Of a DNA stretch of 64,000 bases, positions 1 through 64,000 are shown piece after piece. The notes beneath the pieces were generated by a model that ran no database searches, was not told the DNA's origin, and saw only the letters and a list, made by a program, of their open reading frames with translations. Source of the DNA: Halorarum halophilum (GTDB lineage: Archaea > Halobacteriota > Halobacteria > Halobacteriales > Haloferacaceae); the NCBI RefSeq assembly GCF_013401515.1, contig NZ_CP058529.1, positions 3,348,001 to 3,412,000 of the forward strand, given 5' to 3'. The translations under genes were made by a program, and so were the position numbers. The stretch's first letter is position 1. Each line of letters opens with the position of its first letter.

Positions 1-377
1 GCGAACCGCCCCTCCCCGCAGCCGACCTCCTCCTGGAACACCACCACCAGGTCGGCCGAATCCCGTTCGTCCACGAGTTCGAACGACACGTTGCTCCCGG
101 CGTAGCGCTGCGAGTTGGTCTCCCAGTGGTCGAGTTCCCGCTCCGCGAGCGCGTCGAGCGCCGGCGAATCGTCCCCCTCGTGTGCGACGTGGACCCGAAC
201 TGTGGTCCGCCTCCACGGGTTGTCGGCCGCCGCCGAGTCGGTGAACCGGTCGACCGTCGGGAGCGTGGCCTCCTCCGCGACGGCGGGGTAACCCATCGTT
301 ACCACCGTACCGAGGAGCGCGAGGAGGAGTCCGAGTTTCGCGACTCCCCGCGCGGACGGGACGGCGGTCCGGGACAT
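1..377 (-). CDS. Secreted or membrane-anchored protein, C-terminus beyond window
   Basis: Open from an ATG at 377 down to base 1 with no stop, so about 125 residues are visible and the C-terminus is missing. A hydrophobic segment at residues 14-36 ending in PAVA looks like a signal peptide or membrane anchor. The mature part is acidic. It contains an ALDALAERELDHW helix followed by a strand-rich section and a DLVVVFQEE strand, reminiscent of the N-terminal half of secreted zincin-like proteins, but the part that would hold a catalytic HExxH lies outside the window. The family is not identified. Confidence 0.6.
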   Translation of the reverse strand, partial: MSRTAVPSARGVAKLGLLLALLGTVVTMGYPAVAEEATLPTVDRFTDSAAADNPWRRTTVRVHVAHEGDDSPALDALAERELDHWETNSQRYAGSNVSFELVDERDSADLVVVFQEEVGCGEGRF

Positions 378-594
378 AGCCTATCAGATGGGTGTCCGGT
401 CATGAACCTTTGGCAACCACTAATTCGTGAACGAGCCACGAGCCCCCAGTTCACGACAGTATTCGACCGGTGGGTTCCGGGACCGCACGTAGGTTCGTCC
501 GTCATCGCGCGGCCGCTCACGAGCGAATGCGATGTTCACTCCCGGAAACACACCTCTGTGGGAGGCCCGTGACGTTCGAGAGCGGCGTTCGCCG

Positions 595-909
595 TCAGGA
601 TTCGAAGGACGCGAGCGTCTCGCGCTCGCTCGACCCGTTGCGGAGGCGCAGGCGGCGCTTGTCGTAGGCGCGGTCGAGGTCGAGCAACTGGCGCTGGCGG
701 CTGACGAGGTAACCGTCGACGTCGCTCAGGTCGGTCGGATGGGCGGTCCGGATCCACACCGGACGGCGACCCGACTCGGAGAGCCCGCGGGCCCAGGCCT
801 CGGCGGCGGCGCGGCTCTCGAAGGCGTGCCGGATCCCGTCGCGGTTGACGAGCCCCCCGACCGCGCCGTTGGCCTTCCGGGCCGACGGTTTCACCTCGAC
901 CTCGTACAC
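595..909 (-). CDS. Haloarchaeal conserved hypothetical protein (104 aa)
   Basis: Starts with GTG at 909 (MYEVEVKPSARK). An A/T-rich TATA-like box sits about 27 bases upstream, so the message is probably leaderless. The protein is small, soluble and mixed-charge, with a basic C-terminal third (QRQLLDLDRAYDKRRLRLRN). The region around residues 20-60 reads like a compact alpha/beta unit (GIRHAFESRAAAEAWARGL, then RPVWIRTAHP), similar in style to small haloarchaeal domains that modify or bind charged ligands, but no function can be assigned. It has no obvious partner in an operon. Confidence 0.7.
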   Translation of the reverse strand: MYEVEVKPSARKANGAVGGLVNRDGIRHAFESRAAAEAWARGLSESGRRPVWIRTAHPTDLSDVDGYLVSRQRQLLDLDRAYDKRRLRLRNGSSERETLASFES

Positions 910-931
910 TGGTGGGGGTTACGCGGCCTGG

Positions 932-941
932 TATTTAAAAA
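932..941 (-). promoter_or_regulatory. TATA-like box for the 595-909 gene
   Basis: On the minus strand this reads TTTTTAAATA, centred about 27 bases upstream of the GTG start at 909. That is the expected distance for a leaderless haloarchaeal transcript. It is one of the few A/T runs in the area and lies in the gap of 39 bases between two minus-strand genes. Confidence 0.55.
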
Positions 942-948
942 TCCCAGC

Positions 949-1296
949 TCAGAGCAGGTGCGAGAGGTTCCAGAGGCCGACCAGCCCGAACCACGTCGCG
1001 CAGCCGAGGTACACCGTCGCTCGTAGCCCCGGAACGTACCAGTCGGGCGTCCCGCCGTCGGTGATCCGGTCGACGAGGACGCCCGACTCGGCGAGCAGCC
1101 CGACCACGACCATCGTGACGACCGTCAGCACCGCCATCCCGCCGACCGGTCCGAACGCGGCCATCAGCGCCCGCGAGAGCGGCACCGACTCCCGGACCGA
1201 GTCGGATAGCGAGAGCACGACGACCGTCGAGACGGCGTCCAGTCCCTTGCCGGCGAGCAGCGCGGCCGCGAGCGTCAGCCGGCGACGTGGGAGCAT
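949..1296 (-). CDS. Small integral membrane protein (115 aa)
   Basis: Three to four hydrophobic segments can be seen: about residues 6-30 (with LLAGKGLDAVSTVVVL), 42-68 (GPVGGMAVLTVVTMVVVGLL) and 88-112. An Asp in the first helix followed by a Ser/Thr pair (LDAVST) and a Gly-rich second helix resemble DUF5658-like archaeal membrane proteins, but the match is only by eye. It starts at ATG 1296 and ends 40 bases upstream of the 595-909 gene on the same strand. The function is unknown. Confidence 0.65.
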   Translation of the reverse strand: MLPRRRLTLAAALLAGKGLDAVSTVVVLSLSDSVRESVPLSRALMAAFGPVGGMAVLTVVTMVVVGLLAESGVLVDRITDGGTPDWYVPGLRATVYLGCATWFGLVGLWNLSHLL

Positions 1297-1336
1297 ACCG
1301 GGGTCGACGACCCCGGAGGAGAAATGTCTACGGGCG

Positions 1337-2959
1337 CTACTCGGCGGGGTCCGCGTCCGACCCGTCGCCTGTCGTCCGGTCGCCGTCCGTCGTTCGCCCG
1401 CCGTCCGCTCGGGCGTCCACTTCCCCGGGACCGTCGGTTGCCTCCGCCTCCTCGGCGAGCAGGCGGTCGAGCGCGTCGACCGCGGCCTCGACGCTGGCGC
1501 GGGTGATGTCGGCGTCCGCGGCCGACACCGTGGCCGTGCGGTCGCCGCGGCGCATCGTCACCTCGACGGCGACGACGGCGTCTGTGCCGCCCGTCACCGC
1601 GTCGACGTGGTACGACTCCAGCGCCGCGTTCGCGTCTGGGCCGAGCGCCGTCCGGACCGCCTCGACAGCGGCGTCGACCGGGCCGCTCCCGGTGCCGGCC
1701 GAGGTCCGCTCCTCGTCCTCGACGCGGAGGCGGACGCTCGCGGTCGGCACGTCGCCGCCGCTCGTCGCCGAGAGCGACAGCAGTTCGACCCGGCGCTCGC
1801 GCTCCTTCCCGAGCACGTCCGTGGCGACGGCGCGGAGGTCCGCGTCCGTGACGCGCTTGCCACGATCGCCGAGGTCCTTCACGCGGGCGACGATCGCGTC
1901 GAGTTCGTCGTCGTCGGGGTCGAAGTCCTGCTCGGAGAGGGCGGCCTTCACGCCGGCCCGTCCGGCGTGTTTCCCGAGGACGAGGCGTCGCTCGCGGCCG
2001 ACCGTCTCGGGCGGGTACGGCTCGTACATCCGGCCGTCCTTCAGCGTGCCGTCGGTGTGGATGCCGCTCTCGTGGGCGAACGCGTTGTCGCCGACGACGG
2101 CCTTGTTCGCGCCGAGCGGGACGCCCGTGGCGTCGGCGACGCGGCGGGCGAGCCGGTACAGCGTCTCGAGGTCGAGCGTCTCGACGCCATAGCAGCGCTC
2201 CAGCGCGACGGCGACCTCCTCGAGCGCGACGTTGCCGGCGCGTTCGCCCACGCCGTTGACGGTGGCGTGGACGAGGTCGGCGCCCGCGTTCAGCCCGGCC
2301 AGCACGTTCGCGTTCGCCAGCCCGAGGTCGTCGTGGGTGTGGACCGACACCGGGCCGTGGGTCGCCAGCGTCGAGACGACCTCCGCGGTTCGCTCCGGCG
2401 ATGCGGCCCCGACGGTGTCGCAGTAGCAGACGCGGTGCGCGCCGGCGTCCATCGAGACCGCCGAGAGCCGGTCGAGGAACTCGAGGTCGCCCCTGGAGCC
2501 GTCCTCGCCGAGCACCTCGACCCAGAGGCCGTGATCCCGGGCGTACTCCACCAGTTCGATGGTTCGCTCGAGGACGCCCTCGCGCGAGGAGCCCACCTTC
2601 GTCTCGACGTGGCGGTCGCTGGCGGGGACGACGAGGTTCACGCCGTCCACGTCGCAGTCAAGCGCGTGGTCGACGTCCGCGCGCACGCCGCGAGCGAAGC
2701 TGGTGACGGTGGCGTCGAGCCCGAGTCCGGCGACCCGGCTGATCGTCTCGCGCTCACCGGCGCTGGTGCACGCGGAGCCCGCCTCCACGAAGTCGACGGC
2801 GGCGGCGTCGAGGTCGCGGGCAATCTCGGCCTTCTCGTCGGCCGAGAGCGAGACGCCGGGCATCTGCTCCCCGTCGCGGAGCGTGGTGTCGAGGAACGTT
2901 ACGTCGGTCGAATCGAGGGGAGGTGTGTTGTGGGCGTTACGCCCGAATAAAACGGTCAC
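1337..2959 (-). CDS. 2-isopropylmalate synthase / (R)-citramalate synthase family protein
   Basis: Member of the HMGL-like acyltransferase family, which condenses acetyl-CoA with a 2-oxoacid at the head of leucine or pyruvate-derived isoleucine synthesis. The TIM-barrel signature LDTTLRDGEQ is at residues 23-32, the metal-binding HTHDD at 207-211 and GVGERAGN at 236-243. A C-terminal allosteric LeuA_dimer-like domain spans about residues 385-510, followed by a 30-residue acidic and Thr-rich tail. The GTG at 2959 is the only usable in-frame start before the catalytic motif. Sequence reading alone does not separate citramalate synthase from isopropylmalate synthase. No other leu or ilv genes are in the window. 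Confidence 0.9.
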   Translation of the reverse strand: MTVLFGRNAHNTPPLDSTDVTFLDTTLRDGEQMPGVSLSADEKAEIARDLDAAAVDFVEAGSACTSAGERETISRVAGLGLDATVTSFARGVRADVDHALDCDVDGVNLVVPASDRHVETKVGSSREGVLERTIELVEYARDHGLWVEVLGEDGSRGDLEFLDRLSAVSMDAGAHRVCYCDTVGAASPERTAEVVSTLATHGPVSVHTHDDLGLANANVLAGLNAGADLVHATVNGVGERAGNVALEEVAVALERCYGVETLDLETLYRLARRVADATGVPLGANKAVVGDNAFAHESGIHTDGTLKDGRMYEPYPPETVGRERRLVLGKHAGRAGVKAALSEQDFDPDDDELDAIVARVKDLGDRGKRVTDADLRAVATDVLGKERERRVELLSLSATSGGDVPTASVRLRVEDEERTSAGTGSGPVDAAVEAVRTALGPDANAALESYHVDAVTGGTDAVVAVEVTMRRGDRTATVSAADADITRASVEAAVDALDRLLAEEAEATDGPGEVDARADGGRTTDGDRTTGDGSDADPAE

Positions 2960-2975
2960 GAGTCATGACACTCTA

Positions 2976-3050
2976 CTCCCCCTCCACGCCGGGGAGGGAT
3001 AAACGGGGCCAACCGGACAGACCGGTCTGTCGGGCGGGCAAGAATTGCCC
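2976..3050. promoter_or_regulatory. Palindrome and hairpins upstream of the acyl synthase gene
   Basis: Three symmetric elements crowd the 108-base gap. The first is a GC hairpin with arms CTCCCC at 2976-2981 and GGGGAG at 2991-2996. The second is a perfect 16-base palindrome GACAGACCGGTCTGTC at 3016-3031. The third is a hairpin GGGCAA-GAA-TTGCCC at 3036-3050. The palindrome lies about 57 bases upstream of the GTG at 2959, a plausible operator position. The GGGCAA hairpin is just past the DUF192 stop and could end that transcript. No regulator is known from the sequence. Confidence 0.45.
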
Positions 3051-3067
3051 ACCGAGCGGGGGTCCGG

Positions 3068-3439
3068 TCACTCCCGGAGTTCGATCCGATCCCCGACCGC
3101 CACGCCGTCGGCCGCGCCGGCCGGGAGTTCGATCACCGTGTCGGCCCGGCCGAAGCCGAGTCCGAGCCACGGGCGGAGGCGCTTCCGCTTCGTCACCTCG
3201 CCGTCGACGAGCCAGAGGGCGTCGATGGCGAACGGGACGAACACCATGTGGAGGTCGCGCGAGCCGACGCCGTCGAACGGGAAGACGAGCGCGTAGCCCT
3301 CCGGGATCGACCGGCGGAACATCAGCCCGCGCGCCTTCGCGAGGAACGAGTCCGCCGACTCGGCGTCGGTCGCGAGCACGTCCCCCTCGGCGTCGTCGAC
3401 ACCGTCGTCATCGTCGGCGGCGTAGTGGACGACCTGCAC
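3068..3439 (-). CDS. DUF192 family protein (about 123 aa)
   Basis: Recognised by the DUF192 core: KARGLMFRRSIPEGYALVFPF, then LHMVFVPFAIDALWLVDGEV and a final ADTVIELPAGAADGVAVGD. This is a small beta-rich family common in archaea and bacteria with no settled biochemical role. The start chosen is GTG at 3439 (MQVVHYAADD), which matches the usual short N-terminus. A GTG at 3463 would add eight residues. An acidic insert (DDDDGVDDAEGD) near the N-terminus is typical of halophile versions. It precedes the acyl synthase gene by 108 bases, probably as a separate unit. Confidence 0.8.
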   Translation of the reverse strand: MQVVHYAADDDDGVDDAEGDVLATDAESADSFLAKARGLMFRRSIPEGYALVFPFDGVGSRDLHMVFVPFAIDALWLVDGEVTKRKRLRPWLGLGFGRADTVIELPAGAADGVAVGDRIELRE

Positions 3440-3489
3440 GTCGCGTCGGTCCCGGGGGCACAACTTGACGGTTCCGCTCCTGTGGGGGA

Positions 3490-3506
3490 TTCTATATAGC
3501 GAAATG
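3490..3506. repeat. Left copy of a short inverted repeat (TATAGCGAAATG)
   Basis: TATAGCGAAATG at 3495-3506 is the exact reverse complement of CATTTCGCTATA at 4452-4463. The two copies bracket the HNH-like gene at a distance of about 960 bases. The wider left site is itself an imperfect palindrome (ATTC-N8-GAAAT). It is A/T-rich and sits in the divergent gap between the DUF192 gene and the HNH-like gene, so it may overlap promoters. Confidence 0.5.
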
Positions 3507-3615
3507 CGGTGCAGAAACGCACGCAGTCGTGGGGTTTCATGACAGTCACGACCAGCCGGCAGCGACGCTCCTCCCGCCGAGAAGGGCTTATCCGGGAGGA
3601 CGAACCAGGACCGGT

Positions 3616-4326
3616 ATGGAGGAGACGCCGGACGGGACGCCCGTCGGCGTGGACGACCCGTACGAACACGCCAGTCCCTGCGATCACCTCACCGGCGACG
3701 GGCGGTGTCGCTACGCCCTCGACTACGCGGGCCAGGACACGGAGTTCGCCGCCGACCGACGCGCGGACGACTACGAGTGCCTCGTGGCCGACGAGGACGC
3801 CGACTGGCCGGACTGCCCCCACTACCGATCGACCACAGACGGGAAGTCGTGTGCGCGCTGCGGGCTGGAGGAGGTCAGGATGGCCCACGACGCGAGGCGT
3901 CCGCTCGTCGAGGAACATCACCTCTCGTACGGTTCGGGGCGAAGCCCCGGAAACGGAGGTGGCGCCGCCGCCGAGGAGGGGAGCGGGGGGCGAGGGGATC
4001 GCCGGTCGGACGGTCGCCCACGCCCCAGCTCGGAACGGGACGGCTGGAGTCGCGACCGGAAGACCGAGGACCCCGGGGTCGCATCGGGGAGTGACACCCG
4101 GGACGACGGGAGCGATCGCGACGCCGACGGGGACGACACGCCGACCCACGAGATCACGGTCGGCCTCTGTCGCTGGTGCCACGCGAAAGTTCACAGGGGG
4201 TTCGCCCGGGTGGACGACGACGCGAACCCGGATCCGGAGGCCATCGCCGAACGCGAGTCGCGGCGCGGCACCGAGATGGGGGAGTTCGGCTTCTCGACCG
4301 CACGCGAGCGACGCCGGAACGAGTAG
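3616..4326 (+). CDS. HNH-like zinc protein (236 aa)
   Basis: Probable two-CxxC zinc fold of HNH-nuclease type. SCARCG (C79, C82) is followed by a His pair at 101-102, and LCRWCHAKVH (C185, C188, H189, H193) closes the fold. This is the layout of HNH proteins, in which the second CxxC precedes the last catalytic or metal His. The two halves are separated by about 75 residues of Gly/Ser/Asp/Arg-rich disordered sequence. Four further Cys (22, 31, 55, 67) with His neighbours suggest a second metal site at the N-terminus. The start is ATG 3616. Nuclease activity is inferred, and the linker makes a purely structural zinc protein possible. Confidence 0.75.
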   Translation: MEETPDGTPVGVDDPYEHASPCDHLTGDGRCRYALDYAGQDTEFAADRRADDYECLVADEDADWPDCPHYRSTTDGKSCARCGLEEVRMAHDARRPLVEEHHLSYGSGRSPGNGGGAAAEEGSGGRGDRRSDGRPRPSSERDGWSRDRKTEDPGVASGSDTRDDGSDRDADGDDTPTHEITVGLCRWCHAKVHRGFARVDDDANPDPEAIAERESRRGTEMGEFGFSTARERRRNE

Positions 4327-4426
4327 GCGCGAAGCGGCGTTGGTCCCTCCCGAACTTTATAACGCTCAAGGAGGTAATTCGGCAGCCTCAGTAACTCATA
4401 GCCCAGGTTTCGAGGAGGAAGGTCGG

Positions 4427-4447
4427 ATGGCTGATTTCAGCGAATGA
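4427..4447 (+). other. Six-codon open frame with strong Shine-Dalgarno
   Basis: ATG at 4427 opens MADFSE and stops with TGA at 4445-4447. GAGGAGG at 4412-4418 is ideally spaced upstream, and a TATA box lies 65-70 bases before the ATG. Most haloarchaeal messages here look leaderless, so a strong ribosome site before so short a frame is odd. It may be a translated leader, a decayed gene start or chance. Confidence 0.25.
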
Positions 4448-4451
4448 ATCA

Positions 4452-4469
4452 CATTTCGCTATATGAAAT
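4452..4469. repeat. Right copy of the inverted repeat, inside a palindrome
   Basis: CATTTCGCTATA at 4452-4463 mirrors the copy at 3495-3506. It lies in ATTTC-N7-GAAAT (4453-4469), a dyad that looks like a binding site for a dimeric regulator. It is 160 bases upstream of guaAa. Confidence 0.5.
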
Positions 4470-4627
4470 ATTTCTCAGAGCGTCCATTCGTCGATGAGTC
4501 GAGTTTCCCCTTCGATTTTGGGGTGATTTCGGGTCCAACACGGGCAACCCCAGATTCCCGGGAAGGTGCCGTGCGAGCAGTTCGCGCGAAGCGGACTGCT
4601 TTTCACCGCGTCCGCGCTAGGCCCGCC

Positions 4628-5182
4628 ATGAGCGAGCCGCGAATCGTGGTCATCGACAACCACGGGCAGTTCACCCACCTCGAAGGCCGGGCCCTCCGGG
4701 ACGCAGGGGTGGACACGGAGATCCTGGACAACGACACGCCGCCGGGCGACATCGACGCCGACGGGCTGGTGCTCTCTGGCGGGCCGAGCATGGACCGCAT
4801 CGGTCGCACCGAGGAGTACCTCGACCTGGACGTGCCCGTGCTGGGCATCTGTCTCGGCCTGCAGGCAATCGCCGAGCTGCTCGGCGGCACCGTCGAGTCG
4901 GGCGACTACGGCGGGTACGCCGACGTCGACGTGACGATCACCGACGACGACGACCCGCTGGTCGGGTCGCTCGCCCCGGGGACGCGCACCTGGGCGAGCC
5001 ACGCGGACGAGGTGAAGGCGGTCCCCGACGGGTTCCACGTCACCGCCGACAGCGACGTCTGCGGGGTGGAGGCGATGAGCGATCCGGACCGGGACCTGTA
5101 CGGCGTCCAGTGGCACCCCGAGGTGTCCCACACCGAGCGCGGGCAGGAGGTCTTCGAGAACTTCGTCGAGATCTGTCGCTAG
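4628..5182 (+). CDS. guaAa: GMP synthase, glutamine amidotransferase subunit A
   Basis: Archaeal stand-alone GATase subunit that releases ammonia from glutamine for the ATP-pyrophosphatase subunit, which aminates XMP to GMP. The class I triad is visible: Cys75 in LGICLG, His163 and Glu165 in WHPEV. The 184-residue length is normal for the split archaeal enzyme. The start is ATG 4628 (MSEPRIVVIDNHGQFTHL). The partner subunit (guaAb) is not in this window. A weak A/T run (CTTTTCA) about 27 bases before the ATG suggests a leaderless message. Confidence 0.95.
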   Translation: MSEPRIVVIDNHGQFTHLEGRALRDAGVDTEILDNDTPPGDIDADGLVLSGGPSMDRIGRTEEYLDLDVPVLGICLGLQAIAELLGGTVESGDYGGYADVDVTITDDDDPLVGSLAPGTRTWASHADEVKAVPDGFHVTADSDVCGVEAMSDPDRDLYGVQWHPEVSHTERGQEVFENFVEICR

Positions 5183-5268
5183 ATCTCTCGTTCGTCGTCG
5201 TCGCTGTTGACCGTTCTCTCCCGGAACCCCGCTCACGAACGGGATTTCGCCGGGCCCGCGACGTCCTC

Positions 5269-8200
5269 CTAACTAGTCGGTGGAACAGGCGACGACAACA
5301 GTGACTCGAACACCTTCCCTTCGGCCTTCCGGAGGTGCTGGTGGAACGTCGACGGGGCGATGTCGAGCGACTCGGCGACGGCCTCGCCGGCCGCATCTCG
5401 GGGCCACTCGAAGAAACCCGCGTGGTAGGCGGCTTCGAGGGCCGCTCGCTGGCGGTCGGTGAGGTCCGAAGCGAGAACGTGACTGACGTGTTCGGCCGTC
5501 TCGTCGCGTCGGGCGATCTGGCGGCGCTTCAACAGATCCGCAGCGGGGTAGATCGCCTTCACGGCGTCGATGACCCGCCGGACGTGCGTCTCCGGGGACA
5601 GGTGGATGGTCATCCGGTAGTCGCCGTCCTCGATGACGGCGTTCTCGATGGACCCGCCCAGGGAGGCGACAGTCGACAGCACCGGCGGCTCGGAGAGCCG
5701 AAGTTCGAAGTCACCCCTCCCGTCGGCGGTTCGGAACGTCACGTCGACCCAGTGGGGAACTTTCTCGACGAGGGCCTCGACGTCGTCGACCGCATCCTCC
5801 GTTGCACTCCCGTAGATGAGGTACTCGCCACCCCTGATGGGGACTGTGTGGTCGAGCGTGATCGTGCCGTCGGGTGGAGCGTCGACGCCGAACCCGGCGA
5901 ACGCGTCCCGGATGCCGAACTGGAGTTCCACGACCTCGTCGCTCATCAGCGCCCGCTTGCGGTCGGCGGCGGCGATCGCGTGGGCGACGACCTCGCCGAG
6001 CTGTCCGATCACCTCGCGTTCCTGGCCTTCGAACGCGTCCGGTCGTTCGGCGGACACGTTCAGGACGCCGTACGTCGTGTCCCCGTGGACGAACGGGACA
6101 GCGGCGGACGACCTGACGCCGTGCTCCTCGGCGGTACCGCGCCACGGGCCGTGACGAGAATCGGTCCGAACGTCGCGTATCGGCTGAATCTCGCCCGTTC
6201 GAATGGCTCGTTCCATGGCCCTCTCGCCGCGTTCACCGTCGGGACCGACGGCTACCTCGGTGCCGTCCAGGCCCCCCTCCGCGCCGGCCTCGGTTCGCAC
6301 GTCCACCGTCCGCGCGGTACCGTCGACGTCGCCGATCCATGCGGAGAGGTACGAGTCCGCGTCGGCGAGGTGCTCGCAGACCGTCGCCTCGATCTCCTCG
6401 CGGGAGGACTGTTCGACGACGACGTCGGTGATGCCCCGGAAGACGCCGTTGATCTCGTCGAGGGCCGTGAGGCGTTCGCGCTGGCGTTCGAGTTCGCGCT
6501 CCCGCTTCACGCGGTCGGTGATGTCCTGGGACATCGCGGTGGCGGCGAAGACGTCGCCGTCGTCGTCACGAACCGGGACGAAGTGGAACTCGTAGACCCT
6601 GTCGCCGATCGCCTCCTCGAACGTGGCGGTCTCGCCGTCGAGGGCGGCCTCGTAGTGCGGGACGACGACGTCCGCGATCACCCGTGGCAGTGCGTCGCGA
6701 AGGCGGTTCCCTTCGAGATCTGTTCGCGTCAGGGTGTCTTCCCCCTCCATCGTACCGCCAAAGGTGACGTACCGAAGGTCTCGGTCGACGAGGGCGACGG
6801 CGCCGCTGGGAAAGTGATCGACGAGCGTCTGGAAGTGGCGTCTCGCCTCCTGGAGTTCGCGCTCCCGCTCGACCCGCTCGGTCACATCCCTGGCTACGCC
6901 ACATCGGCCGGACCGCTCACCGTACTGGTACGGATCGAAGCGGCCCTCGACGGGGACTGTGTCACCGTCGGCGGTTCGAAGGTCGAATTCGAGCGTCGCG
7001 TCGTCCAGCCTCCCGGCGACGACCTCGCGTTCGAGTTCGTTCGCCGTCTCGTTGACGTCGACGCTGGTCACGAGCGTGGGACGCCGGCCCAGCAGTTCGG
7101 AGCGGTCGTATCCGGTGAGCTCACAGAAGGCCTCGTTGACCAGGATGAAGCGACCCCCCTCGTCGAGCGCGTACACGCCGTCGGGAACGGTCTCCGTGAT
7201 CGTCTCGTACAGTTCGAGTTCGCGTTCGCGCTCCTTGCGCTCGGTGACGTCGGTGAAGTACACCGACAGGCCGGACGGCGACGGGTAGATCCGGACGGAC
7301 TCCCAGGTTCCGGGCGGATCGGAGAACCGCTCGAACGTCGTGGACTCCTGCGTGGCCATCGCCGTCTCGAACCGATCGCGAATCGGATCGTCGGCGGACA
7401 CGGACAGCGCCTCCCAGACGGTTCGTCCGAGGAGGTCTGCCTCGGTGTGGCCTATGAACTCCTCGGCCCGGTCGTTGACGTGACTGAACCGGAACTCGTC
7501 GTCGAGTGCATAGAACGCGTCGTCGATCCGTTCGAACACCTCCTGCAGTTCGTGCTCGAGTTCGTCGCGCTGGCGTTCGAGGCGATGGGCCTGTTCCTTG
7601 AGTGGGGTGATATCCCTCCCGGTCGTGACCACCCGCTCGACCTCGCCGTCGGCGTCCAGAATCGGCGCGGTGTTCACGGAGTGCCACCGGAACTCGCCGT
7701 CTCCGACGTCGATCCTGGCCTGCCAGTCGGACACGGGTTCACCGGTCGCCACCGTCCGCGAGAAGGGATGGTCGGCGGGGGGAACGGGGTTCCCGTCGGC
7801 ATCGCGGATCGCCAGGTCCGACGGCGTGTAGGACTCGACCCGATCATCGGGAATCCCGAGGAGGTCCTTCGCGCGTTCGTTGAGCCGCTGGACCTCACCG
7901 TCGCGGGTCCGGACGGTGATGCCCACCGGGCTCGTGTTCAGGATCCGATTGAGGAGGTCGCTCTCCCGCTCCATCCGCTCTTCAATCCGTCGCCGAACGA
8001 CGAGGTTGCCGAGTTCTGCAGCCACCGACGAGACCGTCTCGACGAGTCGCTCGTCCGTCTCTCGGGCCTGACTCATGCCGAACATGAGCACGGCCACGAC
8101 GTCGTCGCCGTCGACGATCGGAACGCCCAGCGAGGATCTCATGCCCTCGCGGAGGGCCGTCTCGAACCGGGGATACATCGCGGGAGTTTCGGTCGGGAGG

Positions 8201-9504
8201 TCGGCCAACCACTCGTACTCCCCGGACGCCCAGATGCGGCCCGGAAGCCCTTCGTCCCGATCGAACGTGACGTCCGCCGAGAACGCCGCGAACTCCTCGA
8301 AGTCCCCCCCGTAGTAGTCCGCCTCCATACGCCGGAGTTCACCCCCGTCCGTCGGAATCCACGCTTCGGCGTACTCCCAGTCGGTCATCTCACACACCGC
8401 GTGCAGTGTGGCCTCCACCCCGTCCTCGAAGGTCCCGGCCTCGGCGATCGCGCGCGTCGTCTCGTACAGCAGTTCGTGTTCAGCCTCGGAGCGCTTGCGC
8501 TCGGTCGAGTCCCGTGTCACCTTCGCGTAGCCCTGGAGGCTGCCATCCACGTCCCGGATGGCCGTGATAGTGACGTCCGACCAGAACCGCGAGCCGTCCG
8601 CACGAACGCGCCAGCCCTCGTCCTCGACCGAGCCCCGGCTTGCAGCGGCAGACAGGTGCTGTTCGGGCACGCCGGCCGCGCGGTCCTCGGCGGTGTAGAA
8701 CGACGAGACGTGCTCGCCCAGCACCTCGTCGGTCGTGTAGCCCTCGATCTGCTCGGCCCCCGTATTCCAGGTGCGGACGTTGCCGTCCGGGTCGAGCATG
8801 AATATGGCGTACTCCTCGACGGCTTCGACCAGTGATTCGAACTGTGTCTGGTCCTTTCGATGGTCGTACTCCGAGCGCTTCTGTGCGGTGACGTCGTAGT
8901 AGAGTTCGATCCGGCCGCCGGCGTACGCGCCGGTCTCGACCGGCTTGCTGCGATGCTCGAGCCAGCGTTCCTCGCGCCCCTCGCCCGCCGTTACGCGGCA
9001 CTCGAACCGCTCCGTGTACGTGTTGTCGTCGTAGGTCGCCAGGACCGTGTCGACGAACGACGACGAATCCTCGACTTCGAAGGCGATGTGCTCCTCAACG
9101 AGCCTGCGCTTGTCCCGGCCGACGACGCGCTCGCGGTCGAGTCCGAAGTACCGCTCGGTCGCCTCGTTGATCCACGCCACCTCGAAGTCCGCGTCGAGAA
9201 CGAACACGCCGACCTGGGCGCTGTCGAGCACGTCGATCAGGGACTCCACAGCGGCCGGCCACCCCTGTGTGCCGGGGGAGTGGCCGGCCGACGATGTCGG
9301 CGGCCGCCACCACACGCGCGCGCTCGCACCGACCTTCTTGGTCTCGAGCCGACCGTGCTCGACGAGCCGCTCCAGGCGTTCGTAGGTACTCCGTCGGCCG
9401 AGGTCGAGGAGTTCCGCCACTTCGGTCGTCGTTCGTGGAACCCCCGCTCCATCGAAGAGAGTGAGTGTTTCCCGAAGACTCTCCGTCAGTGATCCGGGGG
9501 ACAT
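5269..9504 (-). CDS. Multi-PAS/GAF sensor with winged-helix N-terminus and HTH_10 C-terminus (1411 aa)
   Basis: Order read from the sequence: winged-helix 1-70 (TTEVAELLDLGRRSTYERL), PAS about 80-200, PAS 210-340, GAF 345-515, four PAS domains about 520-1020 (each ending in a DxT/DIT segment and followed by a charged coil such as RERELE), GAF about 1030-1190, a bacterio-opsin-activator domain about 1195-1335, and HTH_10 about 1340-1405 (LTDRQRAALEAAYHAGFFEWPR). There is no kinase or receiver domain, so input is probably coupled directly to DNA binding, as in Bat-type one-component regulators. No haem, flavin or metal ligand could be assigned to a given PAS. It is transcribed divergently from the 9755-10093 gene. 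Confidence 0.9.
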   Translation of the reverse strand: MSPGSLTESLRETLTLFDGAGVPRTTTEVAELLDLGRRSTYERLERLVEHGRLETKKVGASARVWWRPPTSSAGHSPGTQGWPAAVESLIDVLDSAQVGVFVLDADFEVAWINEATERYFGLDRERVVGRDKRRLVEEHIAFEVEDSSSFVDTVLATYDDNTYTERFECRVTAGEGREERWLEHRSKPVETGAYAGGRIELYYDVTAQKRSEYDHRKDQTQFESLVEAVEEYAIFMLDPDGNVRTWNTGAEQIEGYTTDEVLGEHVSSFYTAEDRAAGVPEQHLSAAASRGSVEDEGWRVRADGSRFWSDVTITAIRDVDGSLQGYAKVTRDSTERKRSEAEHELLYETTRAIAEAGTFEDGVEATLHAVCEMTDWEYAEAWIPTDGGELRRMEADYYGGDFEEFAAFSADVTFDRDEGLPGRIWASGEYEWLADLPTETPAMYPRFETALREGMRSSLGVPIVDGDDVVAVLMFGMSQARETDERLVETVSSVAAELGNLVVRRRIEERMERESDLLNRILNTSPVGITVRTRDGEVQRLNERAKDLLGIPDDRVESYTPSDLAIRDADGNPVPPADHPFSRTVATGEPVSDWQARIDVGDGEFRWHSVNTAPILDADGEVERVVTTGRDITPLKEQAHRLERQRDELEHELQEVFERIDDAFYALDDEFRFSHVNDRAEEFIGHTEADLLGRTVWEALSVSADDPIRDRFETAMATQESTTFERFSDPPGTWESVRIYPSPSGLSVYFTDVTERKERERELELYETITETVPDGVYALDEGGRFILVNEAFCELTGYDRSELLGRRPTLVTSVDVNETANELEREVVAGRLDDATLEFDLRTADGDTVPVEGRFDPYQYGERSGRCGVARDVTERVERERELQEARRHFQTLVDHFPSGAVALVDRDLRYVTFGGTMEGEDTLTRTDLEGNRLRDALPRVIADVVVPHYEAALDGETATFEEAIGDRVYEFHFVPVRDDDGDVFAATAMSQDITDRVKRERELERQRERLTALDEINGVFRGITDVVVEQSSREEIEATVCEHLADADSYLSAWIGDVDGTARTVDVRTEAGAEGGLDGTEVAVGPDGERGERAMERAIRTGEIQPIRDVRTDSRHGPWRGTAEEHGVRSSAAVPFVHGDTTYGVLNVSAERPDAFEGQEREVIGQLGEVVAHAIAAADRKRALMSDEVVELQFGIRDAFAGFGVDAPPDGTITLDHTVPIRGGEYLIYGSATEDAVDDVEALVEKVPHWVDVTFRTADGRGDFELRLSEPPVLSTVASLGGSIENAVIEDGDYRMTIHLSPETHVRRVIDAVKAIYPAADLLKRRQIARRDETAEHVSHVLASDLTDRQRAALEAAYHAGFFEWPRDAAGEAVAESLDIAPSTFHQHLRKAEGKVFESLLSSPVPPTS

Positions 9505-9754
9505 TACTCTGTATCCTCGCCGCTGAGGCTAATCAACTCTCCGCCGGCGGAGGTACGCTCGGAGGTCGGATGCGGGGAACTTCGTGGTCGTCTCGTCGCT
9601 GGTATTCGGGAGGACGAGGAAACGACGCGGTACGCATCCGGTTCCTCGGTTACCGCGGGCGGAACCTAATCACCGTTACTGTAGCCTTAGGGGTGAACGG
9701 TCCCCAGGGACGATAGACGCCAGCCGACGCCGGTCGGTCGCAACGAACACCAAT

Positions 9755-10093
9755 ATGAGCCAGTCTTCAAGCGAGTTTACGGGGGAGCGTACGGGAACGG
9801 ACGACCTGACCGAGAGTGATCGCCATCGGTTGCTCGCGGCGGAGCATCGCAGGATCGCGCTCGACATCCTCGAGGGTCGAACCGCCCCGGTCGAACTCGA
9901 GGAACTGGCGGTCGGGGTCGTCGGGCGAGAAAACGGTCCGCGTGCGGCCGACGTGGAGACCGTAGAGCGCGTGGCGATCATGCTCCACCACGTTCACCTC
10001 CCCAAGATGGCCGAGTTCGGTGTCGTCGACTACGACCCGGACACGAACCGTGTCGAATCGTGTCCCGCCCGCCGCGCCTCCTCGACTGAGTAG
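9755..10093 (+). CDS. Small haloarchaeal winged-helix-like protein (112 aa)
   Basis: The layout is that of a haloarchaeal family of small DNA-binding-like proteins. An N-terminal disordered Ser/Thr/Asp stretch is followed by LLAAEHRRIALDILEGR, the start of a helix-turn-helix, then a helix containing VERVAIMLHHVHLPKMAEFGVVDYD, which reads as recognition helix plus wing. The final RVESCPARRASSTE is a short tail. The start is ATG 9755. It lies 250 bases from the divergent PAS/GAF regulator and could be its target or partner; this is inference from position only. Confidence 0.7.
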   Translation: MSQSSSEFTGERTGTDDLTESDRHRLLAAEHRRIALDILEGRTAPVELEELAVGVVGRENGPRAADVETVERVAIMLHHVHLPKMAEFGVVDYDPDTNRVESCPARRASSTE

Positions 10094-10377
10094 GGGTTCG
10101 TCGGTACCTCCTCGATTATCACGGGAACGCTTCCTCGTCGAGGAGCCATCCGCTCCCCATTCGAGCGGCCCGTTCACGCACGAACGTGCCCGAAGGAAGG
10201 GTTTCATCGGAGCCGGCATGGCGGAATACCGGTGGGCTGGAGATCCGGAGTCGGTCACAGCGTTCGTCGAGCCGGCTCGAACCCACCGAACGGAGCTCCA
10301 ACCTGGCGAAACGAGACCCACCGACGAAGAACAGCCCTTTTTAATTGGCGGACGCGTGGCTCCAATCCACTTCACAC

Positions 10378-12324
10378 ATGACCGCCTCGCAGAGCAACCT
10401 CGCGGGCCTCTCGCGGTTCATCTTCCGAGCGCCGTCGTGGTCCACGAGCGTCGCCTTCGCCATCTTCCTGGCGGCGGTCGCGGGCGTCGGCGCGTTCGAG
10501 CGCCCGGAGGCAGTCACCACCTGGCGGGGGATCCTGTTCGTCGGGCGCGACGCGTGGGAGGGCATCTTCTTCATCGGCATCCCCACCGTGGTCGCCAGTT
10601 TCGCGACCACGTGGGTCGACCACCGCGTCGGCGGGCGGCTCACGCACAACCGCTCGTCGCTGCTCGCGCTCGTGTGCGAGCTGGTCATCGTCGTGATGCT
10701 CACGGTCGCGGGGACGCTCTCGTATCTCACGAGCCTCGAGCAGCGGTTCGTCTTCGACGTGCTCGTCGTCTCGCTCGCGTCCGTGTTCGCGCTCCGCCTG
10801 CTGGTCATCATGGCCGTCTCGGGCTCGCGACTGCTCGTCGCGGCGATTCCGGCGAGCATCCAGACGGTCACCGCCGCTGCGCTCCTGTTCGTCTACAGCG
10901 GGACGCTGCTATTCCTCGAGGTGGGCGGTCCGCTGTTCGACGCGCTGCTCACGCCGTACCTCGCCCGGCCGGAGGAGGCGCCCCAGGCGCTCTCGGCCAT
11001 CGGGCCGAACCACTTCATGCTGCTCGGGCTCACGTGCGCGCTGTACGGGCTCGCCGTCTGGGGGTTCCTCTACGTCGTCGACCGCCCGTGGCGGAACTCG
11101 CTCGGCGTCTCCGTGCTCGACTTCCTCGGCGGGTTCATCGGCCACATCGCCGAGGGGAGCCGCGAGCTGGAGGACTTCTTCGAACAGCTCGGCGAGGAGG
11201 CGCTCGTCCCCGTCACCGTCCTCTCCGTTCGGACGCCCGACGGCGAGGAGAAGGCCCGGTGGGTGCTCCCGATGATCCACCCCGGTCCGATGGGCGAGAT
11301 CGGCGGCGGCAACCTCCCCGTCCGGATCGCCGCCCACGCCGACGGGCTGGCGTTCCCGCCCCACGCCACCGCCGGCCACGATTTCAACCTCGTCACCGAG
11401 CGCGAGGTGGAGTCGGTCATCGACGCCGCGGACCGCGCGTTCGACCGCCTTGAGTACACCGACGAGGCGACCCGGGGCGCCCGCGTCGCCTCGGGCGAGG
11501 CGAGCGTGCTCGGCCAGTCGTTCGGCGAGAACGCGCTGCTCGTCTCGACGTTCGCGCCGGGGTTCGCCGACGACGTGGAGTACGCGGTCGGGCTCTCTGC
11601 CGCCTCGGAGGCCCGAGCGGGCGGCCTGCGCGACGTGCTGCTCGTGGACGCCCACAACTGCAACAACGGCCTCGACGGGCCGGACCTCGGGCACGTCACC
11701 CCCGGGTCCCGCCGGTCGTTCGACCTGATGGGCGCCGCGCGCGACGCGGCCGACCACCTGGTGAACGCGCCGCGCGGCGCCCTCGCGGTCGGCGTCGCCT
11801 GGGACCGAACCGAGTGGACCCCAAAGGAGGGCGTCGGGCCGCTCGGCGTACGCGTGATGGTATCGAAGGTCGGCGCCAGCGAGGGCGAGGGTGTGACCGC
11901 GGACGTGGCGGGTACCACCACCGCCTACGTGCTCGTCGACGGCAACAACATGGAGCCGGGCCTGCGCGACCGCCTCGTGGACACGCTCGTCGCTGACCTC
12001 GTCGACGAGGCCGAGGTGATGACCACCGACACCCACATCGTCAACACCGTCGAGGCGGACAACCAGGTCGGCGCGGCGATCGACGTGGACGAGCTCGAGG
12101 AGCTCGTCCGCGACCTCGTGTCGGAGGCGAAGGCGGACCTCGAACCCGTCGAGGCCGGCATGGCGTCGGAGCGCGCCGAGGTCACCATCTTCGGGAACGA
12201 CCGGACGGAGACGCTCGCGAGCCACGCCAACGCGGCCGTCTCGATGGGCGGCGCGCTTGCGCTCGCCGTCATCGTCTCCTCGCTCGCCGTCTCGGTCATC
12301 CTCTTCTTCGTCACCGGGGCGTGA
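10378..12324 (+). CDS. DUF2070 family membrane protein (648 aa)
   Basis: Archaeal DUF2070 protein. Six to seven hydrophobic segments fill roughly residues 20-245. They are followed by a large soluble domain with the conserved IHPGPMGEIGGGNLP, HDFNLV, LLVDAHNCNN and MVSKVGASEGEGVT segments, and two hydrophobic stretches near the C-terminus (GGALALAVIVSSLAVSVIL). The His/Asp/Asn-rich soluble part suggests a metal or ligand site, but no reaction is known. A TATA box (TTTTTAATT, about 10338-10346) precedes ATG 10378 at promoter distance. Its last 14 bases overlap the end of convergent cbiZ. Confidence 0.9.
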   Translation: MTASQSNLAGLSRFIFRAPSWSTSVAFAIFLAAVAGVGAFERPEAVTTWRGILFVGRDAWEGIFFIGIPTVVASFATTWVDHRVGGRLTHNRSSLLALVCELVIVVMLTVAGTLSYLTSLEQRFVFDVLVVSLASVFALRLLVIMAVSGSRLLVAAIPASIQTVTAAALLFVYSGTLLFLEVGGPLFDALLTPYLARPEEAPQALSAIGPNHFMLLGLTCALYGLAVWGFLYVVDRPWRNSLGVSVLDFLGGFIGHIAEGSRELEDFFEQLGEEALVPVTVLSVRTPDGEEKARWVLPMIHPGPMGEIGGGNLPVRIAAHADGLAFPPHATAGHDFNLVTEREVESVIDAADRAFDRLEYTDEATRGARVASGEASVLGQSFGENALLVSTFAPGFADDVEYAVGLSAASEARAGGLRDVLLVDAHNCNNGLDGPDLGHVTPGSRRSFDLMGAARDAADHLVNAPRGALAVGVAWDRTEWTPKEGVGPLGVRVMVSKVGASEGEGVTADVAGTTTAYVLVDGNNMEPGLRDRLVDTLVADLVDEAEVMTTDTHIVNTVEADNQVGAAIDVDELEELVRDLVSEAKADLEPVEAGMASERAEVTIFGNDRTETLASHANAAVSMGGALALAVIVSSLAVSVILFFVTGA

Positions 12325-13180
12325 GCCGCGACACCGTCGCCTCGCCGTCGGCCACCACGCCGTACTCGGCCGCCGCGACCGACTCCGGAGCCCTCCGATT
12401 CGCCGCGCTGTATCGCGATTCCAGCGAAGCCAGTACCGCGTCCCGAACGCAGACCCGCGCCGCGTCGCCGACGACCGTCGCGCTCCCGGAGAACGCCGCC
12501 GGGTCGCCCCCGGGGTCGCAGCCGACGACCACGGCGTCGGTCGTCGTCCCCGGGAACCCGGTCGCCGCGAGCAGCGTCGCCGCCTTCGCCTCCGCGGCGA
12601 CGGCGACGAGGTTCGCCAGGGCGCCCGGCGCGAGCGCTCGGGTCGTGCCGACGACGAGGTTGACCGTTCCGACCCGTTCGGAGTCCGCCTGTGACCCCTC
12701 CGAACTCCTCCGATTCGGCTCGTCGTCTTCGTGTTTCCCGTCGAACACCGGACCGGGCTCGAAATCGCCGACCGGGAGCGCCGCCGGGTTCGAGACCCCG
12801 GCGGTGGCGATGACCTCGACTGGCCCCCTGCGCGCTCGCCGCGCGTGGGTCTGGTCGACGCCGGTGAGCAGCGCCGGTCCGTCGGCGGCGAACCCGGCCC
12901 GATCCCTGTGCTCCCGGACGTAGGCCGCGAGGTCGGTCTCTGGCCAGCCCTCGGGTACGGTGAGGTTGTACGCGGCGTCGGCGACGGATTCGCCGCCGTT
13001 CGCTCCCGTGGAGAGCCAGCGGGTGCCCGGACGCCGGAGCTGACAGACCCCCTCGTCGACCGTCGCCTCGAACACGCCGGACTCCCCCTCCTCGCCGCCC
13101 GAGTGGTCCCCCCGATCGGCCCCCGGTTCGTCCCCTCGATGGGAATCGGATTCGGTCTCCGATTCGCGCTCCCGTGTCAC
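12311..13180 (-). CDS. cbiZ: Adenosylcobinamide amidohydrolase CbiZ
   Basis: Cleaves the amide side chain of adenosylcobinamide to give adenosylcobyric acid, so that scavenged cobinamide can re-enter the archaeal pathway. Family features are LSTGANGGESVADAAYNLTV near the N-terminus, VEVIATAGVSNPAALPVGD, and TVNLVVGTTRALAPGALANLVAVAAEAKAATL toward the C-terminus. The first 35 residues are an acidic His/Asp/Gly-rich extension typical of halophile proteins. The start is GTG 13180, whose GTGA overlaps the TGA of cobD, so the two are translationally coupled. The gene ends inside the 3' end of the convergent DUF2070 gene. Confidence 0.92.
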   Translation of the reverse strand: MTRERESETESDSHRGDEPGADRGDHSGGEEGESGVFEATVDEGVCQLRRPGTRWLSTGANGGESVADAAYNLTVPEGWPETDLAAYVREHRDRAGFAADGPALLTGVDQTHARRARRGPVEVIATAGVSNPAALPVGDFEPGPVFDGKHEDDEPNRRSSEGSQADSERVGTVNLVVGTTRALAPGALANLVAVAAEAKAATLLAATGFPGTTTDAVVVGCDPGGDPAAFSGSATVVGDAARVCVRDAVLASLESRYSAANRRAPESVAAAEYGVVADGEATVSRLTPR

Positions 13181-14193
13181 GGTTCCACTCCGGGGAGCGC
13201 CCCGAGCAACTCGTCGTTCTCCGACCGTCGCTTCACCGCCACACGGACGTGGTTGTCGAGGCCGCGGAAGGTGGTCGCGTCGCGGACCGCGACGCCGCGC
13301 TCCCGGGCGTGCTCGACCACGGCGACCGGGTCGCGCTCGCGGGTGTCCAGCAGGAGGAAGGGGGCGTCGGACGGCGCGACGTCGTAGGCGGGTTCGAGTC
13401 GTTCTCGGAGCCTTGCGCGTTCCTCTGCGGTCCGCTCGCGCGTCTCCGCGACGAAGTCCGTCGCGCGGAGGCAGTGGGCGCCGACCCGCGCGGCGGGCGT
13501 CGAGAGGTTCCAGGCCGGGCGCGCGGTCGCGAGCCGTTCCCGGAGGTCGCCGTCGGCGACGAGGAAGCCCGCTCGGATCCCCGGCGACCCGAACACCTTG
13601 GTCAGCGAGCGGGCGACGACGACGCCCGGTTCGCCGGCCATCGACGGGCGGTCGACGTAGTCGAGGAACGCCTCGTCGACGAGCAGGACGGTCTCCGATT
13701 CCCGGCACCGTAGGGCGAATCTCCGCAGCGCGTCGGGGTCGGAAACCTCCCCGGTGGGGTTGTTCGGCGTACAGACCACGGCGAGTGAGTGGCCCGACGG
13801 GTCGACGTCGAGTATCCCGTCGTGTGGGACGAACTCGGGGTCGGCGCCCTGGAGGCGGACCTCCCTGGCGTACTCCGAGAAGGAGGGGTACGGGACGAGC
13901 GCGGAGTCCCCGGGGCCGAGCGTCGACTCGAAGGCCAGTCGCATGCCGGCGAGGCCGCCAGGCGAGGGTATCACGGCGTTCGGGTCGCAGTCGACGTACT
14001 CGGCCGCGGCGGTCCGGAACTCGGGGTAGTCGTCGTCCGGGTACCGGCGAGACTCGTCGAGCGCCGCGGCGTAGACGTCCGCGACGCCGGGCGGCCGCTC
14101 GGGGTTCGTGTTCGCGCTGAAGTCGAGCACGTCCGGGTCCGACTCGCCGCCGTGGGCGACCCGGCCGACCGACTCGAGCGCGTCGGGGTGCAT
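13177..14193 (-). CDS. cobD: Threonine-phosphate decarboxylase (CobD type)
   Basis: PLP-dependent fold-type I enzyme. Its genomic partner cbiZ points to decarboxylation of threonine phosphate to aminopropanol phosphate, the linker joined to cobyric acid by CbiB. Visible motifs are DFSANTNPERPP, the Tyr/Pro substrate loop VPYPSFSEYAR, CTPNNPTGEV, and the PLP lysine K199 in ARSLTKVFG. The related histidinol-phosphate aminotransferases share these motifs, so the assignment rests partly on context. The length of 338 residues is normal. ATG 14193 is the start. Confidence 0.85.
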   Translation of the reverse strand: MHPDALESVGRVAHGGESDPDVLDFSANTNPERPPGVADVYAAALDESRRYPDDDYPEFRTAAAEYVDCDPNAVIPSPGGLAGMRLAFESTLGPGDSALVPYPSFSEYAREVRLQGADPEFVPHDGILDVDPSGHSLAVVCTPNNPTGEVSDPDALRRFALRCRESETVLLVDEAFLDYVDRPSMAGEPGVVVARSLTKVFGSPGIRAGFLVADGDLRERLATARPAWNLSTPAARVGAHCLRATDFVAETRERTAEERARLRERLEPAYDVAPSDAPFLLLDTRERDPVAVVEHARERGVAVRDATTFRGLDNHVRVAVKRRSENDELLGALPGVEP

Positions 14194-14503
14194 ACTCGGG
14201 TGTGGGTGGGGTCCGGCCTGAAGGTTGCGTCGTTGGGAGCCGGTGGTTTCGTACCGAATCTCGGCTCGGTTGGAACCCTCAAGAACTCGCTGGATCCGCC
14301 TCCTGAGTGCTAAGTTTAGTCGAATCAGTTACCGGAGCGGCTATCGATCCTTTCGCGATCTCCCAGAAGTCGCCTGCAGGATGTAGAGGCTGCATTGAGC
14401 ACGAGCAGCGAACTCTATCCAGATGTCCCGACTGAACCAGCCATAGGCGGGTCAGTTTTATCATCATGTTTTTCTACTACCAGGAATATCGTGTAATACC
14501 TCC
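14194..14503. other. 310-base gap entering an A/T-richer islet
   Basis: Base composition changes near 14290 from the GC-rich norm to a more A/T-rich sequence that continues to about 15790. A 62-residue minus-strand frame (14279-14467) is open but has no recognisable family. TTTTATCATCATG at 14456-14468 is the clearest A/T box before the first lipoprotein gene. I see no terminal repeats or transposase remains that can be named. Confidence 0.4.
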
Positions 14504-14986
14504 ATGCGAACCCGCCGCTCGATTCTCTGCACTCTCGGCTGTGCCGCGACTGTCACGACGGTCGGGTGTGCTGGCTCTCCTGTTGATTTTCTGGATTCTG
14601 GGACGAAACTGGCCCAGCTTCATCTCACGAATCTTAGTAGCTCATCTCACCGGTTCGAGATTCGTGTCCAACGAAACGATACGGTCGTCCACGAGTCTAC
14701 TCACACGCTCGAGGGAGACGGAGGGTCTGTAACCGGGACTGTAGATGTTTGTCCGTGGATGGACACGTCTGGTTCGTATGTTGTTGCCGCGAGGCTTGGA
14801 GATGGCGAGTGGGTGTCTCAGTCCGTCGACGAGGGAGTGAGTTCGAGTCCCGAATATGCCTTCGCCTATATCATCTACGATGGGTGGAATACAGAACGAC
14901 TTACCTTCGTGATTGAGCCGGCGAACGAACGCGACATGTACCCCACCGAAAAATGTCACTTAGCTCCTTCCCCACGAGACGAATGA
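14504..14986 (+). CDS. Tat-exported lipoprotein, function unknown (160 aa)
   Basis: The N-terminus MRTRRSILCTLGCAATVTTVGCAG has a twin-arginine pair and a lipobox ending at Cys22, the usual signal of haloarchaeal Tat lipoproteins. The mature domain is beta-rich (LAQLHLTNLSSSSHRFEIRV, then TVVHESTHTL), like the small immunoglobulin-like folds of haloarchaeal cell-surface lipoproteins. It has one Cys near the C-terminus. Codon choice (ATA, AGT, CGT, TTA) is less GC-biased than in its neighbours, which suggests recent acquisition. Confidence 0.8.
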   Translation: MRTRRSILCTLGCAATVTTVGCAGSPVDFLDSGTKLAQLHLTNLSSSSHRFEIRVQRNDTVVHESTHTLEGDGGSVTGTVDVCPWMDTSGSYVVAARLGDGEWVSQSVDEGVSSSPEYAFAYIIYDGWNTERLTFVIEPANERDMYPTEKCHLAPSPRDE

Positions 14987-15020
14987 ACGACGGTTGGTCC
15001 GTCACATAGCACCTCCATAT

Positions 15021-15087
15021 GTACTGAACAGCTTGACCTGTGCTGCGATACGTTCGTTTGACCGATGCGGGCCCGCTGTTCAGGTAC
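15021..15087. repeat. Imperfect inverted repeat in the A/T-rich islet
   Basis: GTACTGAACAGC at 15021-15032 pairs with GCTGTTCAGGTAC at 15075-15087, 12 pairs with one bulged base and a 42-base loop. It sits between the two lipoprotein genes. It could be a terminator-like hairpin or the remnant of a small mobile element; no target duplication was found. Confidence 0.5.
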
Positions 15088-15195
15088 CTGTTAGAAATTC
15101 CGCCGATTAGTTCGCAAACTCGACTGAGCAGGGGTTCACCCAACTGAACCTCTGAGAAAGGGAATGCACTTGTCAGTGGACTGTCGCCCGTAAAT

Positions 15196-15567
15196 ATGCC
15201 AAGCTCTCCGTCCCGTCGGACATTCCTCCAGCTTTCGGGTCTGGCTATCGCCTCTGTGGCAGGATGCCTCGGGGGGTTGCCGGACCTACAGTATTCGAAT
15301 CGAACGGAGCGAGAAGTCGTCGTGACGACCACCGTCACGCGAGATGCGAACGGGGAGACGGTGTTTTCCGATACGAGAACAATTCCGGCAGACGAGTCAG
15401 CCAGCTACAGGAATCCGATTACAGGGGAAGAACTGTTTCTAATTCGAGTGTCCGTAGAGAACGGGCCGGAAGACACCTACGAGTGTGATCTCCCCGATTC
15501 TAACGCATATGGGCTCTCCATCCGAATCACCCGGGATGCTATCGAGTTCCAGAGGATGGCAACGTAG
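15196..15567 (+). CDS. Tat-exported lipoprotein, function unknown (123 aa)
   Basis: SRRTFLQLSGLAIASVAGC at residues 6-24 is a textbook haloarchaeal Tat plus lipobox signal. The mature part of about 100 residues is beta-rich, with REVVVTTTVTRDANGETVFSDT resembling the small Ig-like lipoproteins often found in tandem in these genomes. The signal differs in sequence from that of the gene at 14504, so a recent duplication is unlikely. It starts at ATG 15196 and shares the islet's weaker GC bias. Confidence 0.8.
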   Translation: MPSSPSRRTFLQLSGLAIASVAGCLGGLPDLQYSNRTEREVVVTTTVTRDANGETVFSDTRTIPADESASYRNPITGEELFLIRVSVENGPEDTYECDLPDSNAYGLSIRITRDAIEFQRMAT

Positions 15568-15790
15568 CCTCGCCACCGTATATCCTCCATCACTTAGCGA
15601 TAAATTGGCGGGCCTACGTACCGGTGATTTCACACGAGAAAGCATCCAGTAAACGGGGATCCGACGGAGCCTGAAAGCCGTGTGATCGACGGCGATCCGG
15701 TCGAACACGAATGCGTCGAATGTCCCGGTTCTCGGCTCGGGCGGCCCGCTTGATGCGTTACCTCGGATTCGCTCGGCGGTCGCACCGACG

Positions 15791-16357
15791 TCAATCCACG
15801 AGTCGCTGGGCGAGTTCGAGGTCCTCCGGCCGATTCACGTTCACGGCCAGCCGGGCGTCCCAGGAGACGACGACGCGGTCCTCGCCGTCGCCGACGACGT
15901 TCAGCCCGGAGGGCGCGAGTTGGCGGCCGTCGCGCTCGAACGAGGCGTCCGCGCTCGCGCCGAGTTCGCGCTTCAATCGGACGGGGACGCAGACCGCGAG
16001 CGAGTCGCCCTCGGCCCGGTCGAGCGCCCAGTCGACCGCTTCTGGGGAGAGCAGCGGGAGGTCGGCCGCGCAGGTCAGTGCCGGGCGCCCTACCTCGTCG
16101 AGCGCGCGGTTGAGGTCCGCGACGTACCCCTCGCCGGTCCCCTCGATCACCTCGCAGTCGGCCGACTCGGCCCAGGCTCGCGTCTCGGGGGTGTGCGGGG
16201 AGACGACGGCGTGGATGCGCTCGACGCTCGACGCCGCGAGCGCCCGCCGGACGCGCTCGACCGTCGGGACGCCGTCGACGGGGACGAGCGGTTTCTCCGT
16301 TCCTCCTGCCGACCCGAGCCGACTGCCCTCGCCGCCGCACATCAGAACAGCGTCCAC
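15791..16357 (-). CDS. cobY: GTP:adenosylcobinamide-phosphate guanylyltransferase CobY
   Basis: Archaeal replacement for bacterial CobU: it transfers GMP to adenosylcobinamide phosphate. The nucleotidyltransferase loop VLMCGGEGSRLGSAGGTEKPL is at the N-terminus. CAADLPLLSPEAVDWAL supplies the metal-binding Asp, and SGLNVVGDG follows. The GTG start at 16357 overlaps the end of cobS by 16 bases; an ATG at 16342 would overlap by one base. It is the last gene of the HAD-cbiB-cobS-cobY operon, matching the pathway order around the nucleotide loop. Length is 188 residues, normal for CobY. Confidence 0.9.
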   Translation of the reverse strand: MDAVLMCGGEGSRLGSAGGTEKPLVPVDGVPTVERVRRALAASSVERIHAVVSPHTPETRAWAESADCEVIEGTGEGYVADLNRALDEVGRPALTCAADLPLLSPEAVDWALDRAEGDSLAVCVPVRLKRELGASADASFERDGRQLAPSGLNVVGDGEDRVVVSWDARLAVNVNRPEDLELAQRLVD

Positions 16358-17091
16358 ACGACCACCCCCGCGTGGAGCGCTGTCGCGCGCCCGAGTTCGT
16401 TGGCGGCACCGAGCACGTCGCCGGTGATCCCGCCGAGGCGTCGGTCCGCCCACCGCTTCACGAGGAGGGCGACGAGGGGACCGGCCAGCAGCGCGGCCGC
16501 GAGCGCCGGCAACGTCCCGCCGACCGCGACGATGGCGGGGAGCGCGAGCGCGGCGACGAGCACGAGGTCGGCCGGCGCCGACTCGCCGACGAGCCGGCTT
16601 CCTAGCCCCTCGTGGCCGGGGTCGCCGAGACAGACCAGGAGCGCCATCCCGACCTTCGCGCCCACCTCTGCGGCGACGACGATGCGGAACGCCGCGAGGC
16701 CGGAGCCGATCCCCGCCGCGCCGAGCGCGCCGAATGCGAGGACGAGGAGCGTGACTCCGAGGGCGAGCGCCCCGCCGACGCCCGTCGCGGAGTCCTTCAG
16801 TACCGCCCGCCGGCGCTCGGCGTCGCCGTGGACGGCCGCCGCGTCGCCGAGGTCGGCCAACCCGTCGGCGTGCGTGAGACCCGTGAGGAGGTAGAGCGCG
16901 ACGAGGTACGTCGCGACGGCGGTCGCGGCCGGAATTGGGAGGACGACGGCGAGTCCGGCGAGCGCGCCGACGAGGTAGCCGACGGCCGGGAACGTCGCCG
17001 GCACCCGCCGAAACGCCTCCCAGTCGGCCGCGTCACCGCCGGCCGGCAGGCGCGTCAGGAACGAGACGGCCCCCCGGAGCGCGCTGGCCAT
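16342..17091 (-). CDS. cobS: Adenosylcobinamide-GDP ribazoletransferase CobS
   Basis: Integral membrane cobalamin synthase that joins adenosylcobinamide-GDP to alpha-ribazole (phosphate). The signature GLTHADGLADLGDAAAVHG is present, followed by RRRAVLKDSATGVGGALALG and RLGGITGDVLGAANELGRA near the end. Six or so hydrophobic helices are visible in 249 residues. The start ATG at 17091 overlaps the TGA of cbiB in a TGATG junction, so the two are coupled. Arg/His/Asp residues of the signature are intact. Confidence 0.93.
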   Translation of the reverse strand: MASALRGAVSFLTRLPAGGDAADWEAFRRVPATFPAVGYLVGALAGLAVVLPIPAATAVATYLVALYLLTGLTHADGLADLGDAAAVHGDAERRRAVLKDSATGVGGALALGVTLLVLAFGALGAAGIGSGLAAFRIVVAAEVGAKVGMALLVCLGDPGHEGLGSRLVGESAPADLVLVAALALPAIVAVGGTLPALAAALLAGPLVALLVKRWADRRLGGITGDVLGAANELGRATALHAGVVVWTLF

Positions 17092-18020
17092 CAGGGCGCC
17101 ACCCCCCAGAGCAGGCCGACGGCCCCGGCGACGGCGACGACCCCGGCGAAGGCGGTGACCCCGAGCGCGCGGAGCCCGTCCGCGACGGAGGGGTAGTCGC
17201 CACCGCCCGGAAGGTCGTACACGCCCGGCTTCTCCAGCCGAACGCCGAGCACGTGCGCCAGCGTCGCCATCGGCCAGCCCGAGTTGGGCGAGGGCGGCGC
17301 GCGGGCGTCGCGTCGGGCGGCGAGGAGGGCGTCCGGCCGCCCGGCGGCGAGCGCGAGCAGGAGCGCCGTCACCCGTGCGGGGAGCCACATGACGACGTCG
17401 TCCAGCCGCGCTGGCGCCCAGCCGACCGGCTTCTCGCGGTAGCCGAACATCGAGTCGAGCGTGTTCACGGCCTTCGTCCACGCTGCCGCCGCGGCCGCCA
17501 GCGGGAGGGCGAGGCCGGGTGCCGCGACGCCCGCGACGAACCCGGCGAGGGTGAACGCGCCGAGCGGCGCGACGAGGCCGTCGGCGAGGTTCTCCGCGAG
17601 CGACTCCACGGCGGCGGAGCGGACCTGTCCCGCCGACAGCGACGCGGCGTCCCGGCCTGCGAGCGCCAGCAAGGACTCGCGAGCGGCCGCGAGGTCGGAC
17701 TCGCTCTCGACGATCGTGCGTCGCGCCGCGCCGAGCAGCATCCGCAGGCTCGACGCGGAGAAGAGCACCAGTCCCGCGAGCGCCGCGCCCGCACGCGGGT
17801 CCACGCTACTCGCCGCGAGTACGAGGCCGAACGGGACTCCCGCGGCCAGGAGGGGTAGAAGCGACGCGGCCCCGACGCCGACGGCTCGCGGGCGGCCCCA
17901 GTCGCGGTCCAGCGGGTCGACGAGTCGGCCGAACAGCGCGACCGGGTGGACGCGTGCCGGCGGTTCCGCGAGCAGGGCGTCGAGTCCGGCCGCCACCAGG
18001 ACGGCGCCGGCGGTCAGCAC
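17091..18020 (-). CDS. cbiB: Adenosylcobinamide-phosphate synthase CbiB
   Basis: Membrane enzyme that attaches aminopropanol phosphate to adenosylcobyric acid; the product of the neighbouring cobD operon is its substrate. Conserved segments are EPPARVHPVALFGRLVDPLD, RSAAVESLAENLADGLVAPL, NTLDSMFGYREKPVGWAPAR and NSGWPMATLAHVLGVRLEKP. About five hydrophobic segments. The GTG start at 18020 lies seven bases inside the end of the upstream HAD gene. The 309-residue length is typical. Confidence 0.94.
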   Translation of the reverse strand: MLTAGAVLVAAGLDALLAEPPARVHPVALFGRLVDPLDRDWGRPRAVGVGAASLLPLLAAGVPFGLVLAASSVDPRAGAALAGLVLFSASSLRMLLGAARRTIVESESDLAAARESLLALAGRDAASLSAGQVRSAAVESLAENLADGLVAPLGAFTLAGFVAGVAAPGLALPLAAAAAAWTKAVNTLDSMFGYREKPVGWAPARLDDVVMWLPARVTALLLALAAGRPDALLAARRDARAPPSPNSGWPMATLAHVLGVRLEKPGVYDLPGGGDYPSVADGLRALGVTAFAGVVAVAGAVGLLWGVAP

Positions 18021-18643
18021 TCGCGTCCCTCCCGCCACTCCGCCGCGAGCGACTGAAGCGGGCGGTCCGTCACGTCGACGAAGGTGCCTCCGGCGTCGGT
18101 GATCCCGCCGTCCGTCGCCGGGTCGTCGCCGACGTGGGTCAGCGACTCGACCGGGACGCCGAGCCCAGCGGCGAGCGCCTCGAACGCCCTGCGGTCGGGC
18201 TTGCGCCACCCGCAGGCGACGCTGGTGACGATCGAATCGAAGTCCTCGCGGGACAGGTCCGACCGGACGAGCGTCCGACCGACGAGTTCGGGGACTGCGC
18301 AGTTCGAGAGCAGGCCGACGGGACCCCGTTCCCGGGCGGCCTCGACGGCGTCGACGGCGCTGTCGCGGGTCGAGACGGCCGGGTCGAACGCGGCGACGAC
18401 GGCCCTGCGTGCGGCGTTTCCGGGCGCGTCGACGCCGCGGGAGGCGAGCGCGGCGCTCACGTGGGCGGGGAGCGGGACCTCGGCCCCTTCGGGGGCGTCG
18501 ATGTGGGGTTCGCGGTAGGCGGCCTCCCAGTCGTCCGGCACCGCGACGCCGCGCTCGCGGAGCTCGTGGCCGACGGCGGCGGCGGGGTCGTCGGGGCGCT
18601 CGACGGCGACGAGCGTGCCGAACAGGTCGAAGGAGGTCGCCAC
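18014..18643 (-). CDS. HAD-superfamily hydrolase in the cobalamin operon
   Basis: HAD phosphatase-type protein of 209 residues. Motif I is SFDLFGTLV, motif II is in LLSNCA, motif III is the Lys of GWRKPDRRAF, and motif IV is HVGDDPATDG. The cap is short and helical. The GTG start at 18643 gives MATSFDLFG. It overlaps the cbiB start by seven bases and leads the HAD-cbiB-cobS-cobY operon, so a role in cobalamin synthesis is likely. Candidate steps are removal of the phosphate from alpha-ribazole phosphate or from a late intermediate; this is inference. Motif I has Leu between the two Asp positions (DLFG rather than DxD), which is seen in some HAD proteins but weakens a simple phosphatase call. 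Confidence 0.8.
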   Translation of the reverse strand: MATSFDLFGTLVAVERPDDPAAAVGHELRERGVAVPDDWEAAYREPHIDAPEGAEVPLPAHVSAALASRGVDAPGNAARRAVVAAFDPAVSTRDSAVDAVEAARERGPVGLLSNCAVPELVGRTLVRSDLSREDFDSIVTSVACGWRKPDRRAFEALAAGLGVPVESLTHVGDDPATDGGITDAGGTFVDVTDRPLQSLAAEWREGREC

Positions 18644-18715
18644 GGTTGGTGTCGGGTGCGCGTGGCGCCGGCAAGAAGCCACCGTTGCCGACGCGGGGGC
18701 CGGGTCGGACGCGGT

Positions 18716-19897
18716 TCAGACGACGTTCGAGTCGATGTCCCGGGGGAAGTAGGTGAGCCACTCGACGCCGTTCTCGGTGACGGCGATGGTGTCCGAGTGG
18801 CGGTAGCCGGCCTCCTCCGTGTAGATGCCCGGTTCGATGGTGTAGATCTGCCCGGGAGCCATGAGGGCGTCGCCCTCGTCGACGTGCTCGTACTCGCCCC
18901 AGCCCCGGTCGATGTACGGCGGTTCGTGCCCGTCGAGCCCGATGTTGTGGCCGACGTGGTGCTGGGCGAGGTCGGTCACGCCCTGCTCCTCGAAGTAGTC
19001 CCACACCGCCCGGTCGACGTCGCTGATGGGGACGCCGGGGCCGAGCGCGTCGATGGCGATGGTCTGGGCCTCGAGCATGAGTTCGAAGTAGTGCTCCTGC
19101 TCGTCGGTGTAGTCGCCCACGAACATCGTCCGCTCCAGTTCGGAGTTGTAGCCGTCGACGTTCGCCGAGGCGCCGGTGATGAGGACGTCGCCCTCGGAGA
19201 GCGTCTCGTTCGGCGTGTGTCCGTGCGGGAGCGCCGTCTCCTCCCCGGAGATGTAGCCGGCGCGGACCGGGCCGCTCCCCCGGACGCGGACCGAGTACCG
19301 GTCGCCGAGGGTGTCGAGCATCGCGCGTGAGGCCTCCATCGAGGCGCGCTGGCTCACGGTCGCCGGGTGGGCGCCGGCCTCGGTGTACTCCGCGAGGTAG
19401 CGGTGGCCGAGGTTCGCCCACTTCGCGGACTCGCGAACGAGGCCGACCTCGGCGTCAGTCTTCTCCCAGCGCATCCGGGTCGTCCACGACTGGCTCTCCA
19501 CGTCGACGAACTCCGAGAGCGCGGGGCCCTCGTACCCCATCACGCCGGGGGCGCCGTCCGCGTCGGAGACGACCGATTCGACGCCCATCCCCTCCAGCAT
19601 CCCCGCGGCGACCTCGATGGGGGCGCCACCCGGATAGTCGAAGTAGTGGTGGACGGCGTCGATTCGAGGGTTCGACTCCACGCGCTCGACCTCGAGCCGC
19701 GGGACGGTGATCTCGACGCGCTCGTCCGTGACGGCGAGGACGACCGGTCGCTCGGTCTGGATGTGGTGAAAGCCGGTGAGGTACTCGATGCCCGTCGCGC
19801 CGAACCACGTTGCTGCGTCCGCGTCGGTGTCCGCCAGCCGGCCGCGGACCTGCGCAAGCCGCGCGTCGAACTCTGATTCGGGGAGTCTCGTCGCCAT
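18716..19897 (-). CDS. M24-fold (pita-bread) protein with altered metal ligands
   Basis: A creatinase-type N-terminal domain (about 1-150) is followed by the M24 domain. Software would probably name it Xaa-Pro aminopeptidase. Aligned by eye to PepP, however, the five dinuclear-metal ligands read Thr241, Glu253, His317, Glu355 and Ser368 in place of Asp, Asp, His, Glu, Glu. Three of five are changed, within TGASANVDGYNSELERT, HVGHNIGLDGHE, TIEPGIY and YRHSDTIAVTENG. Loss of the metal site with retention of the fold is known from creatinase. The substrate here is unknown. ATG 19897 is preferred over the ATG at 19924. It is a single gene, 73 bases upstream of the HAD operon. Confidence 0.85.
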   Translation of the reverse strand: MATRLPESEFDARLAQVRGRLADTDADAATWFGATGIEYLTGFHHIQTERPVVLAVTDERVEITVPRLEVERVESNPRIDAVHHYFDYPGGAPIEVAAGMLEGMGVESVVSDADGAPGVMGYEGPALSEFVDVESQSWTTRMRWEKTDAEVGLVRESAKWANLGHRYLAEYTEAGAHPATVSQRASMEASRAMLDTLGDRYSVRVRGSGPVRAGYISGEETALPHGHTPNETLSEGDVLITGASANVDGYNSELERTMFVGDYTDEQEHYFELMLEAQTIAIDALGPGVPISDVDRAVWDYFEEQGVTDLAQHHVGHNIGLDGHEPPYIDRGWGEYEHVDEGDALMAPGQIYTIEPGIYTEEAGYRHSDTIAVTENGVEWLTYFPRDIDSNVV

Positions 19898-20115
19898 TGC
19901 GGGCGAATTCGGCCGTCGAGGCATAAGATTCGGGGAACCGGATGGATGTTCTGTGTGGGGACGAAATCCACCAGTAAATCGAATAACGCGATATCAAATT
20001 TCTTCGGCGGGGCCGAACGTCGCACCGCGGACCTCGCCGCTGTCCGGTGGTTTCGAGGAAAATTCATAGCTGACCCCGCCGCAGTCACTCGATTTCCCGT
20101 TCACTCCGAAACTCC

Positions 20116-20874
20116 TTGGCGACTCCATCCGAACCGCCGGTCGTGCTCTCGTACGACCTGTCCGGCGACGCGGCGTGGATCACCATCGACCGTCCGGAGA
20201 AGCGGAACGCGCTACCCGTGGCCGGGTGGCGGGAGCTGACCGGCCTGCTCCGTCGGGCGGAAGGGGAAGCGCGGGTCGCGGTCGTCACCGGCGTCGGTGA
20301 CGCGTTCTGTGCGGGCGACGACATCGCGGCGCTCGATGCGGCCGAGACCGACGCGGACGTCGCGGAACTGGCGGACTCGCTCTACGACGCCCTGTTCGGC
20401 GTCGAGAAGCTAGACGTGCCAGTCGTCGCCGCCGTGAACGGCCTCGCCTACGGGGGCGGATGCGAACTCGTCGCCGCGAGCGACCTCGCGGTAGCCGTCG
20501 AGGACGCGGCGTTCGCGCTCCCGGAGACGACCATCGGCGCGTACCCACCGTACGCGATGGAACGTGTGGCGTCGACGGTCGGGAAAAAGCGGCTCATGGA
20601 ACTCGCGCTGACGGGCGAACCGATCGACGCCGAGTGGGCACGCGACTGGGGCCTGGTCAATCGTGTCGTGGGTGAGGGCGACCTGAGCACGGCGGTCGAG
20701 GCGTTCGTCTCGTCTATCGCCGAGTCGCCGCCGACGGCGACGCGGACCGCAAAACGGGCGGCAGCGGCGAGTCTGGCGTCGGCGGACGAGCGGGAGCGCG
20801 TCCACGAGTCGCTCTCGACGGTGCTCGCGGACGAGGAGTGTCGGGCGGCGGCCAGATCGTTCCTCGAGGACTGA
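20116..20874 (+). CDS. Enoyl-CoA hydratase/isomerase family protein
   Basis: Crotonase-fold acyl-CoA enzyme of 252 residues. The oxyanion-hole segment is VAAVNGLAYGGGCELVAASD. Both hydratase glutamates are in place: Glu117 in GGGCEL and Glu137 in LPETTIG. The CoA-binding AFCAGDDIAALD loop is also present. The first possible start is TTG 20116; a GTG at 20143 would give a product nine residues shorter (MLSYDLSGD) and is a real alternative. It is isolated from other beta-oxidation genes, so its acyl-CoA substrate cannot be stated. Confidence 0.88.
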   Translation: MATPSEPPVVLSYDLSGDAAWITIDRPEKRNALPVAGWRELTGLLRRAEGEARVAVVTGVGDAFCAGDDIAALDAAETDADVAELADSLYDALFGVEKLDVPVVAAVNGLAYGGGCELVAASDLAVAVEDAAFALPETTIGAYPPYAMERVASTVGKKRLMELALTGEPIDAEWARDWGLVNRVVGEGDLSTAVEAFVSSIAESPPTATRTAKRAAAASLASADERERVHESLSTVLADEECRAAARSFLED

Positions 20875-20906
20875 CCGGGACGCCGCTTCACCGCCCCGCC
20901 GTTCCC

Positions 20907-21143
20907 TTACGCGTCGTCGCCGAGGCTGACGCGGACGAACTCGTCTGTGACGACCTCGACCTGTTCGGGACGGACGTCGAGCGCGTCGGTACCGGAATCT
21001 GCGGCCGCGCCCATCTGGGATTCCGTGCCAGTCTCGGGCGCGAGTCGCGCGCTGTCCTCCTCGATGCCGGTGATACGTCCGATCGGCTCGCCGCGCTGGT
21101 CGACGACCTCCATACCGACGTGTTCCTCGGTGAAGTGCTCCAT
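20907..21143 (-). CDS. PRC-barrel-like small protein (78 aa)
   Basis: MEHFTEEHVGMEVVDQRGEP followed by IGRITGIEEDSARL matches the beta-strand pattern of PRC-barrel domains, which in archaea occur as small stand-alone proteins of uncertain role. A variable Glu/Thr/Gly-rich insert separates it from the last strands (EQVEVVTDEFVRVSLG). ATG 21143 was chosen over an upstream in-frame start because it aligns with the domain start. It lies 63 bases downstream of the aldo/keto reductase on the same strand. Confidence 0.7.
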   Translation of the reverse strand: MEHFTEEHVGMEVVDQRGEPIGRITGIEEDSARLAPETGTESQMGAAADSGTDALDVRPEQVEVVTDEFVRVSLGDDA

Positions 21144-21206
21144 ATCGACGCCTCGGTTCGCGAGCCCCAAAGGTGAACTGGCCACCGCTGCCGGGCGGTC
21201 ACTTCG

Positions 21207-22193
21207 CTACCAGCGGTGGTGGACGTGCTCGGCCACGTGCTCGTCGTACACGTCCCGCGTCACCCCGTGGAGCCGGTGCGGGAGCGGGTCGGCCTCGCTC
21301 GCGGCGACGTTCTCCGCGATGTGCTCGGCCGACGTCGACCCGGGGATGACCGTCGAGACGGCGTCGTGGTCGAGGATCCAGCGGAGGGTGAACTGTGCGA
21401 GCGTCAGGTCCTCGGGGACGTGCGGTTCGAGCGCCTCGACGGCGTCGACACCGGCGTCGAGCGGGACGCCGGCGAACGTCTCGCCCACGTCGAACTCCTC
21501 GCCCTCGCGGTTGAAGTTCCGGTGGTCGTTCTCGGGGAACGTCGCGTCGCGGTCGATCGCCCCCGTGAGGAGCCCGGAAGCGAGCGGGACGCGGACGACG
21601 ACGCCGACGCCGCGTCGCCTCGCCTCCTCGAAGAACAGCCCCGCGGGCCGCTGGCGGAACGGGTTGAAGATGATCTGGACGGTCTCGACGCCGGGGTACT
21701 CGATCGCCTTCAGCGCCTCCTCGACCCGTTCGACGCTCACGCCGTAGTGGGCGATCTTCCCGCGCTTCCTGAGGTCCGCGAGCGCGGCGAACGTCTCGGG
21801 CTGGTAGTACGCGTCCGTCGGCGGGCAGTGGAGCTGGAGGAGGTCGAGGGTGTCCTCGTTCAGGTTCTCCCGCGATCGATCCACGAACCGTTCGAGGTTC
21901 TCCGCGTCGTACCGGTCCGCGTCGTGCGGGTCGAGCCGGCGACCGGCCTTCGTCGCGACGGTCACCTCGTCGTGCGCCTCGCGCTCGTCGAGCACGGCGG
22001 CGATGTGGCGCTCGCTGCGGCCGTCGCCGTACACGTCCGCCGTGTCGAGGAAGTCGACGCCCGCGTCGAGCGCCGCCCGAACCGCCTCCCGGCCGGCTTC
22101 GTCCGGGACGTCTCCCCATCCGCCGCCGATGTTCCAGGTACCCAGTCCGATCTCCGTCACGCGGCCGGCCGCGCCGAGTGTCCGTCGGTCCAT
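21207..22193 (-). CDS. Aldo/keto reductase
   Basis: NADP(H)-dependent (beta/alpha)8 oxidoreductase. The catalytic tetrad is complete: Asp50 and Tyr55 in DTADVYGDGRSE, Lys82 in VATKAGRR, and His122 in LLQLHCPP. The C-terminal cofactor segment is VSTVIPGSTSAEHIAENV. The start is ATG 22193 (MDRRTLGAAGRVTEIGLGTW); an ATG three codons upstream is also possible. The substrate is not evident. It is divergent from the cdrS-ftsZ2 unit across a 783-base gap. Confidence 0.92.
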   Translation of the reverse strand: MDRRTLGAAGRVTEIGLGTWNIGGGWGDVPDEAGREAVRAALDAGVDFLDTADVYGDGRSERHIAAVLDEREAHDEVTVATKAGRRLDPHDADRYDAENLERFVDRSRENLNEDTLDLLQLHCPPTDAYYQPETFAALADLRKRGKIAHYGVSVERVEEALKAIEYPGVETVQIIFNPFRQRPAGLFFEEARRRGVGVVVRVPLASGLLTGAIDRDATFPENDHRNFNREGEEFDVGETFAGVPLDAGVDAVEALEPHVPEDLTLAQFTLRWILDHDAVSTVIPGSTSAEHIAENVAASEADPLPHRLHGVTRDVYDEHVAEHVHHRW

Positions 22194-22833
22194 ACGTAGC
22201 ACACGCGTGCCCCTGCCAAGACCCCCACGACGCCGGCGAGGGGTTCTGGTACGGAAACTCCCCCGCTCGCCGACCTGCTAACCCGTTCACCTGTCCTCTC
22301 GTTCGCCAGGATCGTTGACATCTTATTCGTCTTCCCGCGCGTACGTCGCGCGCGAGAAGACCAAGTTGACTGATCGTCGGGACCGAACCCGGTCGGGGTA
22401 CTCCTCGCAGGTCACCGGTCGCGTGGCCCCTCCCGAGCGACGCGTATACCCGGTAAACGCAGGGAGACGTACCGAAGGGGCGGGACACGGCGTTCGACGA
22501 CCGAGTCCGACGTGCGGCGCACGAGGGACAGGTTGAAATACGGGGTGTGTGTATACGTCGCTGACACGACGAACGGGGCCCGCCGTTGCCGGCATCTCGG
22601 ATCCACGTGGCGGGACGGGATGGCGGGGGTGACGGGATTCGTCATACGCCCGTCCGCCCGTCTGACGCGGTCCCGCCGGACGCTCTGGCGAGAAACCCGG
22701 ACCAAGACCATCCGTGTGACGTACTGCAGCCCGGAACGCCGGAATCCACGGCGGAACCGGACCGAACCGACGGGGTAGGACGACGCTACCGTCTTACGGG
22801 GCGGGGAAGGACTGTCTTACATCCCCCGGTAGC

Positions 22834-22840
22834 TTTATAA
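22834..22840 (+). promoter_or_regulatory. TATA box of cdrS-ftsZ2
   Basis: TTTATAA in an otherwise GC-rich stretch. Transcription would be expected to begin about 25 bases downstream, near 22862-22866, exactly where the GTCTTAC palindrome starts. This implies a leader of roughly 110 bases before the ATG at 22977, long for a haloarchaeon. Confidence 0.65.
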
Positions 22841-22864
22841 CAAATCGGTTTGTGATTACGCCTG

Positions 22865-22885
22865 CGTAAGACGGAATGTCTTACG
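22865..22885. promoter_or_regulatory. Perfect palindromic operator candidate
   Basis: CGTAAGAC, five bases (GGAAT), then GTCTTACG: an eight-base perfect inverted repeat overlapping the predicted start of transcription. The half-site is the same GTCTTAC that recurs alone at three nearby positions. Confidence 0.7.
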
Positions 22886-22976
22886 GACCGCTGACGCCGG
22901 ACGGGTGCCCCGTCCAGGCGGTCCGGACTCGAGGCACGCGGACGCGTGCTCGCCGTCTTACCGGGGGAATGTACCA

Positions 22977-23168
22977 ATGGAGCGTGTGACACTACGAATA
23001 CCCAAGCAACAGATCGAGGAGGTCGAACAGATGGTCGAGACCGGCGAGTTCCCGAACCGCAGCGAGGCGATTCGGTCGGCGGTCCGCGACATGCTCAACG
23101 AGCAGACGGACACGTCGGGCGAGCGCACCCGCCGCGAACGGAGCAAGCGCAGCTGGGCGAAGGTGTAA
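22977..23168 (+). CDS. cdrS: Ribbon-helix-helix cell division regulator CdrS
   Basis: A 63-residue ribbon-helix-helix protein. The DNA-contacting strand is [12 protein letters not shown], then the helices [20 protein letters not shown] and [11 protein letters not shown], with a basic tail [13 protein letters not shown]. Its place one base before ftsZ2 is the conserved haloarchaeal cdrS-ftsZ2 arrangement, in which the small RHH protein controls division gene expression. ATG 22977 follows GGGGGA as a weak ribosome site. The repeated GTCTTAC sites upstream fit autoregulation or control by a related RHH protein. Confidence 0.92.
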
Positions 23169-23169
23169 G

Positions 23170-24366
23170 ATGCAGGATATCGTCCAGGACGCGCTCGACA
23201 ACGCGGAGGCCGAGAAGCGCCAGATGTCCGAGATGGACGACGACGACGAGTTCGGGGAGCCCCGGATCGTCATCGTCGGCGCGGGCGGTGCCGGCAACAA
23301 CACCATCAACCGGCTGTACAACATCGGCGTCGAGGGCGCGGAGACCGTCGCCATCAACACCGACAAGCAGCACCTGAAGATGATCGAGGCCGACACGAAG
23401 ATCCTCGTCGGCAAGTCGCTCACCCAGGGGCTCGGCGCCGGCGGCGACCCGAGCATGGGTTCGCGCGCCACCGAGATGGCCCAGGGGACCATCAAGGAGG
23501 TCCTCGGCGACGCGGACCTCGTGTTCGTCACCGCCGGTATGGGTGGCGGCACCGGCACCGGCGCGGCGCCAGTCGTCTCGAAGATCGCCAAGGACCAGGG
23601 CGCCATCGTCGTCGGCATGGTGTCGACGCCGTTCAACGTCGAACGCGCCCGCACGGTGAAGGCCGAGGAGGGCCTCGAGAACCTCCGCAACGAGGCCGAC
23701 TCGATCATCGTCCTCGACAACAACCGCCTGCTCGACTACGTGCCGAACCTCCCGATCGGCAAGGCGTTCTCGGTGATGGACCAGATCATCGCCGAGACCG
23801 TGAAGGGGATCTCGGAGACGATCACCCAGCCCTCGCTCATCAACCTGGACTACGCGGACATGTCCACGATCATGAACCAGGGCGGCGTCGCGGTGATGCT
23901 CGTCGGCGAGACCCAGGACAAGAACAAGACCCAGGAGGTCGTCAACGACGCGATGAACCACCCGCTGCTCGACGTGGACTACCGCGGCGCGAGCGGCGGC
24001 CTGGTCCACATCACCGGCGGGCCCGACCTCACGCTGAAGGAGGCCGAGGGCATCGCCGACAACATCACGGAGCGGCTCGAAGCCAGCGCGAACGTCATCT
24101 GGGGCGCGCGCATCCAGGACGAGTACAAGGGGAAGGTACGCGTCATGGCCATCATGACCGGCGTCCAGAGCGCACAGGTCCTCGGCCCGAGCACGCAGAA
24201 GCAGGCCGACAAGTCCCGCGCGAGCATCGAGGGTCGCGAGAGCGGCGACCTTGAGGTGGGGACGAAGGCGAACACGAACGGAAACGGCACCTCGCGGGCC
24301 GCCTGGCAGTCCGACGGCGGGCGCGAGACGCGCGAGAAGAACAACGGCCTCGACGTCATCCGCTGA
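23170..24366 (+). CDS. ftsZ2: Cell division protein FtsZ2
   Basis: Tubulin-family GTPase of the archaeal FtsZ2 group, needed for constriction at the division ring. The GTP-binding signature GGGTGTG is at residues 125-131. The N-terminal [18 protein letters not shown] phosphate loop and the catalytic T7 loop INLDYADM are intact. The last 60 residues are a disordered, Asn/Gly/Arg-containing tail. The start ATG at 23170 leaves a single base after the cdrS stop, so the two are co-translated. 398 residues, usual length. Confidence 0.95.
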
Positions 24367-24603
24367 CGACCCGGCCGAGGCGGCATCGGGGCTCGCGTTT
24401 CCGAACAGACTTCTACCGTAGCCGGACCGGCGCCCGAACGCGGCCCGGTCCACCGACACCGTCGTTCCGTTGCGTCCCGTTTCCGAACGAGACGCCCCGT
24501 TTTCGTGCTGCAATATGCGGAGAGACGTCCAGGTCAGCCGGTGACACCGGTACACGACGCAGGTCGATCGACCACCCCTGACGGTGACCGTTCGCGACCC
24601 GTC

Positions 24604-25569
24604 TTACACGGCCTCGACCGACTCGATGAGCCGGCACTTCCGGCAGACGTCCCGCGCGGTCGTCGACCCGCACCGCTCGCACTCGGAGAGGTCCGGCCCG
24701 CCCTCGCCGCGGTAGCGGTCGGTCGCCATCGAGGACACCTCCTCGTAGCCGGCCATGATCGAGTGCCGCGTTCCCGGGTGGTTCTCCTCCAGTTTCAGGA
24801 GCAACTGCTGGATCTCCCCGCGGTACGCCTCGCTTGCGTGCGGGCACTCGGTGATGTGGGCCGGCAGGTCCCGGACGTGCGCGTACAGCGCCACCTCCTT
24901 CTCGGGGACGTCGCGGAGCGGCTTCGCGCGCGGGACGAAGTGATCCGACTCGTTGCGTTCCGGGAACGGCCCCAGGCTCGCGTCGAAGTGCTTCGCCATC
25001 TGGGCCACGTCGCCCTCGAGGAAGTTCATCAGCGCGGTCTGGGCCTCGTCGTCGAGGTTGTGGCCCGTCAGCAGCTTGTCGGCGCCGAACTCAGCGGCGT
25101 ACTCCTCCAGCAGGTCGCGGCGGAACACGCCGCAGTAGGCGCAGGCGGCCATGTTCTCGGGGTCGTCCTCGACTACGTCGTCCATCCGGACGCCGAGTTC
25201 TTCCTCGTAGGTCACCGTCTCGTGGCGCATGTCGAGGTCAGCCGCCAGCTCCTCGCAGGCGGCGAGCGACTCGTCGCGGTAGCCCTCGATGCCCTCGTGG
25301 ATGGAGAGCGCGACCATCTCGATTCGGGGGTCCTCCGCGAACGTCGCGTCGAGGATGTGGGTGAGCACGACGCTGTCCTTTCCGCCCGAGAGGCCGATGA
25401 CCCAGCGCTCGGGGTCCTCCGGCGTCGCGTCCCCCGGGAGCAGGTCGTCCTCGCGGACGCGGCGGCGCACCCGCTTCTCGACCGACTCGCAGAGGTGGTC
25501 TTCACAGAGGTGCGCCCCGGAGTAGGCGGCGTGGTGGACCGCCGCGCGGTCGCACTTGTCGCAGTCCAT
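24604..25569 (-). CDS. ncsA: tRNA 2-thiolation protein NcsA (Ncs6/Ctu1 type)
   Basis: PP-loop ATPase that activates the wobble uridine of tRNAs for 2-thiolation. The PP-loop SGGKDS is at residues 61-66. Zinc-ribbon Cys pairs lie at both ends: MDCDKC with C22 and C27, and CERCG with CRKC. The central CAYCG and a TGHNLDDEAQT segment are typical. In haloarchaea the SAMP ubiquitin-like system is tied to this enzyme. It is convergent with ftsZ2, a neighbour pairing I recognise from Haloferax. ATG 25569 is the start; 321 residues. Confidence 0.93.
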   Translation of the reverse strand: MDCDKCDRAAVHHAAYSGAHLCEDHLCESVEKRVRRRVREDDLLPGDATPEDPERWVIGLSGGKDSVVLTHILDATFAEDPRIEMVALSIHEGIEGYRDESLAACEELAADLDMRHETVTYEEELGVRMDDVVEDDPENMAACAYCGVFRRDLLEEYAAEFGADKLLTGHNLDDEAQTALMNFLEGDVAQMAKHFDASLGPFPERNESDHFVPRAKPLRDVPEKEVALYAHVRDLPAHITECPHASEAYRGEIQQLLLKLEENHPGTRHSIMAGYEEVSSMATDRYRGEGGPDLSECERCGSTTARDVCRKCRLIESVEAV

Positions 25570-25811
25570 TGCTGGTCGCTTCCGACCGCGGAGGGATACC
25601 GGTTTCGTCCCGTACGAGGATTGAAGGGCGAAGACGGGACCAGCGCCTCCGTGACGTGAGGCTCGCGGCGCGTCGGGTGGCGGGTGTGCGGTCCGACGGC
25701 GCGCCGAACTGCCACGAGCGGGACCGCCTGTTCGCCAGCATCGAGCGACGCTGCCGTCCCGCCCGACTCCGGGACGCAAGACGCTTACAGCCGCGGCGCC
25801 CAGTCACGGCC

Positions 25812-26456
25812 ATGGACCGTGCCGCCGCCCTCGACCGCGTCGACGCCATCGTCGACGCGGTCGAATCCGAGCCGATGCCGGTGCCCGTCCGCGAAGTGTG
25901 GGTGTACAGCGACGTCGCACTGGGGCTCGACCCGGTCGAACGGCTCGACGTGTACGTGACCAAGGACCTCCACATGCGAGGGGACGCGGACGCCGAGGCC
26001 GACTTCGAAGCATCCCACGGAGTGAAGGGGGTCGGGAAGTCCGTCTCCGCCGAGTGGGCCCGCGAGTTCCCGGAGCACCTCCGCACGAACGACAACGGCC
26101 ACGCGGCCCCCGAGAAGTGCCTCGCCGCGCAGCTCCTGCCGGACGACGAGCCGGTACACCTCGAGGTGTGTAACGCGCCGTTCGACAGGAACGTCACCCA
26201 ACGGCTGAAGGGGGCGCTCGCGCGCGAGAACTACGCGCAGATCCTCGATCCACGTGGGGTCCAGCTCTGGGCCGACGGCACGCGCGCGGAGGAGACGATG
26301 GAAAAGCTCCGCGGCGGGGAGCTCCCCTTCCCCACGCTCTCGGGCGCGTTGGAGATGCTCGGAGTCGACGAGCCGCAGGCATCCGAGGCCGCCGCCGCCG
26401 TGCGGACCTACCGCGACGGTCAGGAGGGGCCGACGGTCCGCGGCGATGTCGTCTGA
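25812..26456 (+). CDS. Haloarchaeal conserved hypothetical protein (214 aa)
   Basis: A soluble acidic protein with no motif I can name. REVWVYSDVALGLDPVERLDVYVTKDLHM is a clear beta-alpha-beta start. HLEVCNAPFDRNVTQRLKGALARENYAQILD and VQLWADGTRAEETMEKL are the most patterned later parts. It looks like a fused alpha/beta domain with a C-terminal helical end. It begins at ATG 25812. It is convergent with the methyltransferase gene, whose stop lies 28 bases after its own. Confidence 0.75.
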   Translation: MDRAAALDRVDAIVDAVESEPMPVPVREVWVYSDVALGLDPVERLDVYVTKDLHMRGDADAEADFEASHGVKGVGKSVSAEWAREFPEHLRTNDNGHAAPEKCLAAQLLPDDEPVHLEVCNAPFDRNVTQRLKGALARENYAQILDPRGVQLWADGTRAEETMEKLRGGELPFPTLSGALEMLGVDEPQASEAAAAVRTYRDGQEGPTVRGDVV

Positions 26457-26483
26457 GCGGTCGGCCGAAGCGTCCCGGGGTTT

Positions 26484-27281
26484 TCAGACCCGTCCGACCG
26501 TCACGTCGAACGGGACGACTTCGGCCCGCTCGTACTCGTCCGCGCCCATCTGTTCGATCACGTCCCGACCCATCGAGCGCCAGTCCCGCCGCAGGTCGGC
26601 GTAGGCGCCCTCCGGGAGCGCGCTCCGGAGCTCCGACTCGTGGTCGGCGATCCCCGTCCCGCTGGCCTTCCTCCTCGCGCTCTCCAGGTCGGCCGCCGAG
26701 TACGGGGGTTCCACGCGCTTCTCGTGGTGATAGCGGCGCGTCCGGAGGTCCGACAGCCCGGCTTCCCCGAACAGCTGTCGTACCCGCTTCCCGAGCGCGA
26801 CGTTCGTCCCGACGCCCTCGATGTACGCCGACCGGACGCGGGACTCCAGGTCGGCCTCGGCGTCGACGGTCGAGGCGACGCCTACGTCGGCGTTGTCCGG
26901 CTCGACCGCGGCGACGAGGTCCGCGGAGACTCGCGCGAACTCCCGAACCGCCACGGCCGGTTGGGGGAGGTTGATCAGCAGCGCCTGACACACCACGAGG
27001 TCGAAGGCGTCGTCGGGAAACGGGAGTCGGAGGGCGTCGGCCGCGCAGTAGTCGAGGTCGGTTTCGCGTCGGGCGACGTCGAGGAGGCCGAGGTCCGCGT
27101 CGGCGCCGACGACGGTCGCGCCCGGCGCCTCCTCGGCGAGGACGCGGGTCAGTTGGCCGGTGCCACACCCGACGTCGAGGATCCGGGTTCGCGAGTCGAG
27201 TTCGAGATCGGCGAGCGCGTCGCGGGAGGCCCACATCCCGCGGCGCGTCCGGTTGAGGTACTCGGGCGTGAATCGACGCAT
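26484..27281 (-). CDS. Class I SAM-dependent methyltransferase (265 aa)
   Basis: Rossmann-type methyltransferase: motif I is RILDVGCGTGQLT (residues 33-45), the acidic residue after strand 2 is in VVGADADLG, and motif IV is FDLVVCQALLINLP. It resembles the UbiE/Methyltransf_11 group. The C-terminal 90 residues (HEKRVEPPYSAADLESARRK onward) form a family-specific helical cap. The substrate is unknown. ATG 27281 (MRRFTPEYLNRTRRGMW) is the start. It is a lone gene. Confidence 0.88.
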   Translation of the reverse strand: MRRFTPEYLNRTRRGMWASRDALADLELDSRTRILDVGCGTGQLTRVLAEEAPGATVVGADADLGLLDVARRETDLDYCAADALRLPFPDDAFDLVVCQALLINLPQPAVAVREFARVSADLVAAVEPDNADVGVASTVDAEADLESRVRSAYIEGVGTNVALGKRVRQLFGEAGLSDLRTRRYHHEKRVEPPYSAADLESARRKASGTGIADHESELRSALPEGAYADLRRDWRSMGRDVIEQMGADEYERAEVVPFDVTVGRV

Positions 27282-27380
27282 TGTGTCGGGTTCCGGTTTT
27301 CGTGGGAGCGGGGCGGTGAAAAGGGGTCGGATGACGAGTTCCCACGATGGATGACCCGGCCGATGTTTCGACTGTCGAAC

Positions 27381-27473
27381 GAAGCCCTCACGCTCTCGAC
27401 CGTCCGCGACTCGCTCCCTCCGGTCGCTGCGGTGCTTGCATTGTCGGGGACGAATCGAGAGCGCTCGCCCTTC
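27381..27473 (-). repeat. Degenerate third copy of the covarying hairpin element
   Basis: Read on the plus strand: GAAG, CCC, then the stem arm CGCTCTCGA (27391-27399), a 55-base loop, the exact partner TCGAGAGCG (27455-27463), then CCC and TTC. The loop contains GGTGCTTGC (27431-27439) followed by a TTGTCGGGG run, as in the copy at 40571-40694 read in reverse. The flank GTGGGAAT and part of the outer stem are lost. It lies between the methyltransferase and M32 peptidase genes. Confidence 0.5.
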
Positions 27474-27559
27474 GAGAGTCCGCCAGGGTCACGGTAGAGA
27501 GCAGCGGCCACGACCTGAGGAAAGACTGTAAAATCAGCGTTTACATCCGAATCAGAACC

Positions 27560-29086
27560 TCAAACCGATTCTTCCAGGTCGTACAGCTCCCCGTACTTCG
27601 AGGTCACGTAGTCCGTGAAGTAGTCGGCCGTGAAGTCCTCGCCGGTCGCGCGCTTCACGAGTTCGTTCGTCTCGTACTTCGCGCCGTGCCGGTGGATGTT
27701 CTCGCGCAGCCAGTCCTGCAGGTCACCGAACTCGCCGTCACGGATCTCCCCGTCCAGATCGTCGATATCGTCCTCCGCGGCGTCGAACAGCTGCGTCGCC
27801 ATCACGGAGCCGAGCGAGTACGTCGGGAAGTAGCCGAAGTTGCCGTGGCTCCAGTGGATGTCCTGCAGGCAGCCCTCGGCGTCCGTCTCGGGGCGGATGC
27901 CGAGGTACTCCTCGTACTTCTCGTTCCAGACCTCGGGCACGTCCGCCACGTCCAGTTCGCCCGCGATGAGCGCCTTCTCGATCTCGAACCGGATGACGAT
28001 GTGGAGGTGGTAGGTGAGTTCGTCCGCCTCGACGCGGATGAGGTTGTCCTCGTACACCTGGTTCGCGGACTGGTAGGCCTCCTCGACCGACGCGTCCACG
28101 TCGGGGAAGTGCTCGCGTACGGTCGGCATGACCAGTTCCCAGAACGGCGCCGACCGGCCGACGTGGTTCTCCCAGAGTCGGCTCTGGCTCTCGTGGACCG
28201 AGAGGTCCCGCGACTCGCCCAGGGGCGTCCCGTAGTGCTCCCGCGGGAGCCCGAGGTTGTAGTACGCGTGGCCGAACTCGTGGACCGTCGCCATCAGCGC
28301 CCCGAGGGGGTCCGACTCGTCGAATCGCGTCGTCACGCGGCAGTCGAACTGGTTCCCGGAGGTGAACGGGTGGGTCGAGACGTCCAGCCGGCCGCGGTCC
28401 CAGTCGTACCCGAGCGTCGAGAGCACGTCGCGGGAGAGTTCCTCCTGGGCGTCCGTGTCGAACGTGCCGGAGAAGGCGTCGGTCGTCACGTCGGCGTCGC
28501 TCGCCCGGATCTCGTCGATCATCGGCACGAGCGTCTCCTTCAGTTCGGTCAGGATCTCCTCGGCCCGCTCCAGCGGGAGGCAGGGCTCGTAGTCCTCGAA
28601 CAGCACCGCATAGGCGTCCCTGTCGGGGTCGATGTGCTCGGCGTACTCGCGCTTCAGTTCGACCTGCGTCTCGAGGTGGGGTGCGAACGCCTCGAAGTCG
28701 TCGTTCGCCTTCGCCTCCTCCCACGCCGAGAGCGCCTCCGAGGAGGTCCGCGAGAGCTCCTCGACGAGGTCGCGCGGGACCGCGGTCCCGCGCTCGTACT
28801 CCCGCCGGGCCTCGCGGACCACGGCCGCCCGGTCCTCGTCGAGGTCGAGTTCCTCGCACTGGTCGAGCAGTTCGCCGGTCCGGTCGTCGGTGAGCACGTC
28901 GTGGCCCATCGAGGAGAGCACCGAGAGCTGCTTCGAGCGGGCGGGCGTCCCGCCCCTGGGCATCATCACCTGCTGGTCCCAGCCCAGGACGCCGCCCGCA
29001 CCCTGGATCGCCGTAACCCGTTCGAGCCGCTCGGTCAGCTCCGCGTACGCGTCGGCCTCATCGGCCGTCTCCGCCTCTGTTGCCAT
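27560..29086 (-). CDS. M32 carboxypeptidase (thermostable carboxypeptidase 1 family)
   Basis: Metallocarboxypeptidase that removes C-terminal residues. The zinc motif HEFGH is at residues 269-273. Downstream the family blocks HESQSRLWENHVGRS and YQSANQVYEDNLIRVEADE (with the third ligand region) are present, and LGWDQQVMMPRGG near the N-terminus is the family opening. 508 residues, all helical by appearance, normal for M32. The start ATG at 29086 (MATEAETADEAD) is preferred to a start 16 codons upstream. No operon partner. Confidence 0.93.
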   Translation of the reverse strand: MATEAETADEADAYAELTERLERVTAIQGAGGVLGWDQQVMMPRGGTPARSKQLSVLSSMGHDVLTDDRTGELLDQCEELDLDEDRAAVVREARREYERGTAVPRDLVEELSRTSSEALSAWEEAKANDDFEAFAPHLETQVELKREYAEHIDPDRDAYAVLFEDYEPCLPLERAEEILTELKETLVPMIDEIRASDADVTTDAFSGTFDTDAQEELSRDVLSTLGYDWDRGRLDVSTHPFTSGNQFDCRVTTRFDESDPLGALMATVHEFGHAYYNLGLPREHYGTPLGESRDLSVHESQSRLWENHVGRSAPFWELVMPTVREHFPDVDASVEEAYQSANQVYEDNLIRVEADELTYHLHIVIRFEIEKALIAGELDVADVPEVWNEKYEEYLGIRPETDAEGCLQDIHWSHGNFGYFPTYSLGSVMATQLFDAAEDDIDDLDGEIRDGEFGDLQDWLRENIHRHGAKYETNELVKRATGEDFTADYFTDYVTSKYGELYDLEESV

Positions 29087-29189
29087 CGCGCAATTCTTGC
29101 CCGTCACGCGCCTTGAAACGTGCGTTCCCGGCATGTCGCGGCCGGAAGTTCGTGGGGTCGCAGTCGGCGTCGCCGGGCACGCCGGCGCG

Positions 29190-30353
29190 CTACTCCGCGA
29201 AGGAGGTCCCGTACTCCGCGGTCGTCCGGTAGATCCGGTAACATCGCGACAGGACGGCCAGCGAGACGCTCTCGGTGTCGGTGTGGGCCTCGCCGGGCTC
29301 GGACGCCCCGCAGACGACGCAGGCGGTTCCGGCCTCAGCGAGCCACCCGGCGTCGGTCGCGTGCGGCTTCGTGACGTGTTCCGGCTCCCCCTCCTGAACG
29401 TCGCCCGCCGCGTCGAGCACGGCGTCGGCGAAGGCGTCGTCTGAGCACGCCATCGGCGGCAGGTCCTGGTCGACGCGCCACTCCACGCCCTCGATCTCCT
29501 CGGCCCGGTCGAGCGGCGCGTACTCGCCGGGAACGGTCCGTTCGTCGACGGTCACCGTGCAGCTGTCCGGGATGACGTTCCAGGCGCTCCCGCCGTCGAT
29601 CTCGGTGACGGCGATGCTCCCGCGGACGCGCTCGCCGTACACGTCGACCTCCGGGTAGTCGAGCTCACGCACGACGCCGACGGCGTCGCAGGCGCGGTAC
29701 ACCGCGTTTACGCCCTTCTCGGGCACGCTGGCGTGGGCGTTCGCGCCGTGGGCGACGAGCGTGCTGGCGCGCCGCCCCCTGTGCGCGATGACGACGTCCG
29801 TGACGCCCGGTTTCGAGTAGTTCGTGGACCCCTCGGCGACGATCGCGTAGTCCGGGACGAAGCCGTCGTTGATGGCGCCGCGCGCGCCGACCCCCCCGAT
29901 CTCCTCGCCGACGAACGAGGCGAACACCAGTTTGATTCCGCCATCCTCGGCGGTTCCGCCCCTCTCGGCGTCGCCGGCCCCCGACCGGTCCCTGGAGGCC
30001 CCTTCGACCTCCGCGTCCCGGAACGCCAGCATCGCGGCCGCGACCGCGCCCTTCATGTCCGCGCTCCCGCGGCCGTACAGCCGTCCGTCGCGTTCCTCCA
30101 CGACGTACTCGCCCGCCTCGTCGACCTGCGGTTCGCCCGGCGGGACGACGTCGTGGTGGCCGACGAGCGCGAGCGACGGCGCCGACGGGTCGCCACGGCG
30201 GGCGACGACGTTCCCGTGCCCGTCGCGGGTCACATCGGCGTCCGTCTCCTGTCGCAGCCACGCTTCGATGGTGTCGCCCGCGGCCGTCTCGTCCTCGTGG
30301 CTCGGCACCGAGACGAGTTCGGCGGTGAGGCTCGCGAGTTCCCGTTGGTCCAT
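29190..30353 (-). CDS. M20 family metallopeptidase/deacylase (ArgE/DapE type)
   Basis: Di-zinc amidohydrolase of the M20 family. The metal ligands and base are visible: His in ALVGHHDVVPPG, Asp in YGRGSADMKGAVAAAM, the catalytic Glu pair in FVGEEIGGVGA, and the lid/dimerisation domain around IDGGSAWNVIPDSCTVTVDER. A variable Gly/Asp-rich insert occurs near residues 120-145 (RDRSGAGDAERGGTAEDGG). ATG 30353 is the start. It could act on succinyl-diaminopimelate, acetylornithine or dipeptides; nothing in the neighbourhood decides between them. Confidence 0.88.
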   Translation of the reverse strand: MDQRELASLTAELVSVPSHEDETAAGDTIEAWLRQETDADVTRDGHGNVVARRGDPSAPSLALVGHHDVVPPGEPQVDEAGEYVVEERDGRLYGRGSADMKGAVAAAMLAFRDAEVEGASRDRSGAGDAERGGTAEDGGIKLVFASFVGEEIGGVGARGAINDGFVPDYAIVAEGSTNYSKPGVTDVVIAHRGRRASTLVAHGANAHASVPEKGVNAVYRACDAVGVVRELDYPEVDVYGERVRGSIAVTEIDGGSAWNVIPDSCTVTVDERTVPGEYAPLDRAEEIEGVEWRVDQDLPPMACSDDAFADAVLDAAGDVQEGEPEHVTKPHATDAGWLAEAGTACVVCGASEPGEAHTDTESVSLAVLSRCYRIYRTTAEYGTSFAE

Positions 30354-30486
30354 AGGGGGTCCTCCGCGGGGAGGGTCAAAACCTTCCGGGCATCGGCGGT
30401 CGAACGGCGACGGTGGGAACGCGGCCGTCTCGACCGCGTCATCGCGGGATTGAAGCAATTAAAGGGTTCCCGCCCCGATACCAACC

Positions 30487-32388
30487 ATGAACGTCGTACC
30501 GGACACCAGCGCGGTCATCGACGGGCGCGTGTCCGAGCGGATCGAGGACGGGAGCTACGAGGGGGCGACGGTGTTCGTCCCCGAGGCGGTCGTCGCCGAA
30601 CTGGAACGGCAGGCCAACGAGGGCCTGGACACCGGCTGGGACGGCATCGCGGAGCTCCAGCGGCTCGCCGAACTGTCGAAGGAGGGCGTCATCGAGGCCG
30701 AGTTCGTCGGCCGACGACCCTCCGCGGCCGAACAGCAGGGCGCGGGCGAGGGCGACATCGACGCGCTCATCCGCGAACTGGCCGTCGAGCACGACGCGAC
30801 CCTCCTGACGAGCGACTACGTGCAGGCCGAGACCGGCGAGGCGACCGGGCTGGACGTGGAGTACGTCGAGGCCGAGGTCCGCGGCCGGAAGGACGACGGG
30901 CTGGCCATCGAGTCGTTCTTCACCGAGGAGACGATGTCGGTCCACCTGAAGACCGGCACGCGGCCGAAGGCCAAGCGGGGAACCATCGGCGAGATGCGCT
31001 ACGAGGTCATCGACGAGGACGTCGTCGAGGAGGCGCAGATGGCCGAGTGGGCCAACGACGTCGAGGCGACCGCCCGCGCGTCCCCCCAGGGGTTCATCGA
31101 GCTCTCGGAGCCCGGGATGACGATCGTCCAGTACCGGAACTACCGCATCGCGGTCGCCCGGCCGCCGTTCTCCGACGGCATCGAGATCACCGCGGTCCGC
31201 CCGGTCGCGAAGACGACGCTCGACGACTACGAGTTCGCCGACGAACTGCGCGACCGGTTCCTCGAGCGCCAGCGCGGCGTGCTCATCGCGGGGGCGCCCG
31301 GCGCCGGCAAGTCCACGTTCGCGCAGGCGGTCGCGGAGTTCCTGAACGAGAACGACTACGCCGTGAAGACGATGGAGAAACCGCGCGACCTGCAGGTGTC
31401 CGACGAGATCACCCAGTACACCGCGCTCGGCGGCGACATGGCCAAGACGGCCGACTCGCTGCTGCTCGTGCGTCCGGACTACACCATCTACGACGAGGTC
31501 CGCAAGACCCACGACTTCGAGGTGTTCGCGGACATGCGGCTCGCGGGCGTCGGGCTGGTCGGGGTGACCCACGCGACCCGCGCCATCGACGCGCTCCAGC
31601 GGCTCGTCGGCCGGGTCGAACTCGGGATGATCCCGCAGGTCGTCGACACCGTCGTGTTCATCGAGGCCGGCGAGGTCGACACGGTGTACGACGTCACCAC
31701 GCAGGTGAAGGTCCCCGCCGGCCTGACCGCCGAGGACCTCGCCCGCCCGGTCATCCAGGTCGTCGACTTCGAGACCGGCACGCCCGCCTACGAGATCTAC
31801 ACGTTCAACCGCCAGGTCGTCACGGTGCCGCTCGACGCCGACGAGGGCGAGGCCGAGACGGGCGTCGGCCGCATCGCGAAACAGGAGATCGAGCGGGAGA
31901 TCCGCTCGGTCGCGCGCGGCCACGTCGACGTGGAGCTCCAGGGGCAGAACGACGCCGTCGTCTACGTCGACGAGGACGACATCAGCTACGTCATCGGGAA
32001 GGGTGGCGGCCGGATCACCGACATCGAGAACCGCCTCGGCATCGACATCGACGTGCGCACCCACTCGGAACGACCCGCCGGCTCCGGCGGCGCGGGCGGT
32101 TTCGACGCGGCCGACGGTGGGGCACAGGGCGGGGCGGCGGGCGGTGCCGGCGGGACGCCGAAGCCGCAGGGCGAGGTCGTCCAGCCCGAGATCACCAGCC
32201 GTCACGTCGTGGTCCGGATGGACGAGCACGTGGGCGAGACGGTCGAAGTGCGCGCGGGCGGCGAGTACCTGTTCACGGCGACGGTCGGGCGCGGCGGCGA
32301 CATCCAGGTGTCGCGCGGATCGGCGATCGCGGAGGAGCTCGAGGACGCGATCGATAGGAAGCAGACGATCACTGTGGTGCCGGCGTAA
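30487..32388 (+). CDS. PIN-domain and KH-domain hexameric ATPase (PINA type)
   Basis: Domain order: PIN domain 1-115 with acidic residues D6, E38, D90 and D110; RecA-like secretion-type ATPase about 200-430 with Walker A GAPGAGKS at 269-276; KH domain about 490-525 (SYVIGKGGGRITDIENRLG); a Gly/Ala-rich spacer (GGAQGGAAGGAGG); and a C-terminal beta domain of about 65 residues. Archaeal PINA proteins of this layout are reported as DNA-branch-migrating or RNA-linked ATPases. An A/T run (CAATTAAAG) about 27 bases before ATG 30487 suggests a leaderless transcript. 633 residues. Confidence 0.9.
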   Translation: MNVVPDTSAVIDGRVSERIEDGSYEGATVFVPEAVVAELERQANEGLDTGWDGIAELQRLAELSKEGVIEAEFVGRRPSAAEQQGAGEGDIDALIRELAVEHDATLLTSDYVQAETGEATGLDVEYVEAEVRGRKDDGLAIESFFTEETMSVHLKTGTRPKAKRGTIGEMRYEVIDEDVVEEAQMAEWANDVEATARASPQGFIELSEPGMTIVQYRNYRIAVARPPFSDGIEITAVRPVAKTTLDDYEFADELRDRFLERQRGVLIAGAPGAGKSTFAQAVAEFLNENDYAVKTMEKPRDLQVSDEITQYTALGGDMAKTADSLLLVRPDYTIYDEVRKTHDFEVFADMRLAGVGLVGVTHATRAIDALQRLVGRVELGMIPQVVDTVVFIEAGEVDTVYDVTTQVKVPAGLTAEDLARPVIQVVDFETGTPAYEIYTFNRQVVTVPLDADEGEAETGVGRIAKQEIEREIRSVARGHVDVELQGQNDAVVYVDEDDISYVIGKGGGRITDIENRLGIDIDVRTHSERPAGSGGAGGFDAADGGAQGGAAGGAGGTPKPQGEVVQPEITSRHVVVRMDEHVGETVEVRAGGEYLFTATVGRGGDIQVSRGSAIAEELEDAIDRKQTITVVPA

Positions 32389-32527
32389 ACGGGTCGTTAT
32401 CGGTCCTCCCGGCGGGATTTCGGGATACGAACAGTTCGCGCCTACGTCGAGGGTGTCGAGGTCCGCCGGGTTGAGAGCGCTTTCACTATCGACTGCAGTA
32501 GAACAGCGACGTTTCCAAGGGAACGAC

Positions 32528-32848
32528 TTAGAAGTGGTCGCCGGACTCGGTCGAGAACTGGAGGTCGCCGCCGCGGCCGCCCTCGACGGTGCTCGCCCCC
32601 ATGTCCCCCGTGTCGGGCACCTTCACCTGCACGTCGTCGACCTCCTCGAAGTCCATGATGAGGTCGCGCTTGATGTTCTGTGCGGTGATGTCGGAGATGC
32701 CACAGCCCGAGCAGGTCCCCCCGAGTTCCACGACGACCAGTCCGGACTCCGGGTCGGCCTCGCGCACGACGCTCGTCCCGCCGTGCATCTGGATGATGGG
32801 CATCTGCCCGACCATCCACTCCTCCACGCGCTCAGCGAGGTCGTTCAT
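32528..32848 (-). CDS. NifU C-terminal domain protein (iron-sulfur scaffold type)
   Basis: Nfu-type domain with the bridging cysteines C46 and C49 in [20 protein letters not shown]. Such proteins carry or deliver iron-sulfur clusters as homodimers. The domain fills residues 1-80, and the last 25 residues are a Gly/Asp/Ser tail. 106 residues from ATG 32848. It is convergent with the PIN-ATPase gene. Client proteins in this window could include the 4Fe-4S uracil-DNA glycosylase, but no link beyond general function is shown. Confidence 0.88.
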
Positions 32849-32921
32849 TACCGAATCCTAGCGGTCCGAGCCTTGAAAGCTTGCGGTTCCACCGGGTTTC
32901 GGGGGCTCGAACGAAAGTGTC

Positions 32922-34373
32922 TCAGGGTTCTTCACGCCCCGCGAGCGCGCGCCACGCCGCGAGACCGAGTCCGCCGAGCGCGGCGGTCGCCCCGAACCCG
33001 GCCGCGGCGGCGGTGGAGGACGACTCCGTCCTCGTCGCGTCGGTCGGCGAGGACGTCGACGCCGACGGCGTGGTGGACGCGGTGGGATCGTCCGTGGCCG
33101 TCGAGGTGCCGGATTCCCGTAACGCGTCGGGGTCGCCGCCGGTTCCGGCCTCGTCGGGGAACGTCCACAGGCCCGCCGTTCCGTCGTCGGTGCCCATCGA
33201 GGGCGCGACGAACAGTTCGCCCGGCGTAACGACGGGGGCGGCCCAGAACCGCGTCGCGTCCGGGTCGACCCACCACGTCTCCTCCACGGGGTTCGACGGG
33301 TCGGAGACGTCGTGGCGCTTCACCCCGCCCTGGTACCACGAGGAGTACAGCGTCCCGTCGCGGAGTTCGAAGTTGTGCGCGGTCGTCCAGACGCCCGAGA
33401 AGGACGGGTCGGGCGTGGGCGGCGGCGAGACGGTCGACAGGTGCTCTGGTGCGCTCGGATCGGAGACGTCGTACAGGTCGATCCCACTCGGGCCGCCCTC
33501 GTACTCGCCGTCGACCTGCGCGCCCCAGGACTCCTTGCCCACCCCGAGGAGGTCGTTCGCCGGGTCGGTGGCGGCGTAGTGGTGGTTCCCCGGCGGGGAG
33601 AGCGACTCCCGTGCCGGCGGGTCGGCCAGCGCCTCCGGGTCGCTCGCGGGGATGGTTCCCACGTGCGAGGGCGCCGACGGGTCGCTCACGTCGAGGAGGT
33701 ACGTTCCGGCGTCCCAGTACGCCAGCCCGGCGAGGCCGTCCCGCACCCACACGTCGTGGAGCGGACGGAGGTTCGAGCGCACGTCCCGCCAGGCGGGTTC
33801 GTGGTCCGTGAGCGACCAGCGGGCGAGTTCGGTCGGGTCGTCGCCGCTCGCGTCGACGACGACGAGCGGATTGCCGTCGACGCCGTTGGCGGTGAGATAG
33901 AGGGTCGACCCGTCGAGGAAGCAGTTGTGGATCGGGTAGTCGGTCGGGAAGAACGCGCGCTCCGTCGGGTTCGCGGGGTCGGAGACGTCCACGAGCAGCG
34001 CGCCAGCCGAGCCCTCGCGGACGGAGTTCGCCGGGCCGACGACAGCCAGCGTGTCGCCGGAGTGCTTCACGTCGTGGATCTGCCGCATCGCGCCGTCCTC
34101 TGTGTCGGCGCGGAGGTCTCGGCGCTCGGCGAGGACCGCGGGGTTCGCGGGGTCGGAGACGTCGACGACCCCGTAGCCGTCGGTGAGCGCGAGGTAGACG
34201 ACGTCGCCGTCGGGGTCGACGACCGCCTCCTTCGTCCCGTCCAGTTCGAGGCGGCCGAGCGGTTCGTAGCCAGCGGAGCCGGTCGCCGTGCCGTCCTGTG
34301 CGGCTCCACGGCCGACGAACGGAACCGCCCCGAGGAACCCAACGCCTGCGCGGAGCGCGTCGCGTCGTCGCAT
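32922..34373 (-). CDS. Secreted LVIVD-repeat protein with C-terminal anchor (483 aa)
   Basis: The N-terminus MRRRDALRAGVGFLGAVP is a Tat-type signal. The body is a beta-propeller built from LVIVD-like repeats, recognisable as recurring VDVSDPANP, LLDVSDPSAP and HDVSDPSNP lines with His-rich turns (NHHYAA, TAHNFEL). A Ser/Thr-rich stalk of about 45 residues (TSTATDDPTASTTPSASTSS) precedes a hydrophobic segment (GFGATAALGGLGLAAW) and a basic/acidic end, so it is exported and membrane-attached. A ligand or partner is not indicated. Start ATG 34373. Confidence 0.88.
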   Translation of the reverse strand: MRRRDALRAGVGFLGAVPFVGRGAAQDGTATGSAGYEPLGRLELDGTKEAVVDPDGDVVYLALTDGYGVVDVSDPANPAVLAERRDLRADTEDGAMRQIHDVKHSGDTLAVVGPANSVREGSAGALLVDVSDPANPTERAFFPTDYPIHNCFLDGSTLYLTANGVDGNPLVVVDASGDDPTELARWSLTDHEPAWRDVRSNLRPLHDVWVRDGLAGLAYWDAGTYLLDVSDPSAPSHVGTIPASDPEALADPPARESLSPPGNHHYAATDPANDLLGVGKESWGAQVDGEYEGGPSGIDLYDVSDPSAPEHLSTVSPPPTPDPSFSGVWTTAHNFELRDGTLYSSWYQGGVKRHDVSDPSNPVEETWWVDPDATRFWAAPVVTPGELFVAPSMGTDDGTAGLWTFPDEAGTGGDPDALRESGTSTATDDPTASTTPSASTSSPTDATRTESSSTAAAAGFGATAALGGLGLAAWRALAGREEP

Positions 34374-34499
34374 ACAGTGAATGTGACGCGGACGGGGATA
34401 GGGGTGGCGGAGGGGGCAGGTGACGGGCGGAACCGGCGGTGGAACGACGGATGACGGATCGGGCCGGCGTGGAAGAACGGGTGGCTGACTGTCCGCGTC

Positions 34500-35468
34500 T
34501 TACAGGCGGCTCCGGTCGCCGGTGCCGCCGGTGAGCGCCGAGGCGAGCGCCCCCTTCACGACCACGTCGTCGCCGAGTTCGGTGAGGCGCACGTCGGGGA
34601 CGTTCGTGAACACCTGGCTCTCCAGGTGCTCCCTGACGTGGTCGACGACGAGTTCGGGGTTCTTCAGCGCGACCGCGCCGCCGACGAAGATGACGAGCGG
34701 GGCGTACGCGTGGACGATGTTCGTGACGCCGATGAGGTTCCACTGCTGTATGCGCTCGACGACGAGGTCCGCGAGCGGGTCCTCGCCGTGTGCCGTGAAC
34801 ACGTCGGCGGCGCCGAACTCCGCCGAGTCGACGGGGAGGTCCGTCGCCACGTCGGCCGTCTCGTGGAGGTGGCGGGCGTACTTCGGGACGTTCTCGCCCG
34901 AGCAGTACGCCTCCCAGTGGCCGTCGCGGCCGCAGCCGCACGTCATGGCGCCGTCGGGGTCGACGACGACGTGCCCGAACTCGCCCGCGTTGCCGTCCCA
35001 CCCGGAGAGCACGTGCCCGTCGACGCAGACGCCGGTGCCGATGCCCGAGGAGACGGTGAGGTACACCATGTCGTCGGGGTTGCGCTCGCTGTGGAACCGC
35101 TCGCCGATGACGCCGGCGGCGGTGTCGTTGTGGAGGTGGATCTCGTCGGTGCCGAGCAGTTTCCCGAGGGGGCCGGTGAGCGGGATGCGGTCGACGGTGT
35201 CCGGGAAGTTGGCCGGGTTGTCGACCGCGCCGTCCGCGAGGTCGAACGGGCCGAAGGAGGCGACGCCCGCGGCGACCACGGTCTCCGGGTCGACGGCGGC
35301 CTCCTCGCAGGCGTCCCGGACCACGTCCAGGACCGCCTCGGTGATCGCGATTCCGGTCGGGCCGTTCGGCGTCGACCGGCGTGCTTTACCAAGGATCCGG
35401 GCCTCCTCGTCGCCGACGACGGCGCGGACGTTCGTCGCGCCGAGGTCGACGCCGACGTACGAAGCCAT
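34500..35468 (-). CDS. ROK-family sugar kinase
   Basis: Phosphorylates a hexose (glucokinase-like) at the ATP-binding actin-like fold. Visible are the phosphate-1 loop VDLGATNVRAVVGD, the catalytic Asp in HLHNDTAAGVIGE, and the ROK zinc signature: GEFGHVVVDPDG followed by CGCGRDGHWEAYCSG. These give the metal-binding His and three Cys of the family. 322 residues from ATG 35468 (MASYVGVDLG). No sugar transporter is near, so the substrate is not fixed; in haloarchaea such genes are usually called glucokinase. Confidence 0.9.
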   Translation of the reverse strand: MASYVGVDLGATNVRAVVGDEEARILGKARRSTPNGPTGIAITEAVLDVVRDACEEAAVDPETVVAAGVASFGPFDLADGAVDNPANFPDTVDRIPLTGPLGKLLGTDEIHLHNDTAAGVIGERFHSERNPDDMVYLTVSSGIGTGVCVDGHVLSGWDGNAGEFGHVVVDPDGAMTCGCGRDGHWEAYCSGENVPKYARHLHETADVATDLPVDSAEFGAADVFTAHGEDPLADLVVERIQQWNLIGVTNIVHAYAPLVIFVGGAVALKNPELVVDHVREHLESQVFTNVPDVRLTELGDDVVVKGALASALTGGTGDRSRL

Positions 35469-35633
35469 CACCACCATGCTCGCCGCGGCGATACGTAACG
35501 GTGCCGTTTCTCACCCGGCTTCGAGTGAATATTCATACGAGCTGACGGGCGCGCGAGCCAGGAGGATGTCGGGCCGCAGAACAGGACGGGGGACGTTCGC
35601 GGGCCGCTGGTCGTCAGGGGCGCCGGCGAGCGC

Positions 35634-36074
35634 TCACTCGCGCACGAACGTGACGGGGCACGGCGCGGACAGGAGGATCTCCTGGGCCGTGCTGCCGAAG
35701 ACGGCCTTCCCGGTCGGGGAGCGCTTCCGCCCGCCGACGATGACGCGGTCGGCGCCGACCTCGCCGGCCAGGTCCGAGATGGCGCTGCCGGGGTCGCCGA
35801 CGAGGCCACGGATCTCGAAGTCCACCCCGGCCGACTCGAGCTCGGACCGCGCGACGCGGACGCTCTCCAGCCGGCGGGTCACGTCGTCGGGCGATCCGCC
35901 GGTGATGTCGAGCTGGCCCAGCGCGTCGTCCACGGCCCCCTGCGTCGGGAAGGCGTGAGCTACGATGACTCGGGCGTCGGCCGAGGCGGCCAGGTCGACG
36001 GCGGCCTCGACCATTCGCTTCATCCGAGCGTCGTCGTCGCGACCGACCGCGAGCAGCACGGTTTCGATAGCCAT
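35634..36074 (-). CDS. UspA family universal stress protein
   Basis: Single Usp domain of 146 residues. The ATP-binding pattern G-x2-G-x9-G-(S/T) appears as GGRKRSPTGKAVFGSTAQEIL, preceded by the strand ADRVIVGG. The C-terminus PCPVTFVRE is typical. It is likely a nucleotide-binding stress regulator. ATG 36074 is the start. It is divergent from the SDR gene at 36155 with an 80-base gap containing no clear dyad. Confidence 0.9.
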   Translation of the reverse strand: MAIETVLLAVGRDDDARMKRMVEAAVDLAASADARVIVAHAFPTQGAVDDALGQLDITGGSPDDVTRRLESVRVARSELESAGVDFEIRGLVGDPGSAISDLAGEVGADRVIVGGRKRSPTGKAVFGSTAQEILLSAPCPVTFVRE

Positions 36075-36154
36075 ACGCGGCGACTCGGACCCCTGTATGA
36101 AAAGGGTAGCGCCGGGTGGTCAGCGTTTTGTCATCGGCGGACGAGCGTGACGGT

Positions 36155-36889
36155 ATGAACCCCGACCTGCGCGGGCGAACCGCGCTCGTCACCGGGAGCG
36201 CGGCGGGCATCGGTCGCGGCTTCGCGCTCGCGTGCGCCGAACACGGCGCGGACGTGGCCGTCCACTACCGGTCGAGCGGGACGGAGGCCGAGGCGACGGC
36301 CGAGGAGGCGCGCGAGCGCGGCGTCGAGGCGATCACGGTGCGTGGGGACGTGACGGATCCCGACGAGGTGGACGCCCTGTTCGCCGACGTCGAGGAACGG
36401 CTCGGCGCGGTGGACGTGCTCGTCAACAACGTCGGCGCCTTCGCACCCGAGCACTGGGCCGACATCGACTTCGAGCGGTGGCAGACAGTCCTGCACACGA
36501 ACGTCAACGGGACGTACCTCTGTTCGAAGCGCGCGCTGCCGGGGATGCGCGAGTCGGGCTGGGGGCGCATCGTCAACGTCGGCTACGCCGGCAGTGAGAA
36601 GGGGCTGATCCACCCGAAGAACGCGCCGTACTTCATCGCCAAGACGGGCGTCCTGATGTTCACGCGGATGCTCGCGGCGGACACGGCCGACGACGGGATC
36701 ACCGTCAACGCCGTCTCGCCGTACGTCGTCGAGACCTCCGACGCGTTCCCCGACGAGGCTCCCCGCGGCCGCTGGGCCGCCGTCGAGGACCTCGTGAACG
36801 TCCTGCTGTTCTACCTACAGGAGGAGTCGGGGTACGTCTCGGGCGAGAACGTGGAGGTCGACGGGGGTTATCTGCCGGAGAAGCTCTGA
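36155..36889 (+). CDS. Short-chain dehydrogenase/reductase (244 aa)
   Basis: Classical SDR of 3-oxoacyl-ACP reductase type. The cofactor loop TGSAAGIGRG is at residues 13-22, NNVGA follows strand 4, and the catalytic Tyr-Lys pair is in APYFIAKTG with the Ser 13 residues upstream (GSEKGLIHPKN). HYRSS after strand 2 favours NADP. C-terminal GYVSGENVEVDGGY is the usual closing segment. Start ATG 36155. The substrate is not evident. Confidence 0.92.
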   Translation: MNPDLRGRTALVTGSAAGIGRGFALACAEHGADVAVHYRSSGTEAEATAEEARERGVEAITVRGDVTDPDEVDALFADVEERLGAVDVLVNNVGAFAPEHWADIDFERWQTVLHTNVNGTYLCSKRALPGMRESGWGRIVNVGYAGSEKGLIHPKNAPYFIAKTGVLMFTRMLAADTADDGITVNAVSPYVVETSDAFPDEAPRGRWAAVEDLVNVLLFYLQEESGYVSGENVEVDGGYLPEKL

Positions 36890-37078
36890 TCCGGGTCGAG
36901 GATCGGACGTTCGCGGTAGGCGTGCCGGCGGACATCCGTCGCTGGCAGACGCGCGCTGCCCACACAAGCAGCGGAGTGTGGCGCTGAGAGGGACGAGCGT
37001 TCGGACACTTCGGTCAGCAGCGTCGTCGCTCCCGACCGAAGCCACTGCCGGAACGTACGACGGGGATCGGACCCGGAA

Positions 37079-37462
37079 TCAGTAGTCGGGCGCGTCGTCC
37101 TCGACCTCGCGCTTCAGCGACTCGCGTCGCGACTTCGCGTCCCGGCCCGTCGCGTCGAGCAGGAAGGAGTTCTTCGCGTCGACCGCGTCGGCGGCGGCGT
37201 CGGCGTTCCCCTCGGCGATGACGTCCTCGGCCGGGCGCTCCTCGAAGTGGACCGCGAGCTTGTCCTTCTTGCCGGAGTAGGAGGCGGCCCCTGCGACGAC
37301 GCGGTCGAACACGGGGTTCTCCGGCTCCTCGACGACGTAGAGCTCGTGGCCGTCGAACTCCTCGGTGCCCGCGACCGGGCCGAACCGCTTCTCGATCTCC
37401 CCCTTCAGGTCCGGCATACGTTCCTCGAGGTGCTCCCCGCGGCGCATCTTGTACTGTTTCAT
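37079..37462 (-). CDS. DUF5611 family protein (127 aa)
   Basis: Archaeal small protein recognised by MKQYKMRRGEHLEERMPDLK at the start and the beta-strand-rich middle (HELYVVEEPENPVFDRVVAGA, then KDKLAVHFEERPAED). The end is a charged helix (KSRRESLKREVEDDAPDY). No catalytic motif or known function. Starts at ATG 37462 and forms its own unit between the SDR and the zinc-ribbon protein. Confidence 0.78.
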   Translation of the reverse strand: MKQYKMRRGEHLEERMPDLKGEIEKRFGPVAGTEEFDGHELYVVEEPENPVFDRVVAGAASYSGKKDKLAVHFEERPAEDVIAEGNADAAADAVDAKNSFLLDATGRDAKSRRESLKREVEDDAPDY

Positions 37463-37608
37463 GACCGGCCGTTCGGCGGGGGGGCCTAAACGAGTTTCGT
37501 CAGACGCCGGGGCTGGTGTGGGACTGTCTCACAGCGCTTCAGCGACGTGCTCGGGACTCGGAGGCGGGACGGAACAGGGGGCCGGGTCGGCGCGTTACCT
37601 CGGTTGCG

Positions 37609-38961
37609 TCACTCGAGTTCGCGTTCCTCGATGTAGCCGCGCTTGCACTCGGGACAGATGTCGCCCGCGCGCATCGAGGAGGCGCCGACCGGCTCGCGCT
37701 TGCCGCAGTTCGGGCAGATGTACTCCATCTCCCGGTCGCCGGCGGTGGTGGTCAGTTCCACCTCGTGTGTCGCCGTCGGCTGCCGGGCCTGTCCGGTTCG
37801 GCGACCCTCGCCGCCACCGTTCCGGCTGCCGTTCTTCGCGTGCTTTGACGGAGTGGAGGTAGGTGCTCCGGACGACCGACTCGCCTGCGAGCCTGCCCCT
37901 TCGTCGGCCCCGGAACGGGATCGGGACGAGGTCGACGGACTCGACGACGACTCGACGAACTCGGCGTCCTCGTCGACCTCCGCGTTCGGGTTCACCCGCG
38001 GCGTGAGGTTGCCGTCAACCGTTACGTCCTCGTCGGGGCGCCCGTCGCCGACCTCGGCGTCGAACCCCTCGTCGTCGCCCTCCTGCTCGGGCCAGGGGGA
38101 CGGGCCGTCGTCCGAGTCGTCGGCGGCGGCGTCCGCGTCGATGAACTCCACGTCCTCGTCCTCGGGGGCCGGGGTCCGCGTCTCGCGGTCGGGCTCCGGG
38201 CGGTCGGCGTCGGCGTTCGAGGCGCCGGTCGCCTGGTGGTCAGCCCCCGATCGATCGACGTCGGAGGCGATGCCGGTTCGGGCCTCCGTCGCCGCCGCGT
38301 CCTCGACGTCGCGTCTGCCGTCTGACCCGTCGCTCGGCGCGTCGTGTTCGGCCTCCGGGTCCGGCCAGCCGCCGGCCGCGTCGGGCCGGGTCTCACCCTC
38401 CGCCTCAGTGGGATGGGTCCTGTCCGAGTTCGGCCACTCGCCGTGGCCGCGCTCGCCCCCGGCCGACACGTCCGCCCCCGTCCCGGTCGAGCGGTCGGCC
38501 GACTCGTCCGCCGACCCCTCGTTCGTCGCGTCCGCGGGTCCCTCCCGGATGATCTCGGCGTCGTCCTCGACGGTCGGGTCGACGCTATCGGGGTCGCCGC
38601 GCGGGTGGTCGAAGCCGTCGTCCTCGGGCTCCGCCTCGTCGACGACGGCGTCCGTTCCGGTGGCGGCCTCGGGACCGCTCGAACTCTCGACGGACCCGGT
38701 CTCGGGCGCGACCACCGGGTCGTCGGTGTGCGTCGTCCCCCTGCTGTCGGCCTCCGATTCGGAGCGGCCGTCCGTATCGCCGCCGAACCGCCTGCTCAGC
38801 GAGGTGACCTCCGTGTTCTCGGCGACCACCTGCGTCTCGCCGCACCGCCGGCACTCCTTCACCTCCCGGATCGTGGTGATGACCTCGTCCCCCCGTTCTT
38901 CGCGCTCTCGCTCGGTCGTCGGCTCCGTGAAGTCGTGACCGAGCAGGCACCTGAGTCCCAT
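37609..38961 (-). CDS. Double-ended zinc-finger protein with acidic disordered linker (450 aa)
   Basis: The N-terminal 50 residues carry MGLRCLLGHDF and ECRRCGETQVV (C5, C37, C40 region). The C-terminal 60 residues form a zinc ribbon with CPNCGKREPVG and CPECKRGYIEE. Between them lie over 330 residues of Asp/Glu/Ser/Thr/Gly/Pro-rich sequence with no predicted fold, such as ADAAADDSDDGP. The end parts are conserved in style with haloarchaeal 'zinc ribbon' proteins. A role in binding nucleic acid or the transcription machinery is plausible but unproven. ATG 38961 is the start. Confidence 0.8.
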   Translation of the reverse strand: MGLRCLLGHDFTEPTTEREREERGDEVITTIREVKECRRCGETQVVAENTEVTSLSRRFGGDTDGRSESEADSRGTTHTDDPVVAPETGSVESSSGPEAATGTDAVVDEAEPEDDGFDHPRGDPDSVDPTVEDDAEIIREGPADATNEGSADESADRSTGTGADVSAGGERGHGEWPNSDRTHPTEAEGETRPDAAGGWPDPEAEHDAPSDGSDGRRDVEDAAATEARTGIASDVDRSGADHQATGASNADADRPEPDRETRTPAPEDEDVEFIDADAAADDSDDGPSPWPEQEGDDEGFDAEVGDGRPDEDVTVDGNLTPRVNPNAEVDEDAEFVESSSSPSTSSRSRSGADEGAGSQASRSSGAPTSTPSKHAKNGSRNGGGEGRRTGQARQPTATHEVELTTTAGDREMEYICPNCGKREPVGASSMRAGDICPECKRGYIEERELE

Positions 38962-39066
38962 TACCCACCACCACCGTCTTCGCGGACAAAAGGGTTCCTT
39001 CCCGTCTGACGCCCGACCGACGGAGCGCCGGTACACGTAAACCGCCGCCCGTCGAACCCCCCCAGC

Positions 39067-39366
39067 ATGAAGGCGCGGTCCGAGTTCCGCGACAGGGCGG
39101 ACGTGGAAGTCGCGGTCCTCGACGCCCTCGTCGCCAGGGCCGACGAGGGGATGACGGTCCTCGAACTGCGTTCGGGCGTGGACGCCGGCATCGACGAACT
39201 CGAGGACGCGCTCGCGACCCTGAAGGAGGACGGGCTCATCGAGGTCGACGACGACGGCGAGCGGGTCCGCATCTTCCCGGAGGAGCGCGTGATCCCGAAT
39301 CCGGGGGAGGCGCCCGACGAGGAGGCGACCATCATCGACGTCATCCGCGACCGGTTCGGCCTCTGA
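39067..39366 (+). CDS. DUF6432-like winged-helix protein (99 aa)
   Basis: The sequence reads as a winged helix: VEVAVLDALVARADEGMTVLELRSGVD (helix 1-2), IDELEDALATLKEDGLIEVD (recognition helix and start of the wing), DDGERVRIFPEE (wing), then a tail DEEATIIDVIRDRFGL that could pair. It is a small transcription-factor-like protein of a haloarchaeal family. ATG 39067. It lies 49 bases upstream of the YgfZ-type gene on the same strand, probably one operon. Confidence 0.78.
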   Translation: MKARSEFRDRADVEVAVLDALVARADEGMTVLELRSGVDAGIDELEDALATLKEDGLIEVDDDGERVRIFPEERVIPNPGEAPDEEATIIDVIRDRFGL

Positions 39367-39415
39367 CCCGCGCGGGAACGGCGGCCCTTTTGCCGGAGGG
39401 GCACTATCGGTCCCC

Positions 39416-40519
39416 ATGAGCCTCGTCGCGGACCTCCACGACGACCACGGCGCGACGTTCGAGGAGCGCGGCGGCCGCGAGGTCGTCGCCCACTACGGCC
39501 GGCCCGATAGCGCCGCCCGCGCGGTCAGGAACGGCGTCGGCGCCATCGAGATGGGCTACGGCGTCGTCGTCGTCGAGGGCGACGACCGCGTCGACTTCGT
39601 CGACAACGCGGTCTCCAACCGCGTCCCCGACTCCGACGGCGAGGGGACCTACTCGCTGCTGCTCGACCCCCAGGGCCGGATCGAGACGGACATGTACGTG
39701 TACAACGCCGGCGAGCGACTGCTCCTCTTCACGCCGCCCGACCGGGCGGAACCCCTCGTCGAGGACTGGTCCGGGAAGGTGTTCATCGACGACGTGGAGC
39801 TCCGCGACGCGAGCGCGGAGTTCGGCGTGTTCGGCGTCCACGGCGGCACCGCGACGGAGAAGATCGCGTCCGTCCTGAACGGCGCCGGCGCGCCCGAACC
39901 CGCGCTCTCGTTCGTTCGCGGGCGGATTGACGGCGGCCCCGAGGAGGATATCGGCGTCACGGTCGTCGCGACGGACGCGCCGCTGGGGGAGGAGGGGTAC
40001 GAGGTCATCTGCGCGGCAGAGGACGCCCCCCACGTGTTCGACACGCTCCTGACGCGGGGGCTGAACGCGGCACCGTTCGGCTACCGGACCTGGGACGCGC
40101 TCACCCTCGAGGCGGGCACGCCGCAGTTCGAGCCCGAACTGCGCGGAAGGCTGCCGAACGTCGTCGGCCTCCGCAACGCGGTCGACTTCGAGAAGGGCTG
40201 TTTCGTCGGCCAGGAGGTCGTCTCGAAGGTAGAGAACCGCGGCCGGCCGAGCCAGCGGCTCGTCGGCCTCCAGCCCCAGGAACTCCCCGACTCCGGAGCG
40301 GCCGTCTTCGCCAGCGACAGCGCGGTCGGCGAGGTGACTCGCGCCGTCGAGTCGCCGACGCTCGACGCTCCCGTCGCGCTCGCGTTCGTCGACTTCGACT
40401 CCGACGGGAGCGACCTGACTATCCGCGTCGACGGCGACGAGGTAGCCGCCGAACGTATCGACCTCCCCTTCGTCGAGGGCAGCGCGGATTCGGCCCGACT
40501 CCCGGCGTACCCCGAGTGA
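39416..40519 (+). CDS. YgfZ/GcvT-type folate-binding protein
   Basis: Aminomethyltransferase-fold protein of the YgfZ (IscA-helper) group. The signature KGCFVGQEVVSKVENRG, with its conserved Cys, matches the K-G-C-x-x-G-Q-E motif of YgfZ. The strand GTYSLLLDPQGRIETDMYVY and the C-terminal barrel (LVGLQPQELPDSGAAVFASD) are also present. YgfZ proteins use folate to help repair or mature iron-sulfur enzymes. 367 residues from ATG 39416. The related glycine cleavage GcvT would be longer and lie with gcvH/gcvP, which are absent here. Confidence 0.87.
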   Translation: MSLVADLHDDHGATFEERGGREVVAHYGRPDSAARAVRNGVGAIEMGYGVVVVEGDDRVDFVDNAVSNRVPDSDGEGTYSLLLDPQGRIETDMYVYNAGERLLLFTPPDRAEPLVEDWSGKVFIDDVELRDASAEFGVFGVHGGTATEKIASVLNGAGAPEPALSFVRGRIDGGPEEDIGVTVVATDAPLGEEGYEVICAAEDAPHVFDTLLTRGLNAAPFGYRTWDALTLEAGTPQFEPELRGRLPNVVGLRNAVDFEKGCFVGQEVVSKVENRGRPSQRLVGLQPQELPDSGAAVFASDSAVGEVTRAVESPTLDAPVALAFVDFDSDGSDLTIRVDGDEVAAERIDLPFVEGSADSARLPAYPE

Positions 40520-40570
40520 CAACCGGGGACGAAGCCGATTCTCTGGCGAGGGATGACCCGGCTGGCTTCC

Positions 40571-40694
40571 GGGTGGGAATGGAAGGGGCCGCTCGCTGAC
40601 CGAGCCCCGACGACGCAAGCACCGCAAGAGCGAACCGAAGGTGAGCGATTGAGGAGCACAGCGAGTCGCGGCCGGTCAGCGAGCGGGGGCTTCC
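40571..40694 (+). repeat. Covarying hairpin element, copy A
   Basis: GGGTGGGAAT (40571-40580), outer arm GGAAG (40581-40585), GGG, inner arm CCGCTCGCTGACCG (40589-40602), a 70-base loop, the exact partner CGGTCAGCGAGCGG (40673-40686), GGG, and outer arm CTTCC (40690-40694). A GCAAGCACC box is in the loop (40616-40624). Copy B (58581-58703, opposite strand) has the same outer parts but an entirely different, still perfect, inner stem. It is in the gap between the YgfZ-type gene and the geranylgeranyl reductase gene. Confidence 0.75.
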
Positions 40695-40768
40695 ACGGGC
40701 TGCTCGGACGAGTTATCGCTCCACTGTTCGAGCGACTGGAACGGTAGTTAGACCGAATCCACTCGTAC

Positions 40769-41848
40769 TCAGGAGAACAGCTTTCGAAGGTGCTCGCGCG
40801 AGAAGAACGAACTCGGCTCGTCCATGTGGACGCCGATCTCGCCCGAGAGCGCCCACAGTCCTGCGCGCTGGACCGGCTCCGGCAGCGAGTAGGCCCGCCG
40901 GATCCAGTGGCCGAACCGGATCTCCCGCTCCAGTTCGTCTCGCCACGCCGCCTCGTAGCGGGGGAGCGTCGTCGGGTCCTCCGGGTCCACCACGTCGGCG
41001 GCGACGTCGGCCGCGCGCATCCCGTAGAGGATGCCGCCGCCGGTGAACGGCTTGGTCTGGGCGGCGGCGTCGCCGACGAGGAACCCGCGCGTCGCGGTCG
41101 TCCGGTCGGGCGGCCCGATGGGGATGGCGCCCGAGCAGAAGTGGTCCGTCTCCACGTCGTATGCGTCGGTGAGCTCGTCGAACAGCTCGTTGACCTCGTG
41201 GCCGGGCGGGGCGGCGAGGCCGTACTCGACGCCGGCGTCGCCGCGTGGGATGCGCCAGGCGAAGAACCGCGGCGCGGTGAGGTGGACCGAGACGTAGTCG
41301 CCGTCGTCCGGCGTCTCGTCGAACGCGAGCACGCCGTGGAGCGTCTCGTCCGGCTCCGGGAGGCCGAGCCCTCGGCGGACCCGGGAGACTGGGCCGTCGG
41401 CGCCGACGACCATCCGCCCCTCGAAGGTGCGCTCTGCGCCGCCGACGCTGGCGGTGACGGCGACGTGGCCTGCACGCTCCTCGACGCTCGTGACGGTGTG
41501 GCCCTCGCGCACGTCCGCGCCGGCCTCCCGTGCGGCGTCCGCGAGCGTCCGGTCGAGTTGGACGCGGTCGATGACGTTCGACACCTCGTCGCGCTTGTAG
41601 AACCGGTAGCCGTCCTCGTCGGGGCCGCCGACGTGGAACTCCGCGCCGTACACGCGGTTCTGGAACAGGTCCTCGCGCGCCCCGTCAGGGACGTAGTTCC
41701 AGATGTCCGTGGAGACGTGGCCCGAGCAGGCGAGGGGGGTCCCGACCTCGCCCTTCTCCAGCGCGAGCACGTCGTACCTGGCCTCGGCGGCGCGCCGGGC
41801 GAAGCGCGCGCCGGCCGGGCCGACGCCGACCACGACGAAGTCGTACAT
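40769..41848 (-). CDS. Geranylgeranyl reductase family flavoprotein
   Basis: FAD-dependent reductase of the archaeal lipid/chlorophyll group. The FAD loop VVGVGPAGARFARRAAE is near residue 6, ACSGHVSTDIWNYVP follows, and the second FAD segment is GFLVGDAAAQTKPFTGGGILYG. In archaea such enzymes saturate the isoprenoid chains of membrane lipids, and multiple paralogues exist, so this one's exact substrate is open. Start ATG 41848; 359 residues. The C-terminal part (EREIRFGHWIRRAYSLPEP) is helical. Confidence 0.9.
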   Translation of the reverse strand: MYDFVVVGVGPAGARFARRAAEARYDVLALEKGEVGTPLACSGHVSTDIWNYVPDGAREDLFQNRVYGAEFHVGGPDEDGYRFYKRDEVSNVIDRVQLDRTLADAAREAGADVREGHTVTSVEERAGHVAVTASVGGAERTFEGRMVVGADGPVSRVRRGLGLPEPDETLHGVLAFDETPDDGDYVSVHLTAPRFFAWRIPRGDAGVEYGLAAPPGHEVNELFDELTDAYDVETDHFCSGAIPIGPPDRTTATRGFLVGDAAAQTKPFTGGGILYGMRAADVAADVVDPEDPTTLPRYEAAWRDELEREIRFGHWIRRAYSLPEPVQRAGLWALSGEIGVHMDEPSSFFSREHLRKLFS

Positions 41849-42029
41849 ACTTCCGGCTATGCGCGGAGGGAGATATGCCTCGTGGTTCACAACTGACAGG
41901 CGACACCCACGTCCGGCCGGGGGTGTGTCGCGCACCCGCTCGCCCCCGGCCGGCGATTCGCTACGTCATCGGGGGCGCTGGTCCCGGCATCCGCCTTGAA
42001 GTTGCGGGCGGACTGCCCTGCTCGACCGT

Positions 42030-43061
42030 CTACGGGAGGACGGCCAGTCCGCGGGCGGTCCGGTCGGTGAACCGGTCGGGCCACTCGATGTCGATCGCGT
42101 TCCACGAATCGCCCCCGTCACCCGTCTGAAACAGCCCTTGGTTCGACAGGGCGTAGAACTCGTCCGGTTCGCCCCGTGCGAGCACCGGCCGCGTGACGCC
42201 CTCGCCGAGGGGGAGGCCGCGGCCGTCGAGTCGTTCCCAGTCCTTGTCGCCCTCGCGGCGGTACACGTAGGTCTCGGCGCGTTCGGCCGTGTGGGCCTGG
42301 TACGCGCCGCGCGCGGCGGAGACGAGGACGCGGTCCGGATCGCCGGTTCCGCCGGGCTCCGTCCGACTCTCCGAGTCGCTCCGCGCATCGACCGCGACGC
42401 TCCAGCAGTACGTCCGATCCAGCCCGGACTGCGGGTGCGCCCAGGTGTCGCCGCCGTCGTCGGTCTCGGCGTAGCCGTCGCCCGCCGCGACCCAGGCACG
42501 TCCGGGCGCGTGCGGGTGGGTGGCGAGCGAGTGGTTGTCGATGCGGGCGTCCGGAACCCGGTCCTCCCACGTCGCGCCGCCGTCGTGGGTCTGGACCAGC
42601 GCGCCGGCCTCGATGGCGACGTACCAGTGGTCGGGGTCCGTGGGGTCCGGTTCGAGCCAGCGGACGTGGTGGGTGTCCGGGCGCGGGGGGAACGACCAGT
42701 CGTCGCTCGACGGGAGGTCGACGAGGCCGTCGAGGTGTTCCCACGAGTCGCCGCCGTCGGTGGAGCGGTACACCCGCGACGGCTCCGTGCCGGCCCACAC
42801 CGTGCCGGGGTCGCGGTATGAGACCGCCGCGGCCATCACGGCGTCGTGGGGGAAGTCGTCGACGCGCTTGAACGTCCGCCCGCCGTCGGTCGAGCGGTGG
42901 AGGCCGGATTCGAAGGTGCCGACGAAGACCCGATCCGGGTCGTCGGGGTGGACGGCGACGCACTCCAGCGTGTGACCGTCGAGGGCCCTCGCGGTCGTCT
43001 CGCCCGCGTCGGGGTCGACCGTCAGGAAGCCGTTTCGGAGGGCGGCGTAGGCCGTGGTCAT
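42030..43061 (-). CDS. BNR/sialidase-type beta-propeller protein (343 aa)
   Basis: Asp-box (BNR) repeats recur along the length: HRSTDGGRTFKRV, YRSTDGGDSWEHL, VQTHDGGATWEDR, AETDDGGDTWAHP and FQTGDGGDSWNAI. These give a propeller like the photosystem stability or VPS10-type folds. There is no signal peptide, so it is probably cytoplasmic. The start is ATG 43061 (MTTAYAALRNGF). Active-site residues of sialidases are not present. Role unknown. Confidence 0.88.
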   Translation of the reverse strand: MTTAYAALRNGFLTVDPDAGETTARALDGHTLECVAVHPDDPDRVFVGTFESGLHRSTDGGRTFKRVDDFPHDAVMAAAVSYRDPGTVWAGTEPSRVYRSTDGGDSWEHLDGLVDLPSSDDWSFPPRPDTHHVRWLEPDPTDPDHWYVAIEAGALVQTHDGGATWEDRVPDARIDNHSLATHPHAPGRAWVAAGDGYAETDDGGDTWAHPQSGLDRTYCWSVAVDARSDSESRTEPGGTGDPDRVLVSAARGAYQAHTAERAETYVYRREGDKDWERLDGRGLPLGEGVTRPVLARGEPDEFYALSNQGLFQTGDGGDSWNAIDIEWPDRFTDRTARGLAVLP

Positions 43062-43116
43062 ACCGTAACGTGTGCGGGACAGTCACAAAAGCCTCGCGTC
43101 GGTTTCCTGTCGCCCA

Positions 43117-43521
43117 TCACGCCCGGGGCCGTGGGTCGTCGGCCCGTCGCCGGACGCCGACGACGTACGCGCCGGCGTACACGACCGCGAGGAACCCGAG
43201 ACGGACGGCCGGTTCGCCGAGACCGCCGCCCACCGCGAACCAGTCGAGGAGGAACGCGAGCGGCAGGCCCGCCGTGATCGCCAGCGCCATCGTCCAGAAG
43301 AACATCGCGCCCAGCGGGCCGACGGACCAGCGTTCGAGCCAGTGGAGCGCCGCGAGCGGGACGGCCGCGAGACCGGCGAGGGGGAACGCCGTCCCGCTCG
43401 CGACGGCGTGAGGTGCGAGGAGTTCGAGCGCACCCGTGGCGGGCGCGAGGGCGAGGAGGAACCAGCCGCCGAGGGCGTACGCCAGGTCGCCGAGGCGACG
43501 GGACGGTATCGGAGGGGACAC
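43117..43521 (-). CDS. Four-helix membrane protein downstream of uvrA (134 aa)
   Basis: Four hydrophobic segments are evident: about residues 14-36, 42-58, 66-94 and 108-122, joined by short loops with a charged C-terminal end (RRRADDPRPRA). GTG 43521 is the start. It begins 23 bases after the uvrA stop on the same strand and is probably on the same transcript, but a role in repair is not implied by the sequence. No family assigned. Confidence 0.7.
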   Translation of the reverse strand: MSPPIPSRRLGDLAYALGGWFLLALAPATGALELLAPHAVASGTAFPLAGLAAVPLAALHWLERWSVGPLGAMFFWTMALAITAGLPLAFLLDWFAVGGGLGEPAVRLGFLAVVYAGAYVVGVRRRADDPRPRA

Positions 43522-43544
43522 GGAAGCGGGGACGAGATCCGCCC

Positions 43545-46523
<2,979 letters not shown>

Positions 46524-46708
46524 TACCGCCCACCCCTCGTTCGCACCCGGTCTCTCATTACGACGAGGCAGGGCTCCGAGACACTTAACCGGCCCGTCCT
46601 CTCCTCGTGGAGCGTCTCGCTGTCGGAACCCCGTGACCGGCCGAATCCGCGTCCCGGGGCTCCCGGCGGAAAGATTCTTTACCATGGGTGTTCTTGTCAC
46701 GGTTGTCA

Positions 46709-46882
46709 ATGCCAGACACGAAACGTGGGCGCGAGCGTCAGGGCCGCAAGAAGCGCGAACAGCTGGAACGCCGTCTCAACCGGCGCGAGGTGGAGACGAT
46801 CGACGACGAGGACGAGCCGGAGTACCCGCCCACGGAACTGGAGGCCGACCTCCTCTCGGCCGACGCGGAAGCCGACGACTGA
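46709..46882 (+). CDS. Small charged haloarchaeal protein (57 aa)
   Basis: MPDTKRGRERQGRKKREQLE is strongly basic and helical; the second half (IDDEDEPEYPPTELEADLL) is strongly acidic. Such charge-split mini-proteins are common in haloarchaea and may bind nucleic acids or partners; nothing specific is seen. ATG 46709 starts close to a TATA-like AAAGATTCTTTACC run. It is divergent from uvrA and followed after 49 bases by the 46932 gene. Confidence 0.7.
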   Translation: MPDTKRGRERQGRKKREQLERRLNRREVETIDDEDEPEYPPTELEADLLSADAEADD

Positions 46883-46931
46883 CCGATCGGAACAACGGCC
46901 CTTTTTGTCCGCCGCCGCGAAGGTGGCGACG

Positions 46932-47348
46932 ATGCGGACCCACGCGAACTACGCCACCGTCTACGTCGGTGCGCAACTCTCCCCCGACGGCGTCCGCCTG
47001 GACCTCGACTGGGCCGACGCCGTCGGCGACGTCACCGACGAGTACGAGTTCGAAGTGCCGACGGACGAACCGAGCGACCCGTTCCTCGGCATCCAGGCGT
47101 TCGACGTCGGCGAGTACGGCCACGAGATCGTGCTCAACGGCGAGTCGCTCTCGGGGTTCGACATCCCGCCGAACGACGGCTGGCAATACTGGGCCGACTC
47201 CGTCACCGGGGTGTCGCTCGTCGAGGGGACGAACACGCTCGCGCTCGAACGGGACGGGGACACTGACGACGCGTTCGCCGTCGGGACCGTTCGAGTCCAC
47301 TGGAAGGAGCCCGCGACCGAGGGCTTCCGCGCCGCGGACGTCGAGTAG
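46932..47348 (+). CDS. Haloarchaeal conserved hypothetical protein (138 aa)
   Basis: Beta-rich soluble protein with the pattern NYATVYVGAQLSPDGVRLDL, then DEPSDPFLGIQAFDVGEYGH and GWQYWADSV, suggesting a jelly-roll or Ig-like fold with surface acidic residues. There is no signal sequence or catalytic motif. It starts at ATG 46932, and its preceding gap of 49 bases makes co-transcription with the 57-residue gene likely. Function unknown. Confidence 0.75.
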   Translation: MRTHANYATVYVGAQLSPDGVRLDLDWADAVGDVTDEYEFEVPTDEPSDPFLGIQAFDVGEYGHEIVLNGESLSGFDIPPNDGWQYWADSVTGVSLVEGTNTLALERDGDTDDAFAVGTVRVHWKEPATEGFRAADVE

Positions 47349-47467
47349 TACTTAAAGAACCGCTTCGCCCCCGGTTCGGGTGACGTCGCGGCCGATCGCG
47401 TGGTATCCGTTAGCACGGTTGGCGCCCCTCGTGTCTTCGATTCTCGGCAGTATTCGATCGACCAGTT

Positions 47468-47504
47468 CGAGGAACCTCGGTCAGTCGGTACCCAAGGTTT
47501 TATG
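47468..47504 (+). promoter_or_regulatory. Promoter of the thermosome gene
   Basis: The TATA box TTTTATG (47498-47504) is about 33 bases before ATG 47534, so the leader is short or absent. Just upstream, CGAGG-AA-CCTCG (47468-47479) is a short perfect inverted repeat. Haloarchaeal chaperonin genes are heat-inducible, and this dyad next to the TATA box is a candidate control site; that role is inference. Confidence 0.5.
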
Positions 47505-47533
47505 TAGAATCACAACCACACTCGCAGTTGACC

Positions 47534-49195
47534 ATGAGTCAGCGACGGATGCAGGGTCAGCCCATGATCATCATGGGTGAGGACTCCCAGCGCGTGAAGG
47601 ACAAGGACGCTCAGGAATACAACATCTCCGCGGCGCGCGCCGTCGCGGAGGCCGTGCGCTCGACGCTCGGCCCGAAAGGGATGGACAAGATGCTCGTCGA
47701 TTCGATGGGCGACGTCACCATCACGAACGACGGTGTCACCATCCTCACCACGATGGACATCGACAACCCGACGGCCGAGATGATCATCGAGGTCGCCGAG
47801 ACCCAGGAGGACGAGGCCGGCGACGGGACGACGACGGCCGTCGCCATCGCGGGCGAACTCCTCAAGAACGCCGAGGACCTCATCGACCAGGACATCCACC
47901 CGACGGCGATCACCTCGGGCTTCCACCTCGCGAGCGAACGCGCCCGAGCCGAGGTCGACGACCTCGCGGAGCGCGTCGACCCCGACGACGAGGAGCGCGT
48001 GAAGAAGGTCGCCGAGACCTCCATGACCGGCAAGGGCGCGGAGCTCGAGAAGGAGGTCCTCGCGGACCTCATCTACCGGGCGGTCAAGCAGGTCACCGTC
48101 GAGGCCGACGACGGGAGCAACGTCGTCGACATGGAGAACGTCGAGATCGAGACCCAGACCGGCCGCTCGGCCGGCGAGTCCCAGCTCCTCCAGGGCGCGG
48201 TCATCGACAAGGACCCGGTCCACGACGACATGCCGACGGCCGTCGACGACGCGAAGGTACTCCTGCTCAACGACCCCATCGAGGTCGAGGAGGCCGACGT
48301 CGACACCTCCGTCAACATCGAGTCCCCCGACCAGCTCCAGCAGTTCCTCGACCAGGAGGAGGACCAGCTCCGCGCGAAGGTCGAGGCCATCAAGCAGACC
48401 GGCGCGAACGTCGTCTTCTGCCAGAAGGGCATTGACGACATGGCCCAGCACTTCCTCGCGAAGGAGGGCATCCTCGCGGCCCGCCGCGTGAAGAAGTCCG
48501 ACCTCCAGTTCCTCCAGAACATCCTCGACGCGGCCATCGTCTCGGACGTCGAGGCCGCCACCGAGGCCGACCTGGGGTACGGTTCGGTCAGCCGCGACGA
48601 CGAGGACGAGCTGTTCTACGTCGAGGGCGGCGACGAGGCCCACGGCGTCACGCTCCTCCTGCGCGGCTCCACCGACCACGTCGTCGACGAGCTCGAGCGC
48701 GGCGTCCAGGACGCGCTCGACGTCGTCGCCACGACGGTCTCCGACGGCCGCGTGCTCCCCGGCGGCGGCGCCATCGAGGTCGAACTCGCCTCGCGGCTCC
48801 GCGACTTCGCCGACTCCGTCGAGGGTCGCGAGCAGCTCGCCGTCGAGGCGTTCGCCGACGCGCTGGAACTCGTCCCGCGCGTGCTCGCCGAGAACGCCGG
48901 GCTCGACTCCATCGACACGCTGGTCGACCTCCGGGCGGCCCACGAGGGCGGCGACGCCAACGCCGGGCTGAACGTGTTCTCGGGCGACATCGAGGACAGT
49001 TTCGAGGCCGGCGTCGTCGAGCCGGCCCACTCGAAGGAGCAGGCGCTTTCCAGCGCCACCGAGGCCGCGAACCTCGTGCTCAAGATCGACGACATCATCG
49101 CCGCGGGCGACCTCTCGACTGCGGGCGGCGACGACGAGGGCGGCGCCCCCGGCGGCGGTATGGGCGGCATGGGCGGCATGGGCGGCGCGATGTAA
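47534..49195 (+). CDS. ths: Thermosome subunit (group II chaperonin)
   Basis: ATP-driven protein-folding chaperonin. The nucleotide-binding GDGTTTAV is at residues 96-103. LGPKGMDKMLVDSMGDVTITNDG near residue 45 and the second ATP segment VLPGGGAIEVELASRLRDFAD are intact. The C-terminal tail has repeated GGM units (GGGMGGMGGMGGAM), as usual for haloarchaeal thermosomes. The start ATG 47534 is preceded by a good TATA box. 553 residues. Which paralogue it is cannot be told here. Confidence 0.95.
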   Translation: MSQRRMQGQPMIIMGEDSQRVKDKDAQEYNISAARAVAEAVRSTLGPKGMDKMLVDSMGDVTITNDGVTILTTMDIDNPTAEMIIEVAETQEDEAGDGTTTAVAIAGELLKNAEDLIDQDIHPTAITSGFHLASERARAEVDDLAERVDPDDEERVKKVAETSMTGKGAELEKEVLADLIYRAVKQVTVEADDGSNVVDMENVEIETQTGRSAGESQLLQGAVIDKDPVHDDMPTAVDDAKVLLLNDPIEVEEADVDTSVNIESPDQLQQFLDQEEDQLRAKVEAIKQTGANVVFCQKGIDDMAQHFLAKEGILAARRVKKSDLQFLQNILDAAIVSDVEAATEADLGYGSVSRDDEDELFYVEGGDEAHGVTLLLRGSTDHVVDELERGVQDALDVVATTVSDGRVLPGGGAIEVELASRLRDFADSVEGREQLAVEAFADALELVPRVLAENAGLDSIDTLVDLRAAHEGGDANAGLNVFSGDIEDSFEAGVVEPAHSKEQALSSATEAANLVLKIDDIIAAGDLSTAGGDDEGGAPGGGMGGMGGMGGAM

Positions 49196-49380
49196 GCGCC
49201 GGCCAGGCACGTTCACACCCGGACCGATTCCGTATCGTCCCACGACCGATCGCGATTCTTTCGACCGTCCGACCGAACACCGCCAGCGTCGGGTCGGGCT
49301 GCCGAGCACCGACGGAGCGCGTGGCATCGACAGCGCGGAGTTTCGGTGGGTACTAATCCCGGCGGGCAAATTTTGCGGTC

Positions 49381-50373
49381 ATGGAGACGCTGCTGCTCAA
49401 CAGCGCCGCGGTTCACGAGAACGCCGAGATGGCCGAACTCGTCCCAGCCATCGAGGAGGCGTTCGCCGCCTACGAGCGCGGGAACGCCCAGATGCCGCCG
49501 AAGTCCTACATCGACCTCCCCGCCTACAACGGCGACTTCCGGTCGATGCCCGCCTACCTCGACGCCGGGGACTGGGACGCGGCCGGCGTGAAGTGGGTGA
49601 ACGTCCACACCGACAACGAGGACGAGTACGACCTCCCGACGGTGATGGGGACGATGATCTACTCGGACCCGCGCAACGCCTTCCCGCTCGCCATCCTCGA
49701 CGGGACGGAACTCACGATGAAGCGCACCGGCGCCGCCGCCGCGGTCGCCACGGACCACCTCGCCGTCGAGGACGCCCGCTCGCTCGGCATCGTCGGCGCC
49801 GGCGTCCAGTCGTACACGCAACTGGAGGCCATCGCCACGGTCCGGGAGATCGAGGAGGTGGTCGTCTCGGACCTCGACGAGGAGCGCGTCGCGCGCTTCA
49901 TCGACACCTTCGAGGGGCGCTTCGACGTCCGCGCAGGCTCGATTGCCGACGCGGCGTCCTGCGACGTGCTCTCGACGGTGACGCCCGTCGAGTCCCCCAT
50001 CGTCCCACGCGACGCGGTCGGCGAGCACACCCACGTCAACGCGATGGGTGCGGACGCGGAGGGGAAGCACGAACTCGCCGACGACCTCCTGCTGGACGCG
50101 AAACTCGTGATCGACGACTACGCGCAGACGACCCACTCGGGCGAGATCAACGTCCCCTACGCCGCCGGCATCCTGACGGACGACGACATCTACGGCGAAC
50201 TCGGCGAGATCGTCGTCGGCGACAGGCAGGGTCGAACGGCGGCCGACGGCGTCACGGTCTTCGACTCGACGGGGCTCGCAATCCAGGACGTCGCTGCGGC
50301 CCACGTCGTGTACGAACACGCCGACGAGCGGGACAACGGCTACCCGTTCGACCTGCTCGGCCTCTCGGACTGA
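49381..50373 (+). CDS. Ornithine cyclodeaminase / mu-crystallin family protein
   Basis: NAD(P)-dependent member of the OCD family. Substrate residues K71 and K114 (ELTMKRTGAAAAVATDHLA) and the Rossmann loop LGIVGAGVQSYTQLEA (GAGVQS at 139-144) are present. The family includes ornithine cyclodeaminase, alanine dehydrogenase and ketimine reductases, and motifs do not separate them. 330 residues from ATG 49381. It stands alone; no arginine or proline genes are adjacent. Confidence 0.9.
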   Translation: METLLLNSAAVHENAEMAELVPAIEEAFAAYERGNAQMPPKSYIDLPAYNGDFRSMPAYLDAGDWDAAGVKWVNVHTDNEDEYDLPTVMGTMIYSDPRNAFPLAILDGTELTMKRTGAAAAVATDHLAVEDARSLGIVGAGVQSYTQLEAIATVREIEEVVVSDLDEERVARFIDTFEGRFDVRAGSIADAASCDVLSTVTPVESPIVPRDAVGEHTHVNAMGADAEGKHELADDLLLDAKLVIDDYAQTTHSGEINVPYAAGILTDDDIYGELGEIVVGDRQGRTAADGVTVFDSTGLAIQDVAAAHVVYEHADERDNGYPFDLLGLSD

Positions 50374-50411
50374 CCGGTTCGGTGTTCTTCCGGTTCGAGC
50401 ACCCGCGGTGA

Positions 50412-50630
50412 CTACTCCTCGCTCGGGACGACGGCGTCGAGCACCTTCCCGACCAGCCAGACGACGATCAGGAACGGGAGCAGCGGCACCAGAAGGACGA
50501 CGAGGCCCAGGAAGAGACTCCAGCCGATGAGGTTCATCTCCACGTCCTCGCGCCCCCTGTACCCGGGGGTCACCGTTCGGTAGGCCTTCCGGACGAGGCT
50601 CGGGTCCTCGGACTCCGCGGAGTCACTCAT
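50412..50630 (-). CDS. Single-pass membrane protein, DUF7535-like (72 aa)
   Basis: An N-terminal acidic stretch (SDSAESEDPSLVRKAYRTVTP) is followed by one long hydrophobic segment at about residues 34-68 (SLFLGLVVLLVPLLPFLIVVWLVGKVLDAVV). It has the look of a small haloarchaeal membrane family of unknown role. ATG 50630. It is convergent with the OCD gene. Confidence 0.68.
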   Translation of the reverse strand: MSDSAESEDPSLVRKAYRTVTPGYRGREDVEMNLIGWSLFLGLVVLLVPLLPFLIVVWLVGKVLDAVVPSEE

Positions 50631-50801
50631 GTCCCGATAGTGGGTTTACTGGGCGAAAAAGGCTCTGTGGGGTCGCGTGGGCTTCGTGGGTGTGGCGATC
50701 GCTCGCTCTCGACTCGTTCGCCCCTCGCGAGCCTGTACTCGCCCCACGGAAGGGCCCACAGCCCACGGATCACACAGTACGGGCCGGCGAATCCGGCCGT
50801 C

Positions 50802-51056
50802 CTATCCCAGTTCTGCCACGAGGAGTCCGATCAGCAGGCCGGCGATCGCACCGACGGACGCCCAGAGGAGGGGGTTCCCGTCCGAGACGAACACCACGCC
50901 GACGGCCACCCCTGCGCCCGCTCCGAGCGCACCGATCTCCCCGGCCCGGTCGTCGGAGTCGATCTTCAGTATCCCCCCGCACTCACACGGCGAACTGAAC
51001 TCCGTGCTCCGACCTAAACGTGCCACTGCTGGACGCGGCTCGATCTGCGGTCCCAC
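50802..51056 (-). CDS. Small CxCGG membrane protein (84 aa)
   Basis: A short N-terminal part with CECGGILKID (one CxC pair) is followed by two hydrophobic segments (IGALGAGAGVAVGVVFV and PLLWASVGAIAGLLIGLLVAEL). The pattern is that of a membrane protein with a metal-binding or structural CxC. The start is GTG 51056 or GTG 51026 (MARLGRSTEF); the shorter one is equally possible. It is divergent from leuS. No function. Confidence 0.55.
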   Translation of the reverse strand: MGPQIEPRPAVARLGRSTEFSSPCECGGILKIDSDDRAGEIGALGAGAGVAVGVVFVSDGNPLLWASVGAIAGLLIGLLVAELG

Positions 51057-51122
51057 CGACGTCGGTTACACAGTTCGATGGAAAGGGATATGGGCGGAAG
51101 CCGCCGTTCGTACGACAAGAGA

Positions 51123-53873
51123 ATGTCCGAGGAGGGATACGACCACGCCGCGGTCGAGCGACGCTGGCAGGCGGCGTGGGACGACGCCGACGCGTACCGG
51201 ACGCCCGACGAGGTGACGGACCCCACCTACGTGCTGGGGATGTACCCGTACCCGTCCGGACTGCTCCACATGGGCCACGTCCGCAACTACACTATCACCG
51301 ACGCCTACGCCCGGTTCCGCCGGATGCGCGGCGACGACGTGCTCCACCCGATGGGGTGGGACGCGTTCGGCCTGCCCGCCGAGAACGCCGCCAAGGAGCG
51401 CGACACGAACCCCCGCGACTGGACGTTCGACTGCATCGAGACGATGAAGGGGCAGATGGAGTCGATGGGGTTCGGCTACGACTGGGACCGCGAGGTCACC
51501 ACCTGCACGCCGGAGTACTACCGCTGGAACCAGTGGCTGTTCCGGGAGTTCCACGACCGGGAGCTGGTCGAGCGTGAGGCCGCCGAGGTCAACTGGTGTC
51601 CCACCTGCGAGACCGTGCTGGCCGACGAGCAGGTCGAGGGCGGGGATAGTTCCGAAGGCCCCGGGGCGCACGGCAACTGCTGGCGTTGCGGCACGACCGT
51701 CGAGCGCCGCGAACTGGAGCAGTGGTTCCTGCGGATCACCGAGTACGCCGACGAACTGAACGGGTACATCGACGACCTGGACGGCTGGCCCGACAGCGTC
51801 CGGCAGATGCAGCGCAACTGGATCGGCCGGCAGGAGGGCTCGCGCGTCTCCTTCGAGATCGGCGAGGCGCAAGGCGCCTCGAACGGACGCGGGGAGCGGA
51901 GCGAGCCGCGGGAGTACGGACCGGTCGAGGCGTTCACGACCCGGCTGGACACGATCTTCGGCGCGACGTTCTTCGCGCTGGCGCCCGACCACCCCGTCTC
52001 CGAGGCGGTCGCCGCCGAGGACGACGAGGTACGGCGGTTCGTCGAGGAGGAGGCCGACCCAGAGGGCGACGAGCCGAACGGCGTTCGGACCGACCTGACG
52101 GCCACCAACCCGGCCACGGGCGAGGAGGTCCCCGTCTTCGTCGCCGACTTCGTCCTCTCGGACGTGGGGACGGGCGCGCTGATGGGCGTCCCGGGCCACG
52201 ACGACCGCGACCACGCGTTCGCCTCGAAGATGGGCGTCGACATCGTCCCCGTCGTCGCGCCCGAACCGGGGGGCGACTCCGACGGGGGAGACGGCGAGGC
52301 GCCGTCCGAACCCGACGTGAGCGAGTCCGCCTTCACCGACGACGGCGTCCTGGTGAACAGCGGCGAGTACAGCGGGCTGTCCTCGGCCGAAGCGCGGGAG
52401 GAACTGACGGCCGATATCGACTCGGCCGAGTTCCACACGCAGTACCGCCTGCGCGACTGGGGCATCTCCCGACAGCGCTACTGGGGGACGCCCATCCCGG
52501 TCGTCCACTGCGACGACTGCGGGCCCGTGCTGGTCCCCGAGGACGACCTGCCGGTCGAACTGCCGGAGTTCATCAACACGACCGGGAACCCGCTCGACGC
52601 CGCCGAAGAGTGGAAGCACGTCGACTGCCCGGAGTGCGGCGGCGACGCCGTCCGCGAGACGGACACGATGGACACGTTCGTCGACTCCTCGTGGTACTTC
52701 CTGCGGTACGTCTCGCCGGACCTGGAAGCGGCGCCGTTCGACGTGGACCGGGCGAACGACTGGATGCCCGTCGACCAGTACGTCGGCGGCATCGAGCACG
52801 CCGTGATGCACCTGCTGTACTCGCGGTTCGTCACGAAGGTCGTCGCTGACATGGACATGCTGGAGCACCGCGAGCCGTTCGAGAACCTGCTGGCCCAGGG
52901 GATGGTCCAGCTGGAGGGCGAGAAGATGTCCAAGTCGAAGGGGAACGTCGTCTCCCCTCAGCGCATCGTCGAGGAGTACGGCGCCGACACGGCCCGGCTG
53001 TTCATGATGCAGGCCGCCCAGCCCGAGCGCGCGTTCGACTGGTCCGAGGAGGGCGTCCGCTCGACGTACCGCTTCCTGACACGGCTGAAGCGGCTGGTCG
53101 GCGAGTTTGACCCCGAGGCGGCGGAGGGCGAGTTTGGCCCGATCGCGTCCTACGTCGAAAGCGAGACGGACGCGACGGTGTCGGCGGCGACCGCCGACTA
53201 CGACGACCTGACGTTCAACACCTCGCTGCGGGAGACGCAGGAATTGGTCGGCACGCTGCGGGGCTACCGTGACCACGTCGAGGCGGTGCACGCCGACACC
53301 TTCCGCCGTGGGCTGGTGACGGCAGTGAAGCTACTCTCGCCGGTCGCGCCGCACGTGGCGGAGGAACTGTACGACGAACTGGGGCGCGAGGGCGGCGACA
53401 GCTTCGTCCTCGACGCCGACTGGCCAGAACCCGAGGGTGACGTGTCCGGGGCGGACGAGCGCCGCCGCCTGGTGGAGAACACCCGCGAGGACGTGCGCCA
53501 GATCGTCGACGTGGCTAGCATCGAGGACCCCGAGCGCATCGACGTCGTGGTCGCGCCCGAGTGGAAGCATCGCGCGCTGGAGATCGCCCTCGAGAGCGAC
53601 GCGCCGAACCTCATCTCCGAGCTGATGCAGGAGGACGACATCCGCGAGAGGGGCGACGCGGCGGCCGCCTACGGCCAGGACCTGCAGAACGAGCGCGAGG
53701 CGCTCCGACCGGCGCTGTCGCCCGACCGCGAACACGGGGCGCTGGAGGAGGCGGCGTGGCTCGTCGAGCGCGAGTTCGACGCGCCCGTTCGCGTCCTGCG
53801 GGCGGAGGAGGCGGACGACGACGTGGCGCGGAAGGCGGAGCCGGGACGGCCAGCCATCGACATCGCCGAGTAA
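51123..53873 (+). CDS. leuS: Leucyl-tRNA synthetase, bacterial type
   Basis: Charges tRNA-Leu. HMGH is at residues 49-52 within YPYPSGLLHMGHVRNY and KMSKS at 601-605. The zinc pair NWCPTCETVLADEQV is followed by NCWRCGTTVERREL, and LPAENAA is present. These motifs follow the bacterial LeuRS pattern, not the archaeal/eukaryotic one. The editing (CP1) domain around residues 230-420 carries an acidic insert (PEPGGDSDGGDGEAPSEPD), and another short insert at about 256-266 (GASNGRGERSEP) is halophile-specific. ATG 51123 (MSEEGYDHAAVERRW) is preferred to ATG 51078. 916 residues. Confidence 0.94.
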   Translation: MSEEGYDHAAVERRWQAAWDDADAYRTPDEVTDPTYVLGMYPYPSGLLHMGHVRNYTITDAYARFRRMRGDDVLHPMGWDAFGLPAENAAKERDTNPRDWTFDCIETMKGQMESMGFGYDWDREVTTCTPEYYRWNQWLFREFHDRELVEREAAEVNWCPTCETVLADEQVEGGDSSEGPGAHGNCWRCGTTVERRELEQWFLRITEYADELNGYIDDLDGWPDSVRQMQRNWIGRQEGSRVSFEIGEAQGASNGRGERSEPREYGPVEAFTTRLDTIFGATFFALAPDHPVSEAVAAEDDEVRRFVEEEADPEGDEPNGVRTDLTATNPATGEEVPVFVADFVLSDVGTGALMGVPGHDDRDHAFASKMGVDIVPVVAPEPGGDSDGGDGEAPSEPDVSESAFTDDGVLVNSGEYSGLSSAEAREELTADIDSAEFHTQYRLRDWGISRQRYWGTPIPVVHCDDCGPVLVPEDDLPVELPEFINTTGNPLDAAEEWKHVDCPECGGDAVRETDTMDTFVDSSWYFLRYVSPDLEAAPFDVDRANDWMPVDQYVGGIEHAVMHLLYSRFVTKVVADMDMLEHREPFENLLAQGMVQLEGEKMSKSKGNVVSPQRIVEEYGADTARLFMMQAAQPERAFDWSEEGVRSTYRFLTRLKRLVGEFDPEAAEGEFGPIASYVESETDATVSAATADYDDLTFNTSLRETQELVGTLRGYRDHVEAVHADTFRRGLVTAVKLLSPVAPHVAEELYDELGREGGDSFVLDADWPEPEGDVSGADERRRLVENTREDVRQIVDVASIEDPERIDVVVAPEWKHRALEIALESDAPNLISELMQEDDIRERGDAAAAYGQDLQNEREALRPALSPDREHGALEEAAWLVEREFDAPVRVLRAEEADDDVARKAEPGRPAIDIAE

Positions 53874-53978
53874 CGTCCCCGTCCGCGGGGATTCTATGAT
53901 GCAGGCGTGAGTGACGGATACGAAAAAACGGGGCTATTGGGAGGCCGACGACGGGGTTGGATTCGGTGGCGACCCCGA

Positions 53979-54419
53979 TCAGTTCACGTCGATGCGGTGG
54001 TCGTCGTCGCCGTCATCGTCGACGTGGACCTTGGGGAGGGTGACGGTGAGCACGCCGTTTGTGTAGGTCGCGCTCGCCTCGTCCTCGTGGACCTCGTCGG
54101 GGAGGCCGATGCGGCGGCGGACGGACTCCGCGCGCCGCTCGCGGCGCACCCAGGCGCCCTCCTCGGACTCCTCGTCCTGCTCGATCGAGCGCTCGGCGGA
54201 GATGCTGAGCGTGTCGCCGCGGACGCTGAGGTCGATGTCCTCCTTGCTGAGGCCCGGCAGGTCGACCACGACGACGATCTCGTCGTCGTACTCGGCCACG
54301 TCGACGGCGGGGCCGTCGAGGCGGCGCATCTGGTCGATACCGCCCCAGGTCTCGTCGAACTGGCGGCTCATTCGGTCGAATACGCGGTTCATGTCGTCGA
54401 AGGGGGTCATGCGAGTCAT
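53979..54419 (-). CDS. Hsp20/alpha-crystallin family small heat shock protein (146 aa)
   Basis: ATP-independent holdase. The alpha-crystallin domain runs about residues 35-135: VDVAEYDDEIVVVVDLPGLSK, then LSVRGDTLSISAE, and ASATYTNGVLTVTLPK with the hallmark A-x-x-x-n-GVL motif. Residues 1-30 are the helical N-terminal arm (FDDMNRVFDRMSRQFDE). ATG 54419. A TATA box lies 36-45 bases upstream. It is one of two adjacent Hsp20 genes on this strand. Confidence 0.93.
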   Translation of the reverse strand: MTRMTPFDDMNRVFDRMSRQFDETWGGIDQMRRLDGPAVDVAEYDDEIVVVVDLPGLSKEDIDLSVRGDTLSISAERSIEQDEESEEGAWVRRERRAESVRRRIGLPDEVHEDEASATYTNGVLTVTLPKVHVDDDGDDDHRIDVN

Positions 54420-54454
54420 CGTGTTATCACCGGGTGGTATAGAGGGCGCCTGAG

Positions 54455-54464
54455 ATATTAAACG
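54455..54464 (-). promoter_or_regulatory. TATA box of the first Hsp20 gene
   Basis: GTTTAATATC on the minus strand, about 40 bases upstream of ATG 54419, which predicts a leader of roughly 10-15 bases. It gives this Hsp20 gene its own promoter, separate from the Hsp20 gene upstream. Confidence 0.5.
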
Positions 54465-54548
54465 TAGCTGGACGCGGGATAGCTATTCGCACGCCTCCGG
54501 CGCTGTACCAGGTGGATGTGGGCAAAATCGGCTCGGCGGGTCGTCGGC

Positions 54549-54989
54549 TCACTCGACGTCGATGTGGGTTCCGTCCTCGTCGCCGCCCCCCGCCTTCGGC
54601 AGGGTGACGGTGAGTACGCCGTTGTTGTACGTCGCGTCGGCCTCCTCCTCGACCACGTCGGCGGGGAGCTTGAGGCGGCGCGTCACGTGCCGGTGGGAAC
54701 GCTCACGTCGGTGGTAGCGCCGGTCGCTCTCGTCCCCGCTCTCATCCTCGGTTTCCTCCTCGTGTTCCGCCGAGAGGGTGAGTTCCCGGTTCGCGACGCT
54801 TACGCTGATCTCCGACGAACTGAACCCCGGAAGGTCGGCGACGACCGTGACCTCGTCGTCAGTCTCGGCCACGTCCACGTCCACGTCGCCGACGAACTCG
54901 CCCTCGAGCTGCCGGCCGAACTGCTCCAGCTCCTGGTTCATCCGATCGAACATTCTCTCGATGTCCTCGAAGGGGTTCCGTTGCGGCAT
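54549..54989 (-). CDS. Hsp20/alpha-crystallin family small heat shock protein (146 aa)
   Basis: Second small heat shock protein. Domain strands: DVDVAETDDEVTVVADLPGF, VANRELTLSAE, and ADATYNNGVLTVTLPK. The N-terminal arm (FEDIERMFDRMNQELEQFGRQ) parallels that of the other copy, but the inter-strand loop is longer and His/Arg-rich (DRRYHRRERSHRHV). ATG 54989. The gene pair is separated by 129 bases and probably arose by an old duplication. Confidence 0.93.
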   Translation of the reverse strand: MPQRNPFEDIERMFDRMNQELEQFGRQLEGEFVGDVDVDVAETDDEVTVVADLPGFSSSEISVSVANRELTLSAEHEEETEDESGDESDRRYHRRERSHRHVTRRLKLPADVVEEEADATYNNGVLTVTLPKAGGGDEDGTHIDVE

Positions 54990-55273
54990 GGGCGTATATC
55001 GGCCGCGATTCCCCTTCAATCTTGTCGCTGCCAGGGGGACGGATTGGGGACCTTCAAACACGATCGGGACGCAGCGTCCCCGTGACGTGAGAGTGGCCCT
55101 GCGGCGTCGCGCGGTTGCGCTTCGCGTCGAACCCGACATCGACGCGAGGGATGCGGCACAGCGCCGTAGGGAACCGAGGTGTCGCCTGTTCGTCCCAACT
55201 GTCGAGGAGTCGTAGCATCGTCACCCGGAGAACATCGCGTCCGTGAGCCCCCGTTTCCGCCTGCCTCCTCCCT

Positions 55274-56095
55274 TCACTCGATGACGTGTTCAGTGTCGTA
55301 CGAGCCGAGCACGCGGACCCAGCCGTTCGCCACGATTTCCTCCACCTCGGCGATCGCCGCCTTGGTTCGCTCCTCGTAGAGTCCCGCCTCGAAGTCGATG
55401 TGGAAGAGGTAATCGCCCAGCCTGTCGCCGCTCGGGCGCGACTCGATGCGGGTGAGGTTGATGTCACGGTCCGCGAACGCCTCGAGGACCTCGAGCAGGA
55501 GCCCCGGGTAGTTCGCGCTCGGGTAGACCACGACCGACGTCTTCCCGCCCGCGTCGGAGCGTTCCGACTCGGGCGCGATGACGAGGAACCGGGTCGCGTT
55601 CGACGAACGGTCCTGGATGTCCTCGGCGAGCACCTGCAGCGTCTTCCCCTCGCCCGACGGCTCCGCCGTGGCCGGGTGTCCGATGCCCGCCACGTCGGGG
55701 TCCTCCCGCGCCCGCTCGACCCCGCGGGCCGTGGAGGCGACCGCCTCGGGGGTCGCGTTCGGGTACTCCCGCTCCAGGTAGTCGCGACACTGGGCGAGCG
55801 CCTGCGAGTGGGACGCGACGATCGAGAAGTTCTCCGACTGGGCGAGCAGCGCGTGGCGGACGGGCGTGACGACCTCGCGGACGACCGCGACGTCCGCCTC
55901 GGTGAGGGCGTCGAGGCTCTCGGAGACGCTCCCTTCGATGCTGTTCTCGACCGGGACGACGCCGCGCTCGGCCTCGCCGTCGGCGACGGCGTCGACGATG
56001 GCCGAGACGGACTCGCGGAACGACACGTCGTCGGCCACGGACCGGGCCGCACGGTGTGAGTAGGTCCCTACCGGTCCGAGGGTGACTACCTGCAT
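55274..56095 (-). CDS. pheA: Prephenate dehydratase
   Basis: Converts prephenate to phenylpyruvate in phenylalanine synthesis. The catalytic domain (1-175) shows GPVGTYSHRAA, VVPVENSIEGSVSESLD, and the T-R-F motif in NATRFLVIAPE. The C-terminal ACT domain (about 190-270) has the regulatory ESRPSGDRLGDYLFHID. It is monofunctional, without a chorismate mutase domain. 273 residues from ATG 56095. It is 56 bases downstream of hisH on the same strand. Confidence 0.95.
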   Translation of the reverse strand: MQVVTLGPVGTYSHRAARSVADDVSFRESVSAIVDAVADGEAERGVVPVENSIEGSVSESLDALTEADVAVVREVVTPVRHALLAQSENFSIVASHSQALAQCRDYLEREYPNATPEAVASTARGVERAREDPDVAGIGHPATAEPSGEGKTLQVLAEDIQDRSSNATRFLVIAPESERSDAGGKTSVVVYPSANYPGLLLEVLEAFADRDINLTRIESRPSGDRLGDYLFHIDFEAGLYEERTKAAIAEVEEIVANGWVRVLGSYDTEHVIE

Positions 56096-56151
56096 GCCCC
56101 ACGCTGGGCCGGGGCCGAGGATAAGCCCTCGGGTACGAGCGGAGGCGCGAG

Positions 56152-56790
56152 CTACTGCTCCACGCAGTAGTCCACGAAGTTCCGGAGGATGCGCAGGCCG
56201 GTCTCGCCGCTCTTCTCGGGGTGGAACTGCGTGCCGAACACGTTGCCGGCCTCGTTCGCGACGATGGCCGGGAACCGTCTTCCGTAGTCGGTGCTGGCCA
56301 TGACCGCGTCGTCGTCGTCCGGTTCGGCGTAGTAGGAGTGGACGAAGTAGGCGTACTTCCCGTCGACGCCCTCGACGACCGGGTGGTCCCGTTCGACCGA
56401 GAGGTCGTTCCAGCCCATGTGTGGCACCGTCTCCACGTCGCGGAAGCGGACGTTCCTGCCGGGGATCAGGTCCAGCCCGGTCACGTCGCCCTGCCCGGCG
56501 CGCTCGGCCTCCTCGCTGGAGGTGAGCAGCATCTGCATCCCCAGACAGATGCCGAACAGCGGTCGGCCCGCCTCGGCGTGTTCGGTCAGCGCGTCGCGGT
56601 AGGGCCCGGCGTTCTCCATTCCCTCGCGGAAGGCGCCGACGCCCGGCAGGACGACGCCGTCGGCCGCCGCGAACGCCTCAGGGTCGTCGGTGATCGTCAC
56701 GTCCGCACCGGCCCGTTCGAGCCCGCGCGTGGCGCTCCGGAGGTTTCCAAGCCCGTAGTCCACGACGACGATGTCGGCTCGGCTGTTCAC
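56152..56790 (-). CDS. hisH: Imidazole glycerol phosphate synthase subunit HisH
   Basis: Glutamine amidotransferase that feeds ammonia to HisF in histidine synthesis. The nucleophile Cys82 is in GICLGMQML, and the His-Glu pair is in FHPEKSG. LPGVGAFREGM forms the oxyanion region and PHMGWND is the family block. 212 residues, ATG 56790. It lies 56 bases upstream of pheA and 97 bases downstream of hisE; histidine genes are scattered in haloarchaea, so hisF and the rest are elsewhere. Confidence 0.95.
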   Translation of the reverse strand: MNSRADIVVVDYGLGNLRSATRGLERAGADVTITDDPEAFAAADGVVLPGVGAFREGMENAGPYRDALTEHAEAGRPLFGICLGMQMLLTSSEEAERAGQGDVTGLDLIPGRNVRFRDVETVPHMGWNDLSVERDHPVVEGVDGKYAYFVHSYYAEPDDDDAVMASTDYGRRFPAIVANEAGNVFGTQFHPEKSGETGLRILRNFVDYCVEQ

Positions 56791-56887
56791 GGGAAATCTA
56801 CCCGGCGGAAGAATAAGTAGGCGTCCTTTCCGGCACCGCTCCGGGTCACGTTGCGGTCGTGAGTCGCGCGACCCGGTCTACGGTCGT

Positions 56888-57259
56888 TCAGAACCGGTCA
56901 CGGAGCTCCGCGCGGAGGTCCGACACGTCGAGGTCCTTCATCGCGAGCAGGACGAGCAGGTGGTAGACGAGGTCGGCGCTCTCGGCGGTCAGCGCCTCGT
57001 CGTCGTCGTCCTTCGCCGCGAGGATCGTCTCGGTGGCCTCCTCACCGAGCTTCTCGAGCACCGCGTTCTCCCCCTTCTCGTGGGTGAACAGCGAGGCGGT
57101 GTAGGAGCCCTCCGGGAGCTCCGCCCTGCGCGACTCGATGGTGGCGAACAGGTCGTCGAGGACGGCGGCGTCTCCCGTGCGGGTCGAACCGGTCGCGTCG
57201 TTCCCGGTCGCGTCGTCCTCGGTTCCGTCGTCCCCGACGGGTTCGACGGGGTCGCTCAT
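56888..57259 (-). CDS. hisE: Phosphoribosyl-ATP pyrophosphatase
   Basis: Second step of histidine synthesis. The MazG-like all-helical domain is LDDLFATIESRRAELPEGSY, then TEKLGEEATETILAAK-type helices and ADLVYHLLVLLAMKDL. The acidic metal residues E-x2-E and E-x-x-D are in KLGEEATE and ESADLVYH. The first 30 residues are an Asp/Thr/Gly-rich halophilic extension. ATG 57259 overlaps the TGA of pdxT (ATGA), so the pair is translationally coupled. 123 residues. Confidence 0.93.
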   Translation of the reverse strand: MSDPVEPVGDDGTEDDATGNDATGSTRTGDAAVLDDLFATIESRRAELPEGSYTASLFTHEKGENAVLEKLGEEATETILAAKDDDDEALTAESADLVYHLLVLLAMKDLDVSDLRAELRDRF

Positions 57260-57879
57260 TCGGCCGCCTCCGCGCCCACGTCGACGTCGCTCCCGGCGTA
57301 CTCCTGCGCGAAGAACGCCAGGTCGTGGATGCGGGCGTCGTCGGTGAGTTCGGGGTGGAACGAGGTGCCGACGACCGGCCCCTGCTTCACGGCGACCGGG
57401 TCGCCGTTCCACTCGGCCAGCACCTCGACGTCGCCGCCGACTTCGTCGATGACGGGTGCGCGGATGAACACGGCCGGGAACGGCTCGTCGAGCCCGGTCA
57501 CGTCGAGGGGTGCCTCGAAGGAGTCCGCCTGTCGGCCGAACGCGTTCCGGTCGACGGTCACGTCGAGCAGGTCGATGGTGTCGACGCGCTCGTCCTTCGC
57601 GTCGCGGGAGGCGACGATGAGCCCCGCGCAGGTCGCGAGCACGGGTTTCCCCTCGTGGACGTGGACGGTGATCTCCTCGTCGATGCCCTCCTCGCGGAGC
57701 AGCCGCGAGATGGTGGTCGACTCCCCGCCCGGCATGAGGAGCACGTCGCAGTCGGGGACGATCCCGGCCTCGCGGATCTCGACCACGTCGGCGTCGACGC
57801 CGTGGCTCGCGGCGGCGCGACGGACCGCGTCCGCGTGTTCGGAGACGTCGCCCTGGACGGCGATGACGCCTGCCTTCAT
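57256..57879 (-). CDS. pdxT: Pyridoxal 5'-phosphate synthase glutaminase subunit PdxT
   Basis: Class I glutaminase that supplies ammonia to PdxS for PLP synthesis. The motifs are MPGGESTTISRLL, Cys84 in VLATCAGLIVAS, and the His-Glu pair in TSFHPEL. 207 residues, somewhat extended at the C-terminus by an acidic tail. ATG 57879. It is the first gene of the pdxT-hisE pair; pdxS is not in the window. Confidence 0.95.
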   Translation of the reverse strand: MKAGVIAVQGDVSEHADAVRRAAASHGVDADVVEIREAGIVPDCDVLLMPGGESTTISRLLREEGIDEEITVHVHEGKPVLATCAGLIVASRDAKDERVDTIDLLDVTVDRNAFGRQADSFEAPLDVTGLDEPFPAVFIRAPVIDEVGGDVEVLAEWNGDPVAVKQGPVVGTSFHPELTDDARIHDLAFFAQEYAGSDVDVGAEAAE

Positions 57880-57964
57880 ACTACGGGGTCGGCGGCAGGC
57901 GCGGGAAAAGGTATCGTTCGTTCGGGCGTATCGCGCCGTTCGCTCGGAGCCGAGTCCCGGGCGC

Positions 57965-58126
57965 TCAGAACGCGAAGTTGAGGAGGATGATCATGACGCC
58001 GAAGAGGACGCCGAAGGCGACCACGGTCTTCGGGTCGATGCGGATGGCGTTTCGGTCCTCGGCGTCGAAGTAGCGGACGAGTCCCGCGCTGGACATGAGT
58101 CCGCCACTGTTCTGTCCACTGCTCAT
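57965..58126 (-). CDS. secG: Preprotein translocase Sec61-beta/SecG subunit (53 aa)
   Basis: Too short for routine gene finding, but clear: a Ser/Gly-rich start ([16 protein letters not shown]), then [18 protein letters not shown], the archaeal Sec61-beta signature before its single membrane helix [19 protein letters not shown]. It is part of the SecYE-beta translocon. ATG 58126. It precedes pdxT by 85 bases on the same strand. Confidence 0.9.
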
Positions 58127-58239
58127 GTGCGGGGCGACGAGTGTGTCCTGCCTAAGCCTTTCGACTCGGCGACCGAGTTCCGGCTGAACTGCCCCGGTGA
58201 GTAACCCTTATGCGCGGCCCGCCGAAAGTGCGGGCCGTC

Positions 58240-58506
58240 ATGAGCGTCCGACTCAAGGACTTCTACGCGGACTGGTGTGGCCCGTGCAAGACGCAGGACC
58301 CCATCCTCGAGGAGCTCGAGGAGGAGTACCCCGACGTCGACTTCGAGAAAGTGGACGTCGAGGAGGAACAGGACATCGCCAACCAGTACCAGGTCCGGTC
58401 GCTCCCGACGCTCGTCGTCGAGAACGACGACGGCGTGGTGGAGCGGTTCGTGGGCGTGACCCAGCGCGAGGACATCGAGGAGGCGCTCTCGTCCGCTGGG
58501 GCCTGA
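58240..58506 (+). CDS. Small thioredoxin (88 aa)
   Basis: Thioredoxin fold with the active site WCGPC (C13, C16), the Asp of helix region VDFEKVDVEEEQDIANQY, and the cis-Pro in VRSLPTLVVEND. Redox function is likely. Shorter than bacterial thioredoxin because the N-terminal strand and helix are trimmed; the start ATG 58240 gives MSVRLKDFYADWCGPC. It is divergent from secG. Confidence 0.93.
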   Translation: MSVRLKDFYADWCGPCKTQDPILEELEEEYPDVDFEKVDVEEEQDIANQYQVRSLPTLVVENDDGVVERFVGVTQREDIEEALSSAGA

Positions 58507-59028
58507 TTCTACGAGTTCCGAACCGGTGACGGCCGAACTTCGGTCGCCGGTGACAGTGACGAGACACCGGTGGTGACCGCGGAAGCCCCCGCGGCTGTCG
58601 ACTCGGGGGCCTCGCTGCGCGCGTTCGCTCGGCCTCCGGCCTCGCTCACGTGCTTGCTTCGTCCACCTTCGTCGACAGCCGCGGCCCCTTCCATTCCCAC
58701 CCCTCCGGCGTTCCAATCGAGCGAAGCGGCCCTGACTACCGAGTGCGCGTGGGTTCAGTAGTCCCACAGTTGTTCGTCGACCGACGGTCGGGGGGGAAGC
58801 GGTGGGCGCACCGCGAGCGGCGAAGCCGCGAGCCGCGCCTGCCGGGGAGGCGTGGGGAGCCACAGCGACGACCCGACCGTCCCCAGAGAGCGCAGAACGC
58901 CGGGGCTTTCGAGCGGGTTGTCACCGTCGGAATAACCCGATACTTGGCGAATCCACCGTCCCCGCGATCCCTCCCCACGGAGCATCGACTCGCAACCGTT
59001 AACACGGGTCCGCCCTCTCCAACGATAC
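58507..59028. other. 522-base gap between thioredoxin and eL40 genes
   Basis: Holds copy B of the hairpin element (58581-58703) and no convincing protein gene. Small open frames exist on both strands but read as Arg/Ser/Pro-rich junk. The rest contains the upstream region of eL40; an A/T run (CGTTAACAC at 58998-59006) lies about 27 bases before its ATG. Confidence 0.5.
58581..58703 (-). repeat. Covarying hairpin element, copy B
   Basis: On the plus strand: GGAAG (58581-58585), CCC, inner arm CCGCGGCTGTCGAC (58589-58602), a 68-base loop, the exact partner GTCGACAGCCGCGG (58671-58684), CCC, CTTCC (58688-58692), then ATTCCCACCCC. Reversed, it has the same outer parts as copy A at 40571-40694, with a different but still perfect 14-base inner stem. 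The loop has GTGCTTGC (58650-58657), shared with copies A and C. Confidence 0.75.
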
Positions 59029-59178
59029 ATGGCGAGTTTCGACGCGGCCGAGCGCCGCACCCTCGACAAGCTCATCTGCATGCGGTGTAACGCCCGCAAC
59101 CCCAAGCGCGCCGACCACTGCCGCAAGTGCGGCTACGCGCGCCTCCGACCGAAGGCGAAGGAACCCCGGACCGCATAA
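59029..59178 (+). CDS. rpl40e: Large-subunit ribosomal protein eL40 (49 aa)
   Basis: Archaeal 50S subunit protein. The four-cysteine zinc finger is C17, C20, C31, C34 ([19 protein letters not shown]), flanked by basic residues ([10 protein letters not shown]). ATG 59029; full length is 49 residues, as expected. The gene is below common length cut-offs. Zinc-binding and 50S assignment follow from the family. Confidence 0.93.
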
Positions 59179-59289
59179 CGCGCTCCGGCCGCCCCTCGCG
59201 GGCGGCCCACCGTTCTTTCGACCCAGCCTTCGCGAGCGACTGCACTCTCACCCGGCCGTTCGACGCGTCTCTCCCGCTTGCTTGATCCC

Positions 59290-59913
59290 CTAATCGTCGG
59301 AGTACTTCGGTTCGCGCTCCTCGGCCCGCGAGAGCGCGCGCTCGATCACGTCCCGCACGGACTCGTCCTCGGTCGCGTGGAACGGGTCGCCGTGGCCCGC
59401 ATACATCGACGTCACCGAGTCGGGCAGGTGCTCGAGCAGGTCGTCCAGGCTCTCGATGAGCCGCTCGCGCGACTGGCCCGCCATGTCCGTCCGGCCGAAC
59501 GAGCCGTCGTCGTACGCGCCGTCGTTGTACACGACCACGTCGCCGGAGAACAGCGCCGTCTCGCCGACGAACGAGACGTGGTCGCCCGCGTGCCCCGGCG
59601 TGTAGACGACCTCGAACGTCTCGTCGCCCAACTCCACCTCGGCGTCGGGCCCCAGCGCGTGGTCCCGCCGCGGGTGGTCCGAGTAGGCGTACAGTTCGGC
59701 GTCGAACGCGTCGAGCACGGCGTCGAGTTCCCCGACGTGGTCGTGGTGCTGGTGGGTGAGCACCACTCGGTCGAGGTCGTCCGTGTACTCGCTCACGACG
59801 TCCTCGACGCCCGGTATCGTGCCGGCGTCGACGAGCGCCGGCACCGCGCCGTCGACCAGGTAGGCGTTGCAGGTGAACTCCTCGGCGTCGGCGGTCACGT
59901 TCACGACGTTCAT
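59290..59913 (-). CDS. Metallo-beta-lactamase fold hydrolase (207 aa)
   Basis: The di-metal signature THQHHDHVGE is at residues 53-62 (H54, H56, D58, H59), followed by His in TPGHAGDHVSF, Asp in ALFSGDVVVYN and the last His in AGHGDPFHA. It is glyoxalase II-like in outline, but the C-terminal specificity domain is short, so the substrate is open. ATG 59913 (MNVVNVTADAEEFTCNAYLV). It is convergent with eL40. Confidence 0.88.
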   Translation of the reverse strand: MNVVNVTADAEEFTCNAYLVDGAVPALVDAGTIPGVEDVVSEYTDDLDRVVLTHQHHDHVGELDAVLDAFDAELYAYSDHPRRDHALGPDAEVELGDETFEVVYTPGHAGDHVSFVGETALFSGDVVVYNDGAYDDGSFGRTDMAGQSRERLIESLDDLLEHLPDSVTSMYAGHGDPFHATEDESVRDVIERALSRAEEREPKYSDD

Positions 59914-60092
59914 ACCGGGGCCACGTGCCGACGAGTGAAAAACGCCGTCGGCCTGGCGGGGGTTGCCGGTTCCGACGATAGGGACGCACGGGCCGTCTCA
60001 GGCGGCGAGACGTGTTCTGGGGCCGTTTCGACGCGGTTCGGAGGTGAAACGACCCGTGGATTTTTCCCTCGGAACCGCTTAGGTTTCCACGT

Positions 60093-60269
60093 ATGGGCTT
60101 CGGGAGCTACGACGAGTCCGAACAGGAGAACCAGAACGTCGACGCGGACCTCGACGACGAGACGGTCTCGACGGGCGAGGCCGACCACGAGGGAAGCGTC
60201 GAGTTCGAGATCGGCGCGTCGAACGACGAACTCCTCGACAGGCTCGCGGACATCAAGGACGACGCCTGA
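60093..60269 (+). CDS. DUF5786 family small acidic protein (58 aa)
   Basis: MGFGSYDESEQENQNVDADL, then an Asp/Glu-rich middle and the helix DELLDRLADIKDDA. It matches the haloarchaeal DUF5786 family of unknown function. ATG 60093 follows an A/T run at leaderless distance. The DUF99 gene starts one base after its TGA, so the two are almost surely coupled. Confidence 0.8.
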   Translation: MGFGSYDESEQENQNVDADLDDETVSTGEADHEGSVEFEIGASNDELLDRLADIKDDA

Positions 60270-60270
60270 C

Positions 60271-60897
60271 GTGAAGGCCGGCGCGCGGGCGCTCGGCATG
60301 GCGGTCTCGACGCCTCCGGGCGAGACCCCGACCGCCGCCACCGTCGCCGGGGCGCTTGTCCGCGCGGACCGGACCTTCGACGGCCTCGCTTTTTCCACGT
60401 GTACCGTCGGCGCAACCGACTACACGGACTCCGTGATCCACTGCGTCGAGTCGCTGGACCGCGAGGACGTCCAGTACCTGCTTGCGGCCGGCATCGCCCC
60501 GGCGTGGTTCAACGTGCTCGACCTCCTGCGGGTCCACGAGTCGGTCGGCCGTCCGGTGCTCTCCGTCTCCTTCGAGGCGAGCACCGGGCTCGAAACCGCG
60601 CTCCGCGAGCAGTTCTCGGGCGACGCCCTCGCCGAGCGACTCGCGATCTACGAGCGCCAGCCGTCACGCGTCCCCGTCGAGGGGATGGACGCCTGGGTGC
60701 GCGCGGTCGGCGTCGACGACAATGAAGCGGCCGACGTCGTCCGCGAACTCACGCCGGAGGGGGGGCGCCGGCCCGAACCGCTCCGGGTCGCACGCATCGC
60801 CGCCCGCGCCGGTCGGTCGCTTCGCGACGACGGCAGCAGCGTCAGCCGCGGCGTCGGTGGTTCCCACGACGACCGCAGGGACGACCGGGAGACCTAA
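60271..60897 (+). CDS. DUF99 family protein (endonuclease V-like fold)
   Basis: Archaeal DUF99 protein, whose fold is related to endonuclease V. Seen here: the start KAGARALGMAVSTPPG, DGLAFSTCTVGATDYTDSVIHCVE, and GIAPAWFNVLDLLRVHESVGRPVLSVSFE, where acidic residues lie at strand ends as in RNase H-like nucleases. The last 40 residues are a disordered Arg/Asp/Ser tail. The GTG start at 60271 directly follows the DUF5786 stop. The adjacent uracil-DNA glycosylase supports a DNA repair role, by inference. Confidence 0.82.
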   Translation: MKAGARALGMAVSTPPGETPTAATVAGALVRADRTFDGLAFSTCTVGATDYTDSVIHCVESLDREDVQYLLAAGIAPAWFNVLDLLRVHESVGRPVLSVSFEASTGLETALREQFSGDALAERLAIYERQPSRVPVEGMDAWVRAVGVDDNEAADVVRELTPEGGRRPEPLRVARIAARAGRSLRDDGSSVSRGVGGSHDDRRDDRET

Positions 60898-60921
60898 TTT
60901 CCCCGCCGCCCGCGTCCCGGT

Positions 60922-61518
60922 ATGGATCTGGACGCCGACCTCTGCGTGAACGGCTGCGAGCGCTGCCCGGCGCTCGTGGAGTCGCGCTCGCGGATCGTCA
61001 ACGGCGCCGGCCCGACGGACGCGGACCTCGTGTTCGTCGGCGAGGCGCCTGGCGCGACCGAGGACGAGCAGGGCGAACCCTTCGTCGGCCGCTCGGGGAC
61101 GGTACTCGACGACGCGCTCCGGGACGCCGGGCTCATGCGGGCCGACGTGCGCATCACGAACTGCGTCCGCTGTCGCCCGCCGGAGAACCGCGACCCGCAC
61201 GTCGAGGAGCTGGACAACTGCCGCGGCTACCTCGCCGAGGAACTCGACCGGCTCGACCCGGAACTCGTCGTCACGCTCGGGAAGGTTCCCTCCCAGCACC
61301 TGCTCGGTCGGTCGGTCGCGGTGACCTCGGAGGCGGGCGACGTGTTCGACGCTCGCGTCGGCGAGACGGCGATTCGGCTGCTGGTGTCGGTACACCCGGC
61401 GGCGACGCTGTACGACCGGAGCCAGGCCGAGACGTTCGAGTCGGTGATACTGCAGGCCGCGGAGTTGGCGGGTGTCGGCGAGTCGGGCGACGGGCAGTCG
61501 CGGTTGGGCGAGTACTGA
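60922..61518 (+). CDS. Family 4 uracil-DNA glycosylase (4Fe-4S)
   Basis: Removes uracil from DNA. Motif A is GEAPGATEDEQGEPFVGRSG (starting at residue 40) and the closing motif is SVHPAATLY (H158). The iron-sulfur ligands are C12 and C15 in NGCERCP and C84 and C100 (RCRPPENRDP..DNC). 198 residues, ATG 60922. It follows DUF99 by 24 bases, forming a DUF5786-DUF99-UDG unit. The enzyme would need cluster insertion, for which the NifU-type protein in this window is a general candidate. Confidence 0.94.
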   Translation: MDLDADLCVNGCERCPALVESRSRIVNGAGPTDADLVFVGEAPGATEDEQGEPFVGRSGTVLDDALRDAGLMRADVRITNCVRCRPPENRDPHVEELDNCRGYLAEELDRLDPELVVTLGKVPSQHLLGRSVAVTSEAGDVFDARVGETAIRLLVSVHPAATLYDRSQAETFESVILQAAELAGVGESGDGQSRLGEY

Positions 61519-61696
61519 GGGTCACTCCTGGTGCCCGGCGGTCTCCATGTCTGGCCGTGTGAGCGCGTCGTGGCGCGAGTCACGTGCACCACCTTTCGGG
61601 AACGGAAACCGGGCCGAGGGGCGCCGTACACCCACACCAGGCGAGTCCCCGCCGACGGGTTCTTCACCGTGACGCTCGTTATCGTTGAACCGGCTC

Positions 61697-62035
61697 ATGA
61701 CCGATTACGAAACGCACGAACCCGAGTACTCGGGGACGACGACCGAGGAGTGGGACTCCCCCAAGGCGGAGGATTTCGACACCGACGACCTCGCCGAGAT
61801 CGACGACCACTTCGTGCTTTCGTCGTCGGGATTCCCGCCCGACAACTTCACGGACCTCAAACTGCCGGTCGTGGATCCGGACGGAAACCTCAACGAAAAC
61901 GCCCTTCAGGCCGCACACGGCGGGGCTTACAGCATCGAGGCTATCGACGACGTCGACGACGACACCAGACAGGACGTGAAGGACCTTCTGGAGGGACTCT
62001 CCCGGGAGGCGTTCGACGCGGACATCGGAACCTGA
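61697..62035 (+). CDS. Orphan domain protein resembling viral head-associated proteins (112 aa)
   Basis: An acidic, mostly disordered first 40 residues are followed by HFVLSSSGFPPDNFTDLKLP and VVDPDGNLNENALQAAHGGA, then a helix (TRQDVKDLLEGLSREAF). The order 'FTDLKLPVxDxDGxLNxxAL' is reminiscent of small modules found at the ends of tailed-virus portal/protease proteins (as in 'YPIHDxxHARNAL'). No phage genes are near, so it may be a domesticated remnant or an unrelated family. ATG 61697; stands alone. Confidence 0.6.
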   Translation: MTDYETHEPEYSGTTTEEWDSPKAEDFDTDDLAEIDDHFVLSSSGFPPDNFTDLKLPVVDPDGNLNENALQAAHGGAYSIEAIDDVDDDTRQDVKDLLEGLSREAFDADIGT

Positions 62036-62190
62036 TGCTCGGGCCCGCAGTCGGCCAACGAGCGAACGAAGCGAGCGGCGTTCCCGGCAGGGGTTCGTTC
62101 CGCAGTCGTCGCTGAACGCCCGTCGTAACGATGGAAACGAACAGCCTCGTGGCTGGCGACCCAGAAAACCCGAAAGAAGGTCGAACCAGG

Positions 62191-62781
62191 CTACTTCCCG
62201 CCGCGATCGCCGCTCGTTACGGACGGGCGGGTCTTCTCGGCGCCCTTGCCGCGGTTGTTGAGGCCGCGACCCTTCGAACCGGCGTTGGTGAGCCCGCGGA
62301 ACGCGCGCCCCTTCTGCGTGTCGTCGCAGATCCAGTTCAGGTCGTCGTCCGACTGGATGGCCGGGTGTTCGGGGTCGATGAGGATCACTTCGAACCACTT
62401 CTGCGAGCCGTCCTGGCCCACGGGGTAGGAGGCGAGCACGCGGAGGTTCGGGTACTTCCGCGAGACGCGCTCCTCGCCGATGCGCTGGATGGACTTCCGG
62501 CGGCCGATGCGGTTGACGCCCTGTCGCTTCGAGCGGCGGCCCGCCTTGTGGCGCTGCTTTCGCGCCCCGCCCTTGCGGACCGAGACGCGGGTCATGACGA
62601 CGCCCTGCTTGGCCTTGTAGCCGAGTTCGCGCGCCTTGTCGAGGCGCGTCGGGCGGTCGATGCGGACGATGGCGCCCTCGCGGCGCCACTCCTGTTTTCG
62701 CTGCCACTGCAGCTCCGCCAGCTTCCCGTCGTCCTGGTTCCGCCAGGCTTCCTTGATGTGGGAGTAGAAACTTCGTGCCAT
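62191..62781 (-). CDS. rpl15e: Large-subunit ribosomal protein eL15
   Basis: 50S protein with the archaeal eL15 opening MARSFYSHIKEAWRNQDDGK, the basic core KAKQGVVMTRVSVRKGGARK, RRSKRQGVNRIGRRKSIQRI, and the closing RGLNNRGKGAEKTRPSVTS. 196 residues, ATG 62781. It is a single gene here; the upstream gap of 163 bases separates it from the membrane-protein cluster on the same strand. Confidence 0.96.
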   Translation of the reverse strand: MARSFYSHIKEAWRNQDDGKLAELQWQRKQEWRREGAIVRIDRPTRLDKARELGYKAKQGVVMTRVSVRKGGARKQRHKAGRRSKRQGVNRIGRRKSIQRIGEERVSRKYPNLRVLASYPVGQDGSQKWFEVILIDPEHPAIQSDDDLNWICDDTQKGRAFRGLTNAGSKGRGLNNRGKGAEKTRPSVTSGDRGGK

Positions 62782-62944
62782 GGGTGTTCCTGCGGGCGCT
62801 TGCGATTCAGGTGCGCGCGACCGACGGCCGCGGCACCCACATTTCGTCCCGGCGTACCGGGTGCCCACTGGCGGCCCACCTGCCAGCGAGTTATCGGGAG
62901 TACCGCGGGGGCGCTGTTAAGGACTTCGAAGCGGCGTCGCCGCG

Positions 62945-63259
62945 TCAGGGCTTCTCAGGGACGTTCGGGCGCTCCGCCGACTCGTTCGGGGGACGCGGCG
63001 GCTCGACGATCCCCAGCGTCGGCAGGAGCGCGATCCAACCCGCGAAGACGAGCACCCCGCCGGCGACCGCGTAGTAGCCGTGTGAACAGCAGTAGTAGCC
63101 GCCGCCGAGCGCGCGGAGCACCTCGCGGCCGCCGTACGCGAGCGAGAGCGTCCCGGCGGTCGCGGCGCCGGCGTGACCGAAGATGTCGGGACGGCGCCCG
63201 ATCAGGGCGGGCGAGAGGAGCGCGGCGAGGAGTAGCAGGGCGGCGTGGAACTCGTTCAT
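62945..63259 (-). CDS. Three-helix membrane protein with paired Cys (104 aa)
   Basis: Hydrophobic segments at about residues 4-20, 27-50 and 64-84, with GGGYYCCSHGYYAVAGG between the second and third, giving a Cys-Cys pair and His close to the membrane surface. The C-terminal 20 residues are Pro/Glu-rich. ATG 63259. It is 41 bases downstream of the 63301-63492 gene on the same strand. Function unknown. Confidence 0.7.
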   Translation of the reverse strand: MNEFHAALLLLAALLSPALIGRRPDIFGHAGAATAGTLSLAYGGREVLRALGGGYYCCSHGYYAVAGGVLVFAGWIALLPTLGIVEPPRPPNESAERPNVPEKP

Positions 63260-63300
63260 GCGTCCGCGGACACGTAATCGGGGTAAAAACGGTTCGGGGT

Positions 63301-63492
63301 TCACCCGAACGGGTTCCAGTCGACGCGGATGACGACGCCCAGGCCGACGAGCGAGACGGCGATGACCGCGAGCGCGAACAGGGTGACGACGCGTGCGGGC
63401 GACCCCGGCGCCTGGAACGGCCACGAGATCCCGAGCAGTACGAGCAGGACGACGTTCATCCCGAACAGTACCTGCCACGCCGTTGCAGTCAC
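63301..63492 (-). CDS. Two-helix membrane protein (63 aa)
   Basis: MTATAWQVLFGMNVVLLVLL forms the first hydrophobic helix and VVTLFALAVIAVSLVGLGVVI the second, with a short charged turn and a WNPFG end. GTG 63492 begins four bases after the stop of the upstream partial gene, indicating a coupled small operon with it and perhaps with the 62945-63259 gene. Confidence 0.65.
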   Translation of the reverse strand: MTATAWQVLFGMNVVLLVLLGISWPFQAPGSPARVVTLFALAVIAVSLVGLGVVIRVDWNPFG

Positions 63493-63496
63493 CGGT

Positions 63497-64000
63497 TCAC
63501 GTCTCCTGGAGGGTTACCCGGACCGCGCGGTAGTCCTCGATGAACGCACCGACGCCGCCGACGCTGACGGTGCCGTCCGGCGTCTCGAGTACGAGTCCGT
63601 TCTCGACGGGGAAGTCGTTCGTCGCCGGTTCGAGGAACCCCTGTCGGACCGCCGTGACGCGGCCGGCGACTTCGCCGTGCCGCTGGGTCTCGACGATCGC
63701 TTCGACCTCGACGCCGGCCATCCGGTGGAGTCGGGCCTGGAAGATGGCGTGCCGGAACGACTCGAACGTCCGGGGCAGTTCGACGGGGTCGGTCACGTGG
63801 ATCTCCGTCGCGGCGGGCCAGAAGGAGCTGATCGAGGCGCTCAACACCGAGCCGGCGAGGTGACCCTGCCGGACGACGACGGCCACCTCGTCGGCGTGCC
63901 GTCCCGAAAACAGGCCGGCGTCGCCGACCATCGCCGCCTCGTTGTCGACGGCCGTGTTCAGCGGCCCCTCCGCGTCCCACTCGCGGACCACCGACGCGAC
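63497..64000 (-). CDS. Haloarchaeal conserved protein, N-terminus beyond window
   Basis: Open to the end of the window, giving 167 visible residues; the true start lies past base 64000. Soluble, with alternating strands and helices: EVAVVVRQGHLAGSVLSASI, then FESFRHAIFQARLHRMAGVEVE, and a final barrel-like GLVLETPDGTVSVGGVGAFIEDYRAVRVTLQE. No motif named. It ends four bases before the two-helix membrane gene. Confidence 0.6.
   Translation of the reverse strand, partial: VASVVREWDAEGPLNTAVDNEAAMVGDAGLFSGRHADEVAVVVRQGHLAGSVLSASISSFWPAATEIHVTDPVELPRTFESFRHAIFQARLHRMAGVEVEAIVETQRHGEVAGRVTAVRQGFLEPATNDFPVENGLVLETPDGTVSVGGVGAFIEDYRAVRVTLQET

Follow-up and report, generated by a model that had tools for sequence, protein, structure and literature searches.

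A dispersed hairpin repeat family of haloarchaea with covarying stems, four conserved G tracts and a possible one-strand quadruplex fold

Two hairpins in the window, a stretch of 64,000 nucleotides from Halorarum halophilum (C1:3348001-3412000 in the coordinates of its genome, G000), belong to a repeat family dispersed throughout haloarchaea, whose base pairs are kept by paired changes and whose four G tracts are conserved even better than the pairs. It is nearly certain that structure is under selection in this family. From the sequences compared here we favour, with somewhat less than even confidence, a dispersed, non-autonomous, non-coding element in which one DNA strand would fold into a hairpin plus a G-quadruplex and act as a recognition signal.

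Two copies in the window

The initial annotation had described two copies in opposite orientation, and both were found where it had placed them, copy A at 40571-40694 on the plus strand and copy B at 58581-58703 on the minus strand, each in a gap between convergent genes. As it had claimed, both have an outer stem GGAAG:CTTCC with GGG/GGG inside, and perfect 14-base inner stems that differ in sequence between the copies (CCGCTCGCTGACCG/CGGTCAGCGAGCGG in A, CCGCGGCTGTCGAC/GTCGACAGCCGCGG in B). The flank GTGGGAAT, reported as common to both, is present but incomplete, given that the two preceding bases, GG, are also conserved. Similarly, the GGG/GGG that had been called unpaired is, with the flank, the most conserved part, and the four G tracts that result had been missed.

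In copy A (all features on the plus strand), the 5' flank GGGTGGGAAT (40571-40580) consists of a tail carrying G tracts 1 and 2 (GGG-T-GGG, 40571..40577) and a linker AAT (40578..40580; usual form ACT), with A at position -3 in 273 of the 274 copies of the family and T at position -1 in 270. It is followed by the 5' arm GGAAG of the outer stem (40581..40585), the partner of 40690-40694 in a stem whose three types covary, and by G tract 3 (40586..40588), one side of a GGG/GGG loop present in 272 of 274 copies, most of which were found with a pattern already containing GTGGGA and AAGGGG. The 5' arm of the inner stem, CCGCTCGCTGACCG (40589..40602), is the perfect complement of 40673-40686 and leads into an interior of class I (40603..40672) made up of short helices, internal loops of the conserved sequences GCAAGCACCGCA/GAGGAGCACAGCGA, and a triloop, GAA. 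The hairpin closes through the 3' arm of the inner stem, CGGTCAGCGAGCGG (40673..40686), G tract 4 (GGG, 40687..40689) and the 3' arm CTTCC of the covarying outer stem (40690..40694).

Copy B has the same frame on the minus strand, with G tracts 1 and 2 at 58703-58701 and 58698-58696, the outer stem at 58692-58688/58585-58581, G tracts 3 and 4 at 58687-58685 and 58588-58586, and the inner stem, with arms CCGCGGCTGTCGAC/GTCGACAGCCGCGG, at 58684-58671/58602-58589. Upstream of it on that strand lie a hairpin, P0 (GACTAC...GTAGTC, 58734..58763), in a central module of its own genus, and a second hairpin module belonging to the central part (GACGGTCGGG...CCCGACCGTC, approximate limits 58785..58885). 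The module containing P0 adjoins many copies and is also present in the sister species G292. Further out, GAAAGCCCC (58902..58910, minus strand) is, by comparison with complete pairs, probably a remnant of a lost partner hairpin. Copy B, which spans 58581-58910 with this remnant, thus looks from its sequence like one remaining half of a longer element with dyad symmetry, whose left hairpin is mostly gone.

A search of the whole window with the Rfam 15 covariance models gave no match to the elements, which sets aside a known RNA family. The only Rfam family above its gathering score in the window was the eL15-Euryarchaeota ribosomal protein leader (RF03144), at 62799-62861 on the minus strand (42.8 bits).

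Distribution and genomic context

A covariance-model search of this genome and of other haloarchaea, as had been suggested with the two copies, recovered many further copies throughout the group. The window genome itself holds about 60-70: the frame GTGGGAATGGAAGGGG, with up to two mismatches, matches 59 times and the reversed pattern never, and the covariance model finds 69 copies. When one mismatch is allowed, GTGGGANTGRAAGGGGC matches 101 times in the sister species G026 and 89 times in G292. Without mismatches, the motif was found in 145 of the 292 haloarchaeal genomes, with up to 75 matches per genome and two control hits in total, and it is present in 51 of 77 genera, so that the flanks shared by A and B are not a coincidence confined to one genome. 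Chance hairpins are ruled out by these frame and motif counts, which stand far above their controls, as well as by the covariation score given below.

Genomes lacking the exact motif may also carry the family, as in G006, where the covariance model found about 90 further copies with the outer stem CGAAG/CTTCG. Related genomes carry anywhere between 0 and about 100 copies. Among the genera represented are Halobaculum, Haladaptatus, Haloarcula, Halorussus, Halosimplex, Salinarchaeum, Natronococcus, Halomarina and Halonotius. In a phylum-wide sample searched with strict filters, 21 of 26 haloarchaeal genomes were positive and none of 132 non-haloarchaeal genomes was, the 26/132 split being read from genome labels.

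With genes predicted by a simple codon model, only one of 174 copies overlapped a gene. The 153 gaps classified were tandem (85), divergent (41) or convergent (27), and in 94 of the 153 the 3' side of the element pointed towards a gene of its own orientation. With only 27 convergent gaps, a role as intrinsic terminators between convergent genes was discarded, and a replication-strand bias was likewise discarded, given that plus and minus orientations were about equal by eye count among the G006 matches listed. Among the matches listed in plasmid records, the megaplasmid copies had almost no annotated feature beneath them.

Anatomy and covariation of the hairpin

Read 5' to 3', the repeat consists of GGG-N-GGG-A-M-T, a 5-bp outer stem, GGG, an inner stem of 12-14 bp whose sequence is free between copies, and a rod built of short helices and conserved loops of non-Watson-Crick type (GA/GA, A/A and AA/GCA), ending in a small apical loop, after which come the 3' arm of the inner stem, GGG, the 3' arm of the outer stem and about nine lineage-typical bases (GAGGTGTTC, TGGCTGTTC or TACAC..TGTTG). 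Most interiors belong to class I, in which CAAGCACCGCA faces GAGGAGCGCAGCGA on the opposite side, and a second class has CAGCGACCCCTATC/GATATGTCGCTGAGCGAC.

Paired changes run through almost the entire structure. In 60 class I copies, double compensatory changes were seen in 21 of the 28 predicted pairs; in 115 model-aligned copies, including the G006 type, 96.5% of cells were paired and the number of pairs with double changes rose to 25 of 28. The covariation score of these 115 copies was 0.654, against 0.154 +/- 0.007 for shuffled alignments and at most 0.096 for slid registers, controls built without phylogeny; this alignment was fitted to the structure, and the fairer number comes from the plain-sequence alignment A1, 0.542 against 0.136. 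The outer stem occurs in three matched types distributed across lineages, GAAAG/CTTTC (79), CGAAG/CTTCG (17) and GGAAG/CTTCC (12). The selection for structure that had been proposed from two copies alone is therefore borne out by more than one hundred further ones with controls far below, and further copies free of paired changes, which would have spoken against it, are not what the family presents.

Some copies consist of only 28-30 bp and have no hairpin (GTGGGACTGAAAGGGGCCGCGGGGGCTTTC), the minimal form being GGGTGGGACTGAAAGGGGCCGCGGGGGCTTTC. At one site (L035 versus L241) such a copy stands where the sister species holds a full one, as expected from deletion between the CCGCGG repeats of both arms.

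Several variants were also seen. Class II interiors in genus g27 (L045, L047, L054, L055, L056, L058) look like orthologues, with inner stems identical across species and with variable loops and central pairs. At L009, L205 and L268 the hairpin interior runs the other way round within its outer frame, as if the arms had recombined. A nested insert, GTGGTTCG...CGAACCAC, in which TGATGAC or its complement links two hairpins, sits in either orientation inside different copies (L123, L139, L202, L268). Downstream of the hairpin at L372 (G153:C1:2726960-2727600) and related sites there are tandem units of about 56 bp, each with the 3' end of the element, GGGGCTTTGGNGGTGTTC, and a TTTATAA box, which may be a promoter array or the traces of repeated insertion.

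Tail-to-tail pairs

Many genera carry copies in twos, set tail to tail, and this orientation was found in all 31 pairs resolved. Their centre lengths cluster at 22, 27-31, about 190 and about 290 bp, their ends read GAACANCNN-GAAAGCCCC / GGGGCTTTC-NNGNTGTTC, and the short form can be drawn as a four-way junction of the outer flanks, the two hairpins and a centre stem. Outer flanks agree within pairs at 113 of 153 positions, compared with 80.9 +/- 5.6 after shuffling, an agreement that may come in part from the lineage typing of the flanks. The G006-type copies examined have an upstream hairpin whose stem is variable yet paired.

A second conserved module, GGCTGGGGAGGGTGAGG, with a preceding hairpin of its own, was noticed some 30-100 bp upstream of the tail at L023, L069, L083, L087 and other loci. 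It accompanies many copies, as well as all 20 G006-type copies examined, and may be a separate repeat family.

Inheritance and movement

All three species of the genus carry a copy at site A. The frame and the outer half of the stem are identical among them (the outer ten bases of the inner stem are the same at the orthologous site of both sister species), the adjoining intergenic sequence is hardly alignable, and the interior is inverted in G292. At other shared sites (L003/L244, L030) the stems are wholly different and still paired. G026, on the other hand, lacks site B and G292 has it in degenerate form, and one site in the G006 genus is empty in seven species, with 31-72 bp between conserved flanking blocks, and occupied in ten of the species examined. 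Shared sites together with occupied and empty ones indicate that the elements both persist and turn over.

The hairpin-dependent movement raised in the initial annotation is plausible in the light of sites that are occupied in some species and empty in others, but neither a transposase nor a target duplication was found to go with it. The Y1 transposase (PF01797), present in 201 of 292 haloarchaeal genomes, has no match in G000 and G026, two of the three genomes of the genus, the latter with 101 copies, and on this ground REP/RAYT or IS200-type mobilisation was rejected for this genus. No consistent target duplication surrounds the 31 pairs, and one polymorphic site has a possible TGTAA duplication. 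A search of limited depth also turned up no autonomous transposon as partner to the ends of the pairs. A virus-borne element was also rejected, since the IMG/VR matches in the copy table lack the hairpin and phage records gave no match. On the reading preferred here, the elements would spread as non-autonomous repeats, or be copied from site to site by recombination, and would afterwards be inherited vertically.

G tracts and the putative fold

The best-conserved parts of the element are the four G tracts of the GGG-N-GGG tail and the GGG/GGG loop, ahead of the base pairs. The tail is intact in 241 of 274 copies, its two leading G lying outside every search pattern used, and all four tracts are in register in 239 of 274; about 12% of copies lack one tail tract. 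The base N is mostly T or C, and so appears to act as a spacer. In 224 of 318 tailed copies the 420 nt upstream contain no inverted partner tail, so that pairing with a partner does not account for the conservation of the tail. All 20 hairpin-less copies with a GGGNGGG tail match the canonical quadruplex motif (G3+N1-7 x3 G3+). A stem-loop-containing quadruplex sequence is defined by four runs of three or more G and a long loop of which at least half is base-paired. The full copies fit this definition, with short loops of 1 and 7 nt and, between tracts 3 and 4, the covarying hairpin itself as the long loop.

Haloarchaea accumulate molar K+, and K+ stabilises G-quadruplexes. From this, the four G tracts and the duplex-forming loop, we infer a quadruplex-duplex hybrid: whenever the GTGGG strand becomes single, its four G tracts would form a three-layer G-quadruplex in the molar potassium of the cell, with the hairpin as one of its loops, and the folded form would be a signal recognised by a putative protein. 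Quadruplexes containing duplex stem-loops are a known structural type (PMC4477648). The most likely cellular role would be that of intergenic DNA-structure sites, for protein binding or as supercoil or transcription boundaries. Against the quadruplex, the hairpin loop of 90-120 nt is long, the G tail in divergent pairs can pair with the C tract of the partner instead, and the covarying outer stem lies between G tracts 2 and 3, so that both structures must either fit into the same space or form in turn.

Several features suggest single-stranded DNA as the folding molecule. Among 128 copies folded with RNA parameters, the apical loop was a GNA triloop in 67 and a GNRA tetraloop in three, loops that are less clear with DNA parameters; in DNA, mini-hairpins with GNA or GNNA loops are reported to be of extraordinary stability (PMC4686876). 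Only about 2% of helix cells are G-T pairs. That one strand is favoured is indicated by the excess of G-T over A-C (66 versus 19) and by the GTGGG strand, which in 70-80% of copies gives a better fold than the complementary one. We read the GNA loops, the few G-T pairs and the strand bias as the folding of one DNA strand, although the excess of G-T over A-C would be expected for RNA as well.

Alternative explanations

Paired stems could persist unselected if template switching or gene conversion copied one arm onto the other, and orthologous copies with wholly different yet paired stems, or with an inverted interior, fit such neutral maintenance, as does the possible deletion of hairpins between the CCGCGG direct repeats. 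Mismatched loops would be erased by this process, however, and yet the GA/GA, A/A and AA/GCA loops are conserved, and GGG/GGG, which arm-to-arm copying would turn into GGG/CCC, is intact in all but two of 274 copies. Copying alone is thus insufficient, which also disposes of the suggestion that the element merely copies its stem from arm to arm; the outer frame is, in addition, kept where the adjoining intergenic sequence can hardly be aligned. Neutral maintenance is already disfavoured, and we consider it very improbable. That the family is a non-autonomous mobile element of MITE, PATE or REP kind, whose structure serves only a hairpin-acting transposase and has no cellular role, is less remote though still unlikely. 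The wide spread of copy number between related genomes, the occupied and empty sites within one genus, the lineage-specific flanks and central modules, two paralogues in G026 that are 91.5% identical over 425 bp and end just past CTTTC, and the copies on megaplasmids all fit mobility, whereas the lack of PF01797 in G000 and G026, the lack of target duplication around the 31 pairs and the many sites common to sister species despite diverged surrounding DNA do not, nor do stems that differ between copies, unlike recent copies of one master.

If the divergent pair were the real unit, a dyad-symmetric protein site or a cruciform drawn as a four-way junction, single copies would be decayed halves. 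The 31 tail-to-tail pairs with their clustered centres, the flank agreement within pairs and a central GCCGGTTGGTCAGCCGGC-like palindrome speak in its favour, but the G006-type copies examined (20 of about 90) are single, with another upstream hairpin and no partner tail, tails can differ within one pair in the genus of the window, and the flank agreement may reflect lineage rather than pairing; this explanation seems to us improbable. The main rival to a DNA fold is, in our judgement, a structured RNA, with elements transcribed from their own promoter or within untranslated regions and selection acting on the RNA fold of the GTGGG strand, for example as a multi-copy protein-binding or regulatory RNA family. 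Strong covariation with one-strand polarity, internal loops similar to RNA motifs and a 3' side that in 94 of 153 cases is followed, about 110 bp further on, by a gene in the same orientation would all suit an RNA, but it would be expected neither to have apical GNA triloops and almost never GNRA tetraloops nor to limit G-U to about 2% of helix cells. Dyad-symmetric divergent pairs in many genera would be odd for one transcript, no Rfam family matches, and minimal copies keep the G tracts after the whole hairpin is gone. A structured RNA therefore strikes us as a serious but rather unlikely candidate, and the one-strand DNA fold remains the reading we prefer. Its fullest version, taken as one joint proposition, is that this is the first class-wide family of constrained G-quadruplex-duplex hybrids, with thousands of homologous sites in haloarchaeal chromosomes, folding as single-stranded DNA in molar potassium, selected for DNA shape and recognised by a putative protein; we advance it tentatively, as possible but open to doubt.

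Relation to known systems

A search of the literature by frame sequence and keyword, covering little of the subscription literature, returned no prior description, and the family is apparently undescribed so far. It is common and abundant in haloarchaea without a name or an annotation, and thus bears on gene annotation, promoter mapping and genome comparison in these organisms.

BOX, ERIC and BIME elements are likewise modular, palindromic, intergenic, dispersed and partly inherited vertically, but they are bacterial, have sequence-conserved stems and lack a core of four G tracts. Within the repeat, GTGGGACTGAAAG resembles the 3' end of a haloarchaeal CRISPR repeat (GTGGGATTGAAGC) in 10 of 13 letters, which is probably a coincidence; no CRISPR-like array arrangement was seen there, and the sequence that follows is self-complementary. 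Inspection against the integron attC consensus showed no R-box at the foot, and the copies are dispersed singles or divergent pairs rather than members of cassette arrays.

REP/RAYT systems (PMC3733652) are close in several respects. They too are small hairpins between genes, numbering tens to hundreds per genome, as single units and inverted pairs, with a conserved G-rich tag 5' of the hairpin, and GTGG is a tag variant in one REP family. Most REP stems, however, measure 6-9 bp and have a sequence particular to their family, whereas the haloarchaeal repeat is a rod of 100 nt in which the stem sequence is free, a GGG/GGG loop is present and 25 of 28 pairs show double changes. On the 5' side of its hairpin foot stands an 8-nt conserved tail, GYGGGAMT, which is not GTAG/CGTC, and no Y1 transposase accompanies it in G000 or G026. 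The MITEs, PATEs and SMRs of Haloquadratum walsbyi are also transposase-free dispersed repeats of a haloarchaeon, PATEs with near-terminal palindromes, but they are described (PMC3119063) as families tied to known transposons, IS605-type ends or targets of their own, and none was seen there with this frame, covariation or G tracts. Term searches of that paper, of two REP surveys (PMC3733652, PMC12306157) and of an archaeal quadruplex survey (PMC7565180) showed no such family.

The repeat resembles the stem-loop-containing quadruplexes surveyed in PMC4477648 in that one strand carries four runs of three or more G and the long loop folds into a duplex stem-loop. That survey lists predicted human sites, whereas here the tracts and the duplex belong to a homologous family and are conserved across an archaeal class, while the quadruplex itself is a prediction. 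The repeat is found across the class and in none of the sampled rest of the phylum, and its G tracts and pairs are kept while the sequence drifts; it would offer a natural test bed for the question whether such DNA structures are selected in living cells.
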